DNA from: Methylobacter sp. S3L5C
GTDB lineage: Bacteria > Pseudomonadota > Gammaproteobacteria > Methylococcales > Methylomonadaceae
Direction of reading: 5' to 3'
Assembly: GCF_022788635.1 (NCBI RefSeq)
Contig: NZ_CP076024.1
Span: forward strand, 2,666,001-2,730,000
DNA length: 64,000 nt
In this document: positions 1-64,000 of the stretch, in pieces
How positions within the stretch are numbered: the stretch's first letter is position 1
Layout: the number at the start of each line of letters is the position of its first letter
Made by a program: the position numbers and the translations under genes
Notes under the pieces: model-generated
What the model was told of the DNA's origin: nothing
The model's database searches: none
Seen by the model: only the letters and a program-made list of their open reading frames with translations

Positions 1-234
1 CATTTAACGGCCTTACATGAAACCTATTTGGAAAAATTGAGCGCAGAATCCGGTTTGGGTTATGCCCGCTTAGCGGATTTGCAAAGTCTTGCTCTGGCAT
101 TAAAAAACTCCAAGCTGGCGACTGAAAAATTGGTACAGACTGATATTCGTTGGCAATGGGCATTGCTGACATTACTGATGATCAGCCTCGTTTACTTACC
201 TGGAATATACCAATATCATCGATTTTTCAGATAA
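1..234 (+). CDS. C-terminal part of a membrane-anchored protein (5' end outside window)
   Basis: The reading frame is open from base 1, so only the last 77 residues are visible and the start lies upstream of the window. The visible part is a charged, helix-prone segment rich in Leu, Ala and Lys, followed by one hydrophobic stretch (ALLTLLMISLVYLPGIY) and a short basic tail (HRFFR). This suggests a C-terminal membrane anchor with the bulk of the protein on one side of the membrane. I do not recognise the family. The next gene starts 40 bases downstream on the same strand and also encodes a membrane protein, so the two may be cotranscribed. Confidence 0.6.
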   Translation, partial: HLTALHETYLEKLSAESGLGYARLADLQSLALALKNSKLATEKLVQTDIRWQWALLTLLMISLVYLPGIYQYHRFFR

Positions 235-273
235 AAAAGCTGTTATTTTTATCTATCATCTTGAGAACAGTTT

Positions 274-771
274 ATGAACAAACAAAATTTGTTATCGAAG
301 CATAGTCTTTTTATATTGCGTTTACTTTTATCGTTACTCGGTGCCGGTATTGATTACCGGTATCAGCATAGAACCCACGATATTTGGTTGGTCATGATGT
401 TTTTATTTAGCGGTATTGCCATCGTTCCGGGCTACTATCAATTTAAGCTCGATGGCGATAATCTGAAGAAATTTGTACGACCGTTACTGCATTGGGCAGG
501 TGGCTTGTGTGTCGTCATTATTATTTATTGCTATCAGAGTTCTGGAAGGCTTTATCACGAAGAAGGCGATTTGGTCGTACTCTTGGTACTGGCATTAACA
601 ACTTATCTGGATGGTTTGCAAACCGACTGGCGCTGTATTTTTACCGGTATTTTTTTAGGCATTACCGCTATTTGCGTAGCTTACTTTGATAGCTATGTTT
701 GGCAGTTGGTAGCACTGGCGGCACCAGTGATAGCTGTCAGCTATCATTTTCGGGAAAAGGTAGTGAACTGA
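274..771 (+). CDS. Small integral membrane protein, function unknown
   Basis: The 165-residue product has about four to five hydrophobic segments: near residues 10-25, 38-53, 73-87, 101-112 and 120-155. Only short charged loops separate them, and no catalytic motif is visible. The ATG start follows TTGAGAACAG. A strong Rho-independent terminator follows the stop closely, so this gene probably ends a transcription unit begun upstream. I do not recognise the family; it is conserved-hypothetical in character. Confidence 0.7.
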   Translation: MNKQNLLSKHSLFILRLLLSLLGAGIDYRYQHRTHDIWLVMMFLFSGIAIVPGYYQFKLDGDNLKKFVRPLLHWAGGLCVVIIIYCYQSSGRLYHEEGDLVVLLVLALTTYLDGLQTDWRCIFTGIFLGITAICVAYFDSYVWQLVALAAPVIAVSYHFREKVVN

Positions 772-787
772 CTTGCCGGTTTTTTTT

Positions 788-834
788 ACAGCACATTTTT
801 TGCCTGAAGTGGGCAAAAAAGTGCTGTTTTTTAG
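788..834 (+). terminator. Rho-independent terminator
   Basis: A long hairpin has arms ACAGCAC plus a T-run plus GCC, and GGC plus an A-run plus GTGCTGT, around a short TGAAGT-type loop. It is followed by TTTTTTAG. It closes the unit ending at 771 and separates it from the substrate-binding protein gene. Confidence 0.75.
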
Positions 835-858
835 TTGTTTTTAAGCAGGATTGTTGTG

Positions 859-1812
859 ATGAAAGGTAAAGTTTTACTGTTAAGTTTATTATTGTCTGTC
901 AGCAGTTTTGCGGCAGAAAAAACCATTATTAGACTTGGTGTCCAGGTTGGTGGAACCGTAGAGTGGGAATTGCCTGCTTTGCAAGAGGCTTTGGCCGCCA
1001 AATCGGCTGATTTTGAGTTGGATATACACCGCGTTGCCAATATTGAAGCCGGTAAGGCGGCCTTGCAATCCGGAGCAGTGGATATCATTATTTCCGACTG
1101 GATTTGGGTATCCGGCTTGCGTGAAAAAGGCACTGATTTTACTTTTTATCCTTATTCGGATATGTCAGGTGCGTTGGTGGTGCCCAGTACCAGCAACATT
1201 CGTTCCTTACTCGATCTTAACGGTAAGCGCTTGGGAATCGCCGGTGGTGAGCTGGATAAGAACTGGCTGTTACTACAAACCTTGGCCAAGCAGCAGCATA
1301 ATATCGATCTTGATGCTTCAGTGGAAAAAGTCTTTGCTACGCCGCCACTGATCAATGAGCAAATCAAGCAAGGTCAGCTTGACGCTGCGCTTAATTATTG
1401 GCATTTTGCGACCAGACTTGAAGCTGAAGGTTATCGAACGTTAATTGATGGACGTAGTATTTTACAAGGCTTGGGGATTCAGGAGTCAGTCGCCAATCTG
1501 GGTTATGTTTTTAAACAAAGTTGGGCTGATCAGCATAAACCAGCAGTCAGGCAATTTATAGAGCTTGGCAAGCAAGCCCGGCAAACGTTGTGCAGTGTAG
1601 ATGCAGCATGGCAAAAAATTCTCCCGTTGACCAAAGTGGTTGATGAAAAAATCCAAAAACACCTGCGCCAAAATTATTGTACCGGTAATGTTGAGCAATG
1701 GGGAGAGGCTCAGAAAAAAGCGGCGGCGAAAGTTTACGTGCTGTTGCATAAGCAGAGTAAACAGGCATTAACGGGACAATCTGCGGAGTTGCAGCCGGGT
1801 ACTTTTTGGTAA
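859..1812 (+). CDS. Periplasmic substrate-binding protein (NitT/TauT-like ABC transporter type)
   Basis: The ATG at 859 is preferred over an upstream TTG because AGCAGGA sits about 8 bases before it and the product then begins with a clean signal peptide (hydrophobic LLLSLLLSVSSFA, cleavage near residue 19). The mature protein of about 298 residues reads as a two-lobe periplasmic binding protein. IIRLGVQVGGTVEWELPALQ forms the first strand and helix, VDIIISDWIWV is typical of the NMT1/SsuA-like fold, and LLDLNGKRLGIAGG is the hinge region. No permease or ATPase gene is adjacent, so the transporter partner is unknown; it could instead be a stand-alone sensor ligand carrier. The ligand cannot be read from sequence. 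Family confident, substrate unknown. Confidence 0.82.
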   Translation: MKGKVLLLSLLLSVSSFAAEKTIIRLGVQVGGTVEWELPALQEALAAKSADFELDIHRVANIEAGKAALQSGAVDIIISDWIWVSGLREKGTDFTFYPYSDMSGALVVPSTSNIRSLLDLNGKRLGIAGGELDKNWLLLQTLAKQQHNIDLDASVEKVFATPPLINEQIKQGQLDAALNYWHFATRLEAEGYRTLIDGRSILQGLGIQESVANLGYVFKQSWADQHKPAVRQFIELGKQARQTLCSVDAAWQKILPLTKVVDEKIQKHLRQNYCTGNVEQWGEAQKKAAAKVYVLLHKQSKQALTGQSAELQPGTFW

Positions 1813-2147
1813 AGCATGGTTGATGCCGAAGCAAACAATTGTTAGTTATCTTGCGTAAGAGTTCCGGCAATCTGTTCGTGTTGGTTTTTTGTGTTAGCTG
1901 AAAAATGGTTTGCTATAAATAGTTGACGTATAATCTTTGAAATCTCGGCATCCATAGTAGAAAATCCGGGTTTCAGAGCATTTCTTTAGTCTTTGCCGCC
2001 TAAGGTGGCCTTCAATAAATAAATGTAAAGGGTATTTTTTCGAGTTATCTTAAGAGAATAATCGATTAAAGTTGCTGCTCTTACTCCTGGCTGAGATTTC
2101 AGGATAAACTCACGCTTTATTGTCACTATTTATATTAGGAGAAAACC
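1813..2147. other. Intergenic stretch, no gene seen
   Basis: This is AT-rich with no credible reading frame. It presumably carries the promoter of the PepSY protein gene. TATAAT-like boxes occur near 1928, but no well-spaced -35/-10 pair can be fixed. GGAGAAAACC just before 2148 is the ribosome binding site of the next gene. Confidence 0.4.
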
Positions 2148-2669
2148 ATGAAAAAAACTACCTTAACCTGCGTATTAGCTTTGGGTCTTGCCACATCTGC
2201 TTCCAGTTATGCTGCAGGCCAATCTATTGACAGTTGTGTTGCTGCGGTACAAAAACAAAAGGCAGGCGAACTGATTAAACTGGAAAAGCTGAATGTAGCT
2301 GGCAAGCCTTTTTACGAGCTTGAAATCAAGGATTCCAAAGGTGCCGAGTGGGAATTTATGTGCGATGCCAAAACCGGAAAAATCACTGAAACGGAAAGTG
2401 AAGTCAGTAGTGCTGATGACGAAGCCTTTAAGAAAAATGCAAAAGTAACTGAACAAGAAGCCATAGCTATCGCGTTAAAAGTGTATCCCGGTAATGTCCA
2501 GGAAGTAGAATACGAAATAGAAGACAATGGTGATGCCAGTTATGAATTGGATATAGTCAATGACAAAGGCCATGAAACCAAAGTTGAAGTGAATGCCGCT
2601 AACGGTAAAATTATTGAAGTTTCAAAAGAAGAGTGGGAAATTGGCGAAGAAGCCAGTGCAAAAAAGTAA
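2148..2669 (+). CDS. Secreted PepSY-domain protein
   Basis: The 173-residue product begins with a signal peptide (MKKTTLTCVLALGLATSASSYA). Two PepSY-type repeats follow, roughly residues 25-85 and 105-165, each ending in a strand such as WEFMCDAKTGKITETE or KVEVNAANGKIIEVSKEEWE. The protein is very acidic, which fits a periplasmic protein of this family; PepSY modules are thought to act as small inhibitory or sensory domains. GGAGAAAACC precedes the ATG at good spacing. A perfect 10-bp terminator hairpin follows, so it is probably monocistronic, but it lies directly upstream of the sensor kinase and could be functionally linked as a periplasmic partner (inference). Confidence 0.82.
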   Translation: MKKTTLTCVLALGLATSASSYAAGQSIDSCVAAVQKQKAGELIKLEKLNVAGKPFYELEIKDSKGAEWEFMCDAKTGKITETESEVSSADDEAFKKNAKVTEQEAIAIALKVYPGNVQEVEYEIEDNGDASYELDIVNDKGHETKVEVNAANGKIIEVSKEEWEIGEEASAKK

Positions 2670-2680
2670 TAGATAAACGT

Positions 2681-2720
2681 CCCGTTCCAGGTAATCTCTG
2701 GAACGGGAATTTTCTTTATA
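2681..2720 (+). terminator. Rho-independent terminator after the PepSY gene
   Basis: A perfect 10-bp inverted repeat, CCCGTTCCAG (2681-2690) and CTGGAACGGG (2698-2707), encloses a 7-base loop and is followed by AATTTTCTTT. Confidence 0.85.
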
Positions 2721-2741
2721 AATGACTAATTCTCAACAATA

Positions 2742-2771
2742 AAGGCCGGGTTTTTTAAAAAAACCGGCCTT
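2742..2771. terminator. Second hairpin, possibly a bidirectional terminator
   Basis: AAGGCCGG and CCGGCCTT flank a T-run and an A-run that can pair with each other, giving a nearly perfect palindrome over 30 bases. It lies between the first terminator and the kinase gene. It may insulate the kinase promoter from readthrough; its exact role is inferred. Confidence 0.5.
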
Positions 2772-2866
2772 GTCGAAAAAAAAGAATTTTTCCTATGGCG
2801 AATAATCGTCAGCGAATCAATAATAGAAGGTTATTGCAAGCCATCAACCAGCTATTTTAAATATCC

Positions 2867-4213
2867 ATGAGTCTGCGTTATCAAATCAATCTACGAATTT
2901 TAATCTCATCCTTGTTTATTCTGCTGCTTGGTGGATCAATAACCATTTGGCAGGCACGTAATGCCATAGATAAGGAAGTCGATTCATCTATTAATCTGGC
3001 TGTACAACTGATAAAGTTTGGTTTTTCACAAACCTCACAAACGGCGTTTAATGAAGCCGACTGGTTGCCACAGTTTAATACCTTAAATCAAACCCGGCAT
3101 TTACGCATTCAACTAAAAACACCGTCAGGCGAAATAATCAGTATTGCCCATAAAAACCAGCAAACCAATAATGACGAAAAGCCGCCACAATGGTTTGTCG
3201 GCCTGGTGGAAGGTCAGCATCTTCAAGCCGAACATCCTGTCACTACCTTTGGCGGTAAACAGTTAACACTGATTATTCAGTCTAATCCGTTGGATGAAAT
3301 AACCGAAGTATGGGAAGAAAGTATCGGTTTTTTTGGCTCACTTTTATTGTTGATACTGTTTACCTTTTTGGCTGTCAATGTGGCTTTTAACAAAGCTCTT
3401 AAATCTATCGCGGTGATTGTTAACGCATTAAAAGTCATTGAAACCGGAGAGTACAGTCAAAAATTACCTGATTTTAGTATTCAGGAATATGACAGCATCG
3501 CTAAAGCCATCAACCACATGACTCATGAGCTAAATGCCAGTCAGCAGGAAAACCGGTCATTAACCCAGCATACATTGGAAATACAGGAAGACGAACGGCA
3601 ACGGCTCTCGCAGGAATTGCATGACGAGTTGGGGCAGTCGTTGACTGCCATTAAGGTGATGGCAGTGACGGCCGGCCGCTCCCAAACTGGAGTTGGGGGA
3701 GGGAGGGATGAAATAAAGCACGCGACGGACTCCATTATCAGTATTTGTGATCATTTAATGACGGTGGTACGCTCCATGATGCATCAATTGCATCCTTTGG
3801 TACTAACCGAGTTGGGACTAAAAGCAACGATGGAAGACCTGTTACATCACTGGTCAGTTAGAAACCCCGAGTTAAAACTACTGCTGGACTGCCCGGATGA
3901 AGTAGATCATCTGGAAAAGAAAATCAGCATTCAGGTATTTAGAGTAGTTCAAGAATGCTTGACCAATATTGTTCGGCATGCACAGGCCCGGCAAGCGACC
4001 ATTATCCTGGAAATTGTGACACCATCAATAGCAGCAAAAGCGCTACGTTTACGCGTGATGGATGATGGTCAAGGTTGTGCTGCTGACCGGATTAAAACAG
4101 GCTTTGGTTTATTAGGTATGAGAGAAAGAATTAACAGTCTGGGGGGCGAATTGACTATTCAAAGCCAACCACAACAAGGCATGAATATCATTGCCAGTAT
4201 TCCGTTAAAATGA
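2867..4213 (+). CDS. MoxY/MxaY-like sensor histidine kinase
   Basis: This 448-residue kinase has an N-terminal TM helix (residues 8-28) and a periplasmic region of about 120 residues. The N-terminus matches the LapD/MoxY_N type (start MSLRYQINLRIL, then an amphipathic helix ARNAIDKEVDSSINLA). A second TM helix (155-172), a HAMP linker and a coiled coil follow. The HisKA_3 dimerisation helix has the phospho-acceptor His252 (LSQELHDELGQ), and the HATPase carries an N-box (CLTNIVRHA), DDGQG and GFGLLGMRERI. It overlaps the regulator gene by 4 bases (ATGA), so the pair is translationally coupled. In methylotrophs MoxY/MxaY kinases control methanol dehydrogenase genes; the same role here is inference, because no dehydrogenase gene is in the window. 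Confidence 0.88.
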   Translation: MSLRYQINLRILISSLFILLLGGSITIWQARNAIDKEVDSSINLAVQLIKFGFSQTSQTAFNEADWLPQFNTLNQTRHLRIQLKTPSGEIISIAHKNQQTNNDEKPPQWFVGLVEGQHLQAEHPVTTFGGKQLTLIIQSNPLDEITEVWEESIGFFGSLLLLILFTFLAVNVAFNKALKSIAVIVNALKVIETGEYSQKLPDFSIQEYDSIAKAINHMTHELNASQQENRSLTQHTLEIQEDERQRLSQELHDELGQSLTAIKVMAVTAGRSQTGVGGGRDEIKHATDSIISICDHLMTVVRSMMHQLHPLVLTELGLKATMEDLLHHWSVRNPELKLLLDCPDEVDHLEKKISIQVFRVVQECLTNIVRHAQARQATIILEIVTPSIAAKALRLRVMDDGQGCAADRIKTGFGLLGMRERINSLGGELTIQSQPQQGMNIIASIPLK

Positions 4214-4872
4214 GCAATAAAATAAAAGTTATATTGGTCGATGATCATGCGGTGGTGCGGGCCGGTTTTCGGATGTTATTGTCTACCGATGACTCTATTA
4301 AAGTGATCGCTGAAGCCGATCGTGGCGAGGCTGCCTGCCAGTTGTACCTGGAAGAGCAACCCGATGTCATGGTGCTGGATTTATCCATGCCGGGTATAGG
4401 TGGCCTGGAAACATTAAGGCGTATTTGCAATCGTAACAATGATGCCAAAGTATTGGTTTTTAGTGTTCATGATGAAAGGGTTTATGTGGATCGGGCCATG
4501 AATGCCGGGGCAAAAGGTTATATCACCAAACAGGCGCATCCAGAAATTTTGATTGCCGCGATCAAGAAGATCGCAGACGGTGAGACATATATTGAACAGC
4601 GCTTAATCAAGCCGGATGATGTCGTTTTAAGTGAGAATTTGGAAGCCAACGAAACCGATTATAAATCCATTATTGGTTTACTGTCGGCGAGAGAATTTGA
4701 TATATTCCTGCTGCTGGCAAAAGGTTTAACGGCACATAAAATCGCAGATGAATTGTGTTTGGGCTATAAAACGGTTGCCAATTACGGCACGCAAATCAGA
4801 AGCAAACTCAATGTGTCCTCTGTTGCTGAATTAGCGCATATTGCGATTGGATCCGGGGTTATGAAAAATTAG
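4210..4872 (+). CDS. LuxR/NarL-type response regulator (MxaB-like)
   Basis: The 220-residue product has a receiver domain (about residues 1-125) with the acidic pair DD near residues 11-12, phospho-acceptor Asp57 (VMVLDLSMPG) and the conserved Lys in GYITKQ. A LuxR-type helix-turn-helix follows (about 150-215): LSAREFDIFLLLAKGLTAHK then VANYGTQIRSKL. The HTH is slightly unusual, with DELCLGYKTVANYG in place of the common LxxSxKTVxxH. The start overlaps the kinase stop. This is the cognate regulator of the upstream kinase. Regulators of this architecture (MxaB) activate methanol dehydrogenase operons in methanotrophs; the orthology is a suggestion rather than proven. Confidence 0.87.
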   Translation: MSNKIKVILVDDHAVVRAGFRMLLSTDDSIKVIAEADRGEAACQLYLEEQPDVMVLDLSMPGIGGLETLRRICNRNNDAKVLVFSVHDERVYVDRAMNAGAKGYITKQAHPEILIAAIKKIADGETYIEQRLIKPDDVVLSENLEANETDYKSIIGLLSAREFDIFLLLAKGLTAHKIADELCLGYKTVANYGTQIRSKLNVSSVAELAHIAIGSGVMKN

Positions 4873-4887
4873 GCTGTTTGGACGTAA

Positions 4888-4921
4888 CAAGGTTTTTTAA
4901 TAGTAAAACAACTTGTTTTTT
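4888..4921 (+). terminator. Probable terminator after the response regulator
   Basis: AACAAG plus a T-run can pair with an A-rich segment plus CTTGTT, followed by TTTTAT. The stem is weak in GC, so this is a moderate call. Confidence 0.4.
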
Positions 4922-5266
4922 ATGCATATAAGTATTTATACGCATTGTTTATATAAAGTGAGATGTTACTCTTTTCAATAGTGGTTTAAGTCAGAGGCTT
5001 TTTGTATGCTTCCATTACTTTTTGTTAGCCTGCTACCACACATTACAAAGGATATACATTAAGCAATTATTCCGTATTCTGTAATAGTAAAATCCATTTG
5101 TTACGGGTAATTAAAAACCTTGGTGGAGTTTGAATATCCAAATTATTAGTCGACCGAGGAGTTACTAAAAACTACGCCGACATTGGTTTTCGAAAAATAT
5201 GTTGAAAGTTTTGTTGTTTGATTAAAGGTATCTTTTATTGGCAGATTAGAGTGTTTTATAAAGGTG

Positions 5267-5353
5267 ATGTTGATGGCCATAATAATATTATTATCAATAG
5301 TAATTGCAGGATCATTGCTCTGTTTCGCAGCAAGCGGTTCTGAAACTAAATAA
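5267..5353 (+). CDS. Possible 28-residue single-pass membrane peptide
   Basis: ATG TTG ATG follows AAGG. The predicted peptide is almost entirely one hydrophobic helix (AIIILLSIVIAGSLLCFAA) with a short polar tail SGSETK. The second ATG (5273) has the better spacing to AAGG. A hairpin with a T-run lies about 90 bases downstream. Small membrane proteins look like this, but a 28-codon frame in AT-rich DNA can arise by chance; I know of no matching family. Confidence 0.25.
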   Translation: MLMAIIILLSIVIAGSLLCFAASGSETK

Positions 5354-5439
5354 AAGCATTGAAAATAAAATTCTGTGAAACTTTCATAATTAAAAATCAA
5401 CAATGAGTTTTTATCACGCTGCGCGATGATTACTGAAAT

Positions 5440-5478
5440 AAACCTGTTCACGTTATTTCGAGGGACAGGTTTGTTTTG
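5440..5478 (+). terminator. Hairpin with T-tract
   Basis: AAACCTGT (5440-5447) pairs with ACAGGTTT (5465-5472), an 8-bp stem followed by GTTTTG. It could end transcription from the small ORF at 5267 or from farther upstream. Confidence 0.4.
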
Positions 5479-5640
5479 GTCTGCATTATTATATTAAGCT
5501 CAACACACTGTTTTGAAAGACGCATGCTTCCTTACAAATAAGGTAGTGGCTTGTTTTTTTTTTTGTGAGAGGGTGTAAATAATTTCCTGTAACTGCTTAT
5601 TTTCAGTATAGTGAAATTCCTTTAGGAGGAATGAAAATGA

Positions 5641-5727
5641 GCGATTTTATCAAAGGCCCCCATTTTAGTTTCAGCGATTCAGGATTTGGCCCGTGGTATT
5701 AAATCCGAGGCTGATTTATCTTCGTTA
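5641..5727 (+). pseudogene. IS256-family transposase, N-terminal fragment
   Basis: The frame reads AILSKAPILVSAIQDLARG then IKSEADLSSL, the typical start of mutator/IS256 transposases before the conserved LTxELLK segment. A good ribosome binding site (TAGGAGGA) and ATGs at 5631 and 5637 lie just upstream but in another frame, so an indel has broken the start. The frame ends at the ISAzo13-like insertion (TTA duplicated at 5725-5727 and 8450-8452). Confidence 0.7.
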
Positions 5728-5785
5728 GGCAACTCGCAATAAATAACCCCCCAATTGACACCTTTTTAAGCATGAGGTCTGATGG

Positions 5786-6610
5786 TCAAATAGTATTTTG
5801 GCAAGATGCGTCCCGATCTATTCTGTCGGCAAGTGCGTTAAAGGTCTTCTTCGTCATCCGGACGCCTTTTTGATAAGTAATTTTCACCAGCGTAATGACC
5901 GGACTAATTCCTTTCCAGGTCATGGTTTTTGCCCATTGCAAGGTGGTTTCCATCGTATTTAACAGGGTCGTACTCCAATGGTTTTCAAGGATTCCCCAAC
6001 AATGTTCGATAGGGTTATATTTGCTATAGTAGGGTGGATAGTAAGCCAGTACGATTTCGAGGTTATTTTTGTCCGCAAAGTCGATCATGCGTTTCATGAA
6101 CTGTGTTCTATGGCTAGGGTACCTTGGGCCGTTGTCCAGATTGATGACTAACTGCTTGATGTGACTATTTTGTTCTTTGTTATTACTCCACCAGTGCTCA
6201 AGACAGTCGACAATAAAATCACTGGTTTCGAATGAGACACCAAAGAGAATCGTGAGCAGTCCGGTCATCACGTTTAAAATACCAAAAGGCGCCAACTTAT
6301 CCTTGAACCCCATATCATGGTCGTTCGCTTGCAAGGCTTTTCTACAACGTGAGGTACCGCCACGCGATGAATCACATAAGTCCACTTTAGTTTTGGTATC
6401 GATTGATATCCGTAATGAATCTTGGCGCAAGTCAGAGATCTTATTGATGTTGATGAGGTTATCGAAGATAGCATAGGTTTCCGGAATCTTTTTAAGTGGC
6501 TTCGCTTTTTGCACTCTACGTAGGGGCAGCCCAAGCGATTCAGGATAGTACCAATGGTTTTTTTACACGGCAAGTCTTTATCTGCCCAGTTTTTTTCTCT
6601 AATTAAGGGC
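5786..6610 (-). pseudogene. ISAzo13-family transposase, C-terminal part (frameshifted)
   Basis: Read from 6610 downwards it gives REKNWADKDLPCKKTIG then TILNRLG. A one-base deletion near 6525 follows, then LRRVQKAKPLKKIPET, IDTKTKVDLCDSSRGG, DNGPRYPSHRTQF and YYPPYYSKYNPIEHCW. This order is typical of ISAzo13-type DDE transposases (Asp in ISIDTK, Asp in NLDNGP, Glu in NPIEH). The N-terminal part lies at 7994-8351, separated by the IS630 element and the MITE. A second one-base error near 6600 breaks the frame at the junction. Not functional. Confidence 0.78.
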
Positions 6611-6612
6611 TA

Positions 6613-7829
6613 GTACTCAGTCAGCGTTGATATGTCGAATGATAGCCCCCATATAATGTCTTTACATTGCCATTAATAAACACCATTGAAAAAGAAATAC
6701 ATAGTACGACTAACGGAAGATGAACGCGCTTATTTGGGAAGTTTGATTCATACCGGAAAAGTGGCCGCTCATAAAAGGTTACACGCTGAAATACTGCTGA
6801 AAGCGGATGTTAGCGAGTTAGGAGAAAAATGGCTGGACCGGCCAATAAGTGAAGCTTTTGGTATTTCAAGACGTACCGTTGAACGAGTCCGGGAGCGACT
6901 GGTTCAAGAAGGCTTGGAATCGGCTTTAAACCGGGCAAAGTCAATTCGGGTTAGAAGTCGTACTATTGATGGAGAGAATGAAGCCCGTTTGATCGCGTTA
7001 AGTTGTGGCGATGCACCTGAAGGGCGTAGTCGCTGGACATTACGTTTACTTGGACAGCAGATGGTTGAGCTGGGTTATATTGAAAGTGTATCGCATGAAA
7101 CTATCCGGCAAACCTTAAAAAAAACGAATTAAAACCCTGGCAAAATAAAGAGTGGTGTATTCCGGCTAAAAAAAATGCTGAGTTTGTTTGTGCTATGGAA
7201 GATACGCTTGAGGTTTACAAGCGACCTTATGATGAAGCGCAACCACTGATTTGCATGGATGAAAGCAGCAAGCAACAGATTAAAGACACGCGAACACCAA
7301 TACCGGCAAAGCCTGGCACGGTCGCTCGGTACGACACGGAATATGAGCGTAATGGAGTGAGCAATATTTTTATGTTTTTTGAACCCTTGCAGGGCAAACG
7401 GTTTGTTGAGGTAACCGATCAAAGAACGGCCATTGATTGGGCGCATCAAATTCGTAACCTGGTTGATGTCCATTACCCGCAGGCTAAACGTATTACCCTG
7501 GTTATGGATAATCTGAATACCCATACTGGTGCCTCTTTATATAAGGCATTTGAGCCAAAAGAGGCGAGAAGAATTCTTGAAAAACTAGAAATACACTACA
7601 CGCCCAAGCATGGCAGTTGGTTAAATATGGCCGAGATAGAATTAAGCATCCTGTCACGGCAATGTATGGATCGCCGCATTCCAGATCAAGAAATGTTAAA
7701 AACAGAAATTTTAGCGTGGCAAGAAAAAAGAAATACTATTGCTCGGCCTATGAAATGGCGGTTTACCACGGAGGATGCACGGATAAAACTGAAGAAACTT
7801 TATCCGACATTATCAGATTGACTGAGTAC
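6613..7829 (+). mobile_element. IS630-family element, copy 1 (1217 bp)
   Basis: The terminal inverted repeats begin GTACTCAGTCA at 6613 and end TGACTGAGTAC at 7829. The element sits between CTA and TAG, i.e. a CTAG target with the TA duplicated (6611-6612 and 7830-7831), the known IS630 target preference. The second copy at 36976-38192 has exactly the same length and the same encoded proteins in inverted orientation, so transposition was recent. Copy 1 is embedded at the left junction of the MITE, where MITE insertion had created CTAG. Confidence 0.92.
6686..7821 (+). CDS. IS630-family transposase, made by -1 frameshifting
   Basis: The first frame (6686-7132, TTG start, 148 residues) carries the N-terminal helix-turn-helix domains: KVAAHKRLHAEILLKAD, then ISEAFGISRRTVERVRERL. 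The second frame (to 7821) carries the DDE catalytic domain: ICMDESSKQ, TLVMDNLNTHTGASLY and HGSWLNMAEIELSIL. They meet at a run of eight A bases (7117-7124) that contains the slippery heptamer A_AAA_AAA. Shifting -1 there gives a continuous protein of about 375 residues. Both copies carry the same run, which supports programmed frameshifting rather than decay. Complete and probably active. Confidence 0.87.
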
Positions 7830-7831
7830 TA

Positions 7832-7991
7832 GGAGGCTGTCCGAGAATAGGAACCGTAGCGAGGGAAAGCAATTTTGAGTCAGATTTTTGGGTCATTTGA
7901 GGCAAATAGTTGTTCTATTAAACGAAAATAAACGGAAAATATGGCCAAAATAGCTTTTCCGCAATAGGTTTTCTATTCTCGGACAGCCTCC
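7832..7991. mobile_element. 160-bp MITE-like element with TA target duplication
   Basis: A perfect 19-bp inverted repeat bounds it: GGAGGCTGTCCGAGAATAG at the left and its complement at the right, partly extending inward. The inside is non-coding. Removing it together with one TA restores the ISAzo13-like transposase sequence across the junction, so it inserted at a TA dinucleotide, as IS630/Tc1-mariner-type elements do. Its ends differ from the resident IS630 element (GTACTCAGTCA), so its parent transposase is elsewhere. Confidence 0.72.
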
Positions 7992-7993
7992 TA

Positions 7994-8351
7994 CTCGCAT
8001 ACCCTTGGCCGTGATGCGTGTATATTTAAACAGCGTCTGAAACTTTGGGTCAGTCTGGCTTTGAGGTTCCGCCAAAGCAATGATGTCAATTTCCATTTGC
8101 GGATTTTTTACTTCTGTTTTTTTATTACCACGTGGCTTGAAATCATTGGCACAGAAGATCCCCGTGCGTAATTCATTTAATCCCAACGCTATCGTTTTGC
8201 GATCCCAACCTATGGCCTGTTCAGCCAAATAAGGCTTTGCATAAAAATAATCCAGGGGGACTTGGGCTTCAAACACCCGTCTTTTGGTACCAGTTAGCTT
8301 TTTTGCTGCATTTTTAAGTGTAGCAATATACTGTTTCGATAAGATGGGCAT
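7994..8351 (-). pseudogene. ISAzo13-family transposase, N-terminal part
   Basis: It starts at the ATG at 8351 with MPILSKQYIATLKNAAKKL. GTKRRVFEAQVPLDYF, AIGWDRKTIALGLNELRTG and DPKFQTLFKYTRITAKGMR follow, which is the usual N-terminal region of ISAzo13 transposases. The frame runs into the MITE at 7991. The C-terminal part continues at 6610 on the same strand beyond the IS630 element. Confidence 0.75.
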
Positions 8352-8449
8352 GTTGTTAACAATGATGTGTCAAATATAGGTCCACAGAATACATAAGTTT
8401 TCAGATGCTATTCCTGAAAAATTGGGGGGGGTATTTATTGCGCGTTACC

Positions 8450-9431
8450 TTAACTCAAGAGCTACTCAAAATCACCGTAGAGGCCTCACTCAATGCGGAA
8501 ATGGAGGCTCACTTGGGCTATCCAAAGCATTCGCCGCCGAGGCATAATTCCGGCAACAGCCGTAATGGCTATGGTACTAAATCACTTAAAGGTGATCACG
8601 GTGTGCTTGAGATCGAAACGCCACGAGACCGCAACGGCACTTTTGAACCCCAGTTTGTATGTAAAAATCAAACGCGGTTAACGCATTTTGATGACAAAAT
8701 TCGGACCTTATATGCGAAGGGCATGACGACACGGGATATTGTTGATACCTTTGAAGAAATGTATGGCTCGACTATTTCTGCCACCCAGGTCTCAACTATC
8801 ACTGAAGCCGCTATGGGAAAATTCATCGAATGGCAATCCAGGCCGTTAGATGAGGTCTATCCCATTATTTATCTGGATTGTATCGTGGTAAAAATCAGGC
8901 AAGATAAACGCGTTATTAACAAGGCAGTTTATGTGGCACTGGGTGTTAATATGGCAGGCCAGAAGGAATTGTTAGGGCTCTGGTTATCCGAAAATGAAGG
9001 CGCTAAGTTTTGCCTATCTGTGCTGACCGAGCTAAAGAATCGAGGCATTAAGGATGTGTTTGTTGCTTGTGTGGATGGCTTGACTGGATTTCCGGATGCC
9101 ATCGCCACAGTCTTTCCTAAAACGCAGGTTCAGCTCTGTATTGTCCACATGGTGCGGAATTCATTACGCTTTGTTTCCTGGAAATATCGAAAACTGATTG
9201 CGGCAGATCTCAAGAAAATCTACCAGTCAATCATGGTTGCAAAAGCAGAAATGGAGCTCGAAGCCTTTGCGAGGACTTGGGACAACCATTATCCATAAAT
9301 CGGCAACGAAAGTCATTTATCTGGCTATTAAAAATACGTCAAAAAAATGGTCCATGCCATTACGCGATTGGAAACCGGCCATTAATCAGTTTATTATGAT
9401 GTATCAGGACAGGATGCCCGATTTTAATTAA
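8450..9431 (+). pseudogene. IS256-family transposase, main part with internal deletion
   Basis: The frame runs TQELLKITVEASLNAEMEAH, then a catalytic Asp in YLDCIVVKI, CVDGLTGFPDAI and VQLCIVHMVRNS, all typical of IS256. After WDNHYP (near 9295) the frame breaks and resumes as KVIYLAIKNTSKKWSMPL, then DWKPAINQFI. About 50 residues are missing, including the region that normally holds the catalytic Glu and the YTTNAIES motif. The product is therefore inactive. Confidence 0.8.
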
Positions 9432-9513
9432 TGGCAGTTTACACGGATTTTCTTATACCCTCTGGTGGCGCTACGCGCTAACGATTTTGGTCACTTAATG
9501 GTTGTTGCAATTT

Positions 9514-9729
9514 TTAGCCACCATTACCAATATTTTCCCAGGTATTGTTACCTGACACTTCCAGTGTATGCAACAGGTTGGTCGTTTCTTGCTGTTTTTC
9601 CCGTAACGCTTCCAGCTCTTGCTTGACTTCTTCTGCGGCTTGTCGGGACTTCATAACTAATGCATCAATATGCGCACTTCGTTCGATAAGTTCAACCAGT
9701 TTTTGACCGTATTCATCGGTTATGTTCAT
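9514..9729 (-). CDS. Small coiled-coil protein, function unknown
   Basis: The 71-residue product has no membrane segment. Residues 10-58 form a heptad-like helix rich in Glu, Gln, Lys and Leu (KSRQAAEEVKQELEALREKQ), so a coiled coil is likely. GGGGAGATAACCC is an excellent ribosome binding site before the ATG at 9729. It lies between the IS nest and the HypX-like gene, on the same strand as the latter and 83 bases downstream of its stop. I do not recognise a family. Confidence 0.6.
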   Translation of the reverse strand: MNITDEYGQKLVELIERSAHIDALVMKSRQAAEEVKQELEALREKQQETTNLLHTLEVSGNNTWENIGNGG

Positions 9730-9812
9730 GGGTTATCTCCCCGGGATTATTGTGTATTATTTTATCCAAAACGATGGGTTTGACAGATCCCAACGAGATG
9801 TTTCCTTATTGC

Positions 9813-11996
9813 TTAAAGGATCGGGCCAAGTTCCTGTTCTTTCTGGTAAACATTAAACGCCATATCTGAATTAATAATGTGTTTGGCCCACTTATCCATA
9901 AATCCCTGAATATCGTTTTGTTTCCAGTCATCATTAATAATCTTATGATCAATTTCAATTAATTTTTCCAGCATTATTTTATGTTCTTTTGTATGTCCTT
10001 TGTAATATCGAAAACCTGATTGTTCCATCAGTTCTTCTTCAGCATTAAAATGCTCTTTGACATGCTGATAGATTAACTGAATATTTTTGACCAACTCTTC
10101 CTTATTTATAGAAGAAACCAGCTGATTAGCCAAAATAAATACTTCCTGATGTTGGTTATCCATTAAAGCATCATTGGTATGGTAATAGTCCTGCCAGATA
10201 AAATGGTACATACTGCCCAAGGACAGTTTTTGGGTCTGACCTTCTTTTTGACGATGGATGGCTATATTTTCAGGCGTTGCTTTGTCGTTGCCTGTTTTAT
10301 AAACAAAATTTTGTCTGGCAATATGGTAAGCCGCATTGCCATAGAAATTCGCGTACATTTGGGTTAATTCGAATTTCCTGTAAGTCGCCAAGGCTTTTAA
10401 TGATTCATCATAACAACGGGTTTTGGCTTTTTCATTTAATTGCTCTCTTAATGTCTCATTATCAGTAACAAGGTCATTGACCAGATGTTTAACCTGAGCA
10501 GTAAATAGTTTATGATTTTTGTCGAGGACCTTATCACACAGTCCTATGCGCCATGCTTTCTTGGCGCTAATGGGCAGGCGTTGTTCAGTCAATGCAGTGG
10601 CCATTTCCTGGCCGACACGTTTGGGTAATAAATAAGTCCAATACTCAGAACCATAAAGCTCGCCCATATTCTTATAATGTGGATTAAAAATAACACCTTC
10701 TCTGGCAAATACCCGGTCAGCAGCCAAAGCCATAATGGCACCACCTGCACCTGCACTGCCAGCAAGTGCAGAAATAGTTAATTTATCCAAGGTAGTGATA
10801 ATCTGATAGATAAGATCATCAATGGCGTTGATATTTAACCACGATTCATCAGCCGGAGATTTTGCTGTTTCGATGTGATTAAGATGAATACCATTTGACC
10901 AACATTCTTCACCGCCCATTAACACAATCGCTTTTATTGGCATCGTGGCAACATACTGATAGACCGTTAACAATAGTTTACATTGCTCGGTACTCATGCC
11001 GCCATTATGAAAAGGGAAATAGAGATAAGCGATGTCATCTTCCTGTTCATACCACACTTCTTGACAGGGTAGTTGCCGTCCCGGTTTGGTATAATCGATT
11101 TCGATAACTTTGATGGTTTTGGATAACAGGCTTTTTAACGTTGAAGTCTCCGGGCTTGTTTTGGGTAACAGGTCTTTTAAAACGAAAGTGGCCGGTAATT
11201 TTATACTTTTGGTGCCAGATTCCACTTTCGGTTTTAAATGTCCAATCCAGATTGCACCATCGACTGTTGCCCGACAAATGGCATGATTTGCCATTGCAAT
11301 GATGTCTCCCGGTTTACCTGTTAAATGGTTTTCTTTATGGGCATTAAAAATAAAAACTGGTTTTCCGTAAATTTCATCCAGCACTCCGGGGCTCCCGTCA
11401 GCGGCGTTAATGCGCTTTAAAATCTCATCCGTTTTATGTGTTTTCCAATTGATTTTACGATCTTCCTGCTTTATTGACGGCAGCAATATACCTGTATAAT
11501 CGGCTCTACTATAATCTTGTACTTCGGGTTTAAAATCCGGCGCATCAAAATAGGTTAAAATTTCCCATAAACAGTCCACTGCTGCTTGCGTCACTTCCCG
11601 ATAGAAAATACTGCTTTTAGTCGCTGGCCGCAGGGGAAAGGTTTTGTTGGCCCAAATGGCTCCGGCATCCATTTCTTCAGCAGCTTCAAGTAAAGAAACG
11701 CCCCATTCCGGTTCGTTATTCTGGATGGCCCAGTCCAAAGATGATGGTCCTCTGTCGCCTTTAATGCCAGGGTGTACGATGAGGCATTTGGTATGAGCAT
11801 AAATTTCTTTGGGAAGACGTCGAGTTAAGAATGGACACAGTATTAAATCCGGTTTAAATAACGCAATACCTTCTAGTAGTTTGGCTATGTCACCTAAATG
11901 TAATTCAACTGAGACCAAATAACCTGCATCGTTAAGTTCGGTGTAAAAACGTTGTGTTAATCCGGAAAATGCCGATGAAACAAGTAAAATACGCAT
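9813..11996 (-). CDS. HypX/HoxX-like protein fused to a C-terminal hemerythrin domain
   Basis: The ATG at 11996 is chosen because AGGAGAGCTTC precedes it and MRILLVSSAFSGLTQ is the family start. Residues about 1-300 are a formyltransferase-like domain (CLIVHPGIKGDRGPSSLDWA, EMDAGAIWA). About 330-560 is an enoyl-CoA hydratase/isomerase-like domain (IKAIVLMGGEECWSNG, SALAGSAGAGGAIMALAADR). HypX supplies CO for the active site of oxygen-tolerant NiFe hydrogenases. Residues about 590-727 are a bacteriohemerythrin domain with the iron ligands in place (DNQHQEVF, EHFNAEEELM, GHTKEHKIM, KHIINSDMAF). HypX is normally about 550-600 residues, so the 727-residue fusion is unusual. No hydrogenase genes are in the window. 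Confidence 0.85.
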   Translation of the reverse strand: MRILLVSSAFSGLTQRFYTELNDAGYLVSVELHLGDIAKLLEGIALFKPDLILCPFLTRRLPKEIYAHTKCLIVHPGIKGDRGPSSLDWAIQNNEPEWGVSLLEAAEEMDAGAIWANKTFPLRPATKSSIFYREVTQAAVDCLWEILTYFDAPDFKPEVQDYSRADYTGILLPSIKQEDRKINWKTHKTDEILKRINAADGSPGVLDEIYGKPVFIFNAHKENHLTGKPGDIIAMANHAICRATVDGAIWIGHLKPKVESGTKSIKLPATFVLKDLLPKTSPETSTLKSLLSKTIKVIEIDYTKPGRQLPCQEVWYEQEDDIAYLYFPFHNGGMSTEQCKLLLTVYQYVATMPIKAIVLMGGEECWSNGIHLNHIETAKSPADESWLNINAIDDLIYQIITTLDKLTISALAGSAGAGGAIMALAADRVFAREGVIFNPHYKNMGELYGSEYWTYLLPKRVGQEMATALTEQRLPISAKKAWRIGLCDKVLDKNHKLFTAQVKHLVNDLVTDNETLREQLNEKAKTRCYDESLKALATYRKFELTQMYANFYGNAAYHIARQNFVYKTGNDKATPENIAIHRQKEGQTQKLSLGSMYHFIWQDYYHTNDALMDNQHQEVFILANQLVSSINKEELVKNIQLIYQHVKEHFNAEEELMEQSGFRYYKGHTKEHKIMLEKLIEIDHKIINDDWKQNDIQGFMDKWAKHIINSDMAFNVYQKEQELGPIL

Positions 11997-12072
11997 GAAG
12001 CTCTCCTGAATTTTATCTTGGGATTTGGTTTTAAAACAATAGATTATAATTAACGTGTAGGACTTGATTAAA

Positions 12073-13128
12073 TCAGGCGGCTTTGATTGACTGAGTATCA
12101 GAGCGGCAAAAACGATCACGATAACTTTGCGGGTTTACCCCCAGTTGGCGAATAAAGGCCCGGCGCATGCGTTCGGGATCAGCAAAGCCTGATTTGCCTG
12201 CCACTATTTCAATCGATAGTTTTGTGCTCCCCAGATAATGGCGAGCCGCATCAATACGTGCCATTTCCACAAACTTGGCCGGTGTCATACCGGTTTCTGT
12301 CAAGAAAAACCGTGCAAAGTTTCTGGGGCTCATGCTCAGGCGTTCAGCCAGTGTTTCTACCCGTAAATCATCGGCAAGATGCAGCATAATCCATGCTTGT
12401 AAATCTTTAAGCTCCGGGCGATTTGCATTACTGGTCAGGTAGGCGCTGAACTGAGACTGACCACCAGGTCGTTTGAGAAACACAACAAGATAGCGTGCGA
12501 CCAGCAAAGCCAGTTCGCTACCCCAGTCTTCTTCGACCATCGATAATGCCAGATCAATACCCGAGGTGATACCTCCTGATGTTGAAATAGAGCCTTCACG
12601 CACAAAAATACGGTCCGGTTCAACGGTGATTAATGGATAATCGCGTGACAAACGGTCGCAATAATCCCAATGACTGGTAGCTTTTAGGCCATCCAGAAGA
12701 CCGCTTTCTGCGAGCAGAAAAGCGCCTGTACAGACTGAAGCAAGTCGATTTACCCGTGGCGCCATGGCCCGAACCCATTGCTGTAATGCCGGGTCGCACA
12801 AGATACAATCGACATTTGGAGAGCCGGCAATCAGCAGGGTATCCAGACCATCATGGATATCGCTATAAGCAGTATTCGCAATAATCTGGAGACCGCATGA
12901 CGTTGTTATTGGCCCCGGCTTTGCCGCTAATACGTTCATTGGATAGGTCGGTTCACTGCAGGTACCGGCTCGTTGTAAGCCGACATTGGCGAAAGCAAAT
13001 ACTTCCATCGGGCCGGTGAGATCAAGAATCTCAATGCCGGGGTAGGTAACGATACCGACCGGTCTTATTTTCGCTATACGAGCCTGTTTCGAGTCAAAAG
13101 CGGATGGAGGCGAAAAAGGGATGTTCAT
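12073..13128 (-). CDS. GlxA-family transcriptional regulator (DJ-1/PfpI plus AraC HTH)
   Basis: The 351-residue product has an N-terminal DJ-1/PfpI amidotransferase-like domain (about residues 20-195): VGIVTYPGIEILDLTGPMEV, then the nucleophile-elbow region ASVCTGAFLLAESGLLDG. An AraC-type double HTH follows (about 240-340): LAERLSMSPRNFARFF and VAGKSGFADPERMRRAF. Regulators of this architecture usually activate catabolic genes for amines, betaines or related metabolites; the target here is unknown. GAGGAAGATAA precedes the ATG. The gene ends 76 bases before the HypX-like start on the same strand, so it may control or share transcription with that gene (inference). Confidence 0.88.
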   Translation of the reverse strand: MNIPFSPPSAFDSKQARIAKIRPVGIVTYPGIEILDLTGPMEVFAFANVGLQRAGTCSEPTYPMNVLAAKPGPITTSCGLQIIANTAYSDIHDGLDTLLIAGSPNVDCILCDPALQQWVRAMAPRVNRLASVCTGAFLLAESGLLDGLKATSHWDYCDRLSRDYPLITVEPDRIFVREGSISTSGGITSGIDLALSMVEEDWGSELALLVARYLVVFLKRPGGQSQFSAYLTSNANRPELKDLQAWIMLHLADDLRVETLAERLSMSPRNFARFFLTETGMTPAKFVEMARIDAARHYLGSTKLSIEIVAGKSGFADPERMRRAFIRQLGVNPQSYRDRFCRSDTQSIKAA

Positions 13129-13373
13129 TTATCTTCCTCACATAGCCAATAGTGGGTTGAATGAAACAGAAGTGCCGTCTGTTTTTTAAATTACGTCCCT
13201 GTATTTTATGTTTAAATTTTTCGTGAATTAACCATTTGCTTTATGGTTTCTTCTAAAGGCGATAGCAACGGTTATATATTCTCTCAATGTATATTTTTAC
13301 ACAATGACAGTTAACCCTCATTTCCTGCCAAAAAATATTGTCATGTTGTTCAGGTTCTGACAATAAGCCAATT

Positions 13374-14900
13374 TTATTTGTTAATCAGTGACTTAAATGC
13401 AGAGTGATTTTCTTCATGTCTGAAAGTCAAGAATTTTGAGGAAAAGTCTTTGCGCGCATTACATCTTAAGGTATCCAAATTCTGGATTAATACGCCCATG
13501 GCCAACAGGGTATTAGCATGTATGTTGTTGCTTAGCATTTCTTCGCTGAATAATTTTAAGGTATTTTCCTGCACGGCGTAATCTTGAAAATCACCTAAAA
13601 CCTCCTGTAATCCTTTCAGGTTTTTAATAAATTGTTTTATTTGGTTCTCGTGATAGAGGCTTTGGAAAAATTCCATTAAGTAGCGTAACTTTTTACAGGA
13701 TTTTCTTAAATCATGTAAGGCTTCGGATGGTGAGTTATTGTCAATTGCATCGCCTTCTGCCAATATGCGCTTATAACTTTTCGAGATTCTTTGATTAGCG
13801 AGTTGTTTAATGGTTAGTTTTGCATTGGGCTCAACCGGTTCTAGCGGCGCTTGTTCTTTAAGATATTGTTCCCATTCATACATGGTAGACAAGTACTTTG
13901 CTGAGCGAAGTTTTTTTGCCAGTTCTTTCTGTGCTTTTTGTTGTTTGGCGAGAATAAACTCCTGCAACGGGTTAATATTTTCACGAATTGAAATCGGCAA
14001 GCTGTCTTTAAAATGGGCAAAATTTAACAGATAAACATCCAAATCCCTGGTGGGACTGGTTATTTGTCCGAGCCAGGAAAAAAATTCGGCATAGTAGGCA
14101 GTAATCTCATCAGGTAACACGCCTTTAAGCTGACTTAATCCTGCGCGGGTTCTACGAACCGCGACCCTGAAATCATGTAAAAATTCACTATCGGTATCGG
14201 CAATGGTACCGTGCTCATTATCTTTAATGGCATTTAGCAAGTGACTGAATATGTATTTGCCGGCAATATCAGCGCGCATATCAGGGTCCAGATTAATATT
14301 CATTTTTGATGAATAGTCGTTAGGTTTACGCCCCTGCAGGCTTAAGGCAACAACCAGTAACGGTTTGTTGGTAGTTGTTAAACCGAGTTTTTCAGTGAGT
14401 GTCTCAATGATACTGTCAGCGGCCTTGTCGTAACCTTTAATCGGTAGTACTGTAACCCTGTTTTTAAACAGGTCGTGTTCTTCTATAACCAAGCGAAGTA
14501 TGGTTTTTTGATCATTATTAATGATGTTCAGGTGGTAAGTTTCATAGTCGAGATTACACACCGGCAATAATGCCCTCATTTCTAAAAGGGGTGCCAGGGT
14601 GCCGGTAATTTCTTCTGATAGAAATTGTTCACAGAAGGCAGGAACTTCCTTGATTTCTGTACTGGCGATGACTAAGTTATTTTCGAAGTTTTTTAATACT
14701 AGTGTGGATGTCGATTTTGAACGGTTAAACTCGCAAGTAATGCCGTTTTTATAAAGCCGCCAGTCAAAGCTGTCGTAATAAGTCTTTAGAGAATACTGCC
14801 TGCAAACCAGCTCCATGTTTATTTTATTGCTTAGTTTGGCAATAAATTTTTCAGCTGATAGACTTGCGGGGAAATCAAATTGTAAGGACATATTGACCAT
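13374..14900 (-). CDS. CYTH and CHAD domain protein
   Basis: Residues about 1-200 form a CYTH (triphosphate tunnel metalloenzyme-like) domain. The canonical ExExK start is replaced by LQFDFPASLSAEKF, so catalytic activity is doubtful; NGITCEFNRSKSTSTLVLK follows. Residues about 210-500 form a CHAD domain with its typical basic helices (LHDFRVAVRRTRAGL, SEALHDLRKSCKKLRYLMEF). CHAD domains bind inorganic polyphosphate. The gene is divergent from sixA and the pst operon, and PPK2 lies elsewhere in the window, which fits a polyphosphate role. The start could be the ATG at 14900 or the in-frame ATG three codons later. Confidence 0.85.
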   Translation of the reverse strand: MVNMSLQFDFPASLSAEKFIAKLSNKINMELVCRQYSLKTYYDSFDWRLYKNGITCEFNRSKSTSTLVLKNFENNLVIASTEIKEVPAFCEQFLSEEITGTLAPLLEMRALLPVCNLDYETYHLNIINNDQKTILRLVIEEHDLFKNRVTVLPIKGYDKAADSIIETLTEKLGLTTTNKPLLVVALSLQGRKPNDYSSKMNINLDPDMRADIAGKYIFSHLLNAIKDNEHGTIADTDSEFLHDFRVAVRRTRAGLSQLKGVLPDEITAYYAEFFSWLGQITSPTRDLDVYLLNFAHFKDSLPISIRENINPLQEFILAKQQKAQKELAKKLRSAKYLSTMYEWEQYLKEQAPLEPVEPNAKLTIKQLANQRISKSYKRILAEGDAIDNNSPSEALHDLRKSCKKLRYLMEFFQSLYHENQIKQFIKNLKGLQEVLGDFQDYAVQENTLKLFSEEMLSNNIHANTLLAMGVLIQNLDTLRCNARKDFSSKFLTFRHEENHSAFKSLINK

Positions 14901-15042
14901 GGCGTGATGGGGTTTACGGTAATGTTAAACCTTTAATTATAATCTTGCTGTATTAACATTTAGTGACGATGTAATAATTAACCGCTATGGTAACTGAATT
15001 TGAAATACTTTTGTATAAAAAAAACAGACAGGTAATAGTGCG

Positions 15043-15567
15043 ATGAGTAGAGAGTTATGGTTACTTAGGCATGGAAAATCTGATCGCGATAATCTTTCCA
15101 TTGAAGATTTTGACCGGCCTTTAAAAAAACGTGGCAAACTTGCTGCCCAACATCTCGGTGAAGGAATGCATCAACAGCATCTTGTTCCCGATTGGATAGT
15201 GAGTTCACCGGCTAAAAGAGCGTTGGCGACAGCGAAAATAGTACATAAAGCGCTTGCTATTGATGGGTTGCTTATTGTAAAGGATAGACGCTTGTATCAA
15301 GAAGGGTTTGAGCGGCTTAAAACTGTGTTGGCCGAGTGTCCCTTAACCGCCGAACGGGTTTTATTGGTTGGTCATAATCCGGAGCTGGAAGATTTGCTGG
15401 GTTATTTGGTAGGCACTAATCATCTGCCGGATATCGATAAGTTATTACCGACTGCAGCTCTTGCTCGTTTGCTATTGCCGGATGATTGGTCGCATTTAGT
15501 TGCCGGCAGTGCCAAGCTTTTACGCATAACTTATGCCAAATCATTACCAGAAGATACTGGCGAATAA
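15043..15567 (+). CDS. sixA: SixA-type phosphohistidine phosphatase (histidine phosphatase family)
   Basis: The 174-residue protein opens with the histidine-phosphatase signature LWLLRHGKSDRD (nucleophile His10 in RHG) and carries the second conserved His in VLLVGHNPELEDL. Length and motifs match SixA, which dephosphorylates phosphohistidine proteins such as NPr or ArcB. It is transcribed divergently from the CYTH-CHAD gene and just ahead of pstS. In several proteobacteria sixA and CHAD genes neighbour each other, so a phosphate-related role is plausible. Family certain, exact substrate unknown. Confidence 0.85.
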   Translation: MSRELWLLRHGKSDRDNLSIEDFDRPLKKRGKLAAQHLGEGMHQQHLVPDWIVSSPAKRALATAKIVHKALAIDGLLIVKDRRLYQEGFERLKTVLAECPLTAERVLLVGHNPELEDLLGYLVGTNHLPDIDKLLPTAALARLLLPDDWSHLVAGSAKLLRITYAKSLPEDTGE

Positions 15568-15616
15568 ATATTTAGTTTCGATGTTGTCTCATCGAGGCAC
15601 GAACAAAATTATGATG

Positions 15617-15634
15617 CTGTCATAATCTTGTCAT
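15617..15634 (+). promoter_or_regulatory. Pho box upstream of pstS
   Basis: CTGTCAT-AATC-TTGTCAT: two 7-bp direct half-sites separated by 4 bases, 13 of 14 half-site bases matching the canonical PhoB box. It lies 70 bases before the pstS start, with TATATAATTA downstream as a likely -10 region. It predicts PhoB-dependent induction of the pst operon under phosphate limitation. Confidence 0.85.
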
Positions 15635-15703
15635 ATAACATTAATATCCTTACATTTTTATATATAATTAACAGTTCCAAAATAATTAACTTGAGGCTTG
15701 ATG

Positions 15704-16687
15704 ATGAAATTATCTTTTAAAACAAAATCACTACTAGCGGCGATGGGCTTTGCTTCTGCGGCACTGGTCAGTGGTACTGCAGTTGCAGTTCAGACAGTTG
15801 ATGCAGGCTTGCCAGACTATAAAAAAGCCAGCGGTATTGCCGGCAACTTATCCAGTGTTGGCTCTGATACACTGGCAAATTTGATGACGTTATGGGCTGA
15901 AGAGTTTAATCGCGAGTATCCCAATGTTAATATTCAGATTCAGGCTGCAGGATCTTCTACTGCACCACCTGCTTTAACAGAGGGAACATCAAATTTGGGG
16001 CCTATGAGCCGCGAGATGAAGGATGATGAGCTGGAAGCTTTTGAAGATAAATACGGTTATAAGCCTACTGCTGTGCCTGTTGCTATCGATGCACTGGCGG
16101 TGTTGGTTAATAAGGATAACCCCATTAAAGGTTTGACTATTCCACAGGTTGATGCAATTTTTTCTGCTACCCGTAAATGTGGTCATGAAACTGACATTGA
16201 AACATGGGGTGATGCAGGTGTTGCTGTTTGGGGATCTAAAAGCATTCAGCTATACGGACGTAACTCGGTATCCGGTACTTATGGTTACTTTAAAGAAAAC
16301 GGCTTATGTAAAGGCGATTTCAAAAATAACGTAAACGAGCAACCAGGTTCAGCCTCTGTGGTTCAGTCGGTTACGTCATCAGTTAATGGCATTGGCTACT
16401 CAGGCATGGGTTACAGTACATCAGGCATAAAAATGGTACCTTTGGCTAAAAAAGAGGGTCAACCCTTTGTTGAAGCAAAACCTGAAAATGCGCTTAACGG
16501 TACTTATCCGTTAACGCGCTACTTGTATGTTTATGTTAATAAAAAGCCAAATCAAGCGTTAGCGCCTTTAGAAAATGAATTCATGAAAATGGTATTATCT
16601 AAGGCAGGTCAACAAGTTGTCATAAAAGACGGGTATATTCCATTACCTGCAAAAGTAGTTGAAAAAATACTGACTACGCTTAAATAA
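15704..16687 (+). CDS. pstS: Phosphate ABC transporter, periplasmic phosphate-binding protein
   Basis: The start at 15704 is favoured because TTGAGG lies 7 bases upstream; an ATG one codon earlier is also possible. The signal peptide ([21 protein letters not shown]) precedes a PstS-type domain. [19 protein letters not shown], then [20 protein letters not shown], bind phosphate; [12 protein letters not shown] and a C-terminal [10 protein letters not shown] follow. At 327 residues it is of the SphX/high-affinity PstS size. A Pho box lies upstream and a terminator-like attenuator follows, which would make PstS more abundant than the membrane subunits. Confidence 0.93.
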
Positions 16688-16776
16688 CTTTTAAATAGTT
16701 AGCTGTTTTGCAAAGATGTTAGTCTGGATTAACGGATTATTTAACTTTAGTGTATAAAAGTTAATGCAGAAAAATG

Positions 16777-16810
16777 ACGGCCGGGATTATTGAATTTCGG
16801 CCGTTTTTTG
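16777..16810 (+). terminator. Attenuator/terminator between pstS and pstC
   Basis: ACGGCCG (16777-16783) and CGGCCGT (16798-16804) form a 7-bp GC stem followed by TTTTTG. It lies after pstS within the operon and probably reduces readthrough into pstC. Confidence 0.8.
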
Positions 16811-16855
16811 ATTTTTGTTATATCATTGTCACATTTCTACCTTTATATTTTCGTC

Positions 16856-19153
16856 ATGTCTGAAATAAATAGTCAATCAAAATACTCATCATCGATCAAT
16901 GAATCTTCCGGTGGAGTTCATGAACGCTGGCGGCTTATTAAAGATACAATAGCGCGTTATGGTGTGGTAATCGGGGGGCTTGGTGTGATTTTTGCAATCG
17001 CATTAATTTTCTTTTATTTACTGTATGTGGTTTTTCCTTTGTTTATCTCGGCAACCTCTGAATCGGTTAGTCAATATGGGGTTCCAGAGCCGGCGTCAGG
17101 TAAAACGGTATTGTTGGAAGTGGAAGAACAAAATGAAGTCGCTGCCCGCTTTACCGATACCGGACAAGTTATTTTCTTTGCTGTGGCGACTGGCAAAAAT
17201 ATTTTAAATGAAACCGTCAAAATCCCTGAAGGCGTGCATATTGTCAGCTTTGCCGAAGGTAGTCCCATTAAGGGCGGTGCGGTAATTTATGGCTTGTCTG
17301 ACGGCAAAGCCATTGTCGTAAAGCATAAATACAAGATAACCTATCCCGAAAATGTTCGCTTGATTACACCCTCATTAGCCTACCCAATGGGCGAGGCACC
17401 TTTGTCGATAGATGAATCAGGTGCGGCGCTGGAAAAAATTGCGGTTAAAATCGGTGATGATGCCAGTACCATCGTTGCAAAAATTACTGATATCGCATCG
17501 GGCACAAGTAAAATTCACTTAAGCCATTTTGAAAAAGAAAAGTCGTTATTTGCTGATGAGGGAGCTCTAACCCGCACTGATTCGGTGTTGGATTATTCGG
17601 CAGCAAATGTTACCGACATTCTGATTGATAAGGATGAACGTAATTTATATTTACTGAGTAGTAACGGGCATTTGGGCTTATTTGATATTAACGATAAAAG
17701 CGCACCGGTTATTGTTCAGGAGCAATCTGTTGTTGAGGCAGGACACAAGATTACCAGTGTGGCATTTCTAAATGGTGATCTCTCTTTATTGATTGGTGAT
17801 TCCAGTGGTTTGGTATCTCAATGGAGTAAAGTGAGGGATAAGTCAAATCACTTTAGCATGCAGAAGATCAGGGTCTTTAAAGTTTCCGATAAAGCGGTTG
17901 TTTCGATCAATGCCGAACAACGACGTAAAGGCTTCATGACTGTTGATGCCGATGGTTTCATGGGTATTTATCATTCGACTTCTGAACGGGAAATGCTTAA
18001 AGAGCAAATTAGTAATTCTCCACCTGTAGCTGCAGCGATATCGCCAAGAGCCAATGCCGTATTGGTAGAGTCTGAAGGCGGCAAGATAAATTTCTGGACG
18101 CTCGATAATCAGCATCCCGAGGTATCTTTACGCGCACTTTGGCAAGAAGTATGGTACGAAAGTTATCCTAAGCCTGACTATATATGGCAGTCTTCTTCCG
18201 CAAACAGTGATTTTGAGCCTAAATACAGTTTAACGCCGTTGGTTTTTGGTACATTAAAGGCGGCTTTTTATGCCATGTTGGTAGCTATGCCTTTAGCGTT
18301 GATGGGGGCGATTTATACTGCCTATTTTATGACACCAACAATGCGTCAATATGTTAAGCCGACCATTGAATTAATGGGTGCGCTACCCACCGTTATTTTG
18401 GGATTTCTCGCCGGTTTATGGTTGGCTCCGCTAATTGAAGAATATTTGGCGGGTTTGTTTTCCTTGCTGATGATAGTCCCACTCGGTGTTATGTTGTTTG
18501 CCTACGTTTGGCAATATTTACCAAAAAATATTCAGCAGAAGGTACCCGAAGGTTACGAAGCGGCTTTATTGATACCGGTCATTTTACTGAGCAGTTGGTT
18601 TGCTTTTACTGTGAGCGTACCCTTGGAGGCGTTTTTGTTTAATGGTACTTTGCGCGACTGGTTTAAAACTGAACTAGGCATTGGCTATGATCAACGTAAT
18701 GCACTGGTCGTTGGTATAGCGATGGGTTTTGCGGTTATTCCGACTATATTTTCAATTGCTGAAGATGCTATTTTTAGTGTGCCCAAACATTTAACGGTGG
18801 GTTCTTTGGCATTAGGTGCAACACCTTGGCAAACCATGATTAAGGTGGTGTTGTTAACCGCCAGCCCCGGTATTTTTTCCGCGGTAATGATTGGTTTGGG
18901 GCGTGCGGTTGGTGAAACCATGATTGTGTTAATGGCGACCGGCAATACGCCGGTGATGGATTTAAGTGTTTTTCAGGGCTTACGTACCTTGGCTGCCAAT
19001 ATTGCCGTGGAAATGCCCGAAACCGAAGTAGACAGTACACATTATCGGGTCTTGTTTCTGGCTGCTCTTGTGCTGTTTATGTTTACTTTTGTTTTTAATA
19101 CCCTGGCTGAAATTATTCGTCAGCGCTTACGCGAAAAATACAGCTCGTTATAA
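16856..19153 (+). CDS. pstC: Phosphate ABC transporter permease, large form with periplasmic domain
   Basis: The ATG at 16856 (MSEINSQSKYSS) is preferred; the frame upstream runs through the attenuator. The protein has 765 residues, against about 310 for E. coli PstC. TM1 (about residues 38-62) is followed by a hydrophilic periplasmic region of about 400 residues with WD/beta-propeller-like strands (NLYLLSSNGHLGLFDI, KINFWTLDNQHPEVSL). The permease core follows, with EAA-type loop LTVGSLALGATPWQTM and IGLGRAVGETMIVLMATGN. Such enlarged PstC proteins are known in many gammaproteobacteria. It pairs with the enlarged PstA downstream. No strong ribosome binding site is visible. Confidence 0.9.
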   Translation: MSEINSQSKYSSSINESSGGVHERWRLIKDTIARYGVVIGGLGVIFAIALIFFYLLYVVFPLFISATSESVSQYGVPEPASGKTVLLEVEEQNEVAARFTDTGQVIFFAVATGKNILNETVKIPEGVHIVSFAEGSPIKGGAVIYGLSDGKAIVVKHKYKITYPENVRLITPSLAYPMGEAPLSIDESGAALEKIAVKIGDDASTIVAKITDIASGTSKIHLSHFEKEKSLFADEGALTRTDSVLDYSAANVTDILIDKDERNLYLLSSNGHLGLFDINDKSAPVIVQEQSVVEAGHKITSVAFLNGDLSLLIGDSSGLVSQWSKVRDKSNHFSMQKIRVFKVSDKAVVSINAEQRRKGFMTVDADGFMGIYHSTSEREMLKEQISNSPPVAAAISPRANAVLVESEGGKINFWTLDNQHPEVSLRALWQEVWYESYPKPDYIWQSSSANSDFEPKYSLTPLVFGTLKAAFYAMLVAMPLALMGAIYTAYFMTPTMRQYVKPTIELMGALPTVILGFLAGLWLAPLIEEYLAGLFSLLMIVPLGVMLFAYVWQYLPKNIQQKVPEGYEAALLIPVILLSSWFAFTVSVPLEAFLFNGTLRDWFKTELGIGYDQRNALVVGIAMGFAVIPTIFSIAEDAIFSVPKHLTVGSLALGATPWQTMIKVVLLTASPGIFSAVMIGLGRAVGETMIVLMATGNTPVMDLSVFQGLRTLAANIAVEMPETEVDSTHYRVLFLAALVLFMFTFVFNTLAEIIRQRLREKYSSL

Positions 19154-19323
19154 TGTAGTCTGGTTTAAAAGTGGAGCTTTCTCAAATTTGGCCTGCAGCC
19201 CTTGTTGCGAAAAGCTGTGGTGCATTGTTTACTTTTATTTTAATACGCTGACTAAAATATTTGGTCAGCGCTTACGCGAAAAATATGGCTCATTATGATT
19301 AGATTATGGTTTAAAAGCGGAGC
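19081..19323 (+). repeat. Degenerate tandem duplication at the pstC-pstA junction
   Basis: The segment from GTTTACTTTT at 19081 to about 19177 (pstC 3' end plus the following leader) recurs at about 19227-19323 with an offset of about 145 bases. The shared core CAGCGCTTACGCGAAAAATA encodes QRLREKY in both copies. The second copy encodes a vestigial C-terminus (NTLTKIFGQRLREKYGSL) and ends on the pstA start. The copies have diverged, so the duplication is old. It fills the unusually long pstC-pstA spacer. Confidence 0.75.
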
Positions 19324-20950
19324 CCCCTGGATATGGCTTAATGCTGCGGCAGTCAGTATTTGTATGATTATGGTCGTTGGGGTTTTGGGGTTGGTGGTTG
19401 TCCGTGGGGTAGGTCATTTTTGGCCATCTCAAGTGGTCCAGTTTAGTTATCAGGAAGAGGGTAAACAACCTGAGATAATTATTGGTGAAAAAGTTGATAG
19501 TAGCGTAACACCTGCCAAAATGGCACTATCAACGGGTCATAAAATGGCTGATGATGAAGAAACCTTGATACAGTATTTAATTAAAACCGGTAATCGTGAT
19601 GTTACGGGTAGTGATTTTCAATGGATAGAAGAACGTAATATAACAGCCCAGAGTGAGCCGCTTGATCTGATGGTCATCGAGCGTCAGGAGTGGGGTAATT
19701 TTTATGGGCGGTTACTGGAAGTTAAAGAAGACCACAAAACTATTGCTACCGGAAAAGAGGCGTGGGCGGTTGCGCAGAGTAAGATAGCCCATACTTTAAC
19801 GATTTTAAAGGAAATAGCGCATTTAGAAAAAAAGGAAATTGGCGCAATCAACTATGCTTTGGAACGCTTAAGACTTAAACAAAGAAAGTTGGAATTAAAA
19901 AACGAACTGGATGACGCTGCCAAACAAGAGATTGCCGCAGAAACGGCCGGTTATGAAGCGCAATACAAGCAATATCAAGTACAGCTGGCCGAGTTATATA
20001 AGCAGACAAGACGCGATAGTCTGGTTGCTACCACCGACAGCGGCAAACAAGTGGAAATTTCGTTAGCCAAGGTGGTTAGGGCTTTTCAGCCTAATGCCAT
20101 GAGTTTGTTTGATAAGGTGGTTCACTATGGCACCAAACTGGTTGAATTTTTAACCGAAGACCCTCGTGAAGCCAATACCGAAGGCGGTATTTTTCCGGCT
20201 ATATTCGGTACCGTGATGATGGTTATGATGATGTCGGTTATTGTTACGCCATTTGGTGTGATTGCGGCCGTCTATCTGCGTGAATATGCCAAACAAGGTT
20301 TTACGACACGATTGATCAGGATTGCTGTTAACAACCTTGCCGGTGTGCCATCGGTTGTTTATGGGGTATTTGGTTTGGGGTTTTTTGTGTACATTTTGGG
20401 CGGTAACATTGATCAGTTATTTTTCCCTGAGTCCGCGCCGGCACCCGTTTTCGGTACGCCGGGATTATTATGGGCTTCAATTACACTGGCCTTGTTAACC
20501 TTGCCGGTGGTCATCGTGTCAACTGAAGAAGGTTTGGCGCGTATTCCCAGTTCCATACGCGAAGGTAGTCTGGCTTTAGGCGCGACCAAGCTTGAGACTT
20601 TATGGCTTACGGTATTGCCGATGGCCAGTCCCGCGATGATGACCGGCTTGATTTTGGCGGTCGCGAGAGCGGCAGGAGAAGTCGCCCCGTTAATGTTGGT
20701 CGGTGTTGTTAAGCTGGCACCTACCTTGCCGCTGGATGGAAATTTTCCGTTTTTGCATTTAGACAGAAAGTTTATGCATTTAGGGTTTCATATTTATGAT
20801 GTTGGTTTTCAAAGCCCTAATGTTGAGGCGGCGAGGCCATTGGTTTATGCGACAGCATTATTACTGGTTTTGGTGATTATAGGGCTTAATCTGGCTGCCA
20901 TTGTCATCAGAAATAATCTGCGAGAAAAATATCGCGCACTGGAAGGTTAA
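19295..20950 (+). CDS. pstA: Phosphate ABC transporter permease, large form
   Basis: The 551-residue protein is about twice the size of E. coli PstA. TM1 (about residues 18-40) is followed by about 250 periplasmic residues, including a long coiled coil (RLRLKQRKLELKNELDD). The six-helix permease core has the EAA-like loop IREGSLALGATKLETLWLTV and AVARAAGEVAPLMLVGVV. The tail LREKYRAL resembles that of PstC. The start codon overlaps the degenerate duplication of the pstC end. pstB begins 4 bases after the stop, so the two are cotranscribed. Confidence 0.92.
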   Translation: MIRLWFKSGAPWIWLNAAAVSICMIMVVGVLGLVVVRGVGHFWPSQVVQFSYQEEGKQPEIIIGEKVDSSVTPAKMALSTGHKMADDEETLIQYLIKTGNRDVTGSDFQWIEERNITAQSEPLDLMVIERQEWGNFYGRLLEVKEDHKTIATGKEAWAVAQSKIAHTLTILKEIAHLEKKEIGAINYALERLRLKQRKLELKNELDDAAKQEIAAETAGYEAQYKQYQVQLAELYKQTRRDSLVATTDSGKQVEISLAKVVRAFQPNAMSLFDKVVHYGTKLVEFLTEDPREANTEGGIFPAIFGTVMMVMMMSVIVTPFGVIAAVYLREYAKQGFTTRLIRIAVNNLAGVPSVVYGVFGLGFFVYILGGNIDQLFFPESAPAPVFGTPGLLWASITLALLTLPVVIVSTEEGLARIPSSIREGSLALGATKLETLWLTVLPMASPAMMTGLILAVARAAGEVAPLMLVGVVKLAPTLPLDGNFPFLHLDRKFMHLGFHIYDVGFQSPNVEAARPLVYATALLLVLVIIGLNLAAIVIRNNLREKYRALEG

Positions 20951-20954
20951 ATAA

Positions 20955-21788
20955 ATGTCAGAACAACAAGTACGTACACACTCAATCGATATGAGTTCAG
21001 TTTTGCGCGGTAAGGAAGAGTCGCAACACCCCAATGAAACTTGTATTAAAGTAGAAAACTTAAACCTGTTTTACGGTGAAAAACAGGCTTTACACGGCAT
21101 TAACATGGAAATGCCCAAGAAAAAAGTAACCGCCTATATTGGCCCCAGTGGTTGTGGGAAATCTACGTTACTACGCTGTATTAACCGGATGAATGATCTG
21201 GTTGACAGCGCCAAAATTGACGGTAAGATTTTATTGGACGGTGAAAACATTTACGACAAGTCCGTTAATGTGGCAGCTTTGCGTAGACGTGTAGGCATGG
21301 TTTTTCAAAAACCTAACCCATTCCCTAAATCTATTTTTGAGAATGTCGCTTACGGCCTGCGGATTCAGGGTGTTAATGACAGACGGATACTGGAAGAAAC
21401 TGTTGAAAATGCCTTGCGCGGTGCGGCGCTGTGGGATGAAATGAAGGATCGTCTGAATGACAATGCCTTGGGCATGTCAGGTGGACAACAACAACGCTTG
21501 GTTATTGCCCGGGCGATTGCAATAGAGCCTGAAGTATTATTACTGGATGAGCCGGCATCGGCTTTGGATCCTATTTCAACATTAAAAATTGAAGAATTAA
21601 TCAACGAGCTTAAAGAAAAATATACTATTGTTATTGTTACGCATAACATGCAACAGGCAGCCCGTGTTTCTGATTTTACTGCCTTTATGTATATGGGTGA
21701 ATTAATTGAAATAGGCACCACCAGCGAGTTGTTTACCAATCCTTCAAAAAAACAAACAGAAGATTATATCACCGGCCGCTATGGTTAA
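20955..21788 (+). CDS. pstB: Phosphate ABC transporter ATP-binding protein
   Basis: The 277-residue protein has a Walker [10 protein letters not shown] (about residues 61-69), the PstB hallmark [12 protein letters not shown]-loop [12 protein letters not shown], signature [14 protein letters not shown], Walker [14 protein letters not shown] and the switch His in [15 protein letters not shown]. The N-terminus carries about 28 extra residues before the ABC domain. It couples ATP hydrolysis to PstCA and sits 4 bases after pstA and 14 bases before phoU. Confidence 0.95.
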
Positions 21789-21802
21789 TCAGGAGTCAAG
21801 TA

Positions 21803-22519
21803 ATGGATAACAGTAAAGTAGGGCAGCATATATCCGAACAGTTTAATAGAGAACTTGAAGATATACGTAATAAAGTTTTAATGATGGGTGGCTTGGTCGA
21901 GCGGCAAATAGAGTTGGCTGTCGAGGCTTATACTACCGGTAATATGGAGTTGGCTGAACTGGTTATCAAGCAGGATGATGATGTTGATGCACTGGAAGTG
22001 GCTATTGATCAGGAATGCACCCAGATTTTAGCGTTAAGGCAACCAACGGCGTTTGATTTAAGGCTGTTGATTACGGTCATTAAAATTATTCATGAGATTG
22101 AAAGAATCGGCGACAAAGCAGAACGTATTGCAGAAATGGCGATACAGTTATCAGGTGCCGAAAGCAAAAGCCATCATCATGAGTTGGAGCACATGGCTGA
22201 GCTGGTTAAGGGTATGGTGCATGATTCACTGGATGCCTTTGCACGATTGACTATAGATAACGTGGCTGAAATTACCGCTTTGGATGAAAAAGTTGATCGC
22301 GAATATGACAATATTCTTCGGCAGTTAATAACCAGAATGATGGAAGACCCCAGAAACATTACCCGAACTTTGGATGTACTCTGGACTGTTCGCGCACTGG
22401 AAAGAATTGGCGATCATGCCTGTTATATCTGCGAACATCTGATTTTTCTGGTTAATGGCGAAGATGTACGCCATTTGAGTCAGGAAGAATTGGAAGAAAG
22501 AGTTAAAATTATCAGATAG
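21803..22519 (+). CDS. phoU: Phosphate signalling protein PhoU
   Basis: The 238-residue protein consists of two three-helix bundles with PhoU metal-binding motifs: EIERIGDKAERIAE (first half) and ALERIGDHACYICEHLIFLV (second half). PhoU links PstB to the PhoR kinase and represses the Pho regulon when phosphate is plentiful. AGGAGTCAAGTA lies just upstream of the ATG. It is the last gene of the pst operon. Confidence 0.95.
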   Translation: MDNSKVGQHISEQFNRELEDIRNKVLMMGGLVERQIELAVEAYTTGNMELAELVIKQDDDVDALEVAIDQECTQILALRQPTAFDLRLLITVIKIIHEIERIGDKAERIAEMAIQLSGAESKSHHHELEHMAELVKGMVHDSLDAFARLTIDNVAEITALDEKVDREYDNILRQLITRMMEDPRNITRTLDVLWTVRALERIGDHACYICEHLIFLVNGEDVRHLSQEELEERVKIIR

Positions 22520-22637
22520 GTGTAGTGCCGGCCATTTTTTCGTTCGTATGGAATCAACTGAAGTATGAACGATGAAATATGGCACATCAAGATTAGTAAA
22601 GTAATCCTGTCCCGGCAACTAAATCATTGGCAGCGGC

Positions 22638-23399
22638 ATGATCTGTTTTTTGACCTGTCCAAAGTGCCAACATGAGTTACCTGTTCAAAGCCCGATATGT
22701 CCTCATTGCGGCATCGTATTTGAAAAATATTTAAAATATCATCCTGAACAAACCGTCCAACCCGATGTTCAAGCGCCTATAGTGACGATAATTGAAGAAG
22801 AGCAAACCAGTTCACTGGCACAGTTGTTGTTTTATAATGCACAGCACAGTACATGGGTATCTTTGTTGGGCAGGTCGATTATTTTTGCCGGCCTTGGCCT
22901 GTGGAGTTGGCAGCTTTTAAGCGATTCTATCGAAAGCAATGCTGTTGGAAACTCTTTTCTGCACCTTGTTAATCTGCCTTTTCATGAGGCGGGGCATATG
23001 CTTTTCAGACCCTTTGGCGCCTTTATTACTTCTTTGGGTGGAACGCTTGGGCAACTATTAATGCCGTCGATTTGCCTGGTCGTGTTGTTGTTTAAAACCC
23101 GCGATCCTTTTGGCGCCTCTGTAGCATTATGGTGGCTTGGTGAAAATTTTCTGGATATAGCCCCGTATATTAACGATGCACGGGCAGGGCAGTTACCGTT
23201 GTTGGGTGGCAATTTTGGCCATTTTGCGCCTTATGGCTTTCATGACTGGCAATATCTGTTAACCGAGTCCGGTCTTTTGTACCATGATCATGTTCTGGCT
23301 AAAGTCGCCTTTGCAACGGGTTCTGCCATCATGTTATTGGCGTTGCTGTGGAGCGGACTCTGGTTGGTTAAGGGCATCAGTTGTCTTGCTAAGGCTTAA
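22638..23399 (+). CDS. Membrane protein with zinc ribbon and HExxH motif (M50-like)
   Basis: An N-terminal zinc ribbon (CPKCQHELPVQSPICPHCG, residues 7-25) precedes a linker and about four to five hydrophobic segments. Residues about 114-124 read LPFHEAGHMLF, an HEAGH zinc-binding motif like those in M50 site-2 proteases, and a helix with GGTLGQLLMP follows. A later acidic segment (LGENFLDIAPYINDAR) could supply the third ligand. This suggests a membrane metalloprotease or a related non-peptidase, but the length (253) is short and no PDZ domain is seen. It follows phoU by 118 bases and is probably separate from it. Confidence 0.65.
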   Translation: MICFLTCPKCQHELPVQSPICPHCGIVFEKYLKYHPEQTVQPDVQAPIVTIIEEEQTSSLAQLLFYNAQHSTWVSLLGRSIIFAGLGLWSWQLLSDSIESNAVGNSFLHLVNLPFHEAGHMLFRPFGAFITSLGGTLGQLLMPSICLVVLLFKTRDPFGASVALWWLGENFLDIAPYINDARAGQLPLLGGNFGHFAPYGFHDWQYLLTESGLLYHDHVLAKVAFATGSAIMLLALLWSGLWLVKGISCLAKA

Positions 23400-23572
23400 T
23401 CGTTTAGCGAACGTCTTTTTCTGCTGTTTTACCAAACAACGGCAAATATTATCCGGTTTCGGATTTTTTATTGCTTGCATGTTAAGATAAATTGATTGAA
23501 ACAATGCCAATAATTTTACAGGGACAATGATGCTGCTGTTTCTCCTATACCTGAATCATTTTTCCCTTCCGA

Positions 23573-24364
23573 TTGATAAATAATAACGTCGAAGAGATCG
23601 TTTACAAGACGATTAAAAAATCAACAAAACGCTCTGGCGGGATATTGTCGCTGGTAGCCATTGTGGTGCTACTGTTGCATGTTATGGGCTTAATATGGTT
23701 ACGACAGCCAGCAGACTTGCCAAACGAATCCCTTGCCCCCGTGCCTTTTAAGCTGGAAGTTACCTTGCTTGGTAAAGACGGACTCAAATCCGGCGTTACG
23801 CCTCCATCTGCCAATTCTCAACCGCAACTCAAGGCCGAACCAGAGCCTAAAATAAAACCAGAGCCAAAGCCCAAATCAAAACCTGATTCAAAACCAAAAC
23901 CCAAAAAAACCGCTACGGTAAAAGAAAAGTTGCCGGACTTACGGGAAATTGATCAGCTAATTAAATCCCGATCCGTCAAATTGGTTAGCAGACGTGTTAA
24001 AACGCAACCCGAGCAGCAAACAGCGCAGACAGTCTCCTCAGCGATGATTATGCCTCCCGCCGGTAGCGCCTCAGCCACGGACAACTTTCCGGTAAGCGAT
24101 AGTCGTAATCCAAGTCCTGAATACCCGGAAATGGCCATATTTCTGGGCTATCAAGGCACTGCGATTGTTCGGATCAAGGTCTCTGCCAATGGGTTAAGCA
24201 AAGGTGCTGAAATTTTACGTAGCAGCGGTCATAAACTGCTGGACGAATCTGCCACCAAAGCCCTAAAAAAATGGCGCTTTACGCCCAGTAAACAAGGCGA
24301 TACCCCCATGGCTGACTCAGTGATTATCTCGGTAATTTATGTTCTGTACGGCAATAATCGATAA
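23573..24364 (+). CDS. TonB-family energy transducer
   Basis: The 263-residue frame has one N-terminal TM helix (LVAIVVLLLHVMGLIW, about residues 25-40). A Pro/Lys-rich periplasmic spacer follows (KAEPEPKIKPEPKPKSKPDS, about 88-110). The C-terminal TonB domain (about 180-260) has YPEMAIFLGYQGTAIVRI and ESATKALKKWRFTPSKQGD. It would transmit proton-motive force to TonB-dependent outer-membrane receptors. The start is uncertain: TTG at 23573 is the only near-start codon that keeps the TM helix, and no clear ribosome binding site precedes it. An 18-codon ATG frame (23527) ends across this start, so translational coupling or an indel is possible. No ExbB/ExbD genes are adjacent. Confidence 0.78.
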   Translation: MINNNVEEIVYKTIKKSTKRSGGILSLVAIVVLLLHVMGLIWLRQPADLPNESLAPVPFKLEVTLLGKDGLKSGVTPPSANSQPQLKAEPEPKIKPEPKPKSKPDSKPKPKKTATVKEKLPDLREIDQLIKSRSVKLVSRRVKTQPEQQTAQTVSSAMIMPPAGSASATDNFPVSDSRNPSPEYPEMAIFLGYQGTAIVRIKVSANGLSKGAEILRSSGHKLLDESATKALKKWRFTPSKQGDTPMADSVIISVIYVLYGNNR

Positions 24365-24375
24365 AAAGTGACTGG

Positions 24376-24840
24376 CTAACTGTGTTTATGAAATGTACCT
24401 TTTGGTGCCTTGTCAAATAGCGCATTACATTCAGCTTCTAAAATACCGCCAACGATAGTCGTATGACGAAAACTGGTTTGGGCGATTACTTCAGCTGCAC
24501 GAATATTAATTTGCCGCCAATTATGTTCCTTTAAATACGGGATAGACGTCCCGAAGTAAACAGTAGAAATGCCCGTCCACTGAATGGCACTTTGACACAT
24601 GGTGCATGGCTCTGCCGTTGTATACAGATCAAGTTCGCTCCAATCCATTGGCTGCGGTAATTCGGCACAATGGTTAATCGCCACCATTTCACCATGAAAA
24701 GTTGGATTAAGTGCCGACTGATTAAAGCCTTCAGCAATAATCTCACCGGTTTCCCGTTTTACGATAACTGCTCCAAACGGATATTGTGGCACTTTTAAAG
24801 CCAGTTCTATGGCTTTGCGCATAAAGTATTCATGATTCAT
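24376..24840 (-). CDS. Nucleoside/cytidine deaminase family protein (zinc-dependent)
   Basis: The 154-residue product carries the deaminase zinc motifs HGEMVAIN (His ligand and catalytic Glu) and PCTMCQSAI (PCxxC), with the spacing usual for the guanine deaminase/TadA-like superfamily. AIELALKVPQYPFGAVIVKR is the family start. The substrate is uncertain: guanine deaminase-type proteins have the same length, while tRNA-specific TadA usually has additional conserved residues (e.g. HAE). It is convergent with tonB, 11 bases apart, with no evident terminator between them. Confidence 0.8.
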   Translation of the reverse strand: MNHEYFMRKAIELALKVPQYPFGAVIVKRETGEIIAEGFNQSALNPTFHGEMVAINHCAELPQPMDWSELDLYTTAEPCTMCQSAIQWTGISTVYFGTSIPYLKEHNWRQINIRAAEVIAQTSFRHTTIVGGILEAECNALFDKAPKGTFHKHS

Positions 24841-24982
24841 CTGATGAGCCTGCTTAACTATTAATAATCTACTCTAAGGATATAATAGTCGATATTATAA
24901 CAATGATTGATTAGTAGTGATGCAGTGCAGGAGGTCTGGCTGTCGTAGTTACAATAATGACGGCCGGAATCACTTTCAGAAA

Positions 24983-25528
24983 TTACTTGGCCGCTTGTGG
25001 GATTTGTGCGGGCTGGGCATTTACGACGAAAACGGGTGCAGGAATACTGACTGTGTCAGGAAGGCCGGTGGCAGGATCAAGCTGATAGATTAAATTGCCC
25101 GGGTGTAACAGGATCAGCGACTAACCAACGGTAACTTATTTTGCTTGGTTTGCCGATAATGCCCAATCCATAGTGTTCACAACCACTGGTGTTCTGGGTA
25201 TTTGGCATTTATGCCCGGCCGTGGTCATGGTCGGAATGGGGGCAATCGGTGTCGAATTAAGAAACGTATGGGTAACCGGGTTGTACTTACTTTCGTAACG
25301 TACCTTAACTACGGGCTTACCGTTTGCATCCAGGGAATCGACTAAACGGGGCGTGCCGTAGCTTTGATATTTAAAGGTGTAAGTGATCTCTTTGCTGGTC
25401 AAACCGTCCAGCTCGATTTCAAAACCATTGCAGGGTCCGGTACTGTTGTTGACCACATCAAAGTTGCTCAACGAGCCAAAATAGGTCACTGTCACCAGAA
25501 GAAATCCAAATCTTAAATGAGCGTCACA
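24983..25528 (-). pseudogene. Remnant of a secreted protein gene
   Basis: Consecutive minus-strand frames encode HLRFGFLLVTVTYFGSLSNF and FEIELDGLTSKEITYTF, then YRWLVADPVTPG, YQLDPATGLPDTVSI and AQPAQIPQAAK. They belong to one protein but need at least two frame changes (after 25136 and near 25095). The beginning is missing: a stop lies just upstream and only a GTG at 25495 could start translation. The pattern (FGSLSNFDVVN... FEIELDGL) resembles repeat-bearing exported proteins, but I cannot name the family. A decayed gene. Confidence 0.5.
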
Positions 25529-25699
25529 GTTACTCCTGGTAAATTATTTTTGTAAGAAAATTACTGAATAGCGCGTCTAAGGTGACTACATCTTCGGCTA
25601 GCTAAGGCTAAAAACCACCCGAGGTGATTAAAAATAAAACTTTCAAGTAGGTATTTATACGAATTGTATTAATGAATTATCTATGGAACTATACATTTA
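25529..25699. other. AT-rich intergenic stretch, nothing recognised
   Basis: No coding frame is visible. It lies upstream of the structured leader candidate and the SGNH hydrolase gene and probably carries that gene's promoter. Confidence 0.35.
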
Positions 25700-25803
25700 A
25701 ACTAAAACCTATCGTAAGGTAGGGATAAAAAGTTGCGGTTCCTGATGCAGAAAAGCCCAAGTGCCGAGTTTTATCCTGTTATGGTCACGCCGTGAAGTCC
25801 GGC
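25700..25803 (+). ncRNA. Candidate structured leader resembling a c-di-GMP-I (GEMM) riboswitch
   Basis: AAAACC is followed by a stem closed by a GTAA tetraloop (CCTATC/GGTAGG) and GGGATAAAAAG. This has the layout of the GEMM core (AAACC, stem with GNRA loop, GGGACGCAAAG) but with changed core bases. A second GC-rich segment (GTGCCGAG ... CCGTGAAGTCCGGC) follows at the distance of a second helix. It lies 75 bases before a secreted hydrolase gene. The match is partial and the 3' helix is not convincing, so it may be a divergent variant, a relic or chance. Confidence 0.25.
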
Positions 25804-25877
25804 TTATTTATATTGATTCTGGCTGATGATGTGATCACTTCTTGTATCCATATTCTTATAAAGGAAGTATATTTACA

Positions 25878-26879
25878 ATGAAATGTCTAACAAATAGATT
25901 GATATTAATAAGCTTATTGTCTGTAGGATTGCTTGCGCCAAGCTGGACAGCAGCACAAATGACATTCAATAGGATCGTGGTTTTTGGCACCAGTATATCC
26001 GACCCGGGTAATGCTTTTGCCTTGTTATCCCAAGCTAAAATCAAACCACCACAGAGCCATCCCCCGTACGATACACTGGAAGACTTGCTTATTCCCAATG
26101 CTCCTTATGCTATAGGCGGTCATCACTTCAGTAACGGTGCTACCTGGATAGAACAGTTTGCGAAGGGTCGTGGACTTACGGCGGATGTTAACGCTGCCTT
26201 TAAAGGAAACAGTGCCAAAGCGGCTAACTATGCTGTCGGCGGTGCTCGAGCAACAACCCCTAGTTTAGGTGCAGTCAACTTGCCTGATCAAATAATGGCT
26301 TTCCACACCGATTACCCACAACTTCCGAGGAATGCTCTCTACGTTATGGAGATGGGCAGCAACGATGTTCGTGATGCCCTGATAGTAGCCGTATACGGAT
26401 GTAATGTACCCGCTGCGGAAGGAATTATCGCCGAAGCTCTTGCCAACATCAGTCAGAGCTTAAATTACTTACTTGCCCTGGGAGCACAAAAGTTTCTCGT
26501 CGTAAATGTCCCTGACCTTGCACTGTTGCCGTCGGTGAAAGCATTGCCGGTGAATCCTCTTTGCCCTCTGGTGATACCAACCACAGCCGCCAGATCACTA
26601 ACATTGAAGTTTAATACAGGCCTTGATAATCTGATAGCATCATTACCGGGGTTTCAAATTGCTAAACTCAATACTTATCAAAAAACCCAGGATTTGTATA
26701 ATTCACCGCAAAGCTTCGGTTTAACTAATGTCAATGATCCATGTTTAACTCCAAACATTCCGCCGTTTACCTGTAAGACTTCTGATACGTTCTTGTTTTG
26801 GGATGGCATTCATCCAACTAAGGTTGTTCATGATATATTTGCTCAGGAAGCGGCTATTGCTCTCTCGTTGGTTCCATAA
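25878..26879 (+). CDS. Secreted SGNH/GDSL-type hydrolase
   Basis: The start at 25878 is chosen because AAAGGAAG precedes it and the product gains a signal peptide (LILISLLSVGLLAPSWTAAQ). The 333-residue protein shows SGNH blocks: block I VVFGTSISDPGN (Gly-Thr-Ser in place of the usual Gly-Asp-Ser; nucleophile Ser kept), block III MEMGSNDVRD, and block V FWDGIHPTKVVHD with the catalytic Asp and His. It is related to the plant-type and thermolabile-hemolysin/outer-membrane esterases but has no autotransporter barrel. It would act as an esterase or lipase in the periplasm or outside the cell; the substrate is unknown. Confidence 0.83.
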   Translation: MKCLTNRLILISLLSVGLLAPSWTAAQMTFNRIVVFGTSISDPGNAFALLSQAKIKPPQSHPPYDTLEDLLIPNAPYAIGGHHFSNGATWIEQFAKGRGLTADVNAAFKGNSAKAANYAVGGARATTPSLGAVNLPDQIMAFHTDYPQLPRNALYVMEMGSNDVRDALIVAVYGCNVPAAEGIIAEALANISQSLNYLLALGAQKFLVVNVPDLALLPSVKALPVNPLCPLVIPTTAARSLTLKFNTGLDNLIASLPGFQIAKLNTYQKTQDLYNSPQSFGLTNVNDPCLTPNIPPFTCKTSDTFLFWDGIHPTKVVHDIFAQEAAIALSLVP

Positions 26880-27292
26880 TCGATGGAGATTCTCGATAAA
26901 TATATCAACGATGGTGACAGGGCGTAAGTAAGTTTCCGGTATACCATGCAAACGGGAACCGAAGAGACAAGAGCGACAGAACTTAAGACGCTCTCCTGTA
27001 GCTTGGTGGGCGTTTGTGTTGGGTTAATCGGTTTTATGACTGTAGGTTGGGAATAAGAGGCACGTCGATGAGAAGACGACTGTTAATCCTTTGCAGTCGG
27101 CAACAGGTAAAGGCTTCGGGAACGGATAAGTTTCTGGAAACGGAGTGGTCTAATTAGCGAGTGTACCGACTACGCAATTTTTCCACTCCCCCGCTATCTA
27201 TTTGGCTGACGACCAGAAATATCAATGTAGCTGATTTCCGGTGTCCGTTTTACTTACCTATACAACATCGATTATCTTATAAAAAATCCAAA
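26880..27292. other. Intergenic stretch, no gene recognised
   Basis: About 410 bases of moderate GC (GGGAACCGAAGAGACAAGAG, then GGCACGTCGATGAGAAGACG). There is no convincing frame on either strand. The composition differs from the AT-rich neighbours and hints at a remnant or structured RNA, but I cannot identify it. Confidence 0.3.
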
Positions 27293-27727
27293 TCAAAAAG
27301 CCCGAACGGCACGCACACTTAGCCGGCTATATTTGTTGTAACGATCCTGATCGCCATTGCCAAAGCCTTGGATCCAGGCGCTGTTGCTATCGAGTTCTGT
27401 TAAGCTCCAATAATCATCTTTGGCAAAAGCGCCGACACTATTTTTGTGTTCGTAGAGTATTTTTAATTCGGTTTTTGTCGGTAAATGCCAGTCGTCGCCA
27501 TAAGCGCTGGCCGCGATAACGGCTTCATTCCAATTGAGTAACTTGGTTTCATCGGTGGTTTTCGCTTCCAAACCATGTGCGCCGGAACTATCGACATAAT
27601 AGATTATCCCGCCATAAGGCCCGATTTCTCCTATAGCAGGCACGCTACCTGCTATAGAGGCACCTATGTTCACTAGCATTCCGGCAACCAGCAAAGCTAT
27701 TGCTGCCATTTGTTTTAATCTACTCAT
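27293..27727 (-). CDS. Secreted DUF1566-like (Lcl C-terminal type) protein
   Basis: The start at 27727 gives a signal peptide (MAAIALLVAGMLVNIGASIAGS). The frame continues upstream to an ATG at 27832, but that extension is hydrophilic and would bury the signal peptide. The mature part carries the DUF1566 pattern: GPYGGIIYYVDSSGAHGLEA, LNWNEAVIAASAYG, WHLPTKTELKILYEHK and YWSLTELDSNSAWIQ. Proteins with this domain are exported and often occur as lectin-like or surface modules. The function is unknown. Confidence 0.7.
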   Translation of the reverse strand: MSRLKQMAAIALLVAGMLVNIGASIAGSVPAIGEIGPYGGIIYYVDSSGAHGLEAKTTDETKLLNWNEAVIAASAYGDDWHLPTKTELKILYEHKNSVGAFAKDDYWSLTELDSNSAWIQGFGNGDQDRYNKYSRLSVRAVRAF

Positions 27728-27837
27728 TGCTCTATCCACAGGGTTAGCCTTGTTTGGCATAAGGCATAAAAAAAATTGGCATCCCGATTGGGACAATTCG
27801 TGTGCGGTGTTTTTAACGACATCAATTTTCATGGTTT

Positions 27838-28059
27838 TTAGGGTGTCTTGTCAACGTAATCCCGGTATTGCTCAAGGACAGATATTAACGCCATATTATT
27901 GAAACGTTTTACGGTGGCCTTGCACTGCGAATAAATTCGGTTGATGGAATAGTCGTCAGCGGCCATTACTACCGATTCGTCATTATCGGGCAAGTTTTGT
28001 AAGCTTAGCAGATTGAACACAACAAAATCGAACGGACTATGGAACCATCGTAAAAACAT
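27838..28059 (-). CDS. Possible small hypothetical protein
   Basis: This 73-residue frame (LRWFHSPFDFVVFNLLSLQN ... YRDYVDKTP) ends 5 bases before the upstream ATG of the DUF1566-like frame. It has no recognisable motif, and a weak leader sequence precedes it. The short coding-like stretch could be a real small gene or a remnant. Confidence 0.3.
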   Translation of the reverse strand: MFLRWFHSPFDFVVFNLLSLQNLPDNDESVVMAADDYSINRIYSQCKATVKRFNNMALISVLEQYRDYVDKTP

Positions 28060-28133
28060 GCTATTTTAATCAAAGTAAAAAAACTACCCGAAGTATTGAT
28101 GTGAAATACTGTGGGTAATGGGATAATAAAATC

Positions 28134-28583
28134 ATGAAAATCCGCGTTATTATAAAAAGACTCTCAAATCCTCGCGTTAGACGGCGATTAAAAATTGGCC
28201 TGTCTGTTTTTGGTGGCGCGATTTTGATTGTTCTGACATTTAAGATTGTCTATGACATTGGTTATTTTGATGCGCAGTCACTTGAAAATGCAAAAAACGC
28301 TGAGCAATCTGCTACACAACCAGTGCTGACAATGGAATCTGCACAATTTATTGTAACTGGTGCGCTAAAAGAAGATCCTACTAACCCGAAAACAATTGTT
28401 AATCAGATTGTTGATAATAATCATAAGCTTGCAGTCATTATTATAGAAAACAACAAGGTAAAAAAAGTTGCCTGGATTATAGATATGCATTTGTTTTTTA
28501 CCGGCGATCTATTCAATGACGCAGGTTATAATTTAACCGTAGGTATTGAGCAGCAACTCAATATTAATCGTGGCAATCATTGA
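28134..28583 (+). CDS. Membrane-anchored hypothetical protein
   Basis: The 149-residue protein has a strongly basic N-terminus (KIRVIIKRLSNPRVRRRLK), one TM helix (about residues 23-42) and a soluble C-terminal domain of about 105 residues. That domain probably lies in the periplasm, given the positive-inside rule. Its segments LAVIIIENNKVKKVAWIIDM and LFFTGDLFNDAGYNLTVGIE look like a compact alpha/beta domain. I do not recognise the family. It is a single gene on its strand; the region to its right holds remnants. Confidence 0.62.
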   Translation: MKIRVIIKRLSNPRVRRRLKIGLSVFGGAILIVLTFKIVYDIGYFDAQSLENAKNAEQSATQPVLTMESAQFIVTGALKEDPTNPKTIVNQIVDNNHKLAVIIIENNKVKKVAWIIDMHLFFTGDLFNDAGYNLTVGIEQQLNINRGNH

Positions 28584-28601
28584 TTGCTCGTAACAGTTTG
28601 T

Positions 28602-28860
28602 AGCTTGGGATGACGCAAGGAATCCCGATAATGCGGTGCAACAAGTGTTGGGGCTAATCAAACCCAAAAAAGGTACGCGACTGGATCAGTTGGCTCCGAC
28701 TGCCACCCGATTGACGGCGGTACAAGGTGAGATTGACCCCAACGCACTACTCAATTTTCCAAAAAAATTCAGGAGATTACGTGATACTGAACGGCCCGAT
28801 TTGCCGGATCACGGCTTTAGCAGTATCACTTTGCAAGTAATACTGCTACCGCAAATGTAA
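28602..28860 (+). pseudogene. Remnant of an unidentified gene
   Basis: The frame reads FVAWDDARNPDNAVQQVLG, then KPKKGTRLDQLAPTATRL and GEIDPNALLNFPKKFRRLRD, and ends at 28860. It has no ATG and begins abruptly after a stop; a GTG at 28636 is the only possible start. The protein-like, polar sequence suggests it was once part of a larger gene. I do not recognise it. Confidence 0.35.
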
Positions 28861-28962
28861 TTAATCTATAAGTTACAGTTAGATACGCGAATAATAAGAT
28901 AAAGATCAAGCACTATTCTGGTAGAATTTTGGGTATTACAGAGTCTGATCAATAACTTAACC

Positions 28963-29332
28963 ATGCCAGCGATTAAAAAAAACCGTATTCAGCAGCAAAT
29001 TGACCACTTAAAAAAGTCATTTTTGCAATCCCAAGGACTAGGTATTGAGGATTTTTTCAGCTGACAGCATTGCCAATATTATCGCCAATACCCCACATAA
29101 ACGCTCCTCAGTGTTCTTGCCCTTAGTCACGCTTAAGGCCTTAATTTTCCAAGTATTAAGTGATGACGGTTCGTGTAAACAGGCAGTGGCAGGCGTATTG
29201 ATTGACCGTATCGTCGATGAACAATCAGCCAATACGGTTAACACGGGACCTTACTGTAAAGCCCGACAACGCTTACCACTAAAGGAACTCAGAGCAGCCA
29301 CCACAACCGCTGGTTTGCGTCTTCATTATTAG
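28963..29332 (+). pseudogene. IS4-family transposase, truncated and frameshifted
   Basis: From the ATG at 28963 it reads KKNRIQQQIDHLKKSFLQSQ, then a frame change near 29050. It continues SADSIANIIANTPHKR, VTLKALIFQVLSDDGSCKQA and NTVNTGPYCKARQRLPL, the N-terminal region of IS4-type transposases. It stops at 29332 without any DDE catalytic core. A dead fragment of about one quarter of the gene; no element ends could be placed. Confidence 0.75.
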
Positions 29333-29367
29333 GGTATGTCACGACAACCCCGTCAGCATAATGTTTA

Positions 29368-31188
29368 TTAATCAACAAGAAACAAATTAGAAGCCCCTGT
29401 TTCAGCAGAAGATGCACCTAGACGGAAACGACCAAACATCTCGCGTCCCATACCATAGTGATGGTTTTTTGCAGAATTGGGTGCCGGAATTCGTGAATTA
29501 AATTCTGCGTCATCAACCAATACATTGATATCGCCGGTTTGCAGGTTCATGGAAATAATATCGCCAGTTTGTACCTTGGCTAAGGGACCGCCAGATTCAC
29601 ATTCCGGGCACATGTGGATAGCTGAAGGAACTTTTCCGGAAGCCCCAGACATACGGCCATCAGTAACCAGAGCGACCTTGAAGCCTTTATCTTGCAGAAC
29701 ACCCAATGGTGGTGTCAGTTTATGCAGTTCCGGCATGCCATTCGAACGAGGTCCCTGAAAGCGGATAACCGCAATAAAATCTTTTTCCAGTTCACCGCGT
29801 TTAAAAGCGGCAAGCATATCTTCCTGGTCATCGAATACGATGGCAGGGGCTTCAACGATTTGATGTTCCGGTGCTACGGCTGACAGTTTGGATATACCGC
29901 GACCCAAGTTGCCGTGCATAACATGTAAACCGCCACCGACAGCAAATGGTTTTTCTACGGTGCCCAGAACGTCAGTATCTAAAGAAGTTTCCGGTACAGG
30001 TTCCCAGATCAATTTGTTGTCAATAAGTTTGGGTTCCTGACAGTAGTTGTTCATGCCGCGCTGATCGGCAACCGTTATAATATCTTCATGCAGCAGGCCG
30101 TTTCTCAACAGTTCAGCAATTAATACTCCCATGCCACCAGCCGCCTGAAAATGGTTAACATCCGCAGGGCCATTGGGATAAATTTTTGTGATTAATGGAA
30201 TCGCTTTGGATAGATGATTAAAATCATCCCAGTTAAGAACGATGCCGGATGCACGGGCAATAGCGATTAAATGCATGGTATGGTTGGTTGACCCGCCCGT
30301 TGCCAATAAACCAATGACGGCATTGACGATGGCTTTTTCAGAAATCATATGGGCAATCGGGCGATAATCATCGCCCAGCGCGGTAAATTTTAAAACTTGT
30401 TTGGCTGCGGCTTTGGTTAATTCATCACGTAACGGTGTGTAAGGATTAATAAATGAACTGCCAGGCAGATGTAAGCCCATAATTTCCATCATCATCTGGT
30501 TACTGTTTGCCGTGCCGTAAAAGGTACAGGTACCCGGGCTGTGGTATGACGCAGATTCTGCTTCCAGTAGTTCTTTACGACCGATTTTGCCGATAGCGTA
30601 AGCTTGGCGTGCACGCGATTTTTCTTTATTGGTTAAGCCACTGGGCATGGGGCCGGCTGGGATAAATATGGCTGGTAAGTGACCAAAACTTAGCGCACCA
30701 ATCAACAGGCCCGGTACAATTTTGTCACAAACGCCCATATATATTGCGCCATCAAACATATTGTGACTCAAACCTACCGCAGTCGCCATGGCAATCAAGT
30801 CGCGGCTGAATAATGACAGCTCCATGCCAGGTTGGCCTTGAGTGATTCCGTCACACATTGCCGGTACGCCACCAGCAACCTGAGCCACGCCGCCCGCTTC
30901 CCTGATAGCGGCTTTGATTAGATCAGGAGCATCCTTGTAAGGTTGATGAGCCGACAACATATCATTATAAGAGGTAATGATGGCAATATTGGCTTTTTGA
31001 TCGCCGGTTAAATCGGCTTTCTCACTGGCACTGCAGGCTGCAAAGCCGTGAGCCAAATTACCACAGCCCATTCCTGAACGAATAGGGCCTTTTTTAGCGA
31101 TAGCATCAATATAGGTGATGTAGGCTGAGCGGGTTTTATGACTACGCTCAATAATTTCTTGAGTCACTTTTTCAATTACGGGATGCAT
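29368..31188 (-). CDS. edd: 6-phosphogluconate dehydratase (Entner-Doudoroff)
   Basis: The ATG at 31188 ([12 protein letters not shown]) has ACAGGAAAAAAT before it; the longer upstream frame is not needed. The 606-residue protein is an IlvD/Edd-family enzyme with Fe-S and substrate motifs [31 protein letters not shown] and [11 protein letters not shown], and the C-terminal [17 protein letters not shown]. It is distinguished from IlvD (49666) by these Edd-specific motifs. It dehydrates 6-phosphogluconate to KDPG in the cytoplasm. The C-terminal stub of zwf lies just upstream on the same strand, reflecting an ancestral zwf-edd operon. eda is not in the window. Confidence 0.93.
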
Positions 31189-31223
31189 ATTTTTTCCTGT
31201 TTTAGAGTTAGACGGAGGCTTAG

Positions 31224-31445
31224 TTATTCTTCCCAGGCACGGCCATCTCTGGCAATCAGGGCGACTGAGGCGACAGGCCCCCAAGAACAGGCAGAGCAGG
31301 GCTTGGAGGTATGTTTAGAATGATGCCAAGCATCCTGTATGGAATCAATCCACGTCCATGCCTGTTCAATTTCTTCGCGGCTAAGAAACAGGGTTGGGTT
31401 ACCGAGCATGGCTTCAAGTATCAAGTTTTGTTTATTAGCACCCAA
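31224..31445 (-). pseudogene. zwf: C-terminal stub of glucose-6-phosphate dehydrogenase
   Basis: The frame reads NLILEAMLGNPTLFLSREEI, then EQAWTWIDSIQDAW and [20 protein letters not shown], which is the characteristic end of Zwf. Only about 73 of roughly 490 residues remain; the NADP-binding domain and active site are absent from the window. It ends 35 bases before edd. A functional zwf would have to be elsewhere in the genome. Confidence 0.85.
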
Positions 31446-31538
31446 CTAGACTTCACCAGCCAAAAAATTTTCGAAGGAAATTTGCAAACAAGTGGCTGAA
31501 AACCAGAGGAATATCCAATCTCCTCTCCACGCCAACAA

Positions 31539-32216
31539 CTATGCCTTTTTTATACTGGAAAACACCAAATCCTCCAGAAACTTTACAATCTCTGCCTCAT
31601 CTTTATCTTGCCCAAAGTCGGTCAGCGACGGCAGATTATTCATAAAAAAATTCTGAAAATGCGCCATTTCAATAATGGTGGACGCTAATGATTTTGGGTA
31701 TTTGTATTCGGGACTACATTCCAAAATCATATTGCCGATAACAGCACAAAGGTCTTTATAGGGTTTAAATAAGTGATCCTTATTATCTTCGGATACCCGT
31801 TTGGTTAGATAGGTTTTGGTGCCTTCAGTAATAATGATTTGATGAAGGATACTTTCATTGACATAACGGGTGCTGCTATCGTCCTCCACTGTGGTAGCCA
31901 ATAATTTAATCACCCTCTTGAGCCTAAGCACAGCGTTTTTAATATTGTTGGTCTGGAAAGTAACCTGGTATTCAAGCCAACTCCAATACCAGGCGGTAAG
32001 ATAAATCAGCAACCGGTGCTTGTTTTCAAAATACCGGTAAATTCCCGCTTCAGTCGTACCAATGTCGACAGCCAGTTTTTTAAACGTAAAAGCTTCAAAC
32101 CCGTTTTTGTGAATTAACTGAATGCTGTGCAGAATGATTTTTTTCCCCAATTCGGATTGCTCCGGATTTCTGATGAATAATTTTTCATTCATTTTAATTT
32201 TTAATTGTATGTCCAT
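31539..32216 (-). CDS. TetR-family transcriptional regulator
   Basis: The 225-residue product has an N-terminal TetR helix-turn-helix (about residues 25-70): IILHSIQLIHKNGFEAFTFK, LAVDIGTTEAGIYRYFENKH and LLIYL. The rest is a helical ligand-binding domain with many aromatic residues. It is divergent from the SulP transporter gene, and the 218-base gap between them holds a 21-bp-phased repeat array that is the likely operator. The start could also be the ATG eight codons downstream. It probably controls the transporter and the downstream genes; the signal is unknown. Confidence 0.85.
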   Translation of the reverse strand: MDIQLKIKMNEKLFIRNPEQSELGKKIILHSIQLIHKNGFEAFTFKKLAVDIGTTEAGIYRYFENKHRLLIYLTAWYWSWLEYQVTFQTNNIKNAVLRLKRVIKLLATTVEDDSSTRYVNESILHQIIITEGTKTYLTKRVSEDNKDHLFKPYKDLCAVIGNMILECSPEYKYPKSLASTIIEMAHFQNFFMNNLPSLTDFGQDKDEAEIVKFLEDLVFSSIKKA

Positions 32217-32307
32217 AGCGGCCTGATTTGAGTTTTCCTCTGACTATTTATCCAGTAAATAGATTGTTTTCACAGGGACTTTCGGATGTCCTTGAAAAAG
32301 CATAACC

Positions 32308-32390
32308 GAAAGTATTGCAATTTGTAAAGAAAGCATTACAATTTTAAAAGAAAGTATTGCAATTTAAAAAGATAGTGTTACTATCTTTTT
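32308..32390. promoter_or_regulatory. Four 21-bp-phased repeats, likely TetR-type operator array
   Basis: GAAAGTATTGCAATTT occurs at 32308 and 32350, GAAAGCATTACAATTT at 32329, and a degenerate copy GATAGTGTTACTATCT at 32371: exactly 21 bases, or two helical turns, apart. The last is the centre of an 11-bp-arm palindrome (AAAAAGATAGT/ACTATCTTTTT, 32366-32390). It lies between the divergent tetR-like gene and the SulP gene, 45 bases before the SulP start, as an operator over the promoter would. Confidence 0.7.
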
Positions 32391-33889
32391 AAATATATTT
32401 ACTATTTAGGTCTTGCCCTCTTAAAGAAACGACTATGGAAGCAAAAACACTGTTTGAAGAACTCAAAAGCGACCTGCCTGCCAGTATTGGGGTTTTTTTT
32501 GTAGCGGTTCCTTTATGCTTAGGTATTGCATTGGCATCTGGTGCGCCCTTGTTCGCCGGTATCATAGGAGGCATTGTTGGCGGTATTGTCGTGGGCACAG
32601 CCAGCGGCTCGTCTCTGGGTGTTACCGGCTGTGCTGCCGGGTTAGCCGTCATTGTATTAACTGCGATCGAAACGCTGGGTTCCTGGCCTGTTTTTTTATT
32701 GGCTGTGGTTCTGGCTGGCATTATTCAGCTTATTATGGGCTTTGCCAAGGCCGGTTTTATCGCCTACTTTTTCCCATCCTCGGTTATTAAAGGAATGCTG
32801 ACCGGTATCGGGCTGTTGATTATTTTAAAACAGATACCCCATGCATTAGGCTATGCCAAAGATACTCAAGGAGGCCTATCCCACTTCCAAACTGAAGGAG
32901 GGGACACCTTATTAGCCATAGCTGGTGCTTTTGATGCCTTTACGCCAGGCGCTATACTGATTGCAGTCATATCAATAGCAATATTAATATTATGGGATAT
33001 CGTGTTGATAAATGGACACAAACTGTTTCAATTCATACAGGGTCCGATAGTAGTCGTTGTTTTGGGTATGGTATTAAATACTCTTTACCAAAATGGGTTA
33101 TTGAATTTTAGTTTGGCTGCGGACCAGGTGGTTAGAATTCCTGTTCCTGAAAATCTAACCGGATTTTTTGGCCAGTTTACCTTCCCTGACTTTTCTGCAA
33201 TAACAAATTTTGAAGTTTGGAAAACAGCTTTTGTATTGGCCATTGTTGCAAGTTTGGAAACGCTGCTATGTGTAGAAGCAGTCGATAAGCTTGACCCGTA
33301 TAAAAGAATTACGCCAACTAACAGGGAGTTGAAAGCTCAGGGATTGGGCAATATTGTCTCCGGTCTCATTGGTGGATTACCTGTTGCACAGGTTATTGTA
33401 CGAAGTACTGCAAACATAACCTTTGGTGCCAAAACAAAACTGTCGGCAATACTTTATGGCGTTTTCTTATTGATTAGCGCGATGACCATTCCCGAATTAC
33501 TGAATAGGGTACCACTTGCCAGCTTGGCAGCGATATTGATTATGGTGGGCTACAAGTTGGCCAAACCTGCTCTCTTTAAACAGATGTACTTATTAGGCTG
33601 GGAGCAGTTTGCGCCTTTTGTAGCGACAGTTATTGGTATATTGGCAACCGATTTACTGAAAGGGATTACCATCGGCATGGTTTTCGGCATCTTCTTCACC
33701 TTACGCCATAGTTATCTCAACGCTTATTACATGAAAGATGCCATCACGACAGAAGATGGGCGCGAAGTACACCATATTGTCTTGGCAGAAGAAGTTTCTT
33801 TCTTCAATAAGGCCAGCATCATTCAAGCTTTGGACGCTATCCCAAGCAATTCAAAAGTGATTATCGATTGTTCCAACTCGAAATCCATT

Positions 33890-34821
33890 AGACATCTTTC
33901 CTAAATACAGCCATAGCGTAAGTTAACAAGAGCAGCCACTAAATTCCATGTCAAGGAGTAATGCTTGTGTTTGCCCCGATAAACATCTTTGGCAATCCTG
34001 AAAATTTTGCATCGGCGATTAACATGCTCAATAAAAATACGCTGTTTTGATAGTGCCTTATTATCGGCTTTGTCTTCTGCCGAAAGCGGTTGGCCTTTTT
34101 TCTTTTTAACCGGTAGAGTCGAGTTCTGATGGTGTTTCTTTATCCCTTGGTATCCGGAATCCGCCAACAACAGGGCATCAGGATGTAACAATAGACGGCT
34201 ATCTTTGAAGATCGAAAAATCATGCTGTTGACCTTTACCTATCACTACGGAGAGTATAGTCATCGTCAATAGGCAGATCACGAGTTGGACTTTGATCGTG
34301 TGGCGTTTTTTTTCCTGAAAAGTACGCTTTCTGGTTTTTAACAGGGCGCTCGATAGGCTGCTCCGAAACATCAATGACCACGGTAGCTGCGGGATCTTCC
34401 AACAGTGCTTTGCGGTTGGGCAGTTTTTCGATTTTGATCAATAGTCTTACAGTGCGAGTATAGATTTTATGGCAATACGATTCGCTGATGTCGAAGACCG
34501 CAGCCAGATTTATCAACGTCGGATAGTGACGAAGATAATAGAGTGTCAGTAACAAGCGGTCTTCCAAAGCCATCTTGGAGTCTTTTCGTCCCCGTCTAGT
34601 CAGTGGATTAAGGACTTTTTGTTCGTCCAGGTAAGTCACCAGCTTACCGTGAAGATGCAGAAAATCTTCTGGTGACAGGCCGACAGTCCTTAAAAATTCT
34701 TCAGGCTTGTGTCTTGGCAATTGGGCATAAGGAGTCATGGCTATCCGTGTTTTCAGAGGTAGATCGCTATTTTAACCCTATCAAAGCCAAATTCTATGTC
34801 AATTATTTAGGAAAGATGTCT
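33890..34821 (-). mobile_element. IS5-family element (932 bp)
   Basis: The inverted repeats are AGACATCTTTCCTAAATA at 33890 and its complement at the right end, 34821. A 3-bp direct duplication ATT flanks it (33887-33889 and 34822-34824), of the ANT type known for the ISL2 group of IS5. Excision of the element and one ATT restores the SulP reading frame exactly. Confidence 0.88.
33901..34738 (-). CDS. IS5-family transposase in two frames
   Basis: The first frame (34738 down to 34235) encodes the N-terminal part: TLYYLRHYPTLINLAAVFDI, ESYCHKIYTRTVRLLIKIEK and TVVIDVSEQPIERP with the first catalytic Asp. The second (34374 down to 33901) encodes KRHTIKVQLVIC, LLADSGYQGIKKHH and RIFIEHVNRRCKIFRI with the remaining Asp and Glu. 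They overlap at a run of eight A bases near SGKK. The two frames differ by +1, so either programmed frameshifting or a lost or added A is possible. Members of this group are often produced by frameshifting. Confidence 0.8.
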
Positions 34822-34952
34822 ATTGCTTACGATGTGGCTGAATTCATACAGAATTATAGAAGTAGTGCAAAACTGAAAAACATAGACGTTCAAACGATTA
34901 AATTTGTTGAACCGGATTAACACATAAACCTTCTTTGAAAGCATAAAAAATC

Positions 34953-35688
34953 ATGAAAACGTTAACTAAAGAAATGTAAGCCGCCATTACGCGCGTAATG
35001 GCATTGGACTTATTGAAAGAGAGCAATAAACGCTTTGTCAACAACCTTAAAGTCAACCGTAACCTGTTGCAACAGGCCAATGAAACCTCCGACGGGCAAC
35101 ACCTTTTGCGGTTATTTTAAGTTGCATAGATTCCCGTACCTCGGTTGAACTGATTTTTGACCAGGGTTTGGGCGATGTGTTTAGTGTGCGTATTGCGGGC
35201 AATATTATTAACGAAGATATTCTGGGCAGCATGGGGTTTGGCTGCAAAGTGGCAGGTTCAAAAATCATAGTGGTTTTAGGCCATACCCGATGCGGTGCCG
35301 TAAAGGGCGCTTGCGACCATGTAGAAATGGGCAACCTGACGGCGCTGTTAAGTAAGATACAGCCTGCGGTTTATGATGAAAAAACCGAAACAGAAAATCG
35401 ACATTCAGGCAACGATGAATTTGTGGAAAAAGTGTCCGCCATCAATGTGAAAAGATCGGTACAGCCATTATGGTACGCAACCTCATTTTAAAGGAAATGA
35501 TTGAAACCTGCGCCATAGGGATTGTGGGCGGTACACACGACATAACAACAGGTGAAGTCAGTTTTTATGATGATACATTAATTATTAATGATACTAAGCC
35601 TTTCAGCCCTATAGTCCCGAATAAGACTACCCAAGCGGAGCGCATGGTAGTATTTCCGGCGAATTCCGGCCCAGGACTGATTGATTGA
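34953..35688 (+). pseudogene. Beta-carbonic anhydrase, broken by a stop and frameshifts
   Basis: From the ATG at 34953: KTLTKEM, then a TAA stop, then MALDLLKESNKRFVNNLKVN. A frame change near 35105 leads to LSCIDSRTSVELIFDQGLGD (zinc ligand Cys and catalytic Asp-Arg), VRIAGNIINEDILGSM and LGHTRCGAVKGAC (zinc ligands His and Cys). A second change near 35465 leads to CAIGIVGGTHDITTGEVSFY. A full-length beta-CA (about 240 residues) is thus present but unreadable. It lies directly behind the SulP gene; together they would have imported or converted bicarbonate. Confidence 0.87.
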
Positions 35689-35700
35689 GGATATTCAACA

Positions 35701-36411
35701 ATGATATTAAAGAGACAAACAAACTGGATTAGTTCGATCATTATGATAATCGCACTTACATTAAGTACTAACGCACAAGCCAGTTCCGATTTTCAAATAT
35801 GGGTACCAATAAACATTAATGCACAATTCTCAGAGCAATTACGCGGGTTTTTAGAACTTCAATCACGAATTGGCGATAACGCATCAAATTTTACTACCGC
35901 AATTGTTAGACCCTCTCTCGGCTGGGCGCTTAATAAGCAGGCCACGCTATGGGTTGGCTATTTAATGCAGGCTGATTCTGTTACACCGGATTCCGATACT
36001 TATCTAATCGAAAATCGTGCATGGCAAGGATTTACATGGAAAGATACCGCTAATGAAAAGCAATTTATATGGGAAGTTCGTAACAGGCTGGAGGAGCGTT
36101 TTTTAGCTCAGAATTCTGATCCCAGTATCCGCTGGCGAACCCGTTTTCGGATAGAGCAGTTAATTCCTGACTGGTCGTCTTGGTCTGTTATTGCCTCTGA
36201 AGAAATATTCGTGAATCTGAACGACAATGCTAAAAATGCCAATCTACAAGCTGGGGCGCAACAAAATCGGTTGTACATGGGCGTCGGTTATCGATTTGCT
36301 CCTGAAGTTCAAATGGAAACAGGCTATTTATACCAATATGTATGGAGAAATCCCCCCTCGGTTGATCAAAACAACAATGTATGGATGACAAATCTTAATT
36401 TGAATTTCTAA
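35701..36411 (+). CDS. DUF2490-type outer membrane protein
   Basis: The 236-residue protein has a signal peptide (SIIMIIALTLSTNAQA, about residues 12-27). Many alternating amphipathic strands follow, e.g. QFIWEVRNRLEERFL, SIRWRTRFRIEQLIP, LYMGVGYRFAPEVQMETGYL and a terminal NVWMTNLNLNF ending in Phe. That is the signature of a small beta-barrel assembled into the outer membrane. It follows the carbonic anhydrase remnant by 12 bases and may have belonged to the same operon. The function is unknown; family DUF2490. Confidence 0.8.
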   Translation: MILKRQTNWISSIIMIIALTLSTNAQASSDFQIWVPININAQFSEQLRGFLELQSRIGDNASNFTTAIVRPSLGWALNKQATLWVGYLMQADSVTPDSDTYLIENRAWQGFTWKDTANEKQFIWEVRNRLEERFLAQNSDPSIRWRTRFRIEQLIPDWSSWSVIASEEIFVNLNDNAKNANLQAGAQQNRLYMGVGYRFAPEVQMETGYLYQYVWRNPPSVDQNNNVWMTNLNLNF

Positions 36412-36975
36412 AAGATAAAGAAACTACCCGTGAACATATCATCTGATGACAAAGAACTCCGCCAATCGATCCGCCAGCTGGATTCCTTATTGACGCAGGT
36501 ATTAAAAACTCAGGCGCGGCCTGAAACCGTCGCCACGGTTAAACAACTGCAACAGCGTTTCGCCGGATTATTGAGCGACAGCAACCAACTCGGGCGGCTG
36601 CATCTGCTGGAAACGGTCGAAGGCATGGATCCCGACGCCATTGGCGAGGTGGTGCGCGTATTCAATTGCTATTTCAGCCTGCTCAATATTGCCGAGGAAG
36701 CTCATTACCTGAGACTACGGCGACGGCAAGCCGAACAAGGTGGTCACTACTGGCCAGGCTCCTTTCACGATACCTTGCTCACGCTCAAAGAATCAGGGGT
36801 AACGGCGGACAAACTCCAGGTTCTTCTGGATGAACTGTTATACCTTCCGGTAATGACCGCCCATCCGTCCGAGGTCAAACGGCGTACCGTCAAGAGCGCC
36901 TTGCGCAATGTGTTTCTGACCCAGGAAGCGTTAGGCGATAACCACATTAAATGCTATTTTCGCGAAGAAGCACTA

Positions 36976-38192
36976 GTACTCAGTCAATCTGATAATGTCG
37001 GATAAAGTTTCTTCAGTTTTATCCGTGCATCCTCCGTGGTAAACCGCCATTTCATAGGCCGAGCAATAGTATTTCTTTTTTCTTGCCACGCTAAAATTTC
37101 TGTTTTTAACATTTCTTGATCTGGAATGCGGCGATCCATACATTGCCGTGACAGGATGCTTAATTCTATCTCGGCCATATTTAACCAACTGCCATGCTTG
37201 GGCGTGTAGTGTATTTCTAGTTTTTCAAGAATTCTTCTCGCCTCTTTTGGCTCAAATGCCTTATATAAAGAGGCACCAGTATGGGTATTCAGATTATCCA
37301 TAACCAGGGTAATACGTTTAGCCTGCGGGTAATGGACATCAACCAGGTTACGAATTTGATGCGCCCAATCAATGGCCGTTCTTTGATCGGTTACCTCAAC
37401 AAACCGTTTGCCCTGCAAGGGTTCAAAAAACATAAAAATATTGCTCACTCCATTACGCTCATATTCCGTGTCGTACCGAGCGACCGTGCCAGGCTTTGCC
37501 GGTATTGGTGTTCGCGTGTCTTTAATCTGTTGCTTGCTGCTTTCATCCATGCAAATCAGTGGTTGCGCTTCATCATAAGGTCGCTTGTAAACCTCAAGCG
37601 TATCTTCCATAGCACAAACAAACTCAGCATTTTTTTTAGCCGGAATACACCACTCTTTATTTTGCCAGGGTTTTAATTCGTTTTTTTTAAGGTTTGCCGG
37701 ATAGTTTCATGCGATACACTTTCAATATAACCCAGCTCAACCATCTGCTGTCCAAGTAAACGTAATGTCCAGCGACTACGCCCTTCAGGTGCATCGCCAC
37801 AACTTAACGCGATCAAACGGGCTTCATTCTCTCCATCAATAGTACGACTTCTAACCCGAATTGACTTTGCCCGGTTTAAAGCCGATTCCAAGCCTTCTTG
37901 AACCAGTCGCTCCCGGACTCGTTCAACGGTACGTCTTGAAATACCAAAAGCTTCACTTATTGGCCGGTCCAGCCATTTTTCTCCTAACTCGCTAACATCC
38001 GCTTTCAGCAGTATTTCAGCGTGTAACCTTTTATGAGCGGCCACTTTTCCGGTATGAATCAAACTTCCCAAATAAGCGCGTTCATCTTCCGTTAGTCGTA
38101 CTATGTATTTCTTTTTCAATGGTGTTTATTAATGGCAATGTAAAGACATTATATGGGGGCTATCATTCGACATATCAACGCTGACTGAGTAC
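36976..38192 (-). mobile_element. IS630-family element, copy 2 (1217 bp), in ppc
   Basis: Same length, ends (GTACTCAGTCA/TGACTGAGTAC) and encoded proteins as copy 1 at 6613-7829, in opposite orientation. It is inserted at CTAG within ppc with TA duplicated (36974-36975 and 38193-38194). Confidence 0.95.
36984..38119 (-). CDS. IS630-family transposase (copy 2), -1 frameshift
   Basis: Protein sequences are identical to copy 1 in both frames: the HTH part 38119-37673 and the DDE part ending at 36984. The same A8 slippery run is at the junction. Intact, so the element should be able to move. Confidence 0.87.
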
Positions 38193-40491
38193 TAGAGCGG
38201 CTGCAATGTCAGATTCAAATGCTGTGGAAAACCGACGAGGTGCGCACCCGGAAGCTGGGCGTGGCTGACGAGATCGATGCAGGTCTTTTCTATTTTTCAC
38301 TCTCCCTGTTCCAGGCGACAGCGCTGGTTTACCGTAATTTCGAACGTTCTTTGAGTGATGTATACGGCGAAGACGTGGCTAGGCAAATCCGTGTGCCCAG
38401 TTTTTTGTGTTTTGGTTCCTGGATCGGCGGCGACCGCGACGGCAATCCCAACGTCACCTCTGAAACCACCATTCTGGCCTTGCGCCTGCAAGCGCAAACC
38501 ATTTTGCAGGAGTATATTCACCGCTTGGACGAATTACGCGGTCAGCTTTCCCATTCTGAGGGTCTCTGTCAACTGTCGCCAGCATTTTTAGACAGTCTTG
38601 AGGCCGACCGTACCTCGCTTGGCGTATTCATAGCCGAGCTGGAAAAACCTTATTTGCAAGAGCCTTACCGACACAAGCTGGCGCTGATGAAGCACCGCAT
38701 GGAGTGCGCTCTCATGCAGGTTCAACAACATCTGAGCGGTGAACCGGAGTTGCCGGATCGTCATGCCTATCCTGGTATATCTGCGTTTTTGGACGATTTG
38801 CGGCTAATCGACTCTTCCTTGCGCGGCCACGGCGATGCGGCTATTGCCGATTTGGAACTGCATGATTTAATCCGTCTCGCTGAAACCTTTGGCTTCCACC
38901 TCATGCAACTGGACGTACGCCAGGAATCAAGCCGACATACCCAAGCGGTGGCAGATATTTTGGCGGCCGCGTTGAGTCTGGATTATCTCGCCCTGGATGA
39001 AAATCAGCGTCTCGAACTGTTGAGCGAAGCCATCACTGCGCCGGGCGGACTGATGTACGATCTTGCCACTTTGTCTCCGCCTAGCCGAGAAACGTTGGAA
39101 ACATTCAACGTCATGGCATGCATGAGACGGGAAATCAGTCCGGACTGCTTCGGTAAATATGTAATTTCCATGACGCACAACGCCAGTCATGTCATGGAGG
39201 TAATGCTGCTGGCGGCGCAAAGCGGCTTGATTGGTCGCCTTAGTGGCCGTTGGCATTGTCATATCGGCGTGAGTCCCTTGTTTGAAACGATTGACGATCT
39301 CAACCGGATTGAAGAGGTGCTTACCCGGCTGTTCGACACCCCGATCTACCGGGAGTTACTGCGGGTTTCCGGCGATAGTCAAGAGATCATGCTGGGCTAT
39401 TCCGATTCCTGCAAAGACGGCGGCATTCTGGCCTCAGCATGGGGGTTGTCACGAGCGCAGCGGCAAATCATCGCCATTGCCGAACAGCGTGGCATCAAGT
39501 GCCGTCTGTTCCATGGTCGCGGCGGTACGGTAGGACGTGGCGGCGGCCCCACTCACGAGGCAATCTTGGCACAGCCGCCGGATACTGTGCGTGGACAGAT
39601 CAAATTCACCGAGCAAGGCGAGGTGCTGTTCTACCGATACAACAATATGGAAACCGCGATCTATGAATTGACGATGGGCGTGACCGGTCTGCTAAAGGCC
39701 AGTGTCAGCCTGGTGCAACCCGTGCCACACGACCGCCCGGAGGATTTGGCGGTGATGGATGAACTGGCGCGAATTGGCGAACTTGGTTACCGCGAACTGA
39801 CCGAGGGCACCCCCGGATTTCTCGATTATTTCTACGAAGCCACACCCGTCAGCGAAATTGGCGGTCTCAACATCGGTTCACGCCCATCGCATCGTAAAAA
39901 AGGGGATCGCTCAAAAGACTCGGTACGCGCCATTGGTTGGGTATTTTCCTGGGCCCAGTCGCGGCAGACCTTTCCCGCCTGGTACGGTATTGGCTTGAGT
40001 CTTTCGACCTGGTGTGCAGGCAAGCCGGAGCGGCTGGAAAAGCTGCGGGAAATGTACCGGGACTGGCCGTTTTTTCGCAATCTGTTGAGTAACGCCCAGA
40101 TGGCGCTCAGTAAATCGGACATGAACATCGCCAAGGAATACGCCGGTCTGTGCGTAGAGCCGGAATCAGGCAAACCCGTCTATGAATTGATTGCCGGCGA
40201 ACACCAACGCTGCGTGGAGTGGATTCTGGAGATTGCGGAAACGGATCGGTTGTTGGCGGAGAACCCGGAACTGGCCGACTCACTGCATCGGCGCAATGCC
40301 TACCTCGGGCCGCTCAATTACCTCCAAGTATTTTTGTTGCGTCGATTGCGGGAAATCGATCTAAAGAATCCGGGCGAAAATCCCTGGATGAAACCTCTGT
40401 TGCGTTCCATCAACGCCATTGCGGCGGGGATGAGGAACACCGGCTGATAAACACGTTTTTGCAAACGTAACGGGAACTGTGAGAGCAAAGC

Positions 40492-41370
40492 ATGCATAAC
40501 AAATCAACCCAGACCGATCAACAACCGACAACTTGTGACTATCGCGATCAACAAGTTGCCCTGCTTACCCAACACGGCAAAGAAGACGTGATCGCACCGG
40601 TGCTGGCAAAGCTGCCGGGTTGCCGAGTGGAAAAAGTGGAGGGTTTCGACACTGACCTTCTCGGCACCTTCACCCGCGACATTGCAAGGGAGGGAAGCCA
40701 ACTGGACGCGGCACGTAAAAAAGCACGCATTGGCATGGAGCTGTCAGGACTTTCCATCGGCATCGCCAGTGAGGGTTTGTTTGGCACTGATCCGTTCACA
40801 GGAATGCTGCCCTGGAACAGTGAGCTATTGATCTGGATCGACGACCGGCTCGGTATTGAGATCGTCGCAACCTCGGCCGGCAAGACCAATTTTTCTCACC
40901 GTTTGGTAGATAGTTGGGAGGAAGCCGAGGATTTTGCCAGATCGGCTGGCTTTCCGGAACACCACCTGGTAGTGCATCCGGCTGACGAAAATCACCCCGA
41001 ACTCCGCAAAGGTTTGGCAGACTGGGCCAGCTTACAGGATGCGGTTACCTGGGCATTGAACTCCGCGCCGAACCGGCGTGCTTTCATCGAGACCGACATG
41101 CGTGCGTTCGCCAATCCGACCCGCATGGAAAACATCCGGCTGGCTGCGGAGGATTTGGCGCGGCGCCTCACTTCGCTCTGTCCGGCGTGTGGTGTGCCGG
41201 GATTTTCTCGGACCGGACTGGTGCGGGGGCTTCCTTGCGAGGATTGCGGTACACCAACCAACGAGGTGAAGGCAGATATACACCGCTGCGTTCGCTGCGA
41301 GCATCAGATGCTGGTGGAGCGGGAGCGGGAATACGCTTCCGCCCGGTATTGTAATTATTGCAATCCTTGA
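40492..41370 (+). CDS. DUF6671-type protein with C-terminal zinc ribbons
   Basis: The 292-residue cytoplasmic protein has no signal peptide or TM helix. The N-terminal two thirds (VALLTQHGKEDVIAPVLA, ELLIWIDDRLGIEIVATSAG) match the family described as DUF6671. The C-terminus has two Cys-rich zinc ribbons: SLCPACGVPGFSRTG ... LPCEDCG, and HRCVRCEHQMLV ... YCNYCNP. The function is unknown. It begins 44 bases after ppc on the same strand and precedes cysD by 86 bases. Confidence 0.75.
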   Translation: MHNKSTQTDQQPTTCDYRDQQVALLTQHGKEDVIAPVLAKLPGCRVEKVEGFDTDLLGTFTRDIAREGSQLDAARKKARIGMELSGLSIGIASEGLFGTDPFTGMLPWNSELLIWIDDRLGIEIVATSAGKTNFSHRLVDSWEEAEDFARSAGFPEHHLVVHPADENHPELRKGLADWASLQDAVTWALNSAPNRRAFIETDMRAFANPTRMENIRLAAEDLARRLTSLCPACGVPGFSRTGLVRGLPCEDCGTPTNEVKADIHRCVRCEHQMLVEREREYASARYCNYCNP

Positions 41371-41456
41371 CCTTACGGGAGCAACTTATGGTTTTTGCTA
41401 CCCGTACGACACTTTAGCAGTGCGCTCAACAATACATTTTTTAGGAGATTACCTGC

Positions 41457-42365
41457 ATGACTGCATATCATTTGACCCACCTGAAACAGCTTGAAGCGGA
41501 AAGCATTCACATCATCCGCGAGGTAGCCGCAGAGTTCGAGCGGCCGGTGATGCTCTATTCCGTCGGCAAGGATTCTGCCGTCATGTTGCAACTGGCGCTG
41601 AAGGCGTTCTTTCCCGGCAAGCCGCCGTTTCCGCTGCTGCACGTCGACACCACCTGGAAATTTCGCGAGATGATTGAGTTCCGCGACCGATATATACGCG
41701 AATTGGGCTTGGAATTGATCGTCCATACCAACCAGGAAGGTGTGAGGAAAGGCGTCAATCCCTTTACCTACGGCAGCAAGCGGCACACGGACATCATGAA
41801 GACTGAAGCGCTCAAGCAGGCGCTGGATAAACACCGCTTCGATGCGGCCTTCGGCGGTGCCCGGCGCGACGAGGAAAAATCCCGTGCCAAGGAGCGCATC
41901 TATTCGTTTCGCGACCAAAACCACCGTTGGGACCCCAAGAACCAACGACCGGAACTCTGGAATCTCTACAACGGGAAGATCGACAAGGACGAGTCGATCC
42001 GGGTATTTCCCCTATCCAACTGGACTGAACTGGATATTTGGCAATACATCCATTTGGAAAAAATTCCTATCCCAACATTGTATTTCGCCAAGGAGCGGCC
42101 GGTTGTTCACAAAGACGGCATGTTGATTATGGTCGACGACGACCGGATGCCGCTCGGCCCCGATGATAAGGTGGAAATGAAAAAAGTGCGCTTCCGTACC
42201 TTGGGCTGCTACCCATTAACCGGCGGCGTTGAATCGACCGCCACCACGCTACCGGAAATTATTCAGGAAATGCTGTTGACCACGACCTCTGAGCGGCAGG
42301 GCCGATTGATCGATCACGATCAGTCCGGTTCGATGGAACAGAAAAAGCGTGAAGGGTATTTTTAA
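41457..42365 (+). CDS. cysD: Sulfate adenylyltransferase subunit 2
   Basis: The 302-residue protein is in the PAPS reductase/ATP pyrophosphatase fold. [20 protein letters not shown] is the PP-loop (SVGKDS); [20 protein letters not shown] and [16 protein letters not shown] are family motifs. It makes APS from ATP and sulfate together with the CysN GTPase, the first step of assimilatory sulfate reduction. TAGGAGATTACCTGC precedes the ATG. It ends 45 bases before cysN. Confidence 0.95.
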
Positions 42366-42410
42366 TTTCTTCGCAACTTGACTTTTTACTACAAGAATTC
42401 AGAGAAAAAC

Positions 42411-44084
42411 ATGTCACACCAATCCGATCTAATCAGTACCGATATTAACGCCTATCTGGCCCAGCATGAACGTAAAGAACTGCTGCGATTTTTAACCTGC
42501 GGCAACGTCGACGACGGCAAAAGCACCTTGATCGGCCGTCTGCTGCACGACTCAAAGATGATTTACGAAGACCAGCTGGCGGCGGTGCTGGCGGACAGCG
42601 TTAAGTCCGGCACCACCGGTGCCGGCATGATCGACCTGGCCTTGTTGGTCGACGGTTTGCAGGCCGAGCGCGAGCAAGGCATTACCATCGACGTAGCTTA
42701 CCGCTATTTCTCGACGTCGACCCGCAAATTCATCATTGCCGACACGCCGGGGCACGAGCAGTACACTCGCAACATGGCCACCGGCGCGTCAAACTGCAAT
42801 TTGGCGGTGATTTTGATCGATGCCCGCTACGGCGTCCAAACCCAGACCAAGCGTCACAGCTTCATCGCATCGCTGTTAGGCATCAAGCACATCATCGTGG
42901 CCATCAACAAAATGGATTTGGTAGGATATAGCGAAGAGACTTACCGCAACATACAAGATGACTATTTGGCCTTTATCAAATCTCTGGATTTACACGACGT
43001 GCACTTTATCCCTATGTCCGCTCTCGATGGCGACAACGTGGTCAATCCGAGCGCCAATATGCTTTGGTTCACCGGCAAACCGATGATGGAATTGCTCAAT
43101 ACCATTCAAATCGCCAGCGACCGCAACTTTTTCGATGCCCGTTTCCCGGTGCAATTCGTAAACCGGCCCAATCTGGACTTCCGCGGTTTTTGCGGTACAG
43201 TCGCCTCCGGCGTATTTCGCAAGGGTGATGCAATTACCGCAATGCCGTCCGGCAAGACCAGTCATATCAAGTCCATCGTCACTTACGACGGAGAACTCGA
43301 ACAAGCGTTTGCCACCATGGCGGTGACTTTAACCCTGACTGACGAGATTGACATTAGCCGTGGCGATATCATCGTGGGTCAACATCAGGCTGTTCCCAGC
43401 GTTGCCGACAAATTCAATGCCAGCATCGTCTGGATGACCGAGCAACCCATGACTCCAGGCCGCCAATACATGATCAAACTGGCCACGCGCAGCGTGTCAG
43501 GATCGATTTCGCTGATTCATCACCGCATCGACGTCAATACGCTGGAACATCAAGACGCCATCGAGTTAAAGCTTAACGAAATAGGTTCCTGCACCGTCGC
43601 TGTCAATGCACCGTTGGTGTTCGACCCTTACAAACGCAATAAAACTACCGGCTCCTTCATCGTCATCGACCGCTTAAGCAACGTCACCGTCGGTGCCGGC
43701 ATGATTACCGGTGATGCCAGCGAAGGCGACTGGCAACCGGTCAGCGCAGAAGAGCGAGCCAACCGCTTCGCGCAGAAGGCAGTGATCATTGCCTTCTGCG
43801 GAAACAATTCCAGGCAGTTGGCTTATCACTTAGAGCGCAAGCTGTTCGATACCGGCCATGCCAGTACCGTGCTGGAACACGCCTTTGCAACCGCTCCCGG
43901 CATTACCTTAACGCCTGAGTCCAGGCAGTCGAACGATGCTTTGGCTAACGCTATCAAAAACGCAGGCCTGCTGTGCTTGTGTGTTGATAACCAACCTTCA
44001 ACGACTGACATCGCCTTTGACTGTAACCTTTACAGTATCGATGAGATTTATACGACGTTGAAGAATCGCAGGGTGATTCATTGA
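42411..44084 (+). CDS. cysN: Sulfate adenylyltransferase subunit 1 with a vestigial kinase-like tail
   Basis: The ATG at 42411 ([16 protein letters not shown]) is preferred to an upstream in-frame codon. The EF-Tu-like GTPase has G1 [10 protein letters not shown]3 DTPGHEQY, G4 NKMDL and G5 SALDG, then beta-barrel domains (about residues 245-450). E. coli CysN has 475 residues; this one has 557. The extra part after about residue 460 ([35 protein letters not shown]) aligns by eye to the start of an APS kinase (CysC) domain but lacks the GxSGAGKS P-loop and is too short. It is probably a relic of CysNC, so APS kinase activity is unlikely from this gene. Confidence 0.92.
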
Positions 44085-44112
44085 ACATCAATAAACAAAA
44101 GGACGCTTGTTA

Positions 44113-44826
44113 ATGGTTGATTTCACTCAGCGTGGGCTGTTCGTGACCGGAACTGACACCGGTGTTGGCAAGACTCGTATATCAGCGATCCTGGCGCATC
44201 AGCTCAACCTTCGCGGCTTGAGGGTGCGTCCACGTAAACCGGTGGAGTCGGGCTGCCTGCGTGGTGAAAGTGGACTTATTCCTGTCGATGCTGCCACTTT
44301 GCAGGCTGCTGCTGGTAGCAGTGAGTTACTGGCACAGATTTGCCCTTATCGGTTTGAATCGGCTTTATCACCGGAAAGGGCTGCAGCGTTGGTCGACAAA
44401 AACCTGACGCTGGACGATGTCGCAGCCGTTTGCCGAAAAGGTGTGGCAGAGTCCGATTTTTTGTTGGTGGAAGGTGCCGGCGGATTCTACTCGCCTTTGG
44501 CTTCGGGAGTCCTCAATGCTGATCTAGCCGTCGAGTTGTGCTTGCCGGTGTTACTGGTCGCGTCGGATCGGTTGGGCGCTATCAACCAAACCTTACTGGC
44601 CGTAGAAGCGATCAAACTTCGTGGCCTCACGCTGGCGGGGGTGATTTTAAATCAAGTGACTGCGGATATTGATCCCCAAATGGACAATGCGGCAGAACTA
44701 TCTCGTTGGCTAGGTCAGCCGGTACTGGCAACCAATTACTTCAAGGCCGACAACACCGAATCAGCTTGGTTGTTGGCGTGCTCTGTCCTGACAAACTTTG
44801 TTGATCACCTGGAGGGTGGTTTATGA
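44113..44826 (+). CDS. bioD: ATP-dependent dethiobiotin synthetase
   Basis: The start at 44113 has AAAGGA ahead of it. The 237-residue protein has the Walker A GTDTGVGKT, KPVESGC, the metal-binding VEGAGGFYSPL, and ILNQV near the C-terminus, as in BioD. It closes the ureido ring of biotin from DAPA, CO2 and ATP. It overlaps the next small frame by 4 bases (ATGA). bioA lies 6.8 kb downstream on the same strand, with unrelated genes between. Confidence 0.92.
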   Translation: MVDFTQRGLFVTGTDTGVGKTRISAILAHQLNLRGLRVRPRKPVESGCLRGESGLIPVDAATLQAAAGSSELLAQICPYRFESALSPERAAALVDKNLTLDDVAAVCRKGVAESDFLLVEGAGGFYSPLASGVLNADLAVELCLPVLLVASDRLGAINQTLLAVEAIKLRGLTLAGVILNQVTADIDPQMDNAAELSRWLGQPVLATNYFKADNTESAWLLACSVLTNFVDHLEGGL

Positions 44827-45098
44827 ATACCTTACCGAATCAAGATCACCAATTCATGTATAGCGATTGCCTATTCGACGTCAAGAAACAGACCATCAAT
44901 CTGAAATCACTGTGGTCTCAGTTTAAGAGTTTTTGCATTCAAAATGCCGTTGTCATGATCGAGGCTCCTTTATCAGATGTTGCAGCATGCTCCGGTGCGG
45001 AGAAGTTCGGCCCGGATTTAGTGTTTTCCAACATCGACATCGATGCACGCCGAGTGTCCGTCCCGGCGATCTATCAACACCATTCAATTAATGAATAG
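44823..45098 (+). CDS. Small hypothetical protein coupled to bioD
   Basis: The 91-residue product starts within the bioD stop (ATGA overlap), which suggests translational coupling. It has no signal peptide or motif that I recognise; NAVVMIEAPLSDVAACSGAE is the most ordered-looking part. It ends 2 bases before the methyltransferase start. Composition is more AT-rich than bioD, so it marks the beginning of an AT-rich patch. It may be a truncated gene. Confidence 0.45.
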   Translation: MNTLPNQDHQFMYSDCLFDVKKQTINLKSLWSQFKSFCIQNAVVMIEAPLSDVAACSGAEKFGPDLVFSNIDIDARRVSVPAIYQHHSINE

Positions 45099-45100
45099 TC

Positions 45101-46183
45101 ATGAAAGTACAAAAGCGTGTAAAACAAGAATTATGCTCAACTCCTTGCAACCTTTGTGGCAGCAAAGAGATAACTGTTCTGGCAAATCACAGTCGGAGTG
45201 GTGAACCGCTTCGAACATTAATTTGTAGAGAATGTGGCCTAGTGTGGTCTGATCCTTTACCACACAATCCTCGTGACTTTTATGAAAATGACTATCGTAT
45301 TAGCTACAAAGGCCACTATTCTCCGAAGCCAAAGCACATTTTACGCGCTGGAAACGTCGCATTATCTCGTCATCGAAAAATCGAACGATTGCTTTCAACA
45401 CCTCTGGCTATTCTCGATGTTGGTTCTGGTGGGGGTGAATTCGCTTATTTGCTTCAGACTCTCGGACATCAGATTCAAGGCATCGAACCCAATAATGGCT
45501 ATGCCGAATATTCCATATGCGAATATGGACTCAATTTTCAAGTCGGTTTTGTTCAGGACGTTATAATTCCTCAACAAAGTTTTGATCTAATTACTATCTG
45601 GCATGTTTTGGAACACACAGATAATCCATTTGCAGTGCTAACAAAATTGCATGCCTTATTGAAACCACAAGGGATTCTTGTTGTTGAAGTTCCCAATATT
45701 GAGGCCATCTGTCAGTCACCAAAGTGTACTTTTCATGAAGCCCATATTTTTAACTTTAATATCGCCACGCTAACAAGACTGGCCGAGAAAGCCGATTTCA
45801 CCGAAATTTCTCATGTGGTTTCTGCTGATGGTGGAAATATTACCCTCTTTCTGCACAAAGCAATAAAGGGCAACAATGATGTGGGTGAACTTACTATCGA
45901 GGGTAACGCTAAAAGAATTTCCAAAATTGTCAGTAATCACACCCCTTTAAAACACTACTTAGTGCCTGAACGAAAAAGCCACTTTTCAAAAAAACCAGCT
46001 CAACATCCGGAAATATTTTTTGGAAAAATCTTTCCGGAGTGGAACAAACGACTCAATTTCTGCTTTACCATCAGTTTTTCAGAATTATTCCTAACAATCA
46101 TAAATTATAAGCGCACCTTTCCTGTGGAACCTGTTGGCTGTTCTCAAAAAAGTGTCAGGCAACTAGTTTTTGTTGCCCGTTAA
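45101..46183 (+). CDS. SAM-dependent methyltransferase with N-terminal zinc-binding region
   Basis: The N-terminus has paired Cys (CSTPCNLCGSKEITVL ... LICRECGLVWSDPLP) as in methyltransferases acting on nucleotide-linked sugars or lipids. A class I SAM fold follows: motif I LAILDVGSGGGEFAYLL, IEPNNGYAEYS, FDLITIWHVLEHTDNP and GILVVEVPNIEAIC. The last 25-30 residues (PVEPVGCSQKSVRQLVFVAR) overlap the transposase gene on the other strand, so the true C-terminus was probably replaced by the adjacent insertion. The substrate is unknown; AT-rich composition suggests an origin different from cysD, bioD and bioA. Confidence 0.75.
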   Translation: MKVQKRVKQELCSTPCNLCGSKEITVLANHSRSGEPLRTLICRECGLVWSDPLPHNPRDFYENDYRISYKGHYSPKPKHILRAGNVALSRHRKIERLLSTPLAILDVGSGGGEFAYLLQTLGHQIQGIEPNNGYAEYSICEYGLNFQVGFVQDVIIPQQSFDLITIWHVLEHTDNPFAVLTKLHALLKPQGILVVEVPNIEAICQSPKCTFHEAHIFNFNIATLTRLAEKADFTEISHVVSADGGNITLFLHKAIKGNNDVGELTIEGNAKRISKIVSNHTPLKHYLVPERKSHFSKKPAQHPEIFFGKIFPEWNKRLNFCFTISFSELFLTIINYKRTFPVEPVGCSQKSVRQLVFVAR

Positions 46184-47651
46184 AAAGCCTTAGCCGGTCC
46201 ATGTCGCGTTTAATTGTGCCGAGCTTTTGAATGTTACGCGATAACACGGCTAAGCCAACATAACGCTCGAAAGCCTCAATGCCATGATCAAGGCACTTAT
46301 CCAGTCCATGTACTTCTAGCGCATTAATAGCCGATTCTACGGCGGAATGTTGCTTTTTTGCCTGTTTAAATTCCGCTGCGTATTCACGATTCTGGTCGGC
46401 TTTGGATAGCTTGCCTTTTTTGGGTAAAACGACTTGCTCAAGGAGGGCTTTCAGGTCGGTTTGATTGGCGGGACTGTGGAAGCCTTTGTCAAAGCTACAG
46501 GCGTTAAAGCGTAGGAATTTTGCTTGAGTCGCTTTAACCATCGGTACGGCGACTTTGTCGTCGGTAGTTTTTTGCATGACTTGACTGTGCAAGATAAAGC
46601 CCTGATGATCTTCCATGATACAGACCCGCAAGCCCAGTTCAACCGGGACTCCGGCTTTGCCTTTGCTGATCCATTCGGTGTGGGTCTGGAACAGGGAAAA
46701 GACTTTTTCATCATGGGGAATGGTTTCTCCTTGAATAGCGCGACGTCTAATCTGCTCGATTTGACGTTCGGCATGCAGGCTAAAAGTGCTCAGATCGGTA
46801 AGCAACACTTCTGGTATGTGAAAGTGATTTTTTAACGTCAACATACTGGCTTTAGTGCGCTCAAGATAAAACCCTGCCAAATCAATATAGTCCTGGTAGG
46901 CCTGTTTGATCTCAAGTGCTTTGGCGGCCTTGATAGCGTCATTTTTTGACGTGGAATGTTTGAGTTTTTGCAGCGTGCGATACCGCCTTTTAAATTTAGA
47001 CAGGTTGTGCTTATGCAATCGCCATTCAGGCAAGGCATGTTGCAAGCTCCATTTGACGCACGTCCGAATCAGAATCCGGATCGCATCATGCAGTAAACTG
47101 ATATCGGTTGGAAAATGCACGTTGGTTTTTAACACAAAAGAATCGCAACGGCCTCTGATCAGCGCATGAATATCCAGATCCAGTAATTGATAGCCGGCTC
47201 GAATAACTTCAGTACTAATACGCGCCATGATCGCTGGCGTAAACAGCTTGAGATTGTCTTTCAAGGTTTGCAGGCGATAGCGTTTGTCGGCATCAAAGCA
47301 ACCAAGACCGAGCATTTCACGTAGGGTGTTATGCTGATTGGCCAACTCCAGAATGCGATCATAGTCTGTATTCAGTCCTACGCGTAGCGATCCTAACACC
47401 AAAATCGACCATTGATTCATACCGGGGCGGCCTTTGTCGATGGCAACGATTTTTGTCACTTCGGCGTCAATTTTAGTAGGCACCACATCCTCCAGTATTT
47501 TAAAAACAGCATCCCTTAATGGCTGAGTCGTATAAATGTGTTGCAAGCCCAGCAAGATGATCGGAATGTCATCACGGGAGGAAACATCTATTTTGATATC
47601 AGCAATATCGCGTTGACCGATGCTCATTTGTGGAGAAAATACCTTTCTCAT
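46155..47651 (-). CDS. Transposase, ISNCY-like family
   Basis: The 498-residue protein has MRKVFSPQMSIGQRDIADI and IPIILLGLQHIYTTQPLRD at the N-terminus and DKGRPGMNQWSILVLGSLRV. A catalytic-type core includes FNACSFDKGFHSPANQTDL and KKQHSAVESAINALEVHGLD (Glu). This pattern fits the long ISNCY-like transposases; the family assignment is from memory of motif order. The reading frame is intact. I could not place unambiguous inverted repeats; the left end probably falls in the methyltransferase 3' end (46130-46160) and the right end near 47660-47720. Confidence 0.72.
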   Translation of the reverse strand: MRKVFSPQMSIGQRDIADIKIDVSSRDDIPIILLGLQHIYTTQPLRDAVFKILEDVVPTKIDAEVTKIVAIDKGRPGMNQWSILVLGSLRVGLNTDYDRILELANQHNTLREMLGLGCFDADKRYRLQTLKDNLKLFTPAIMARISTEVIRAGYQLLDLDIHALIRGRCDSFVLKTNVHFPTDISLLHDAIRILIRTCVKWSLQHALPEWRLHKHNLSKFKRRYRTLQKLKHSTSKNDAIKAAKALEIKQAYQDYIDLAGFYLERTKASMLTLKNHFHIPEVLLTDLSTFSLHAERQIEQIRRRAIQGETIPHDEKVFSLFQTHTEWISKGKAGVPVELGLRVCIMEDHQGFILHSQVMQKTTDDKVAVPMVKATQAKFLRFNACSFDKGFHSPANQTDLKALLEQVVLPKKGKLSKADQNREYAAEFKQAKKQHSAVESAINALEVHGLDKCLDHGIEAFERYVGLAVLSRNIQKLGTIKRDMDRLRLFNGQQKLVA

Positions 47652-47991
47652 CGGGAGTTTTCCAACGAGAATTTGAAAGCTGAGGCGCTTATCCGGGAGG
47701 TAGCTTTTGCCAAGCCCTTTTCGATGAAAATAATAATCATAATTATCAGCAAGTTACTTAAATTCAGCATTTTATACGCCAATAGGCTGTTATTTGATTT
47801 TCAATAGCCTATTTTATCGCAACTTATTGTTTTGTATTAAATAATTTATTACCGTTCAAACACTACTTAACTATGAATCCTTACGTCCGGTTATTCAATC
47901 GCATCCGTCGGTATTGTTATGAAAATAATCAAAACACTAATTTTACAAGTGGTAGACAATTGCTTGATCAACGCTATGGGCATTTACAAAA
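47652..47991. other. AT-rich stretch beside the transposase, no gene seen
   Basis: About 340 bases without a credible frame. They contain the right end of the transposable element, then low-complexity A/T sequence, and the approach to a murF remnant. Repeated AATAGCCTATT/AATAGGCTGTT-like words near 47780-47815 may form a hairpin. Confidence 0.35.
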
Positions 47992-48192
47992 TTGAAAGAG
48001 GTTGAGGAACTATTAACGGCCGGTGATCTGGTGGCGAGTTTTGGCAAGAGTGCCCAACATTTAGCCAACGTGCGCACACTGATCGAAACTTTACCCCCTC
48101 GACTACATACCGATGTGACTTTTTTGTTCAAGGGTTCGCGCGGCATGGTGATAGAAAAGATTGTCTGGCAGTTTGGGCAATCCGCTGCATAA
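47992..48192 (+). pseudogene. murF: C-terminal remnant of murF
   Basis: The frame reads LTAGDLVASFGKSAQHL, then LIETLPPRLHTDVTFLFKGS and RGMVIEKIVWQF. The ending corresponds to the MurF C-terminal domain (VLVKGSRxMxMExVV). Only about 66 of roughly 450 residues are left, with no ATP-binding or Mur ligase core. The essential intact murF must be elsewhere, so this is a leftover of a rearrangement or duplication between the transposase and ispG. Confidence 0.6.
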
Positions 48193-48261
48193 CCCTTGGC
48201 TTAATACCAAGCTTTTTCAATTTTCAATGGCCTAATTTACTCTCACAACCAAAAATTATTT

Positions 48262-49482
48262 ATGTCAATTCAATCCAGAAAATATACACAACAAGTTTTA
48301 GTCGGTAACGTTAAAGTTGGCGGTAGTGCACCGATTGTCGTGCAGTCGATGACCAACACTGACACCGCTGATGTGACTGCAAGTGTGCAACAGATAATCG
48401 AATTATCGAATGCCGGCTCGGAAATAGTCCGGGTCACAGTCAACACAGAAGAAGCAGCAAAAGCCGTACCGGAGATCGTTAACCTGCTAGCACAAAAAGG
48501 CTTTTCAGTGCCTATCGTCGGAGACTTCCACTTCAACGGCCACAAGCTACTTGAAAAATACCCAGACTGCGCACAGGCACTATCTAAATATCGCATCAAT
48601 CCGGGTAACGTCGGCAAAGGCAAGGCTCGTGACCCACAATTTCAGCAAATGATCGAATTGGCCTGCCGCTACGACAAACCTGTGCGCATTGGCGTAAACG
48701 GAGGCAGTCTCGACCAATTGGTATTGACACGATTGCTGGACGAAAATCGGCAATTGGCCAATCCAAGCAATTTGCGGGCAGTGACACGCGAAGCTATTAT
48801 CCAATCGGCTCTGGAAAGCGCCACCAAGGCTCAGGAATTGGGTTTGGCTAAAAATAAAATCACTCTCTCCTGCAAAATCAGCAACGTGCAGGAATTGATC
48901 AATATTTATGAAGATTTGTCCAGCCGTTGCGATTATGCCCTGCATTTGGGGCTTACCGAAGCGGGCATGGGCTCCAAAGGCATGGTAGCTTCGGCGGCAG
49001 CCTTAGCCATACTGATTCAACAAGGTATTGGCGACACGATTCGCGTCTCGTTGACCCCTGAGCCCGGCGGGTCGCGTACCCAGGAAGTAATCGTCGCCCA
49101 GGAAATCCTGCAAACCATGGGTTTCCGTTCTTTCACGCCGATGGTCATCGCCTGTCCGGGCTGCGGCCGTACCACCAGCGACTATTTCCAGAGGTTGGCG
49201 CAAGACATTCAGGGCTATCTGCGCGATCAAATGCCGGTCTGGAAAGACAAATACAAAGGCGTGGAAACCATGGAAGTGGCGGTGATGGGTTGCGTGGTCA
49301 ACGGCCCCGGCGAAAGCAAAAACGCCAACATTGGCATCAGTCTGCCCGGCAGCGGTGAATCGCCGGTGGCGCCGGTATTCGAGGACGGCGTCAAAACCGT
49401 CACCCTGAAAGGCGATAAAATCGCCGAAGAATTCCAGGCTTTGGTCGAACGTTATATCGAGTCGCATTACGGTGCGCATTGA
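48262..49482 (+). CDS. ispG: 4-hydroxy-3-methylbut-2-en-1-yl diphosphate synthase (flavodoxin)
   Basis: The 406-residue GcpE/IspG starts [20 protein letters not shown] and [13 protein letters not shown]. The 4Fe-4S cluster Cys are in [16 protein letters not shown] (two) and [18 protein letters not shown] (one). It performs the sixth step of the MEP isoprenoid pathway, reducing MEcPP to HMBPP. It is intact and of the usual bacterial length plus a short tail. It sits between a murF remnant and ilvD. Confidence 0.95.
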
Positions 49483-49665
49483 AGCGGCGCTATTTTTATC
49501 CATGATCGTTGACAACAATTATCGTTCAAGGCTAGCTTTGAACTCCGAAACAACCATGTATCGCAAAGCCGACGTTGAACGCCATACCGGAGTACAAGGC
49601 TCGCCTTGTGCGTATAACACGCAGGGTTTTCCCTGCAATACTTTCTCAAACCCCCGAGGTTAACC

Positions 49666-51519
49666 ATGCCACAATACCGTTCCCGCACTTCCACCCAGGG
49701 CCGCAACATGGCTGGTGCACGCGCACTTTGGCGCGCCACGGGCATGAAGGATGAGGATTTTTCCAAGCCGATCATTGCCATTGCCAACTCCTTCACTCAG
49801 TTCGTGCCGGGCCACGTCCATCTCAAGGACATGGGCCAACTCGTCGCCAGGGAAATCGAACAAGCTGGCGGCGTGGCCAAGGAATTCAACACCATCGCAG
49901 TGGATGACGGCATCGCCATGGGCCACGCCGGCATGCTGTATTCACTGCCCAGCCGCGAGCTGATTGCTGACAGCGTGGAATACATGGTCAATGCCCACTG
50001 TGCCGATGCGCTGGTGTGCATATCCAACTGCGACAAGATCACCCCAGGCATGCTGATGGCTGCCCTGCGTCTCAACATCCCCGCCATTTTTGTCTCTGGT
50101 GGGCCGATGGAGGCGGGTAAGGTGAACTGGAAAGGCGAAACCCGTGCGCTGGATTTGGTGGACGCCATGGTGGCAGCCGCCGATGACAGCATCAGCGACG
50201 AACAGGTCGCCGCAGTGGAGCGCTCAGCCTGTCCGACCTGCGGTTCCTGCTCCGGCATGTTCACAGCCAACTCTATGAATTGCCTGACCGAAGCGCTGGG
50301 ACTGTCATTACCGGGTAACGGCAGCCTCGTCGCCACGCATGCGGAAAGAAAACAGCTGTTTCTGCGTGCGGGTCGTATCATTGTAGAGCTGAGTAAACGC
50401 TATTATGAAAAGGACGACAGCTCTGTCCTGCCACGCGCCATCGCCAGCTTCGACGCATTCCAAAACGCAGTGATCCTGGATGTGGCGATGGGTGGATCCA
50501 CCAACACCGTGTTGCACCTGCTGGCCGCAGCCCATGAGGCCGGGGTGGATTTCACCATGGCCGACATTGATGCCATTTCCCGCCGCGTGCCGTGTTTGAG
50601 CAAGGTCGCTCCGGCCACGCAGCTTTACCATATGGAAGATGTCCATCGCGCCGGTGGCGTGATGGGCCTTCTGGGCGAATTGGATCGCGCCGGCCTGATC
50701 AACCGCGATGTGCCAACTGTGCATGCACCGAGCATGGCTGCCGCACTCGAGCAGTGGGATATTCGGCGTACCAGCGATGAGGCGGTGAAAGATTTCTACC
50801 GTGCCGCGCCGGGCGGCATCCGGACCACTGTCGCCTTCTCGCAATCCATGCGCTACCCGACCTTAGACGACGATCGTACCAAGGGCTGCATTCGTGATAA
50901 AGCGAACGCCTATTCACAGGATGGCGGCCTCGCTGTGCTTTACGGCAACATCGCGCTAGATGGCTGTATCGTCAAGACCGCCGGCGTGGACGACAGTATT
51001 CTCAAGTTCACCGGCCGCGCTCGAATTTTCGAAAGCCAGGATGCTGCCGTGGCCTGCATTCTGGCCGACCGGATCGTCGCCGGCGACATAGTGGTTATCC
51101 GTTACGAAGGGCCAAAGGGCGGCCCCGGCATGCAGGAAATGCTATACCCTACCAGCTATCTCAAATCCAAGGGTCTGGGCAAAGCCTGCGCACTGCTGAC
51201 GGATGGACGATTCTCCGGTGGCACCTCCGGGCTTTCCATTGGTCATGTGTCGCCCGAAGCAGCCGAAGGCGGCGCGATTGGCTTGGTGGAAGAAGGCGAC
51301 ACCATCGAGATCGATATCCTCGGGCGCGTTATTCATTGGGTGGTGTCGGAAGACGAGCTGAAGCGGCGCCGAGCGGTAATGGAAAACAGAGGCGTACAGG
51401 CCTGGCGGCCGATCAAGCGCGAACGACATGTATCCCCGGCACTAAGAGCTTATGCGGCCATGACCACGTCGGCCGCTAAAGGCGCCGTGAGAGATGTTTC
51501 CCAAGTTGAGCGTAAATAA
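49666..51519 (+). CDS. ilvD: Dihydroxy-acid dehydratase
   Basis: The 617-residue IlvD has motifs [34 protein letters not shown] (cluster Cys), [18 protein letters not shown] (cluster Cys), [29 protein letters not shown] and [19 protein letters not shown]. It makes the 2-keto acid precursors of valine and isoleucine. CGAGGTTAACC before the ATG is a good ribosome binding site. It is a paralogue of edd at 29368, but the IlvD-type Cys spacing and Arg-rich start separate them. Confidence 0.95.
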
Positions 51520-51585
51520 GTTGAACACTTCGGATAAATTAATGGTTCGGTTTTTGAATTCTCAAACAGGCTTCGGTGGTAACTC

Positions 51586-52935
51586 ATGAATAATCAAACG
51601 ATGGTGCAACGCGATTTGAAGGTGCTCTGGCATCCTTGCAGCCAGATGAAGGATCACGAATCAATACCGTTGATCCCGATCAAATCCGGCCAGGGCGTCT
51701 GGTTGGAAGATTTCGAGGGAAAGCGTTATCTGGATGCGATCAGTTCTTGGTGGGTGAATATTTTCGGGCATGCCAATCCGGTCATCAACCAGGCCGTCAA
51801 GCAACAGCTCGATACTCTGGAACACGTTATTCTCGGCGGGTTCACGCATGAAGCAGCGGTTACATTAGCCGAAAAACTGGTTGAAATCACGCCGCCTGGA
51901 CTGGATAAATGTTTCTATGCCGATAACGGTTCGTCAGCCGTCGAAGTTGCGCTGAAGATGAGCTTTCATTACTGGCGCAATCTCGGTAAAACGCAAAAAA
52001 CCCAATTCATTACGCTGGAAAATAGTTACCACGGCGAAACACTAGGCGCACTGGCGGTCGGCAATGTTGCGTTGTACAAGGAAACCTATGCGCCGCTGCT
52101 GATGGATGTCATCACGGTACCCGGGCCTGATTGCTATCATCGTGAAACTGGAGAAACTTGGCAAGATTATTCAATCCGCCGTTTCGCCGATATGGAGCGG
52201 GCTTTAGCGAAACACGCCGATTCGGTGTGTGCGGTGATCGTCGAGCCACTGGTACAATGCGCCGGCAGCATGCGCATGTATCACCCTGTGTATCTGACAA
52301 TGCTGCGCGAGGCTTGCGACCGATACGGCGTGCATCTGATCGCCGACGAGATAGCGGTTGGTTTTGGCCGCACCGGCACCTTGTTCGCCTGCGAACAGGC
52401 GGCCATCAGCCCGGATTTCATCTGTCTGTCCAAAGGGCTGACCGGCGGCTATCTGCCCTTGTCGGCGGTGTTGACCAGCGATACGGTTTATCGGGCGTTT
52501 TACGACGATTACCAAAACCTCACCGCGTTTTTGCACTCGCACAGCTACACCGGAAATGCACTGGGTTGCCGGGCGGCATTGGCAACTATAGGACTGTTTC
52601 AGCAGCATGATGTACTCGGCAACAATCGCCGGTTGGCGGCTGTCATGGCCAAAGCAGTCGAACGTTTCCAGGATCATCCCAACGTCGCCGAAGTCCGGCA
52701 AACCGGCATGATAGTCGCCATTGAGCTGGTCAAAAACAAACAAACCCGTGAAGCTTACCCGTGGCAGCAACGTCGTGGCTTGAGAGTCTATCAGTATGCG
52801 CTTAGGTGTGGCGTGTTGTTGCGGCCACTGGGCAATGTCATTTATTTCATGCCGCCCTATGTGATCACGGAACAGGAGATCGCACTGATGATCGAAGTCG
52901 CCTGGCAGGGTATTCAATACGCGGTGCGCGACTGA
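51586..52935 (+). CDS. bioA: Adenosylmethionine-8-amino-7-oxononanoate aminotransferase
   Basis: The 449-residue class III PLP aminotransferase shows WHPCSQMKDHESIPLIPI, SWWVNIFGHANPVINQA, YADNGSSAVEVALKMSFHYW and LIADEIAVGFGRTGTLFACE (Asp of the PLP site). CLSKGLTGGYLPLSAVLT follows, with the PLP-binding Lys. It converts KAPA to DAPA using SAM as amino donor. bioD lies upstream at 44113; bioB, bioF, bioC and bioH are not in the window. Confidence 0.94.
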   Translation: MNNQTMVQRDLKVLWHPCSQMKDHESIPLIPIKSGQGVWLEDFEGKRYLDAISSWWVNIFGHANPVINQAVKQQLDTLEHVILGGFTHEAAVTLAEKLVEITPPGLDKCFYADNGSSAVEVALKMSFHYWRNLGKTQKTQFITLENSYHGETLGALAVGNVALYKETYAPLLMDVITVPGPDCYHRETGETWQDYSIRRFADMERALAKHADSVCAVIVEPLVQCAGSMRMYHPVYLTMLREACDRYGVHLIADEIAVGFGRTGTLFACEQAAISPDFICLSKGLTGGYLPLSAVLTSDTVYRAFYDDYQNLTAFLHSHSYTGNALGCRAALATIGLFQQHDVLGNNRRLAAVMAKAVERFQDHPNVAEVRQTGMIVAIELVKNKQTREAYPWQQRRGLRVYQYALRCGVLLRPLGNVIYFMPPYVITEQEIALMIEVAWQGIQYAVRD

Positions 52936-53077
52936 TGTGCGTTTCTCGTGTATCTGTCACGGCCTCAGTTAATTCAGTAGCCGTATCGAAATCGATGGTA
53001 ATGATGTCAAATCAAAAGAAACACCGTCATGCTGACAATGCCGGGGAAATTAAAAATTTTAATAAAAGGTGGAGTAA
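52936..53077. other. Short intergenic stretch between bioA and fhcA
   Basis: No gene is seen. GGTGGAG just before 53078 can serve as ribosome binding site of fhcA. Confidence 0.4.
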
Positions 53078-54727
53078 ATGCTGAGCAAACTGATTGGGGG
53101 AATACTTTATGATCCAGCGCAAAAGGTTAATGGAGAGCATCACGATATTTTTATCCGGGATGGCTTTATCGTCTGCGATCCTGGGCCAGATGCCAAGTTT
53201 GATGAAGTTTATGATATTGCTGGCAAAGTCGTGATGGCTGGCGCCATTGATATCCATAGTCATATCGCCGGCGGTAACGTCAACACCGCCCGCCTGTTGT
53301 TGCCGGAACAGCATCGCAATCATATGGCGCGGCGCTTAAATCATCCATTTAGTACAGCCAAGTGGTCGACGACCCATACAGGCTACCGTTACGCACGGAT
53401 GGGCTATACCACTGTAGTCGAACCGGCCATGCTGCCGGTCAATGCGTTGGATGTGCATCTGCAAATGGCGGACATTCCGATTCTGGATACTGCCGCGCTA
53501 GCGATACTCGGTAACGATGACTTGTTGCTGAGACTAATGCGCGGCCGGGCCAGTCAGTCGCAAATTAATGATTACGTAGCTTGGACACTGCATACCACCT
53601 GCGCTCTGGGTCTAAAAGTCATCAATGCCGGTGGTGCTAATGCTTTTAAAAGCAATGCCCGCCAGTTTGGCCTGGATGATATCGTCCCGGATTACGGCGT
53701 TAGCTCAAGACAAATACTGCAAACCCTGCAACGCGCTACCTGTGAATTGGGAGTCCCGCATCCTGTGCATGTGCATTGCAATAATTTGGGCATACCAGGC
53801 AATGTCGATACTGCTCTGGCGACTATGGAAGCAGCGCAAGGCTTACCGATGCATTTGGCCCATGTCCAGTTTTATGCTTATGGCAATGAAGGCGCGCGCG
53901 GTTTTTCGTCAGCGGCAGCTCAGCTGTTGGATGGTTTTCGCCGCCATCCCAATATCACCATGGATGTCGGACAGGTATTGTTCGGCCAGACCGTGACCAT
54001 CTCCGGCGACGTGATAGCCCAATACAGCCGGCATGGGGACGCCAGCCCCAACAAATGGGTCATGTGGGATGCTGAGTGCGAAGGCTCAGGCGGCGTGGTG
54101 CCTTACGGTTATCGGCAAACCAGTTTCGTCAATAGCCTACAATGGGCCATAGGTTTAGAGATGTTTCTGCTGGCAGAAGATCCTGGACGAGTGTTTTTTA
54201 CCACCGACCACCCCAACGGAGCGCCGTTCACTTGCTACCCGCAACTGTTCAGATTGTTGATGGATTACCAGTATCGCTTGGCTTGCCTGGAAAGAATACA
54301 TCCGGATGTGGTTGCCATGACATTACTGAAAGACCTTAAAAAAGAGTTCTCCCTCTACGAAATTGCCGTGATGACACGCACGGCCGCAGCCAACTTGCTA
54401 GGGTTATACGATCGAGGTCATCTAGCACCCGGTGCAATTGCGGATATCGCTGTCTATACCCGTCAAGATAACAAGGAAGCCATGTTCGATCGGGCGGCGC
54501 TAGTATTTAAGAATGGCCGCCTCGTGGTGCGTGACGGTGAAGTGGTAGAGCGTATTCGTGGGACTGCTCAGATGATTTATCCAAGCTATGATCCAGGCAT
54601 CAAACGCACGATTAAAAACCATTTCGACCGATTTTATAGTCTATCCCTAGAAAATTTTACAATTAAAGATGTTGATTTCGTCCAACGAGACCAAGAACGC
54701 TTCGTTGTACATGATTGTCGCAGTTAA
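53078..54727 (+). CDS. fhcA: Formyltransferase/hydrolase complex (formylmethanofuran dehydrogenase) subunit A
   Basis: The 549-residue amidohydrolase-fold protein has metal-binding motifs AGAIDIHSHIAGG, HPVHVHCNNLG, MHLAHVQFYAYGNEG and VFFTTDHPNGAPF. The family signatures WTLHTTCALGLKVINAGG and VVPYGYRQTSFVNSLQWAIG are present. FhcA is the catalytic subunit hydrolysing formyl-methanofuran-like formyl groups to formate in the H4MPT pathway of aerobic methylotrophs. In most methylotrophs fhcA clusters with fhcB, fhcC and fhcD; here none of them is near. Composition is GC-rich like ppc, ilvD and bioA. Confidence 0.92.
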   Translation: MLSKLIGGILYDPAQKVNGEHHDIFIRDGFIVCDPGPDAKFDEVYDIAGKVVMAGAIDIHSHIAGGNVNTARLLLPEQHRNHMARRLNHPFSTAKWSTTHTGYRYARMGYTTVVEPAMLPVNALDVHLQMADIPILDTAALAILGNDDLLLRLMRGRASQSQINDYVAWTLHTTCALGLKVINAGGANAFKSNARQFGLDDIVPDYGVSSRQILQTLQRATCELGVPHPVHVHCNNLGIPGNVDTALATMEAAQGLPMHLAHVQFYAYGNEGARGFSSAAAQLLDGFRRHPNITMDVGQVLFGQTVTISGDVIAQYSRHGDASPNKWVMWDAECEGSGGVVPYGYRQTSFVNSLQWAIGLEMFLLAEDPGRVFFTTDHPNGAPFTCYPQLFRLLMDYQYRLACLERIHPDVVAMTLLKDLKKEFSLYEIAVMTRTAAANLLGLYDRGHLAPGAIADIAVYTRQDNKEAMFDRAALVFKNGRLVVRDGEVVERIRGTAQMIYPSYDPGIKRTIKNHFDRFYSLSLENFTIKDVDFVQRDQERFVVHDCRS

Positions 54728-54770
54728 TCATTGAAAAATATTAAACAAAATACTAATGAGGTTGTTCTAG

Positions 54771-55241
54771 ATGAAAAACATCATGAATAAATTTGAATTA
54801 CTGATAGCATGGCTTGCTACTCACGCCGGCGCCCTGTACCGCTTTATTGGCAGTGTAACAGTTTCTATTATATTGGGCATACCTACTTTGGTGTTGTTTG
54901 GCGATACACTGTTGTCGCTGCTCGGACATGCTCTCGCGGTGCTGGGACATAGTTTGCATTTGCTATTTGAGCTTTTTGAATCTATAACTGGACATATCCT
55001 CGAGGAGGCTTTTCATCTGCATAAGAGAACAGCGGAAATTATTTTTTTCTGGAGTAGCATGGCGGTGGCCATTGGCTTATCGTGGTATCTTTCGCGCAAG
55101 GCGCATATTGCCGCGCTACGCGCAGTCACCACAGCTCGAGAACGACGGATCGAGCTGGAGGAATCATCTAAAATCATAATTGGAATTCGTATTGCACTTA
55201 TCATCAGTTCGCTAAGTGCGACCCTTTATTTTTTCAACTAA
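54771..55241 (+). CDS. Small membrane protein, unknown function
   Basis: The 156-residue protein has hydrophobic segments at about residues 22-45 (FIGSVTVSIILGIPTLVLFG), 46-66, 92-107 and 137-152. A basic linker after the third (LSRKAHIAALRAVTTARERR) would place that side in the cytoplasm. His-rich patches (LLGHALAVLGHSLHLLFELF) lie in the second helix. ATGAGG precedes the start. It follows fhcA by 43 bases, so cotranscription is possible, but I recognise no family. Confidence 0.65.
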   Translation: MKNIMNKFELLIAWLATHAGALYRFIGSVTVSIILGIPTLVLFGDTLLSLLGHALAVLGHSLHLLFELFESITGHILEEAFHLHKRTAEIIFFWSSMAVAIGLSWYLSRKAHIAALRAVTTARERRIELEESSKIIIGIRIALIISSLSATLYFFN

Positions 55242-55361
55242 TGCCATAGGTATTTACGGAGCTGATATTAATGTCATTCGAGCGGCTGGCCTATACGCAA
55301 CCGATATTTCCGGCAAACTAATTTTTACAACCAGCACAATCAATTTAAATAATTAATCTCT

Positions 55362-56009
55362 ATGTCGCATTTACTTAATTGGACTGAACTACTTAAAGAT
55401 ATTGTCGGTATGTTTGCGATTCTTAATCCCTTAGGTGCAATCCCGATTTACCTGACTATGACCGCCCATAAATCAATAGTCGAAATGCGCCATATAGCCG
55501 CTAAGGCGTCAATTGCTGTTGGCGTTATATTAATTATTTCGATCTGGGCCGGTAATTTACTATTACAGTTTTTCGGTATCGGTATGCCCGCCTTCCGCAT
55601 TGCCAGCGGTCTTTTAGTGATGCTCATCGCGATTTCAATGTTTCAAGCCAAAATAAGCCAGGCAATACATACCCATGCAGAAGCGCTAGAAGCGGAAGAT
55701 AAAGAAGGTATAGCCGTGGTGCCTCTGGCGATTCCTTTGCTGGCAGGGCCCGGTGCAATCAGTCTGGTCATCGTCAATGCAGAGCAGATGTCCCATTGGA
55801 CTGATAAAGCAATGATTAGCTTAGTGTCTGTATTTTTAGCCGGCGTTGTGTGGATAATTTTAAGCTTGGCAGTGCCTTTAGGAAAGCGATTAGGTACGGC
55901 CGGCATTAACATAGCAACCCGGATTATGGGACTCCTGCTGGCAGCCATGGCGGTTCAGTTTATTGCCAACGGTTTGATTGCGTTGTTTCCAGCATGGACG
56001 CATGTGTGA
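55362..56009 (+). CDS. MarC-family integral membrane protein
   Basis: The 215-residue protein has six TM helices typical of MarC/UPF0056: FAILNPLGAIPIYLTMTAH, LLQFFGIGMPAFRIASGLLV, VPLAIPLLAGPGAISLVIVN and ITRIMGLLLAAMAVQFIANGL (with N-terminal variation). Members were named for the E. coli mar locus but have no confirmed transport substrate. The ATG at 55362 is the start; a weak leader precedes it. Confidence 0.85.
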   Translation: MSHLLNWTELLKDIVGMFAILNPLGAIPIYLTMTAHKSIVEMRHIAAKASIAVGVILIISIWAGNLLLQFFGIGMPAFRIASGLLVMLIAISMFQAKISQAIHTHAEALEAEDKEGIAVVPLAIPLLAGPGAISLVIVNAEQMSHWTDKAMISLVSVFLAGVVWIILSLAVPLGKRLGTAGINIATRIMGLLLAAMAVQFIANGLIALFPAWTHV

Positions 56010-56183
56010 GTCAATCTGCAATTTCTTATACAATGACGGACAGTGGCTTTAGGCTACTTTATAACTTCCCAATTTTAGACCTGTCAAACAGGCACTTTTT
56101 TGGGATGTATCTACCATCGGTGTTCACAAGGAAAACGGCCACACTGAACACATATAAAAAACGGTAGTGGATGAAATCTGTAA

Positions 56184-56881
56184 TCATCTGTAAATATCAA
56201 GTCCAAACTCAACTTTATTAGTTAGTAATCCGATGACCTTATCATGCATCAATTCCAGCTTCGAAAAGCAAATTGTTTTGCGTACCAGACGTTTAATCCA
56301 CGTCCTAAAGTTTAGGTTTTTACGTTCTATTTTTGGGTATTGCGCTTACCAACTTCATGCTTGTCGGCATCGAGATGGGGTTCATAGGCACCCCAATCAT
56401 CTGTGTAGTACCGTTTGATGCCAAATGGTTCAAGTAACACTTTAAGTTTTTGAAAAACCATATCCTTACGCTTGCCGAACATACAGGCAAGCACGGTGTT
56501 GGTAGCGTGATCAACAGTGTGCCAGAGCCAACGTTGGTTGGATTTATTACCGACATAAGACCACTGTTCGTCGAGTTCTGCCTCACACCCCGCGTCCTCT
56601 AGTCTAACGTTCAGTTCGCCGTTGGCACTTAACTCAACTATTTTGGGATTAACCTGAACAAGACTGATGGCTTTATTTCTTAACGTGTTAATAACCGTAT
56701 TCTTATCGATTTTTAGCACACGACCCGTATCACGAATTTCACTGCCATTGATTGCCATATCAATCACCCGCTCCTTTATGCCTGGCTCGCAGGCTCGGTA
56801 ACGATATTTCAGCATAAAGGTTTTAGTTGGGCAATCTGGCTCTTGGCAACGGTAACTACGAAATGGAAGGGATTCAAGTAG
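56184..56881 (-). pseudogene. IS1-family transposase remnant
   Basis: From 56881 downwards: ESLPFRSYRCQEPDCPTKTF, LKYRYRACEPGIKERVIDMA, ELDEQWSYVGNKSNQRWLWH (first Asp), RYYTDDWGAYEPHL and VGKRNTQK. A one-base deletion in the A-run then causes a stop at 56327. In the next frame it continues IERKNLNFRTWIKRLVRKTI and ELMHDKVIGLLTNKVEFG to 56184. The N-terminal zinc-finger start is also missing upstream of 56881. Clearly IS1-type, inactive. Confidence 0.85.
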
Positions 56882-56963
56882 TCACTCGAAAATCAAATTT
56901 TTTAGTCGCCGCTTTATACGTGAATGCACACCTCCGAATTTAATCCAAGGTTATAACTTTAGT

Positions 56964-57016
56964 TGCAGCTTATGGTGTAAAAATTGCAGCTTATGAGTGC
57001 CAAGGTGCAGCTTATG
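56964..57016. repeat. Three direct repeats TGCAGCTTATG at 21-bp spacing
   Basis: The 11-base word occurs at 56964-56974, 56985-56995 and 57006-57016, exactly 21 bases apart, with variable spacers. Multiple short repeats near an end are typical of IS21-family elements, and this may be a solo end left after loss of such an element. It could also be a protein-binding array. No IS21 genes are next to it. Confidence 0.6.
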
Positions 57017-57057
57017 GGGTAACCCACACAAGTTTTGGGTTGCGTACCCTCATCATC

Positions 57058-57756
57058 TCAACCACACTTACTATCGCCGCAATTCAAACAGGTCATACAG
57101 CCATCCATTAACACCAGGGCTTTGGTTTGGCATTTTCCGCAGAGCAGGGCTTTGGCAGGAAAGCTGCCGGATTCATCCAGCGTTGACGTGTCGTTATGGA
57201 TGGCTTCAAATTCCTTGCGTTTGGCGGCCAGGAATTTTTTTTGATGATTATCCATATCATGGGTTTGGAGCATACCGATTTTTTTGAGATGTTGTTCAAT
57301 GGTACAGCCAATCTCGGCGACTAATGACGGCATAAAGACGCCGCCCTTTTTAAAGTATCCGCCTTTGGGATCAAAAACGGATTTAAGTTCTTCAACCAGA
57401 AAGCAGGAATCACCGCCTTTACGAAATACGGCAGAGATAACCCGGGTCAGCGCCAGTACCCACTGAAAATGTTCCATGTTTTTGGAGTTAATAAATACCT
57501 CATACGGGCGGCGCTCTTCGTACTCGGTATCCATATTCAAAATCATGTCATTGATGGTGATATACATCGCATGCTCTGATTGCGGGGTTTTGATCTTGTA
57601 AGTTGAGCCAAACAGGATTTCAGGACGCGCTACATTTTCATGCATACTTTCGCGGTCTTGTAGTTGAGCTTCCGCTTTGGCTTGTTCGGCGTTAATTTTG
57701 TCTTCGTTACTGATAACTTTGTAGCTAATAATTTTTTTGTTGATTGCGTATGCCAT
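57058..57756 (-). CDS. nrdJb: Class II ribonucleotide reductase, C-terminal subunit (NrdJb type)
   Basis: The 232-residue protein is the separate C-terminal part of adenosylcobalamin-dependent RNR: YKIKTPQSEHAMYITINDMI, EVFINSKNMEHFQWVLAL, SRVxxAVFRKGGD-type ISAVFRKGGDSCFLVEELKS, and a Cys-rich tail CGKCQTKALVLMDGCMTCLN with CGDSKCG. The tail relays reducing equivalents to the active site. It follows nrdJa on the same strand with a 63-base gap, the split arrangement known from Pseudomonas aeruginosa. Confidence 0.87.
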   Translation of the reverse strand: MAYAINKKIISYKVISNEDKINAEQAKAEAQLQDRESMHENVARPEILFGSTYKIKTPQSEHAMYITINDMILNMDTEYEERRPYEVFINSKNMEHFQWVLALTRVISAVFRKGGDSCFLVEELKSVFDPKGGYFKKGGVFMPSLVAEIGCTIEQHLKKIGMLQTHDMDNHQKKFLAAKRKEFEAIHNDTSTLDESGSFPAKALLCGKCQTKALVLMDGCMTCLNCGDSKCG

Positions 57757-57819
57757 GATCTTTTTCCTGATAGGTTCTGTGCAGTCAGGGCAATCACAAG
57801 GGATTGTCCTGACAAGGGA

Positions 57820-59970
57820 TTAAAATTTACCGTAATAGCCTTCTTTTAAGGCATCAAATAAATTTGCTGCACTGTGCATTTCGCCATCATATTCAACTTC
57901 ATCATTACCTTTAAGCTCTATCACTTCACCGTCTTCAAGGGTAAATTGATAGGTGGTATTTTCCAGATCAGATTCTTTAACGAGTACGCCTTGAAAAACT
58001 TCAGGGTTAAAGCGGAACGTGGTGCAGCCTTTCAGGCCTTTGTCATAAGCATATTCGTAAATAGACTTAAACTCTTCGTAAGGAAAATCAGTGGGCACAT
58101 TGGCAGTTTTGGAGATGGAAGAATCTATCCATTTCTGCGCGGCAGCCTGGATATCCACGTGTTGTTTTGGGCTAACGTCATCAGCGGCGATAAAGTAGTC
58201 CGGTAATTGTTGTTCCACGTTTTCACTGTAAGGCATGGCATTGGCATTGATCATTTCCCGATAGGCCAACAATTCAAAAGAAAATACATCAATTTTCTCT
58301 TTGGATTTTTTACCGGCACGAATCACATTACGAGAGTAATGATGGGCAAAGCTGGGTTCTATACCGTTGCTGGCATTATTGGCAAGAGACAGGGAAATAG
58401 TGCCGGTTGGTGCAATAGAGCTGTGATGGCTAAAACGTGCACCGGTTTCAATCAGATCGCTAATCAATTCGGGTTCTTCTTTAGCCAGTTGCTGCATATA
58501 GCGGCTGTATTTTGCGAGTAATAATTTGCCGGGAACTTCATCGCCCACTTTATAACCATCGGTAATCATTTCAGGGCGTTTATGCAACATTTCACCGCTA
58601 ACGGTAAATAATTGCTCCATAATGGGGGCAGGGCCTTTCTCTTTTGCCAAGGATAATCCGGCTTTCCAGCCTTCTACGGCTAAAACTTTGGTGACTTCTT
58701 CGGTAAAGTCAACGGAAGGGGCGTCACCGTATTTCATGCCCAGCATGGTAACGGTTGAACCCAACCCTAAATAACCCATGCCATGCCGACGCTTGCTAAT
58801 AATTTCTTCACGTTGTTGAGGCAAGGGCAGGCCATTAATTTCGACAACATTATCCAGCATACGGGTAAAAATATTGATGGCTTTGCGATAAGTTTCCCAA
58901 TCAAAATGCGCGTCTTTGGTAAAAGGTTTCTTAACAAAACGGGTCAGGTTGATGGAGCCTAACAAACAACTGCCATAAGGCGGCAATGGCTGCTCTCCGC
59001 AAGGGTTGGTAGCGCGAATCTTTTCACAAAACCAGTTATTATTCATTTCGTTAACTTTGTCGATTAGGATAAATCCCGGTTCGGCATAATCGTAAGTGGA
59101 ACTCATAATAATGTCCCACAACCGACGCGCGGGAATGGTTTTGGTTATTTTGCAGGCGATCAGGCCGTCATTATTGATGACATAGCCGTCCGTGGCAGGT
59201 AGCTCACGCCAGAGGATTTTAGTCTTATCAGTTAAGTCCAGCTTATCCAGTTGGACTTCTTTTTCGGTCACCGGAAATGATAGTGGCCAAGGCAGATCAT
59301 TTTTTACCGCCTGCATAAATTCTGTGGTAATCAGCAGTGATAGGTTAAATTGGCGTAAACGGCCATTTTCACGTTTGGCGCGAATAAATTCCACGACATC
59401 GGGATGACCGACATCAAAAGTGGCCATTTGTGCGCCGCGCCTTCCACCTGCTGACGAGACGGTAAAACACATCTTGTCATAAATATCCATAAACGATAGC
59501 GGTCCTGAAGTATAAGCGCCGGCTCCCGAGACATAAGCATCTTTGGGTCTTAGGGTTGAAAATTCATAGCCTATCCCGCAACCGGCTTTAAGCGTTAATC
59601 CCGCTTCGTGCACTTTACCCAGAATATCATCCATGGAATCGGCGATAGTACCAGAAACCGTGCAGTTAATGGTTGAGGTCGCGGGTTTATGCGCCAATGC
59701 ACCGGCATTGGAAATAATACGGCCAGCAGGGATAACGCCCTGACGTAATGCCCAGAGAAATTCTTTGTAATATTGTTCCTGTTTATTTTTGCCTTTTTCT
59801 ACGCCGGAAAGTGCTTTGGCAATACGTTGATAAGTTTCATCAATAGAGCCATCAAGGGCGACACCATCTTTGCTTTTTAAGCGATATTTTGTATCCCAAA
59901 TATCCATTGAAGCGTCTTGAAAAGGGATTTCCGTGACGGTATTGGGGATGGCATGAAGATGTGCTGACAT
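57820..59970 (-). CDS. nrdJa: Class II (B12-dependent) ribonucleotide reductase, catalytic subunit
   Basis: The start at 59970 (MSAHLHAIPNTVTEIPF) is favoured by AAGGAATATCACTC upstream. The 716-residue protein has the RNR ten-stranded barrel motifs PATSTINCTVSGTIADSMDD (redox Cys), TLKAGCGIGYEFSTLRP, ATNPCGEQPLPPYGSCLLGS (finger-loop Cys and Glu) and APTGTISLSLANNASNGIEP. It makes deoxyribonucleotides using adenosylcobalamin and is oxygen-independent. It runs into nrdJb downstream. A pair of NrdR boxes lies about 90-135 bases before the start. No cobalamin riboswitch is evident. Confidence 0.92.
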   Translation of the reverse strand: MSAHLHAIPNTVTEIPFQDASMDIWDTKYRLKSKDGVALDGSIDETYQRIAKALSGVEKGKNKQEQYYKEFLWALRQGVIPAGRIISNAGALAHKPATSTINCTVSGTIADSMDDILGKVHEAGLTLKAGCGIGYEFSTLRPKDAYVSGAGAYTSGPLSFMDIYDKMCFTVSSAGGRRGAQMATFDVGHPDVVEFIRAKRENGRLRQFNLSLLITTEFMQAVKNDLPWPLSFPVTEKEVQLDKLDLTDKTKILWRELPATDGYVINNDGLIACKITKTIPARRLWDIIMSSTYDYAEPGFILIDKVNEMNNNWFCEKIRATNPCGEQPLPPYGSCLLGSINLTRFVKKPFTKDAHFDWETYRKAINIFTRMLDNVVEINGLPLPQQREEIISKRRHGMGYLGLGSTVTMLGMKYGDAPSVDFTEEVTKVLAVEGWKAGLSLAKEKGPAPIMEQLFTVSGEMLHKRPEMITDGYKVGDEVPGKLLLAKYSRYMQQLAKEEPELISDLIETGARFSHHSSIAPTGTISLSLANNASNGIEPSFAHHYSRNVIRAGKKSKEKIDVFSFELLAYREMINANAMPYSENVEQQLPDYFIAADDVSPKQHVDIQAAAQKWIDSSISKTANVPTDFPYEEFKSIYEYAYDKGLKGCTTFRFNPEVFQGVLVKESDLENTTYQFTLEDGEVIELKGNDEVEYDGEMHSAANLFDALKEGYYGKF

Positions 59971-60057
59971 GAGTGATATTCCTTGCCGTAGCGGCTTAAA
60001 CAAGTGAAAAGAAACCATAAATCAGCACCTTAGGTGCTTGTAGGATTCAGGCTTTAG

Positions 60058-60104
60058 AATCTATATGTAGATGTTTTTTAAATTATTGGCACAATATATA
60101 GTGT
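60058..60104 (-). promoter_or_regulatory. Pair of NrdR boxes upstream of nrdJa
   Basis: AATCTATATGTAGATG (60058-60073) and GCACAATATATAGTGT (60089-60104) both resemble the 16-bp NrdR box (ACACTATATATAGTGT type). Their start-to-start distance is 31 bases, three helical turns, as known for NrdR operators. They would mediate ATP/dATP-dependent repression of nrdJa-nrdJb. Confidence 0.72.
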
Positions 60105-60500
60105 TTTTAAGAAAAGACAATCGTTTTTTAGGGCAGAAAAAAACACTAAAAAAAAGCCTGTCCAGGTGCTTGTTTTTTAAGGCCTGGTTTTTTTTATTAC
60201 TGGGTTGGCATAAAAAAAAGCGCATTATTGACTGTTTTGGTTGCCGTGTTTGCGGAGGGTGAAAAACAGTGACAAGTGAGGTCATAATAATCAGGAGTTT
60301 TACTTTTTTATTTAAGCAGGTAGTGTGTATAGCTACGATGCCGGTCAGAGTTTGTAACTTCTACTGAAACGTTTGAAGATTTTAGTCGCTTTCAAAACCT
60401 GAGTGACGAGGTTACAAGCCCAAGCCCTGTCACGCTTCGCGGTCTACGTCTATTTTTTTAGTGGTTTACCGGTTTTTATAGTGTGGGGTTGAATATCGCC
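60105..60500. other. Intergenic region between nrdJa and the SulP gene
   Basis: About 400 bases, rich in A-runs and T-runs with several weak hairpins (e.g. around CCAGGTGCTTG ... GGCCTGG near 60160-60190). No gene is seen on either strand. It includes the 3' end of the upstream unit and the likely promoter region for nrdJa. Confidence 0.35.
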
Positions 60501-62162
60501 TTAGGTATTCGCTTGTTGTCTTACCGCAATAGCTTCGTGTAAGGTCGAAAAAATAAACTCGTCGCCAATTGCGGAAGTAATACCATGGCGATTCATATCG
60601 GCTCGCAGGTAAGTGTTGACGCGGCCAAAAACCAGGGTGACACCGTAGCGTTTTAGATCAACACACAAATCCAGCAAAGAGCGCGCGGCGGAGTAATCAA
60701 TATCGGTCATCGCGCCGGCATCAACGATAAACCAGCGTACCGGGGTTGGGGCATGTTCTATCAATGCACGTACTTCATCAGCGAAGCGGTTGTCGTTGGC
60801 GTAGAACAAATCTGCACCGAATCGATAAACAACCAGGCCGGGCTCTGTCTCAATACCGGGTAGTGCCGAAATGGGTAACCACCGACCGCTATTATCGGGT
60901 GTTAGTACCATGGTATGTGGACGATAGCTGTGTTGAACATGCCGGAGTAGCGACAATGTTACCGCCAGCAGGATGCCTTGTTCAAGCCCGACCAGTGCCA
61001 CTACGACAGCCGTAATAATGGCTAAATTGAATTCACCGGGACTCTCGCTGCGAATATCACGCAGACTTTTAAAATCGATAAGCCCGATAGCAATAGTAAA
61101 AACAATGCCGGCGAGTACACTGCGGGGCAGGTATTGTAGCGGTCCGGTAAAAAACAACAGTACCAGCAATACGATACCGGCAAATACGAGCTGTGCCATT
61201 TGGCTGCGAGCACCCGCGAGGTCAGCCATTGCGGTCTGGGTAGGACTGCCATTGACCACAAAAGCACCGGATAAGGCCGCCGCCGTATTTGCCGCCGCTA
61301 AGCCCAGAATATCAGCATCCTCATCGACTCGTTCGTGATGACGGACTGCAAAGACACGCGAAGTTGCTGCACTTTGGGCAATAATGATGACAAAACAGGA
61401 TAAGGCGATAGGGACAAGTTTAAGTAATTCGTCCCAGCTTACGGCAGGAAAATTTAGCGATGGTAATCCACCAGGCACCGGTCCGATAACGGCGATGCCG
61501 TAGTCGGAAAAATGGTAAGTATAACTCGCACCGATACCTGCCATCACTACAATCAAGGGTATAGGCAGCTTGGGCAGAAAGTGGCGACAGCCAAGGATAC
61601 TGCTTATCACCAACGCCGATATGACGAGTGTAGGAAAATTTACCTGTCGTAGTCCATCGACAACCTGTTGGAGTTGTTCAATCGTTTTGTGCGTATTGAC
61701 GGGTATGCCGGATATTTCTCCCAGCATGGCGATGATGATCTGGAAGCCTACACCGGTAAGAAAACCAACCAATACGGTACGTGAGAGAAAATCAGCGAGA
61801 AAACCCAGCTTGAAAATTCGGGCCAGCAACAGCAGCGCTGCAGTTATAAGCGCAACCATACAGACTAACGTCATATATTTCACGCTGGCTTGGGGTGCCA
61901 TGCCGGACAGTCCACTGGAGAAAATAGCTGCAGTGGCTGAATCGGCAGCAACCACAAGATGGCGCGAGGAGCCAAAGATGGCAAACATAAGCAACGGCAG
62001 TAATGCCGTGTAGAGGCCGGTTATTGCTGGCGTCCCGGCGATTCGGGTATAACCCAGCACCTGCGGAATGTTCATCGCAGCCAGAGTCACACCGGCAATG
62101 GCATCGCGCATGATGCCACTCCGATTTAACGGTCGAAGACCTGAGAAAAAAATCAGCCGCAT
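60501..62162 (-). CDS. SulP-family anion transporter with STAS domain
   Basis: The 553-residue protein has about 12 TM helices with SulP signatures: AGVTLAAMNIPQVLGYTRIA, GTPAITGLYTALLPLLMFAI and GSSRHLVVAADSATAAIFSS. A C-terminal STAS domain (about residues 430-545) carries FIVDAGAMTDIDYSAARSLL. It is intact, unlike the SulP gene at 32435. It differs clearly from that copy in sequence, so the two are not recent duplicates. The substrate may be sulfate, bicarbonate or another anion and cannot be read from sequence. Confidence 0.9.
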   Translation of the reverse strand: MRLIFFSGLRPLNRSGIMRDAIAGVTLAAMNIPQVLGYTRIAGTPAITGLYTALLPLLMFAIFGSSRHLVVAADSATAAIFSSGLSGMAPQASVKYMTLVCMVALITAALLLLARIFKLGFLADFLSRTVLVGFLTGVGFQIIIAMLGEISGIPVNTHKTIEQLQQVVDGLRQVNFPTLVISALVISSILGCRHFLPKLPIPLIVVMAGIGASYTYHFSDYGIAVIGPVPGGLPSLNFPAVSWDELLKLVPIALSCFVIIIAQSAATSRVFAVRHHERVDEDADILGLAAANTAAALSGAFVVNGSPTQTAMADLAGARSQMAQLVFAGIVLLVLLFFTGPLQYLPRSVLAGIVFTIAIGLIDFKSLRDIRSESPGEFNLAIITAVVVALVGLEQGILLAVTLSLLRHVQHSYRPHTMVLTPDNSGRWLPISALPGIETEPGLVVYRFGADLFYANDNRFADEVRALIEHAPTPVRWFIVDAGAMTDIDYSAARSLLDLCVDLKRYGVTLVFGRVNTYLRADMNRHGITSAIGDEFIFSTLHEAIAVRQQANT

Positions 62163-62226
62163 CGTCAGCTCCGAGGTTGGGTATTCGGTTGCCTACCCGT
62201 CAGTACTAGTGAGTTAGGTTACATTA

Positions 62227-63102
62227 TCAAGATTTACTATTCTTGTTAAGCGGGTCATTCCCTTTACCTGCCTGTTTTTGCTCGGCAATATGGTACTTGT
62301 TACGAATTGCTTCCATATCCACATGCGTCGGTGGCAGCTTTAATCCCATTTCGTCAAGCGTATCGGCAATAATTTCCGAAATGGCAAGATTACGAAACCA
62401 TTTGTGGTTTGCGGGAATAATGTACCACGGTGCGTGTTGGGTACTGGTTTTTTCCAGGGCATCTTCGTAAGCTGCGATATATTTTGGCCATAATTCGCGT
62501 TCAGAGTAATCGGCATCGGTGATTTTCCAGTTTCTGGCAGGATCATCCAGGCGCTGTTTGAAACGTTCCAATTGTTCTTCCGGACTGATGTGCAGAAAAA
62601 ACTTCAGAATCCGGGTACCGTTACTTGAGAGCATTTTCTCAAAATCGTTGATTAAGTCGTAGCGTTTTGACCAGATTGATTTTTTCGCCAGCTTATGCAC
62701 ACGTACAACCAGTACATCTTCATAGTGGGAACGATTAAAAATGACTATTTCGCCTTTGCTCGGAGTGCGCTGGTGTGCCCTCCAGAGGAAATCATGAGCC
62801 GCTTCTTCTTTACTCGGTTGCTTAAAGCCGAATACGGAGGTTCCTTGCGGGTTCATGCCACTAAATAAATGCCGTATTACGCCATCTTTACCGGCGGCAT
62901 CAAGTGCCTGCAATACCACCAGCAGTGACTGATCACCATCGGCATAAAGCAGGTACTGTAGCTTGTCCATACGGCCAACGTGTTCCTGTATCTTGGTTAG
63001 TGCCTTTTCGTGAGATTCGTGCTGGTCAGTGTAGGCAGGATCAATTTTGTCCAGGTGAATTTTTTCACCGGGTTTAACCATAAATTTTTTGCTGTAGCTC
63101 AT
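62227..63102 (-). CDS. ppk2: Polyphosphate kinase 2 family protein
   Basis: The ATG at 63102 is preferred to the one two codons earlier because AAGGGG lies 9 bases upstream. The 291-residue PPK2 has Walker A LQALDAAGKDGVIRHLFSGM and the lid/Walker B region GEIVIFNRSHYEDVLVVRVH, with RFKQRLDDPARNWKITDADY downstream. It transfers phosphate between polyphosphate and nucleotides (class I or III; not decidable here). It is separate from pst but fits the phosphate theme with the CYTH-CHAD protein. Confidence 0.9.
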   Translation of the reverse strand: MSYSKKFMVKPGEKIHLDKIDPAYTDQHESHEKALTKIQEHVGRMDKLQYLLYADGDQSLLVVLQALDAAGKDGVIRHLFSGMNPQGTSVFGFKQPSKEEAAHDFLWRAHQRTPSKGEIVIFNRSHYEDVLVVRVHKLAKKSIWSKRYDLINDFEKMLSSNGTRILKFFLHISPEEQLERFKQRLDDPARNWKITDADYSERELWPKYIAAYEDALEKTSTQHAPWYIIPANHKWFRNLAISEIIADTLDEMGLKLPPTHVDMEAIRNKYHIAEQKQAGKGNDPLNKNSKS

Positions 63103-63164
63103 ATTCATACACCCCTTATTTTATGAATTGCTTAAAATCTCTAGCTGCATAAGTTAGGCAAATA

Positions 63165-63314
63165 TTAGCATAATGTTTTATCGGAACACACATTTAGTGT
63201 AGATGCCAGGAGGCTGGATAATTTGTCAAAATCTATCGGCTTAAGCAGGTAATGATTAAACTCCGTAGATTTTAAAAAGTTAATGATAATTTTTTCTGTG
63301 CTGGAAAAATACCC
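63165..63314 (-). pseudogene. C-terminal remnant of a response-regulator receiver domain
   Basis: Immediately after the stop of the ABC exporter gene, in the same frame, the sequence reads STEKIIINFLKSTEFNHYLL, KPIDFDKLSSLLAST and ends at 63165. FxHYLLKPIDFDKL is the receiver-domain end with the conserved Lys-Pro. There is no start codon and no N-terminal half, so it is a remnant. It may be part of a former hybrid kinase or regulator gene. Confidence 0.6.
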
Positions 63315-64000
63315 TTAATCAACCAGAAAATCGCCGCTTTGATGCTGCCACATGGCGTAGTATTTACCTTTTTTGGCAAGTAATTGTTGATGTGTGCCTT
63401 GTTCGATGATGCGGCCTTTTTCCAGAACGATAATACGATCCATCTTTAAGATAGTTGATAGTCGGTGGGCGATCACAATCGCCGTTTTATGTTTTATCAG
63501 TTCAAAAATAGCGACCTGTATTTTTTTTTCTGTGAGTGAATCCAGTGCACTGGTTGCTTCATCCAACACTACGATAGGTGCATCTTCAAGAAAGGCTCGG
63601 GCAATAGCAATACGTTGTCTTTCACCTCCTGAAAGCTTTACGCCACGTTCTCCTACCAGTGTATCAAAAGTATCAGGTAAACCATTGATAAACTCCAGGC
63701 AACGGGATTTTTGGGCAACAGCAATAAGCTGCGCTTCTGAAATGTTGGCACCCAGGGTAATATTATCGCGTATCGAACGATGAAATAAATCTGGTTGCTG
63801 GGGCACCATGGATATTTGTTGACGTAAAGTTTCCAAATTAAAGGCTTTGGCATCAATACCGTCAAAAGTTACCGTGCCTTTCTGGGGGTCAAGAAAGCGA
63901 AACAGCAGCTTGGTCAAGGTTGATTTACCTGAACCGGATTGACCGACTATGGCGATTTTTTCACCGGCTTTTATCGTTAAGGAGAAATCTTTAAATAGCG
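63315..64000 (-). CDS. ABC exporter ATPase domain (partial, runs off the window)
   Basis: The frame is open to base 64000; its start lies outside. It shows Walker A IVGQSGSGKST, Q-loop ISMVPQQPDLFHRSI, signature KLSGGERQRIAIARAF, Walker B IVVLDEATSALD and the switch His in AIVIAHRLSTILKMD. This is the C-terminal NBD of a type I exporter such as MsbA/HlyB-like multidrug or lipid exporters. The TM domain is not visible, so the substrate is unknown. It ends directly in front of the receiver remnant. Confidence 0.9.
   Translation of the reverse strand, partial: LFKDFSLTIKAGEKIAIVGQSGSGKSTLTKLLFRFLDPQKGTVTFDGIDAKAFNLETLRQQISMVPQQPDLFHRSIRDNITLGANISEAQLIAVAQKSRCLEFINGLPDTFDTLVGERGVKLSGGERQRIAIARAFLEDAPIVVLDEATSALDSLTEKKIQVAIFELIKHKTAIVIAHRLSTILKMDRIIVLEKGRIIEQGTHQQLLAKKGKYYAMWQHQSGDFLVD

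Follow-up and report, generated by a model that had tools for sequence, protein, structure and literature searches.

The window analysed here, a stretch of 64,000 nucleotides from Methylobacter sp. S3L5C, encodes a protein (hypX-hr) in which HypX is followed by a bacteriohemerythrin domain. HypX is described as the oxic route to the CO ligand of NiFe hydrogenases, with a different and unknown source under anoxic conditions, and both the origin of this ligand and the need for a separate enzyme in aerobic life are named as an open issue of hydrogenase maturation in the available part of PMC12134894. The locus raises the question of what an iron domain does on such an enzyme, and which process its CO would serve. 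Tentatively, and with rather less than even confidence, we favour the reading that hypX-hr is a stand-alone, O2-responsive CO synthase working chiefly for hydrogenase maturation, in which the O2 step is putative. The features on which this reading draws are collected in Table 1.

Table 1. Features of the hypX-hr locus, in window coordinates
Feature	Position	Strand	Basis or detail
hypX-hr: HypX with C-terminal bacteriohemerythrin domain, 727 aa	9813..11996	-	
HypX part, residues 1-583: N-terminal formyltransferase region followed by a crotonase-fold region	10248..11996	-	alignment to 6j0p, conservation, model
Flexible linker, about residues 586-609	10170..10241	-	pLDDT < 50 over most of linker
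Hemerythrin domain, residues 599-715	9852..10202	-	diiron ligands H616, H649, E653, H668, H672, H706, D711
REG: DJ-1/PfpI and AraC-type HTH regulator, 351 aa	12073..13128	-	Pfam; NCBIfam
Conserved 29-bp operator-like motif, TGGCAGGAAATGAGGGTTAACTGTCATTG	13302..13330	-	173 bp upstream of REG
Last downstream stretch matching M. psychrophilus L066	9483..9783	.	homology comparison
Transposase-like ORF, at the position of the relatives' NTPase	8405..9298	+	named by eye

The CO-making chemistry, which leads from formyl-THF to formyl-CoA and then to CO, is known for HypX of other organisms. In hypX-hr, profiles, alignment and model place the formyltransferase and crotonase domains on one chain with the HypX fold, and the HypX part aligns to the solved Aquifex HypX (6j0p) with 47% identity over residues 1-583. 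The catalytic residues proposed for A. aeolicus HypX in the available part of the report by Muraki et al. (PMC6802093) are H74, D80, D109, Y416 and E426. In the alignment to 6j0p these correspond to H75, D81, D110, Y441 and E451 of hypX-hr, and all five (5/5) are kept and invariant across 12 same-genus proteins. In a larger set of 119 rows they are also kept, except in the partial or broken copies L102, L110, L118 and L175, in L167 (the second fused copy of genome G490), which has E at the position of D81 (D81E), and in L162, a divergent paralogue. Judged by these residues, hypX-hr is a HypX with an intact catalytic set and a predicted CO synthase. The preliminary description of this DNA had reported a HypX-hemerythrin fusion with the hemerythrin at about residues 590-727, and the full HypX (1-583) and the hemerythrin (599-715) found here bear it out; the linker of ~24 residues between them is disordered in the predicted structure. 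A long HypX frame of another kind comes from L165 of another gammaproteobacterium (8930-11779, minus strand; 949 aa), in which ~380 residues lie ahead of the HypX part. This N-terminal stretch has no Pfam match, and the frame could represent either an ORF called too long or a further fusion.

The C-terminal domain scores above the cut-offs of TIGR02481 (65.3; curated cut-off 51.75) and PF01814 (31; cut-off 25.3), and below that of the narrower bacteriohemerythrin model NF033749 (59.8; cut-off 84). Its four-helix bundle was matched to 4xpx, presumably from Methylococcus capsulatus, and the seven-ligand pattern that we take to define the diiron site is complete (7/7), so the earlier statement that all iron ligands are in place holds. 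Across 47 rows each ligand is kept in 44-47, and the misses come from the prematurely ended frames of L079, L090 and L097; all seven are kept wherever the frame of a fused copy extends to the ligand positions. Moreover, 18 hemerythrin domains with 38-97% identity to that of the window share only 23 invariant positions, which include all seven ligands; we read this as selection on the iron site. The diiron site of hemerythrin binds O2 and, unlike haem, is not known to bind CO, and for this reason a hemerythrin suits a CO-making enzyme; the phrase that hemerythrin does not bind CO was not found in our literature search. Going by its ligands, the domain of hypX-hr probably binds O2 at its diiron site. 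Delivery of this O2 to the maturation step, as had been suggested, finds no footing, since nothing here shows HypX using O2. By PF01814 or TIGR02481 the own genome contains no other hemerythrin, and ten bhr genes are given for Methylomonas denitrificans FJG1 in the available part of PMC12607906.

HypX was counted with the window protein as query (E 1e-60). In Methylomonadaceae, 73 of 237 genomes contain HypX, and by hand these were divided into 52 with a fused copy, 18 with unfused copies only and 3 that are too short to tell. Split or broken copies occur in 8 of the 52 fused genomes; of these 8, six belong to the 40 fused genomes of high quality. In these incomplete copies the frame ends early (G435), is shifted (G455, G476), contains an in-frame stop (G534), lies at a contig end (G469, G545, G585) or is without an internal part (G616). 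Fused matches in 52 genomes rule out an assembly artefact or a chance fusion, and because the fusion is conserved family-wide we regard it as real biology. In the whole order, HypX was found in 89 of 311 genomes; those outside the family (16) carry an unfused form, with matches that end by residue 584. In a sample of the class (21 of 369 genomes with HypX), only the own genome matched past residue 591. Of 55 plasmid records with a match, the 12 listed all end by residue 584, and none of these 12 is fused.

A contig search gave 480 places encoding relatives, and the named loci are the best 80 of these 480. Among these best 80, 42 are fused, partial and broken ones included; their titles name, for example, Methylobacter, Methylovulum, Crenothrix, Methylomonas and Methyloprofundus, others read uncultured Methylococcales or Methylococcaceae, and a few only 'uncultured proteobacterium'. 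As the best 80 of 480 places were kept, distant fusions may exist. One candidate, L138, with a tblastn match that reaches query residue 645, was rejected as a fusion, as there is no hemerythrin match at the locus. From the above, the fusion is common and, as far as seen, lies within one bacterial family, Methylomonadaceae. Of two doubts raised in the preliminary description, that of an artefact is removed by the 52 genomes, while the fusion did prove widespread, as far as seen in one family.

Rows with at least 520 aligned residues were used for the tree (114 including the window, 107 after identical ones were dropped). In this tree of 107 HypX parts, a quick tree with SH-aLRT support only, the fused label needs 5 changes, most simply explained by one gain and about four apparent losses of the hemerythrin (L163, L170, L171 and L168/L169). 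The DNA retrieved around unfused loci showed no hemerythrin coding sequence. Among the lineages of apparent loss, G430 and G590 have no HypD, HoxH or PF00374 match, and G486 and G445/G446 keep HypD.

The setting of hypX-hr was compared in a neighbourhood table of 123 loci, in which L125, L134, L135, L144 and L181 have no row owing to the ORF filter or a short HypX stretch. Usually, though not essentially, HypX lies in or beside a hyp or hydrogenase cluster, and hypB, hypC or hypD is present within 9 kb in 22 HypX loci of other bacteria. Such a setting is absent for hypX-hr. No hyp, hup or hox match occurs within 9 kb of it, in line with the preliminary remark that hydrogenase genes are missing nearby, nor within 9 kb, as far as the available sequence extends, in the other fused loci (references without HypE and HypF). 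Instead, REG lies 76 bp upstream on the same strand. Its nearest NCBIfam models are FtrA (NF006902; 228.6 bits against a cut-off of 425) and GbdR (NF052371; 112.2 bits against 480), and it stays below both. An AraC/DJ-1 regulator precedes the fused gene on the same strand in 35 of the 42 fused loci (best 80 of 480). Four of the seven others (L067, L074, L085, L110) begin near a contig end; at L086, L090 and L097 the upstream sequence could hold the regulator wholly or for the most part, yet none is there. Downstream, 15 of these 42 loci have a P-loop NTPase gene (AAA_26). Homology of the window to M. psychrophilus L066 ends at 9483, 2 bp before the start of the relative's NTPase gene, and this gene is absent from the window. 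Elsewhere in the window, a phosphoenolpyruvate carboxylase gene is split into 36430-37005 and 38219-40447 (plus strand) around an IS-like element at 36984-38119 (minus strand); the two ORFs of this element have the same translations as the pair at 6686-7821. The carboxylase gene looks interrupted in the own genome.

An FNR-type box upstream of the regulator was tried and rejected (at least 8 of 10 matches in 21 of 78 sequences, against 17.4 in shuffles, which is no signal), and the 29-bp motif came to light during this look. Its consensus is TGGCAGAAAATGAGGGATTTTTGTCATTG, and its profile was trained on 34 distinct sites including that of the window, so that high scores at these sites are partly by construction. 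Among distinct loci that have a regulator preceded by at least 350 bp of sequence, the motif stands ahead of that regulator at 34 of the 35 fused loci and at 13 of the 17 unfused ones (36 of 37 and 14 of 19 before genes present under two names were removed). The sole fused miss is L076, in which a weak copy precedes a nirK-like gene instead, and the unfused misses (L034, L035, L105, L175) each contain a copy elsewhere in the locus. In L167, a fused copy without an adjacent regulator, it is hypX-hr that has the motif in front, at a distance of 233 bp. It was found nowhere in the 22 hypX loci of hydrogenase operons.

The site in the window scores 40.9 and is the only window site above 16. Within about 1.74 of the 4.82 Mb of the own genome (L026-L029, 80 stretches and the window), the best other site scores 13.5 and lies 1.5 kb from the next start, and the motif is absent from the hydrogenase loci L026-L029. 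In other genomes, the motif precedes a copper nitrite reductase in L175 (above the TIGR02376 cut-off; hypX is broken there) and a pair of flavin/2Fe-2S reductase and PNPOx genes in L154, L157 and L035. The regulator probably binds the 29-bp motif, and its regulon would be small, as judged from the about 1.74 of 4.82 Mb scanned. Copper nitrite reductase-like genes near hypX were seen in L175 (5843-7318), L167 (7131-8141) and L076 (938-2008); that of L167 is below the TIGR02376 cut-off, and hypX is fused in L167 and L076 and broken in L175.

The own genome, a single contig of 4,815,745 bases, encodes a group-1-type large subunit (PF00374, E 3.7e-180) in a cluster that includes maturation genes (most gene names by eye). 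PF00374 also passes its cut-off at two other loci, which by eye are HoxFUYH and a Hyf-like complex. HypD and the hydrogenase small subunit (TIGR00391) are above their cut-offs. All of these clusters lie elsewhere on the chromosome, away from hypX-hr. Group 1d small subunits are of the extra-cysteine form, and the uptake hydrogenase small subunit of the own genome has a CTGC motif, which makes the label 'O2-tolerant' doubtful for this enzyme. The expected link to O2-tolerant hydrogenases is thus partly supported: NiFe hydrogenases are present, but the O2 tolerance of the uptake enzyme is doubtful. For the genus Methylobacter, NiFe groups 1d, 1e, 2c and 3d are listed, with 3d in all genomes analysed, in the available part of a survey (PMC12810054).

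Among 173 high-quality genomes of the family, 147 encode HypD and 143 an enzyme of the HoxH type. HypD or HoxH is present in 40 of 40 fused genomes and 10 of 16 unfused-only genomes (Fisher p 0.0002, kinship uncorrected), and without the six split or broken copies in 34 of 34 fused genomes (p 0.0005, kinship uncorrected). Taken singly, HoxH occurs in 39 of 40 fused and 104 of 133 other high-quality genomes (p 0.003), and HypD in 38 of 40 and 109 of 133 (p 0.045). HypX of any form shows no association with HypD in high-quality genomes (48 of 57 with HypX, 99 of 116 without; p 0.82). Most HypD-bearing genomes of the family are without HypX, which means that another CO source exists.

Six high-quality genomes with unfused HypX have neither HypD nor HoxH (G430, G477, G482, G484, G583, G590), and a PF00374 match (E 0.001), a short one, occurs in G477 only; each consists of 50 to 350 contigs, so that genes may be missing. 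Fused copies without HypD, HoxH or PF00374 match occur in G431, G524 and G545, which are 88, 78 and 63% complete. The high-quality genome G439, also without HypD and HoxH, contains broken pieces of a close relative (77-84% identical), among which the hemerythrin part was not seen. In G435, G455, G476 and G616 the copies are broken or shortened and HypD and HoxH are kept, so decay of the copy is not tied to loss of hydrogenase only.

A second clade of HypX, 45-49% identical, is unfused. In most of its rows, genes for a response regulator, an MHYT-HisKA kinase, a receiver and a hybrid kinase come after HypX; a similar AraC/DJ-1 regulator stands in front of part of them, sometimes with an NTPase and a multihaem cytochrome after. 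Loci of this sister type are L146, L147, L148, L159, L160, L164, L173, L174 and L035 (domains scanned in L174). For MHYT a role in sensing O2, CO or NO has been proposed. Hemerythrin fusion and the MHYT kinase set look like alternative ways of attaching gas sensing to HypX, and the sister-type cluster may be an operon for gas signalling that includes a CO-making enzyme. Of 24 unfused copies that are linked to the regulator or to the kinase set, 23 have intact catalytic residues; the exception is the broken L175. Copies with intact residues in genomes without HypD and HoxH are L152 and L153 (G482, rated 100% complete, with two HypX copies), L154 (G477) and L157 (G484).

In the hydrogenase reading that we tentatively prefer, the HypX part would move the formyl group of N10-formyl-THF onto bound CoA and then decarbonylate formyl-CoA to CO, as its fold and residues suggest. 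Judging by co-occurrence, the CO would enter the Fe(CN)2CO unit of NiFe hydrogenases, foremost of soluble HoxH-type enzymes and of any group-1 enzymes that the cell has. The tethered hemerythrin would bind O2 at the diiron site (ligands, fold), and once loaded it might switch, shield or locally buffer HypX, which may be active in the presence of O2 and upon failure of the anaerobic CO source. With an O2-responsive domain on the enzyme of the oxic route, the switch would be local. The adjacent AraC/DJ-1 regulator, acting on the 29-bp motif, would govern expression in place of hyp-operon control, and with an extra iron domain and an apparently dedicated regulator the activity of the enzyme may depend on oxygen. 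The fold, the residues, the ligands, the linkage of regulator and motif, and the co-occurrence with HypD or HoxH support hypX-hr in this role, as do the two loss lineages without hydrogenase matches (G430, G590) and the broken pieces in G439. Against it stand the lack of hyp, hup or hox matches near the fused loci, the absence of the motif from the own hydrogenase loci, the missing association of HypX of any form with HypD, the many HypD-bearing genomes without HypX, the two loss lineages that keep HypD (G486; G445/G446), the decayed copies beside HypD and HoxH in G435, G455, G476 and G616, and the fused copies in G431, G524 and G545, in which no HypD, HoxH or PF00374 match was found, though these genomes are incomplete.

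The main rival is a CO synthase with a non-hydrogenase job, because unfused HypX occurs without HypD or HoxH and the motif precedes nirK; we hold it possible, if on the unlikely side. CO would be made, or formyl-THF disposed of, in a response to low O2 or nitrogen oxides, and the gas sensor would be the hemerythrin or, in the sister type, the neighbouring MHYT histidine kinase. The six high-quality genomes point this way, together with the intact residues of the 23 of 24 regulator- or kinase-linked copies, the response regulator, MHYT-HisKA kinase and hybrid kinase after HypX in the sister type, the motif before the nitrite reductase (L175), the weaker nirK-like site (L076) and the reductase and PNPOx pair, and its absence from the own-genome hydrogenase loci. 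However, CO as a signal is backed by gene neighbours only, the hydrogenase-free genomes are fragmented (50 to 350 contigs), and each of the high-quality fused genomes, 40 of 40, contains HypD or HoxH. Another formyl-CoA-related role, which the preliminary description had left open, thus stays alive through the missing HypX-HypD association and the hydrogenase-free unfused genomes, while the same 40 of 40 speak against it for the fused form. A bolder version, which we regard as unlikely, is that methanotroph HypX was taken from hydrogenase assembly into a gas-responsive module that makes CO as an effector or signal. This module would have its own regulator and operator and a CO-blind O2 sensor, fused (hemerythrin) or adjacent (MHYT kinase); its CO would act in a low-oxygen or nitrite response, and hydrogenase maturation would be one client only.

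Two other explanations concern the hemerythrin itself. It might be a protective domain that scavenges O2, NO or peroxide near the nascent Fe-CO on HypCD, with HypX catalysis itself free of hemerythrin control. The predicted flexible tether would suit this, and a possibly O2-sensitive Fe-CO step on HypCD is discussed in the available part of PMC12134894. However, a domain that binds O2 stoichiometrically scavenges poorly if it is not re-reduced, and no reductase is among the 30 most frequent families listed beside the fused form; we find protection improbable. Even less credit, and very little in all, goes to a passive fusion that serves at most dimerisation, stability or iron binding: the domain was apparently lost about four times while HypX was kept, but all seven ligands persist in every frame that reaches them, despite divergence to 38% identity.

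Full-text searches found no description of a HypX-hemerythrin fusion, in agreement with the first impression that it had not been reported, with the proviso that the 56 architectures of PMC4919030, available in part, could include a bare listing. No paper was found in full-text searches for HypX with methanotroph, MHYT or Methylomonas. In the available parts of the methanotroph-hemerythrin papers PMC12607906, PMC12810054 and PMC6977074 the term formyl is absent, as is the word HypX in that of the Methylobacter survey PMC12810054. A HypX with its own diiron site makes the O2 dependence of CO synthesis testable within one polypeptide, the fusion adds a client for hemerythrins, much discussed in low-O2 methanotrophs, and the pair of regulator and motif offers a handle on when methanotrophs make CO.

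In summary, hypX-hr is a HypX variant and not a new kind of system. It shares the two-domain architecture and the catalytic residues with HypX/HoxX of Cupriavidus necator, Rhizobium leguminosarum and Aquifex aeolicus (6j0p), but adds the linker and the hemerythrin, sits outside the hyp operon and has its own AraC/DJ-1 regulator and motif. Its hemerythrin shares the four-helix bundle and the seven diiron ligands with bacteriohemerythrin (4xpx), but is tethered to a predicted CO-making enzyme instead of being free; the most frequent hemerythrin fusions named in the available part of PMC4919030 are those with chemotaxis and GGDEF parts. REG shares DJ-1/PfpI and the AraC HTH with FtrA/GbdR-type regulators, but is below both curated cut-offs and is linked to HypX.
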